Shown here: positions 1 through 10,059 of the stretch, one piece after another
Numbering within the stretch: the stretch's first letter is position 1
Layout of the letters: each line of letters begins with the position of its first letter
DNA from: a candidate division TA06 bacterium SM23_40
GTDB lineage: Bacteria; LJUI01; SM1-40
Assembly (NCBI GenBank): GCA_001303705.1
Contig: LJUI01000089.1
Span: forward strand, 1 to 10,059
Length of the DNA stretch: 10,059 bases
Direction: 5' to 3'
The notes under the pieces: model-generated
The model's database searches: none
What the model was told of the DNA's origin: nothing
The model's input: only the letters and a program-made list of their open reading frames with translations
Position numbers and translations under genes: made by a program

Positions 1-59
1 GGGTGCCGTCCGGAGTGCGAAGCCGAGGGACGGCTGCATTAGATTAAGGAACAAGACGA

Positions 60-1247
60 ATGGCAATCGTGAGACCGTGCGGAAGAGGGAAAGTCGTGGG
101 AGGGGGAATACTCCTGTTGTCAGCAATCGCTCCCCTTGCCGGAGTGGCGGTTCCGGTATGGGGAGCGGGGATGATCGAAGGAGTGCTCCGTAACTACACG
201 ACCGGCGAGACCGTCCCTCATCGTTCCGTAATATTGCAGAAAGTTGGAGAGACAGAGGAGCTGGGGGCGTGGCAGACCATGACCGATGGTCGCGGCCGGT
301 TCCGTTTCGAGGGAGTCGAGATTGATACCCTTGTCTTCTATTACGTCTTTGCCGATTACGAGGGTGGGAGCTACTCGAGTGCTCCCCTCGAGCTGGCGGC
401 GACCGCCCCACGTGCCACCATTGAGCTGGCTGTCTATTCCTCATCGCCCGATCCTGAGGGAGTGACCATCCCGGTACACCATATTATCATCGATGATGCG
501 GGAGAGGCCGTGGTCGTCTCCGAGTACATCCAGCTCATGAACGTCTCTGAGACGAGCTATATGGGTGAAGCTGATGCCCCTCTGGAAGGGATCGGATTCC
601 GCCAGAGGCTCCCGTCAGGGCATCACGGCCTGGAAGTCATGGATGGCCTGATGGAGTGCTGCCTGGGGTTTGAGGGCGATGATCTCGTCGAGACGATGGC
701 GATCACTCCCGGGTACCGGGATGTGGCGTTTCGCTATCGCCTGGGAAAATCTTCCACCCTGGACTTCTCCCGCCCGGTCATCTTCCCGACGCGGGCGTTC
801 CATGTCATGGTGGAAGAGGGTGTGGGAGAAGTCGCCGCACCGGGGCTCGAGATGCGAGGGGCGTCCACGGTGAGAGGTGTCTCCTATACCACCTATGTTG
901 GCGCCGACCTCGAGGCCGGGCATGAAATCGGGGTGCGGCTCACGCTGACGCGAGGGCGTCCAGTGCGGGCGCTGGTCTGGATCATCGTCGGGCTCGCTGT
1001 TGTCGTGGGGCCGGCCGTTATGATACGTCTCACAAGGGGACGCCGCGAGCGCACGGGGGGCAGCGAGACCCCTCCTCGGCGACATCCGGTTGGTGAAGAG
1101 TCAGTTGGCGAGGCCTACCGGTACCTGATCAGTGTTCTCGATGAGGCATTGGGCGACGGCATGATCGAGCCCAAGGCCCACCGGAGGGTGCGTGCGGAGC
1201 TTGAGGCGAAACTCGATGAGCTCCTTCCAGAGGAAGAAGATCGGTGA
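60..1247 (+). CDS. Membrane-anchored periplasmic protein with Ig-like regulatory domain, heading the ccm operon
   Basis: 395 residues; exact function not recognised. ATG at 60 is preceded by AAGGA (46-50) at 9-nt spacing. A hydrophobic N-terminal segment (about residues 13-35) looks like a signal peptide or signal anchor. Residues about 37-125 read like a carboxypeptidase-regulatory/Ig-like fold (IEGVLRN, TDGRGRFRF). A further beta-rich region with no clear family follows. A second hydrophobic helix (about 304-322) ends in the basic stretch RLTRGRRER, so the main body should be periplasmic and the 73-residue tail cytoplasmic. The tail (residues about 350-393: YRYLISVLDEALGDG, then a charged helix) recalls the helical tails of accessory proteins in c-type cytochrome biogenesis loci, but it has no C-x-x-C or heme-lyase motif. 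Its TGA overlaps the GTG of ccmA, implying translational coupling. By position I infer a role in cytochrome c maturation. Confidence 0.75.
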   Translation: MAIVRPCGRGKVVGGGILLLSAIAPLAGVAVPVWGAGMIEGVLRNYTTGETVPHRSVILQKVGETEELGAWQTMTDGRGRFRFEGVEIDTLVFYYVFADYEGGSYSSAPLELAATAPRATIELAVYSSSPDPEGVTIPVHHIIIDDAGEAVVVSEYIQLMNVSETSYMGEADAPLEGIGFRQRLPSGHHGLEVMDGLMECCLGFEGDDLVETMAITPGYRDVAFRYRLGKSSTLDFSRPVIFPTRAFHVMVEEGVGEVAAPGLEMRGASTVRGVSYTTYVGADLEAGHEIGVRLTLTRGRPVRALVWIIVGLAVVVGPAVMIRLTRGRRERTGGSETPPRRHPVGEESVGEAYRYLISVLDEALGDGMIEPKAHRRVRAELEAKLDELLPEEEDR

Positions 1248-2011
1248 CCGCACGGCTCTCGACAGAAGGCGTGGGCAAGTCGTTCGGCACGCACCGGGTC
1301 CTCTCTGATGTCGATCTGGAGGTACGGAGCGGCGAGACGCTCGGTCTCTTCGGGCCGAACGGATCGGGGAAGACGACCCTGACGTACATTCTGGCCACAC
1401 TCCTTCAGCCGAGCGAAGGCGTGGTCAAGTTCGACGGTGACGATTGGCGAACGCGCCCACGCGGCATAAGGCGTCAGATCGGCTTTCTCTCCCACCGGGC
1501 GCAGTTGTACGGGGAGCTGACGGCGCGGGAGAATCTGGAATTCTATGCAGGGATATACGGCGTTCCTCATCGCCGTGCTCGGGCGCGCGAGCTTCTCGAG
1601 CTGGTCTCTCTCGCCCCGTTCGAAGGTGAGGAGGTGAAGGTTTTCTCCCGCGGGATGACCCAGCGGCTCTCTGTGGCTAAGGCCCTGCTCCATGATCCTC
1701 CTGTGCTTCTGTTCGACGAGCCGTTCGAAGGGCTCGATGCCTCCGGGCGGGAGATCGTCTGCGATATCATGGAGCGAGAGCGTGAGCGAGGTAAGGCGGT
1801 CTTCCTTGTGACCCACGATCTCGAGCTCGCCCACCGATTGGCGACAGAGCTAGTCCTCCTCGTCGACGGTACGATCGCGCGGAGATACGACACGTCTTCG
1901 GTCGGGCTGGGCGAAGTCGATACTGAATACCGGAGATACACGGAGGGAGAGAAGGATCAGATCGTCGGTGGCGGGGCGAGGTACTCATGGCCAGAGGCAT
2001 TCTGTTTCTGA
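1244..2011 (+). CDS. ccmA: CcmA-type heme exporter ATP-binding subunit
   Basis: 255 residues. The ABC ATPase that powers the CcmABCD complex, which releases heme-loaded CcmE during System I cytochrome c maturation at the cytoplasmic membrane. All ATPase motifs are visible: Walker A GPNGSGKT (37-44), a CcmA-like Q-loop region LSHRAQLYGELTARENL (82-98), a degenerate signature FSRGMTQRL (134-142), Walker B VLLFDEP (154-160), D-loop residues GLD (163-165) and the switch histidine in VTHD (189-192). The GTG start overlaps the preceding stop (GTGA) and has AGAGGAAG upstream. The tail runs about 60 residues past the H-loop and overlaps ccmB by 25 bp, longer than the roughly 200-230 residues of typical CcmA. 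The ATPase could belong to another ABC-2 exporter in isolation; the ccmB-ccmC-ccmD neighbours settle the assignment. Confidence 0.9.
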   Translation: MTARLSTEGVGKSFGTHRVLSDVDLEVRSGETLGLFGPNGSGKTTLTYILATLLQPSEGVVKFDGDDWRTRPRGIRRQIGFLSHRAQLYGELTARENLEFYAGIYGVPHRRARARELLELVSLAPFEGEEVKVFSRGMTQRLSVAKALLHDPPVLLFDEPFEGLDASGREIVCDIMERERERGKAVFLVTHDLELAHRLATELVLLVDGTIARRYDTSSVGLGEVDTEYRRYTEGEKDQIVGGGARYSWPEAFCF

Positions 2012-2658
2012 TACTGAAAGATATCCGATTGCAGATTCGCAGTGTCGACGCGATCGCGGCCATGTTCATTATGGGTCTCCTCGTGGTGCTCATCTTCATC
2101 TTCGGGTTTGGCCCGATCATCACCAAACCGGCAGAAGTGGCCGGCGTCGTGATCTGGGTTGGACTTTCGTTCTCGGCGGTGATCGGGCTCTCCCGCTCGT
2201 TCGAGGTTGAGTGGCGCGAGGAGGGGTTCCGGGCGTTCCGGCTCGCCGGACTCGATCCGGGAGCGATCTACCTGGGCAAAGTAGTCTTGAATGTCGTAAT
2301 GCTGCTGCTCGTCGCGCTCGTGCTCGTTCCCGTCACACTCGTATTTCTCGATGTGCTGCGCCCGGGGGCACTGGTTCTCCTCGGCGTCGTGATCTTCATG
2401 GGAGTCGTCGGGCTATCGGCGGTGGGGGGGATCCTCTCCGCCGTCTCCTCTCAGACCAGGGGGAGGGAGAGCTTGCTGTCGGTGCTTCTCTTCCCGCTCC
2501 TCATCCCGGCTCTCATTTCGGCGGTGAAGTGCACGCGCGCCCTGCTCGTAGGGGGGACGCTGGCGGGGGCGGGGAATTGGCTCCGTCTTCTCGGGGTATA
2601 CGATCTCATCTTTCTTGCTGCCGCATTTCTACTATTTGAGTACGTGATCGAAGAGTGA
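1987..2658 (+). CDS. ccmB: CcmB heme exporter membrane subunit
   Basis: 223 residues, close to the family's usual 220. Polytopic inner-membrane subunit that pairs with CcmA. The protein is almost entirely hydrophobic, with about six predicted membrane helices, for example about 22-42, 50-65, 95-118, 128-150 and the C-terminal LIFLAAAFLLFEYVIEE. The N-terminus ILFLILKDIRLQIRS and the EWREEGFRAFRLAGLDPGAIYLGK loop after helix 2 (about residues 76-98) match the CcmB pattern (an N-terminal cytoplasmic amphipathic start and an E-x-x-x-G-x-x loop). ATG 1987 has GAGG (1978-1981) at 5-nt spacing and lies inside the end of ccmA, so translation is probably coupled. Some members of the wider ABC-2 permease family look similar; the ccmA and ccmC flanks make CcmB the best call. 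Confidence 0.88.
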   Translation: MARGILFLILKDIRLQIRSVDAIAAMFIMGLLVVLIFIFGFGPIITKPAEVAGVVIWVGLSFSAVIGLSRSFEVEWREEGFRAFRLAGLDPGAIYLGKVVLNVVMLLLVALVLVPVTLVFLDVLRPGALVLLGVVIFMGVVGLSAVGGILSAVSSQTRGRESLLSVLLFPLLIPALISAVKCTRALLVGGTLAGAGNWLRLLGVYDLIFLAAAFLLFEYVIEE

Positions 2659-2668
2659 GGTGATTGAG

Positions 2669-3400
2669 ATGCCTCCGAGGAAGGGGCATGGCTGTTCACA
2701 GGGAGGCCAACCGGCGGGGTGGGATTCACTGGCGGCTATGGGGATCGTGGCGGGGGTTTCGATGCTCGTCTCGCTGGTGCTCATCCTCTTCTTTGCTCCG
2801 CTTGAGAAGGAGATGGGCATCGTCCAGAAGATATTTTACGTTCATGTCGCGAGCGCCTTCGCCGCCTTTACCGCCTTCGGCCTCACCTTCATATGCAGCA
2901 TCGCCTATCTCGTGAGGAGGAGCAGGGCCTACGACCAGGTAGCCGCGTCGTCGGTCGAGGTCGGGCTCGTCTTCTGTACCATCGTGCTCCTCACCGGGCC
3001 GATCTGGGCGAAAGCAGCGTGGGGCGTATGGTGGACGTGGGATCCCCGCCTGACGACAACTCTGGTGCTGTGGCTGATCTACGTCGGATACCTCCTCCTC
3101 CGCGCTTCAGCGATGAGGGAGCGGAGGCGAGCAGTCGCGGCGGTGTACGGGATCATCGGATTTATCGATGTGCCGATAGTCTTCATGTCTATCAGGTGGT
3201 GGCGCACGATCCATCCGGTCGTCATCGAGTTGGGCGGGATCGGACTCAGCCCGCGGATGAAACTTGTCTTTTTCATCACGTTGCTTGCCTTCTTCCTCTG
3301 GTATCTCTATCTGTTGATGATACGGTGGCGGGTAGCTGCACTGGAGGAGGAGATAGATGATCTGCGAAAGCGGCGGATTTCGGAAGGATCGATCCCATGA
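2669..3400 (+). CDS. ccmC: CcmC heme-handling protein (WWD domain)
   Basis: 243 residues from ATG 2669; E. coli CcmC is about 245. It presents heme to CcmE in the periplasm. The tryptophan-rich WWD signature is clear at residues 118-125 (WGVWWTWD, continuing PRLTT). The two periplasmic histidines that serve as axial heme ligands in the family are present as YVHV (His59) and TIHP (His182), nearly the same numbering as E. coli His60 and His184. Six hydrophobic helices are visible and the last ends in a charged coil (ALEEEIDDLRKRR). ATG 2669 is preferred because GAGG (2657-2660) lies 8 nt upstream; an in-frame GTG at 2660 would add three residues but overlaps that ribosome site. The stop overlaps the ccmD start (ATGA). 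CcmF and CcsA share the WWD motif but are much larger or differ in helix count. Confidence 0.95.
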   Translation: MPPRKGHGCSQGGQPAGWDSLAAMGIVAGVSMLVSLVLILFFAPLEKEMGIVQKIFYVHVASAFAAFTAFGLTFICSIAYLVRRSRAYDQVAASSVEVGLVFCTIVLLTGPIWAKAAWGVWWTWDPRLTTTLVLWLIYVGYLLLRASAMRERRRAVAAVYGIIGFIDVPIVFMSIRWWRTIHPVVIELGGIGLSPRMKLVFFITLLAFFLWYLYLLMIRWRVAALEEEIDDLRKRRISEGSIP

Positions 3401-3510
3401 TCTACTTTGCCGCTGCCTATCTCATCGTCTGGGCCATCTTTCTGTCTTATGGATTGATTCTGGGGGGGAGGCTGAGGCGGGCCGAGCGCCGAATCCGCAG
3501 CAGCCGGTAG
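3397..3510 (+). CDS. ccmD: CcmD-like small heme exporter subunit
   Basis: 37 residues, below most gene-calling cutoffs. One N-terminal membrane helix (YFAAAYLIVWAIFLSYGLIL, residues 3-22) is followed by a strongly basic cytoplasmic tail (residues 25-37, with eight Arg). This is the layout of CcmD, which in the family stabilises CcmC-CcmE contact and is needed to release holo-CcmE from CcmABC. The tail's LRRAERRIR resembles the R-rich Lxxxx(R/E)xxL pattern of CcmD. GGAAGG (3382-3387) lies 9 nt before the ATG, and the ATG overlaps the ccmC stop (ATGA). Position right after ccmC is the main support, since so short a sequence carries little family signal. Confidence 0.82.
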   Translation: MIYFAAAYLIVWAIFLSYGLILGGRLRRAERRIRSSR

Positions 3511-3657
3511 GGCCGGAGCCTGTTGAACGACATGGCCCGGCTGAGAAGGGATGGTATAGGCTGTTTGCCGGCTGCCGGCGGAGCGACTCGTGTCTTCCTG
3601 TCCCACTCGACGGCAGAGATCGAATGTTGACATAAGGCAGGTCGAAGGAGATGGAAG

Positions 3658-4047
3658 ATGATCAGCTATGGTTTTGAGAAACAGACGGATCTGCCGTTCG
3701 GACGAGCGCTGGAGGTAGTGTCGGAAGAGTTGAAGAAGGAGGGATTCGGGATCCTGACGGAGATCGACGTAAAGGAGAAGTTCAGGGAAAAACTCGGCAT
3801 CGACTTCAAGAAGTATATCATACTTGGCGCATGCAACCCGCCGCTTGCACACCAGGCGATTCTCGCCGAGGAGAACATCGGGCTGATGCTGCCCTGTAAT
3901 GTTATTGTGTATGAGAAAGAGAAGGGAACCGGGATCGCCGTCATCAAGCCGACAGCGGCGATGGGGATGATCGCTAACGAGAAACTGAGAGGGGTCGCGG
4001 AAGAGGTCGAGGCGAAACTGAGAAAGGTATTCGATTCCATTCCGTAG
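3658..4047 (+). CDS. DUF302 domain protein
   Basis: 129 residues forming one DUF302 domain (PF03625) from end to end. Family landmarks are all visible: the N-terminal YGFEKQTDLPFGRALEVV, the TEIDVKEKFREKLGIDFKKY segment (about residues 34-53), the core ILGACNPPLAHQA (about 55-67) and IGLMLPCNVIVYE (about 74-86). Biochemical function is unknown; the family often sits near heavy-metal or redox genes, and copA lies 2.3 kb downstream. The two cysteines (in GACNPP and LPCNV) are characteristic of the family. There is no signal peptide, so it is probably cytoplasmic. AAGGAG (3645-3650) is 7 nt before the ATG. It is separated from ccmD by 147 bp and may have its own promoter. Its coding sequence is richer in Lys/Glu AAG and GAG codons and less GC-rich than its neighbours, possibly just because of protein composition. 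Confidence 0.93.
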   Translation: MISYGFEKQTDLPFGRALEVVSEELKKEGFGILTEIDVKEKFREKLGIDFKKYIILGACNPPLAHQAILAEENIGLMLPCNVIVYEKEKGTGIAVIKPTAAMGMIANEKLRGVAEEVEAKLRKVFDSIP

Positions 4048-4075
4048 AAGGAATCGACTGGCGGAGTTTCGGAAG

Positions 4076-4096
4076 GCCCGCTGCAGGGCGGCGGGC
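4076..4096 (+). terminator. GC hairpin after the DUF302 gene
   Basis: GCCCGC (4076-4081) and GCGGGC (4091-4096) form a perfect 6-bp GC stem with a 9-nt loop, 29 nt after the DUF302 stop. No T-run follows, so it is not a canonical intrinsic terminator. It may be a transcript 3' end, or the first element of the structured leader that continues downstream. Confidence 0.3.
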
Positions 4097-4231
4097 GTAC
4101 GGACGTGCAGTCCGCTGGCTGTTCGCAGGCTGCCGGAATCAGCCAGCCGGGATCGGGAGCAGGCCTTATTGATGTCCCGGGAGTGAGCTGGTTTTGCGGT
4201 CCGTACGATGTGTCGATAGGCTCACCCCAGC
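4096..4231 (+). promoter_or_regulatory. Inverted-repeat-rich leader upstream of the selenoprotein gene
   Basis: Several complementary blocks lie between the DUF302 gene and the next start codon. CGTACGGAC (4096-4104) is a perfect complement of GTCCGTACG (4199-4207), a 9-bp closing helix. Inside it are GCTGGCTG/CAGCCAGC (4114-4121 with 4140-4147, 8 bp) and CGGGA/TCCCG (4154-4158 with 4175-4179, 5 bp). Two alternatives compete with the closing helix: CGGAC (4100-4104) can pair locally with GTCCG (4110-4114), and GTGAGC (4183-4188) with GCTCAC (4220-4225). Mutually exclusive pairings just before a ribosome site suggest a switch or attenuator, but I recognise no known riboswitch class. There is no tRNA-like T arm or anticodon arm. 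Function is inferred; the pairings are seen. Confidence 0.4.
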
Positions 4232-4238
4232 CAACGAT

Positions 4239-4245
4239 GGAGGAG
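4239..4245 (+). promoter_or_regulatory. Strong ribosome binding site that fixes the selenoprotein start
   Basis: GGAGGAG ends close to the ATG at 4250 (GGAGG is 6 nt away). This is one of the best Shine-Dalgarno matches in the window. It serves an open frame of only 38 codons before TGA, unless the TGA is read through. The GTG at 4391, which a standard caller would choose, has no comparable site upstream. Confidence 0.8.
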
Positions 4246-4249
4246 AACG

Positions 4250-6301
4250 ATGCGGTACGAGAGAGTGCTACTGATCGCCATGGCGATCGTGTTGTCGGTC
4301 AGTGTCCTGTCGGCGATTGCATCAGAGCGGATGGTGCTGGCAGAGGGATTCACTAACACCGGGTGAGCGTCGTGTCCGCCGGCCGACAGTGTGTTGGCCT
4401 TTCTTGCCGAAACATACGATACCATTCTGGCTGTCATTTCGTACCATACCTGGTGGCCGAGTGGAGCGGATCCGTTCTATCTGGCGAATATCGCCGAGAG
4501 CACTGCCCGGATCAACTACTACGGGGTCAACTACACCCCTGATTCCTGGTTCGATGGAACGCTCCATGGAGAGTGGATCTGGACTACCTGGGAGAGTAAG
4601 GTTCTGAGCCGGTACAGTGTGGCGAGCCCCCTCGAGATACACCTCGACGCGACGCTGGCTGAGGTGCCGATGGGAGGCAGGGTGACCGCCACTGTGCTGC
4701 AGACCGAACCATCCGTGCCCTCGGATCTGCGGCTGCGGTTCGCAGTCACCGAGTCTGCCCTCGGTTACGGCGGCGAGGAGTACGAGGATGTGTTCCGCGA
4801 CATGTTCCCGGATGTCGCGGGAGTCTCGATCGTGACCATCTTCGGCGACAGCATCACTGAATCGGCCGATTTCATCGTCTCTCCGGAGTGGGATCTCGCC
4901 AACTCCGAGATCGTCGTCTTCGTTCAGAGCGATGTGACGCGCGAGGTCGTCCAGGCGGCGAAGATGGATGTCCCTCTCGACGTGCCATACTGCAGGGCGG
5001 TCGGCGTCGTCGTGAATGACAGCGGCGGCGACGGCGACGGACGGGCAGAGGGGGGGGAGACGGTCGATCTCGTCATCACTATCGAGAACGGCGAGGGCTG
5101 GCTCGATGCCACGAATGTCTTCGCGGTGCTGAGGACTGACGATGCCGATGTCACGGTGACCGATTCGACAACTGCTTTCCCCGACCTTCCCGCGGGATCC
5201 TCGGGGTACAACGAAGGAGATGACCTCACGATCTCTGTGGCGCCGGGTGCGGAGCCGCACCTCGCCCGGTTCGAGCTCGAGATCAGCACAGATCCCCCGA
5301 ACTTCGCCCCCACCGATAGTTTCTCGCTCATCATTGGACATCCCGCTGTGATGCTCATCGACGACGACGGCGGCGGGTCGCTGGAGGAGGAATACCGCAC
5401 AATACTTGCTGATAGCCTGCACCTCTTCCACGATGAATGGTCGGTGGCAGAACAGGGATCCCCTGACGGGGCCTGGCTGGCGAACTCTCAGGTGGTGATC
5501 TGGTTTACGGGGACGGACACCGCGACGACGCTCGGACCGGACGATATCGTTGCGTTGAGCAGCTATCTCGATCAGGGCGGAGCGCTGTTCATCAACGGCT
5601 CGGGAATCGGGCGGGACATCGGATCGGGGCCGTTCTACGCGGACTACCTCCACAGCACCTATGTGGGGACGACGGCTGACTATGTCGTACGGGGCGTGCC
5701 CGGGCATCCAATCGTCGGCGACTCGATGTTGGTGCTGCTGTGGACAGAGCCCAAGGAGATCATCTTGCCGGCAACAGGCGGCGACGCCATGCTGTACTAT
5801 GACCAGGGTGGGGATGCCGCTGTCACGTACGATGACAGCTATCAGGTCGTGTACCTGGGATTCAGATTCGAGGCGATCGAGGAAGGCGCTCCGGTGGGCA
5901 TCCGCAAGTATGAACTGATGGGGCGGATACTGAACTGGATGGGGATCGTTGGTGTCGGAGACAAGGGCGAGGAAGGCGGTTTTGCCCTCGGAGAACCGCC
6001 TCGGCTTCTCGCTCCTAATCGCCCGAATCCATTCCCCGACGCTACTACTATTCAGTATGTGGTGCCCGGCCGGTCGTCCGGTCGAGTCCCGGTCAGGCTG
6101 ATGATCTACAATATTCTCGGGCAGCGGGTACGCACCCTCGTCGACCGCGAACTGACTCCGGGAGCGTACACCGTGACCTGGGATGGACGCGACAGTGCGG
6201 GGATCCAGGCCGGCAGCGGCATCTACTTCTGTCGCCTGGAGGCCGGCGAGGCATCCGATGTGAGGAAACTGGTACGTATGAGAGGTACCAGCTCGAGATG
6301 A
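4250..6301 (+). CDS. Secreted Omp28/thioredoxin-like selenoprotein (in-frame TGA at 4364-4366 read as Sec39)
   Basis: 683 residues if TGA (codon 39) is selenocysteine. Order: signal peptide (1-24, cleavage near AIA-SE); thioredoxin-like/Omp28-like domain (about 25-240) with EGFTNTG-U-ASC, so the redox motif is U39-A-S-C42, a candidate cis-Pro97 in TPDSWFDG and the family-type end [15 protein letters not shown] (223-237); a CARDB/Ig-like module (about 248-360) with an acidic [10 protein letters not shown] motif that could bind calcium; a Rossmann-like module of the ThuA/glutamine-amidotransferase-like sort (about 365-560: [28 protein letters not shown]); and an FlgD-like C-terminal domain (588-682: [29 protein letters not shown]) of the type IX-sorting style. 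The role is probably an extracytoplasmic thiol-disulfide oxidoreductase; the substrate is unknown. Alternatives are a nonsense mutation or sequencing error replacing Cys. Recoding of TGA as Trp or Gly is excluded because neighbouring genes use TGA as stop. Confidence 0.82.
4381..4399 (+). promoter_or_regulatory. Candidate bacterial SECIS element
   Basis: GGCCGACA (4381-4388) pairs with TGTTGGCC (4392-4399): 8 bp including one G-U wobble, closing a 3-nt GUG loop (4389-4391). The loop begins after 22 nt counted from the TGA (4364-4366). This fits what is known of bacterial SECIS elements: a stem-loop inside the coding region, apical loop roughly 16-37 nt past UGA, and a G in the first two loop positions (E. 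coli fdhF has GGU at about 19-21 nt). It would recruit SelB with Sec-tRNA. It overlaps codons 44-50 (PADSVLA). Confidence 0.7.
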
Positions 6302-6335
6302 ACAAGTGGTGGCAGGGTGGATTGCAGAGGCTCAG

Positions 6336-8795
6336 ATGGGTACGAGGACGGTCGATCTCCACATAGAAGGGATGAACTGCGCCAGCTGCGTGGCGAGGAT
6401 CGAAAAGGGACTGGCACGGCTTGAGGGCGTGGACGAGGTGAGCGCAAACCTCGCTACCGAGCGGGCGACCGTCAGCTTCGATCCTGACGTTGTCGGGATC
6501 GACCGCCTCATCGAGGAGGTCTCAAACCTCGGGTATCGGGCGGTCACCGAGCGGCTCACATTGCCTATCGAGGGGATGACCTGCGCCGCATGTGTTGCCC
6601 GGGTGGAGCGTGCGCTCAGCGAGGTCGATGGCGTAGTCGGCGCGAATGTCAATTTCGCTACTGAGCAGGCGACCGTCGACTTTCAGCCGTCACTGGTGAC
6701 ACTCGATCGGCTGAGCGAGGCTGTGGACGCGGCGGGCTACAGAGTCGGCAGGCTGGAGGGGGAGGAAGAACCGGCTGATGCCGAACGGCTCGCCAGAGGG
6801 CGGGAAGTACGCGTCCTCAAACTGAAGCTCGCCATCGGTGTCTCTGTAAGTGCCGTTCTCTTCGTCGGCATGCTCCGCATGTGGATTCCGGTAATACCTT
6901 CCATCTTCTCCAATCCGTATCTCCAGTTTGTCATTGCCACGCCCGTCCAATTCTGGGTAGGATGGCAGTTCTACCGTGGGTTCTGGAAGGCGCTTCTCCA
7001 TCGCACCGCCGACATGAATACGCTGATCGCCGTGGGCACTTCCGCGGCGTACCTGTATAGTCTCGTCGCCACATTCGTTCCCCAGTGGCTTGCCCAGGCG
7101 GGCCAGGGGCGGGAGGTCTACTATGACACCGCGGTGATGATCGTCACGTTGATCATATTGGGGCGATTCCTCGAGGCCCGGGCCAAGGGGCAGGCGTCAG
7201 AAGCAATTCGACAGCTGATCGGTCTGCAGCCGAAGATGGCGCGGGTGAGGCGGGACGGAGTGGAGGTCGATATCCGAGTTGAAGACGTGCAGGTCGGCGA
7301 CCTCGTCATCGTGCGCCCGGGCGAGAGGATCCCGGTCGATGGCCGGGTGCGGGAGGGATACTCCAGTGTCGATGAATCGATGTTGACCGGCGAGAGCATC
7401 CCTGTCGAGAAGGGCATCGGCGACCAGGTCATCGGGGCGACGATCAACAAGACAGGGAGCTTCGTCTTCGAGGCCATCAACGTTGGCAGAGAGACGGCAC
7501 TGGCTCAGATCATTAGGCTCGTTCAGGAGGCGCAGGGGTCGAAGGCTCCGATTCAGCGTCTGGCCGATCGCGTGGCGAGTATCTTTGTGCCGGCCGTGAT
7601 CGCCATCGCTGCCGTCACTTTCCTCATCTGGTTGTTTTTCGGCCCCGAGCCCTCGCTCACATTCGCGCTCGTCAACTTCGTCGCCGTATTGATCGTCGCC
7701 TGCCCCTGCGCTCTGGGGCTCGCAACGCCGACGGCGATCATGGTGGGGACGGGCAGGGGCGCGCAGCTCGGGATATTGATCCGTGGAGGTGAATCCCTCG
7801 AAGTCGCACATCGCTTGCGTTCGGTCATCTTTGACAAGACGGGAACGCTCACGGAAGGTAAGCCGCGTGTTACCGACGTGATTGCACTGGGGAATGTGGG
7901 AGAGAGCGAGATCATTCGCCTGGCGGCGTCGGCGGAGCGCGGGTCAGAACATCCGCTCGGCGAGGCTCTGGTGGAGAAGGCGGCGGAGCGCGGGATCGAG
8001 CTGTCGAGGGCGGAACAGTTCGATACCCTGCCCGGCCTCGGGGTGCGCGCCACCGTCAGTGGAAGAAGCCTCACCATAGGTAATATGAAGATGGCGGAGG
8101 GCGATGGGCTGGAGACGAGCGGGGCCACCGAGCATCTCGAGCGGCTTTCCGGCGAAGGGAAGACACCTGTCATCATCGCCGAGGACGGAGTGATTCTGGG
8201 AGTGGTGGCGGTAGCCGACACACTAAAGGATCATGCGGCGGAAGCGGTAGGTTCACTTCACAGGCTCGGGCTCGAGGTACTGATGATCACCGGTGATAAC
8301 AAGAGGACCGCGGACGCAATCGCCGGTGATGTGGGGATCGATCGCGTGCTTGCCGAGGTGTTGCCGCACGAGAAGGCGGGCGAGGTTAAGACGCTCCAGG
8401 ATGCTGGGCGGATCGTCGCTATGGTCGGGGATGGCATCAACGACTCACCGGCCCTGGCCCAGGCAGACCTCGGGATCGCGATCGGGACGGGCACCGATGT
8501 GGCCATGGAGGCGTCTGACATCACGCTCATCACCGGAGATGTGAGAGGAGTGGTGACTGCGATCGAGCTTTCACGCCAGACGGTGCGGACCATCAAACAG
8601 AACCTGTTCTGGGCGTTCTTCTACAATAGCGCCTTCATACCCGTGGCGGCCGGGGTCCTGTACCCGGCGTTTGGCATCCTGCTCAATCCGGTCTTCGCCG
8701 CTGTGGCCATGGCGTTCAGCTCCGTATCGGTTGTGACGAACTCCCTCAGGTTGCGGCGATTCAAGCCGCGGGTTGTGTCGGGAGGCCGACCGTGA
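6336..8795 (+). CDS. copA: Copper-exporting P1B-type ATPase (CopA-like)
   Basis: 819 residues, normal for CopA with two metal-binding domains. It exports Cu(I) across the inner membrane using ATP. Domains: HMA1 with GMNCASC (12-18), HMA2 with GMTCAAC (80-86), eight membrane helices from about residue 160, actuator loop TGES (351-354), the CPC metal site (456-458, [12 protein letters not shown]), the phosphorylation motif DKTGTLT (500-506, Asp500), the nucleotide-domain HP motif SEHPLG (537-542), the hinge GDGIND (698-703), then YN (763-764) and M-A-F-S-S (792-796). YN plus MxxSS mark the Cu(I)-specific P1B-1 class rather than Zn/Cd pumps. ATG 6336 is chosen because AGAGG (6326-6330) is 5 nt upstream; an in-frame GTG at 6306 lacks a good site. 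It lies 34 bp after the selenoprotein gene, likely cotranscribed. It could supply copper to a cytochrome oxidase (CcoI/FixI-like role) or serve detoxification. Confidence 0.96.
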
Positions 8796-8876
8796 TGAGG
8801 GGGGCCGGTTCTCGGTGGCGAGTCTGTTGAGGAGCGCATCGGGGACGTTCTCGAAGATCGGGGAGGTTCGATTCCA

Positions 8877-9011
8877 GTGATAGGGATGGCCGCTCTACTC
8901 GTTGTGCTGGTGCTCGTCTGGGTCTTCGTCACAATGGGAGTCGTCCTGTCGGTCTGGTGGTGGCGGATCCGGCGAAGAGAGGGGAAGGGTGAGCGCTCCG
9001 ATAAGTCCTGA
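8877..9011 (+). CDS. Small single-pass membrane protein downstream of copA
   Basis: 44 residues from GTG 8877. One long hydrophobic helix (about residues 4-28, ALLVVLVLVWVFVTMGVVLSV) is followed by WWWRIRRREGKGERSDKS, a basic cytoplasmic tail. GGGGAGG (8860-8866) is 10 nt before the GTG; the in-frame ATG at 8886 would sit 19 nt away, so GTG is preferred. The position right after a copper ATPase is where CcoS (cbb3 oxidase assembly) is often found, but the CcoS motif (GQFDDLE) is absent. The layout also recalls CcmD or CcoQ. No family can be named. The intact reading frame, ribosome site and membrane helix support a real gene. Confidence 0.55.
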   Translation: MIGMAALLVVLVLVWVFVTMGVVLSVWWWRIRRREGKGERSDKS

Positions 9012-9332
9012 CTCTGGTTGCGGCAGCTTGGCGAGCCTGCAGGGTGGGACCGCTTTCCTGGAGCGGAAGGAAAAGATCACTGTCTGTAAAAACTGTCGGC
9101 CACCTGCGGATGTGCGCTGTGGCCGACATTGTTCGAACGTGACGCAGCAGGTAGAGGTGGCATCCTCTGTTTCTGAGACCTCCTGACGAAGGCGACTGTT
9201 GCCTGGGGGAGACTGACGGAAGCGACAGAAGGTTGTGTCCGTCTCAGTTAAGGCGAGGAATGGCTGCGGGCGGTGTCGGTGTGTCGGCGCCCAGATAGGC
9301 ATGAAGATAGGAGTTGCTTGCCGGAGGCCTTG
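9012..9332. other. 321-bp stretch without a supported gene
   Basis: Lies between the small membrane protein and the MATE gene. It holds a strong hairpin (9094-9128, listed separately), a palindrome GTTCGAAC (9131-9138) and a second weaker foldback: ACTGACGGA (9212-9220) pairs with TCCG (9238-9241) and TCAGT (9244-9248), giving 9 bp with a 2-nt bulge. The latter may belong to the leader of the MATE gene. No tRNA, repeat array or convincing coding frame was seen; a 65-codon open frame at 8989-9186 is discussed under findings. Confidence 0.6.
9094..9128 (+). terminator. Probable intrinsic terminator of the copA transcript
   Basis: TGTCGGCCAC (9094-9103) and GTGGCCGACA (9119-9128) are perfect complements, a 10-bp GC-rich stem. 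The 15-nt loop can add three more pairs (GCG 9106-9108 with CGC 9115-9117). The stem is followed by TTGTT and preceded by an A-run (9088-9092), so it would have a short U-tract on + transcripts and a better one on - transcripts. It sits 83 nt after the small membrane protein and before the MATE gene, a sensible boundary. Confidence 0.55.
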
Positions 9333-10059
9333 ATGCGCGACTGGACGAGCGGGAGTGTGGTTGGAAATGTATGGCATCTCGCATTGCCGATGATGCTGTC
9401 TAATTTCCTTCAGACGACGTACAACTTCGTCGACATGGTCTTCGTGGGGAGGCTCGGGCCTGAGGCCGTTGCGGCCGTCGCACTGGCCGGGACGCTCCTC
9501 ATGGTCATCATCACTATCGCTGTCGGCCTGCAGATAGGCACGGCGGCAATGGTAGCGAGATTCGTGGGAGCGCGCGATGAGTCGAGCGCGGGCGATGTTG
9601 CCGTCCAGTCGCTCTTGCTCGGGATCGCGGGATCGGTAGGTCTTGTCTTCTTTGGCTGGTTCCTCGCCAGGCCCACGCTCATGCTCCTCGGCGGGAGAGG
9701 AGAGGTGCTCGAGCTGGCTACCGGATACCTTCGTGTCATGTTCAGCGGCTCGATCGCCATCTTCTTACTCTTCCTATCGAGTGCAGTCCTCCAGGGGTCA
9801 GGGGATGCCCTGACCCCACTCAAGGCCCTTACTCTGTCGAACACCGCTAACGTCATCCTCGACCCGTTGCTCATATTCGGCCCATGGATCTTCCCCGCGC
9901 TCGGAGTTCAGGGGGCGGCATATGCAACGGTGACCGCGCGCGGCCTGGGTGTGATCTTCGTCCTGAGTGTTCTTCTCCGCGGTCGGTCTCGGGTGAGAGT
10001 GCGATGGAGGAAAGTGAGGCTCAATATCGGGATGATGTGGCGCGTCGTACGTATCGCGG
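9333..10059 (+). CDS. MATE-family multidrug/cation efflux transporter, 3' end beyond the window
   Basis: 242 complete codons, roughly the first half of a 440-460 residue protein; the frame is open to the window edge. MATE proteins expel cationic drugs, toxins or metabolites in exchange for Na+ or H+. The N-terminal half is typical: after MRDWTSGSVVGNVWHLALPM comes helix 1 (MMLSNFLQTTYNFVDMVFVGRLGPEAVAAVALA, read in two parts), the segment GLQIGTAAMVARFVGAR (about residues 65-81), the LQGSGDALTPLKALTLSN signature (about 152-169) and NVILDPLLIFGPW. About six membrane helices are visible. ATG 9333 has GGAGG (9323-9327) 5 nt upstream. It follows the hairpin at 9094-9128 and is probably a separate transcription unit. 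Closest subfamily by feel is the NorM/DinF-like branch; substrate cannot be read from sequence. Confidence 0.93.
   Translation, partial: MRDWTSGSVVGNVWHLALPMMLSNFLQTTYNFVDMVFVGRLGPEAVAAVALAGTLLMVIITIAVGLQIGTAAMVARFVGARDESSAGDVAVQSLLLGIAGSVGLVFFGWFLARPTLMLLGGRGEVLELATGYLRVMFSGSIAIFLLFLSSAVLQGSGDALTPLKALTLSNTANVILDPLLIFGPWIFPALGVQGAAYATVTARGLGVIFVLSVLLRGRSRVRVRWRKVRLNIGMMWRVVRIA

Follow-up and report, generated by a model that had tools for sequence, protein, structure and literature searches.

An in-frame TGA almost certainly encoding selenocysteine in the gene of a predicted secreted thioredoxin-like protein of candidate division TA06 bacterium SM23_40

The TGA codon at positions 4364-4366 of the window (the whole stretch of 10,059 nucleotides that was analysed) almost certainly encodes selenocysteine (Sec) in a predicted secreted thioredoxin-like protein. 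As a whole, the gene is best explained as coding for a Sec-decoded, exported thioredoxin-fold thiol-disulfide oxidoreductase with the site U39-A-S-C42, a reading that is held with high confidence. The proposal of a selenoprotein, made earlier from the letters of the window, is strongly supported by a conserved Sec/Cys (U/C) column in the family alignment, by the Sec machinery of the genome and by paralogs with a TGA.

The gene and its paralogs

The window is contig C38 of a metagenome assembly of 2.88 Mb in 189 contigs, which is about 90% complete. The gene was recognized as an open frame interrupted by one TGA, with homology found on both sides of that TGA (Table 1). Upon re-reading of the sequence, the ATG with its GGAGG, the signal peptide and the single TGA in a frame open to 6301 were all recovered as the sequence-only reading had described them. 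The TGA is followed by ASCPP, after which the frame remains open until a TGA stop at 6299-6301. Over the gene's stretch, two stops occur in the 684 codons of its own frame and 18-19 in each other frame of the strand, and the codon-position GC is similar upstream and downstream of the internal TGA.

Table 1. Features of the putative selenoprotein gene (window positions)
Feature	Position	Strand	Basis or remark
Shine-Dalgarno-like GGAGG	4239..4243	+	6 nt upstream of ATG 4250; read from sequence
Putative selenoprotein gene, Omp28/HBP35-like exported thioredoxin-fold protein	4250..6301	+	683 residues with Sec39
Signal peptide, about residues 1-24	4250..4321	+	hydrophobic helix at the N-terminus, in sequence and model
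Thioredoxin-fold domain, about residues 25-125	4322..4624	+	model pLDDT 93.5 and fold matches
Proposed Sec codon TGA, residue 39	4364..4366	+	aligns with HBP35 Cys48
SECIS-like hairpin GGCCGACA-GTG-TGTTGGCC	4381..4399	+	loop starts 22 nt after UGA, G first
Omp28-type beta-sandwich, about residues 126-245	4625..4984	+	Pfam Omp28, structure 2r2c
Ig-like then alpha/beta domain, about residues 246-565	4985..5944	+	full-length model, moderate confidence, pLDDT 75
Type IX secretion C-terminal sorting domain, residues 592-675	6023..6274	+	TIGR04183, Pfam FlgD_ig, weak Por_Secre_tail

The neighbours of the gene in the window are ccmA, ccmB, ccmC, a gene for a DUF302 protein, one for a copper-type P-type ATPase (copA) and one for a MATE transporter. 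The DUF302 gene (window 3658-4047), located between ccmC and the selenoprotein gene, was the sole complete neighbour checked with a TAG stop.

Seven further members of the family were found in the same genome. Three of them have a TGA at exactly the position of that in the window gene, with the motifs FTNTG-U-GGC (contig C124), FTNYA-U-TGC (C58) and FTWTS-U-SSC (C19). Another three are Cys forms, FTNTS-C-GPC on both C121 and C187 and FGSVF-C-QAC on C5. The last one (L024, C19:60324-61001) adjoins the Sec paralog of C19 and lacks a C-x-x-C site (VMVCAGSPES); it still has the family domains and a type IX-like tail. In the C58 paralog (L179, 1703-3961), a 33-nt tandem duplication with an in-frame TAG (DIGDEPFYHD-TAG-DIGDEPFYHD) was observed, which is an assembly artefact or a recent lesion. 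The frame past this TAG extends to a type IX-like tail.

Omp28-like genes are linked to sel genes twice in this genome. tRNA-Sec and selD lie just upstream of the C58 Sec paralog, and selA-selB directly downstream of the C5 Cys paralog. At the latter locus (L180, G000:C5, 2242-9977, minus strand) the apparent order is glmM, glmS, omp28-like, selA, selB, all in one direction, the omp28-like gene being lipoprotein-like and of the Cys form. In other genomes, 15 regions around selA were inspected and showed no such linkage, which was therefore not used as evidence.

Fold, export and predicted function

The AlphaFold model of residues 1-250 has a pLDDT of 93.5 and consists of a thioredoxin fold joined to an Omp28 beta-sandwich. 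In the model, U39-A-S-C42 is located where helix 1 starts, and the invariant Pro97 precedes a strand, at the position of the thioredoxin cis-Pro. The best structure match was HBP35 (Z 24.9, 219 residues), followed by the DUF1223 protein 2axo and Omp28 2r2c. The kinship with Omp28/thioredoxin-like secreted proteins, which the sequence-only reading had named for this gene, is borne out by these fold matches, by Pfam and by the homology that flanks the TGA.

For the sorting domain, the TIGR04183 score is 24.9 bits at a cut-off of 23, a narrow margin. A homolog of the type IX translocon protein SprA, the component searched, was found in the genome over the cut-off, with 504.6 bits summed. Several Sec members of the family end in dockerin-type domains in place of the type IX tail, which was seen by Pfam in L037 and by eye in L159-L162.

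The protein is probably an exported, surface-bound thiol-disulfide selenoenzyme with a U-x-x-C site. In the mechanism proposed, the UGA at 4364 would be read as selenocysteine by SelB with tRNA-Sec(UCA), aided by the hairpin at 4381-4399. The product would be exported via the Sec pathway, and the type IX system would then probably pass it on, either to the cell surface or to the outside. At that location, with U39-A-S-C42 replacing C-x-x-C, the thioredoxin-fold domain would work as a thiol-disulfide oxidoreductase, Sec39 attacking the substrate and Cys42 resolving the intermediate. A redox activity is suggested by the model and by analogy with HBP35, which reduces insulin; its C48S/C51S double mutant does not, the thioredoxin activity being abolished (PMC2907840). 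The nearest Cys homolog, L026 from WOR-3, is located behind ORFs that by eye resemble genes for a peroxiredoxin and a TlpA-like protein, in agreement with a redox role.

A selenoprotein for heme or metal handling, through HBP35-like surface heme binding or in cytochrome c maturation, instead of a general thiol-disulfide enzyme, is considered unlikely. It would agree with the flanking ccmA, ccmB, ccmC and CopA-type ATPase genes and with the hemin binding that HBP35, the closest fold, has besides its thioredoxin activity. However, no heme binding is shown by the Trx-domain matches; hemin binding has been demonstrated for HBP35 only. Paralogs lie elsewhere, beside selD or glmS-selA-selB, and the ccm neighbourhood is therefore not general. 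Moreover, a protein with a type IX tail belongs outside, at a distance from the cytochrome assembly of the periplasm. The general thiol-disulfide oxidoreductase is thus preferred.

Selenocysteine decoding in the genome and the family

The genome encodes a tRNA-Sec(UCA) (77.7 bits), and profile searches scored 558 bits for selA, 392 bits for selB and 374 bits for selD. All of selA, selB, selC and selD, which the earlier reading had proposed to look for in the source genome, are hence present. SelD with Sec is a known type of selenoprotein, and the selD gene of this genome (L014, G000:C58, 439-1365) has an in-frame TGA of its own at the usual Sec/Cys position, CAGUASK.

A phylum-wide search for relatives gave matches only in the window's own genome, and relatives were therefore taken from the species collection. 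A scan of this collection with a four-row alignment yielded 58 related loci, many with a TGA at the same place. For the family set, 50 genomes of many phyla were searched with a 26-row alignment (A3) and 124 non-redundant rows were aligned. The column of the window TGA holds Cys in 62 rows, TGA in 54, another residue in three and a gap in five, counts which are approximate because a few rows are overlapping fragments. Such an accumulation of TGA in a single column is far beyond chance. Both Cys homologs and TGA homologs, the two kinds that the earlier reading had named as support, were thus found at the aligned column, the in-frame UGA of the window gene being aligned with the Cys of its homologs. 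No TAA or TAG occurs at this position in the 124 rows. The U/C column accounts for nearly every in-frame stop in the family; outside it, a single TGA and a single TAA were seen as strays, both in frame-changing rows. Sec rows retain the motif's second Cys.

Among the matches listed, members with a TGA occur in 19 genomes besides the window's own, and every genome with such a member shows Sec machinery. In 16 of the 19, selA was over the cut-off. In the remaining three (G002, G042 and G017), tRNA-Sec exceeded the cut-off and selB is present, the latter cut by a contig end in G017. With these three counted as Sec-decoding, TGA members were present in 19 of 25 Sec-decoding genomes and in none of the 24 lacking selA (Fisher p = 9e-9), a value that is indicative because the non-decoding group was defined by selA alone, best matches were listed and the genomes are related.

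A hairpin is present just downstream of the UGA, and its signal is clear for the family and modest for the window gene alone. Compared with codon shuffles, the 51 nt downstream showed better folding in TGA rows (z −1.6) and no such gain in Cys rows (0.02). A simple bSECIS-like score was also used, for which the loop had to lie 16-37 nt after the codon with a G in its first two bases. It reached 14.6 in TGA rows versus 6.6 upon shuffling, and 4.2 versus 5.1 in Cys rows. Since codon shuffles alter the protein sequence, synonymous-codon controls were added. Against these, the excess was 7.4 in TGA rows (p 3e-9), compared to 0.1 in Cys rows (p about 1e-11 for the difference). For the window hairpin itself the excess over the synonymous-codon controls was modest (p = 0.04), and the overall downstream folding of the gene was unremarkable (z −0.37). 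The hairpin of the C58 paralog was not significant (p = 0.20). A hairpin with an apical GTCT is common to many Zixibacteria.

It is very improbable that the TGA is a damaged TGC or TGT codon, due to a sequencing or assembly error or to a decaying pseudogene, even though a metagenome assembly supplied the window as a single contig and a real lesion, the duplication with in-frame TAG on C58, is found in at least one paralog. Besides three paralogs, about 50 more members have TGA at this codon, and these come from independent assemblies, finished chromosomes included; the codon is always TGA, never TAA or TAG, and solely in Sec-decoding genomes. This recurrence at one codon in independent assemblies refutes error or decay for the family. 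Genome-wide reassignment of TGA to an amino acid such as Trp or Gly would also give a TGA within an otherwise open frame, but has a negligible probability and was rejected, as the aligned residue is Cys, neither Trp nor Gly, and as five other complete window genes (orf1, ccmA, ccmB, ccmC and copA) and the selenoprotein gene itself terminate in TGA, which therefore is still a stop here, as had been noted before.

Comparison with known systems

Sec-containing relatives are on record as the hypothetical protein GOS_C of an ocean survey, for which 74 Sec sequences, a U-x-x-C motif and a Trx-like fold were reported (Zhang and Gladyshev 2008; PMC2398784). An inventory of 2026, covering 119 families of prokaryotic selenoproteins, entered GOS_C as NF045500, likewise with U-x-x-C (PMC13188914). 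The NCBIfam name of NF045500 is Omp28-related selenoprotein; among the papers searched, none joins Omp28 with a selenoprotein, and one contains both selenocysteine and type IX secretion, the former mentioned once. The sequence-only reading had presented the selenoprotein as new and its family as absent from the standard lists. The latter was wrong in view of GOS_C and NF045500, and the novelty stands in so far as the window protein lies outside the NF045500 clade and far below its cut-off. As relatives have been known from ocean DNA since 2008, the window gene is a divergent new member and not a new family.

For comparison, true NF045500 members were fetched from Neomarinimicrobiota genomes. 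Their Sec (U-P-Y-C) falls in the same thioredoxin-domain column, and they share the thioredoxin and Omp28 domains and have tails similar to that of the window protein, either type IX or dockerin. In contrast, the window protein scored 32.7 bits (N-terminal half) and 29.1 bits (full length) against a cut-off of 200. The 26 A3 members were all weak matches to NF045500 (best E-value 7e-20), with none of them at the cut-off. The NF045500 rows form one clade with 100% support, from which the window protein is excluded, as are the remaining Sec members of this analysis. The tree requires 17 Sec/Cys changes, of which at least seven are forced by starred branches.

The window gene belongs to a wider, largely uncatalogued set of Sec members. 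More likely than not, selenoproteins of the Omp28/HBP35 type that are exported to the surface form a far larger radiation, of which the NF045500 clade is a single branch. This radiation would span uncultured phyla (Zixibacteria, Gemmatimonadota, Calditrichota, Neomarinimicrobiota and the phylum of the window itself), often with several Sec paralogs per genome and with at least seven Sec/Cys exchanges at one site. If so, these would be selenoenzymes displayed outside the cell and cut short by current annotation. Standard annotation stops such genes at the UGA or begins after it, by which exported selenoenzymes of uncultured bacteria are hidden. As one active site is available in numerous Sec and Cys versions, with several of them in single genomes, the advantage of Sec over Cys outside the cell becomes testable.

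Two other relatives each correspond to one domain of the N-terminal model, Omp28 (PF11551; PDB 2r2c) by homology to the beta-sandwich and DUF1223 (PF06764; PDB 2axo) by homology to the thioredoxin domain. Neither structure is reported as a selenoprotein. The window protein stays under the Pfam gathering score for both families, with 28.8 bits against 34.9 for PF11551, which the C124 paralog passes with 47 bits.

HBP35 of Porphyromonas gingivalis (PDB 5y1a) has the same two-domain fold with the thioredoxin motif in the same place, and, as predicted for the window protein, is a type IX protein, reaching the cell surface via the Por (type IX) system (PMC3120885). The two differ at the motif itself, Cys-x-x-Cys in HBP35 and Sec-x-x-Cys in the window protein, and share 16% identity in the structural alignment.
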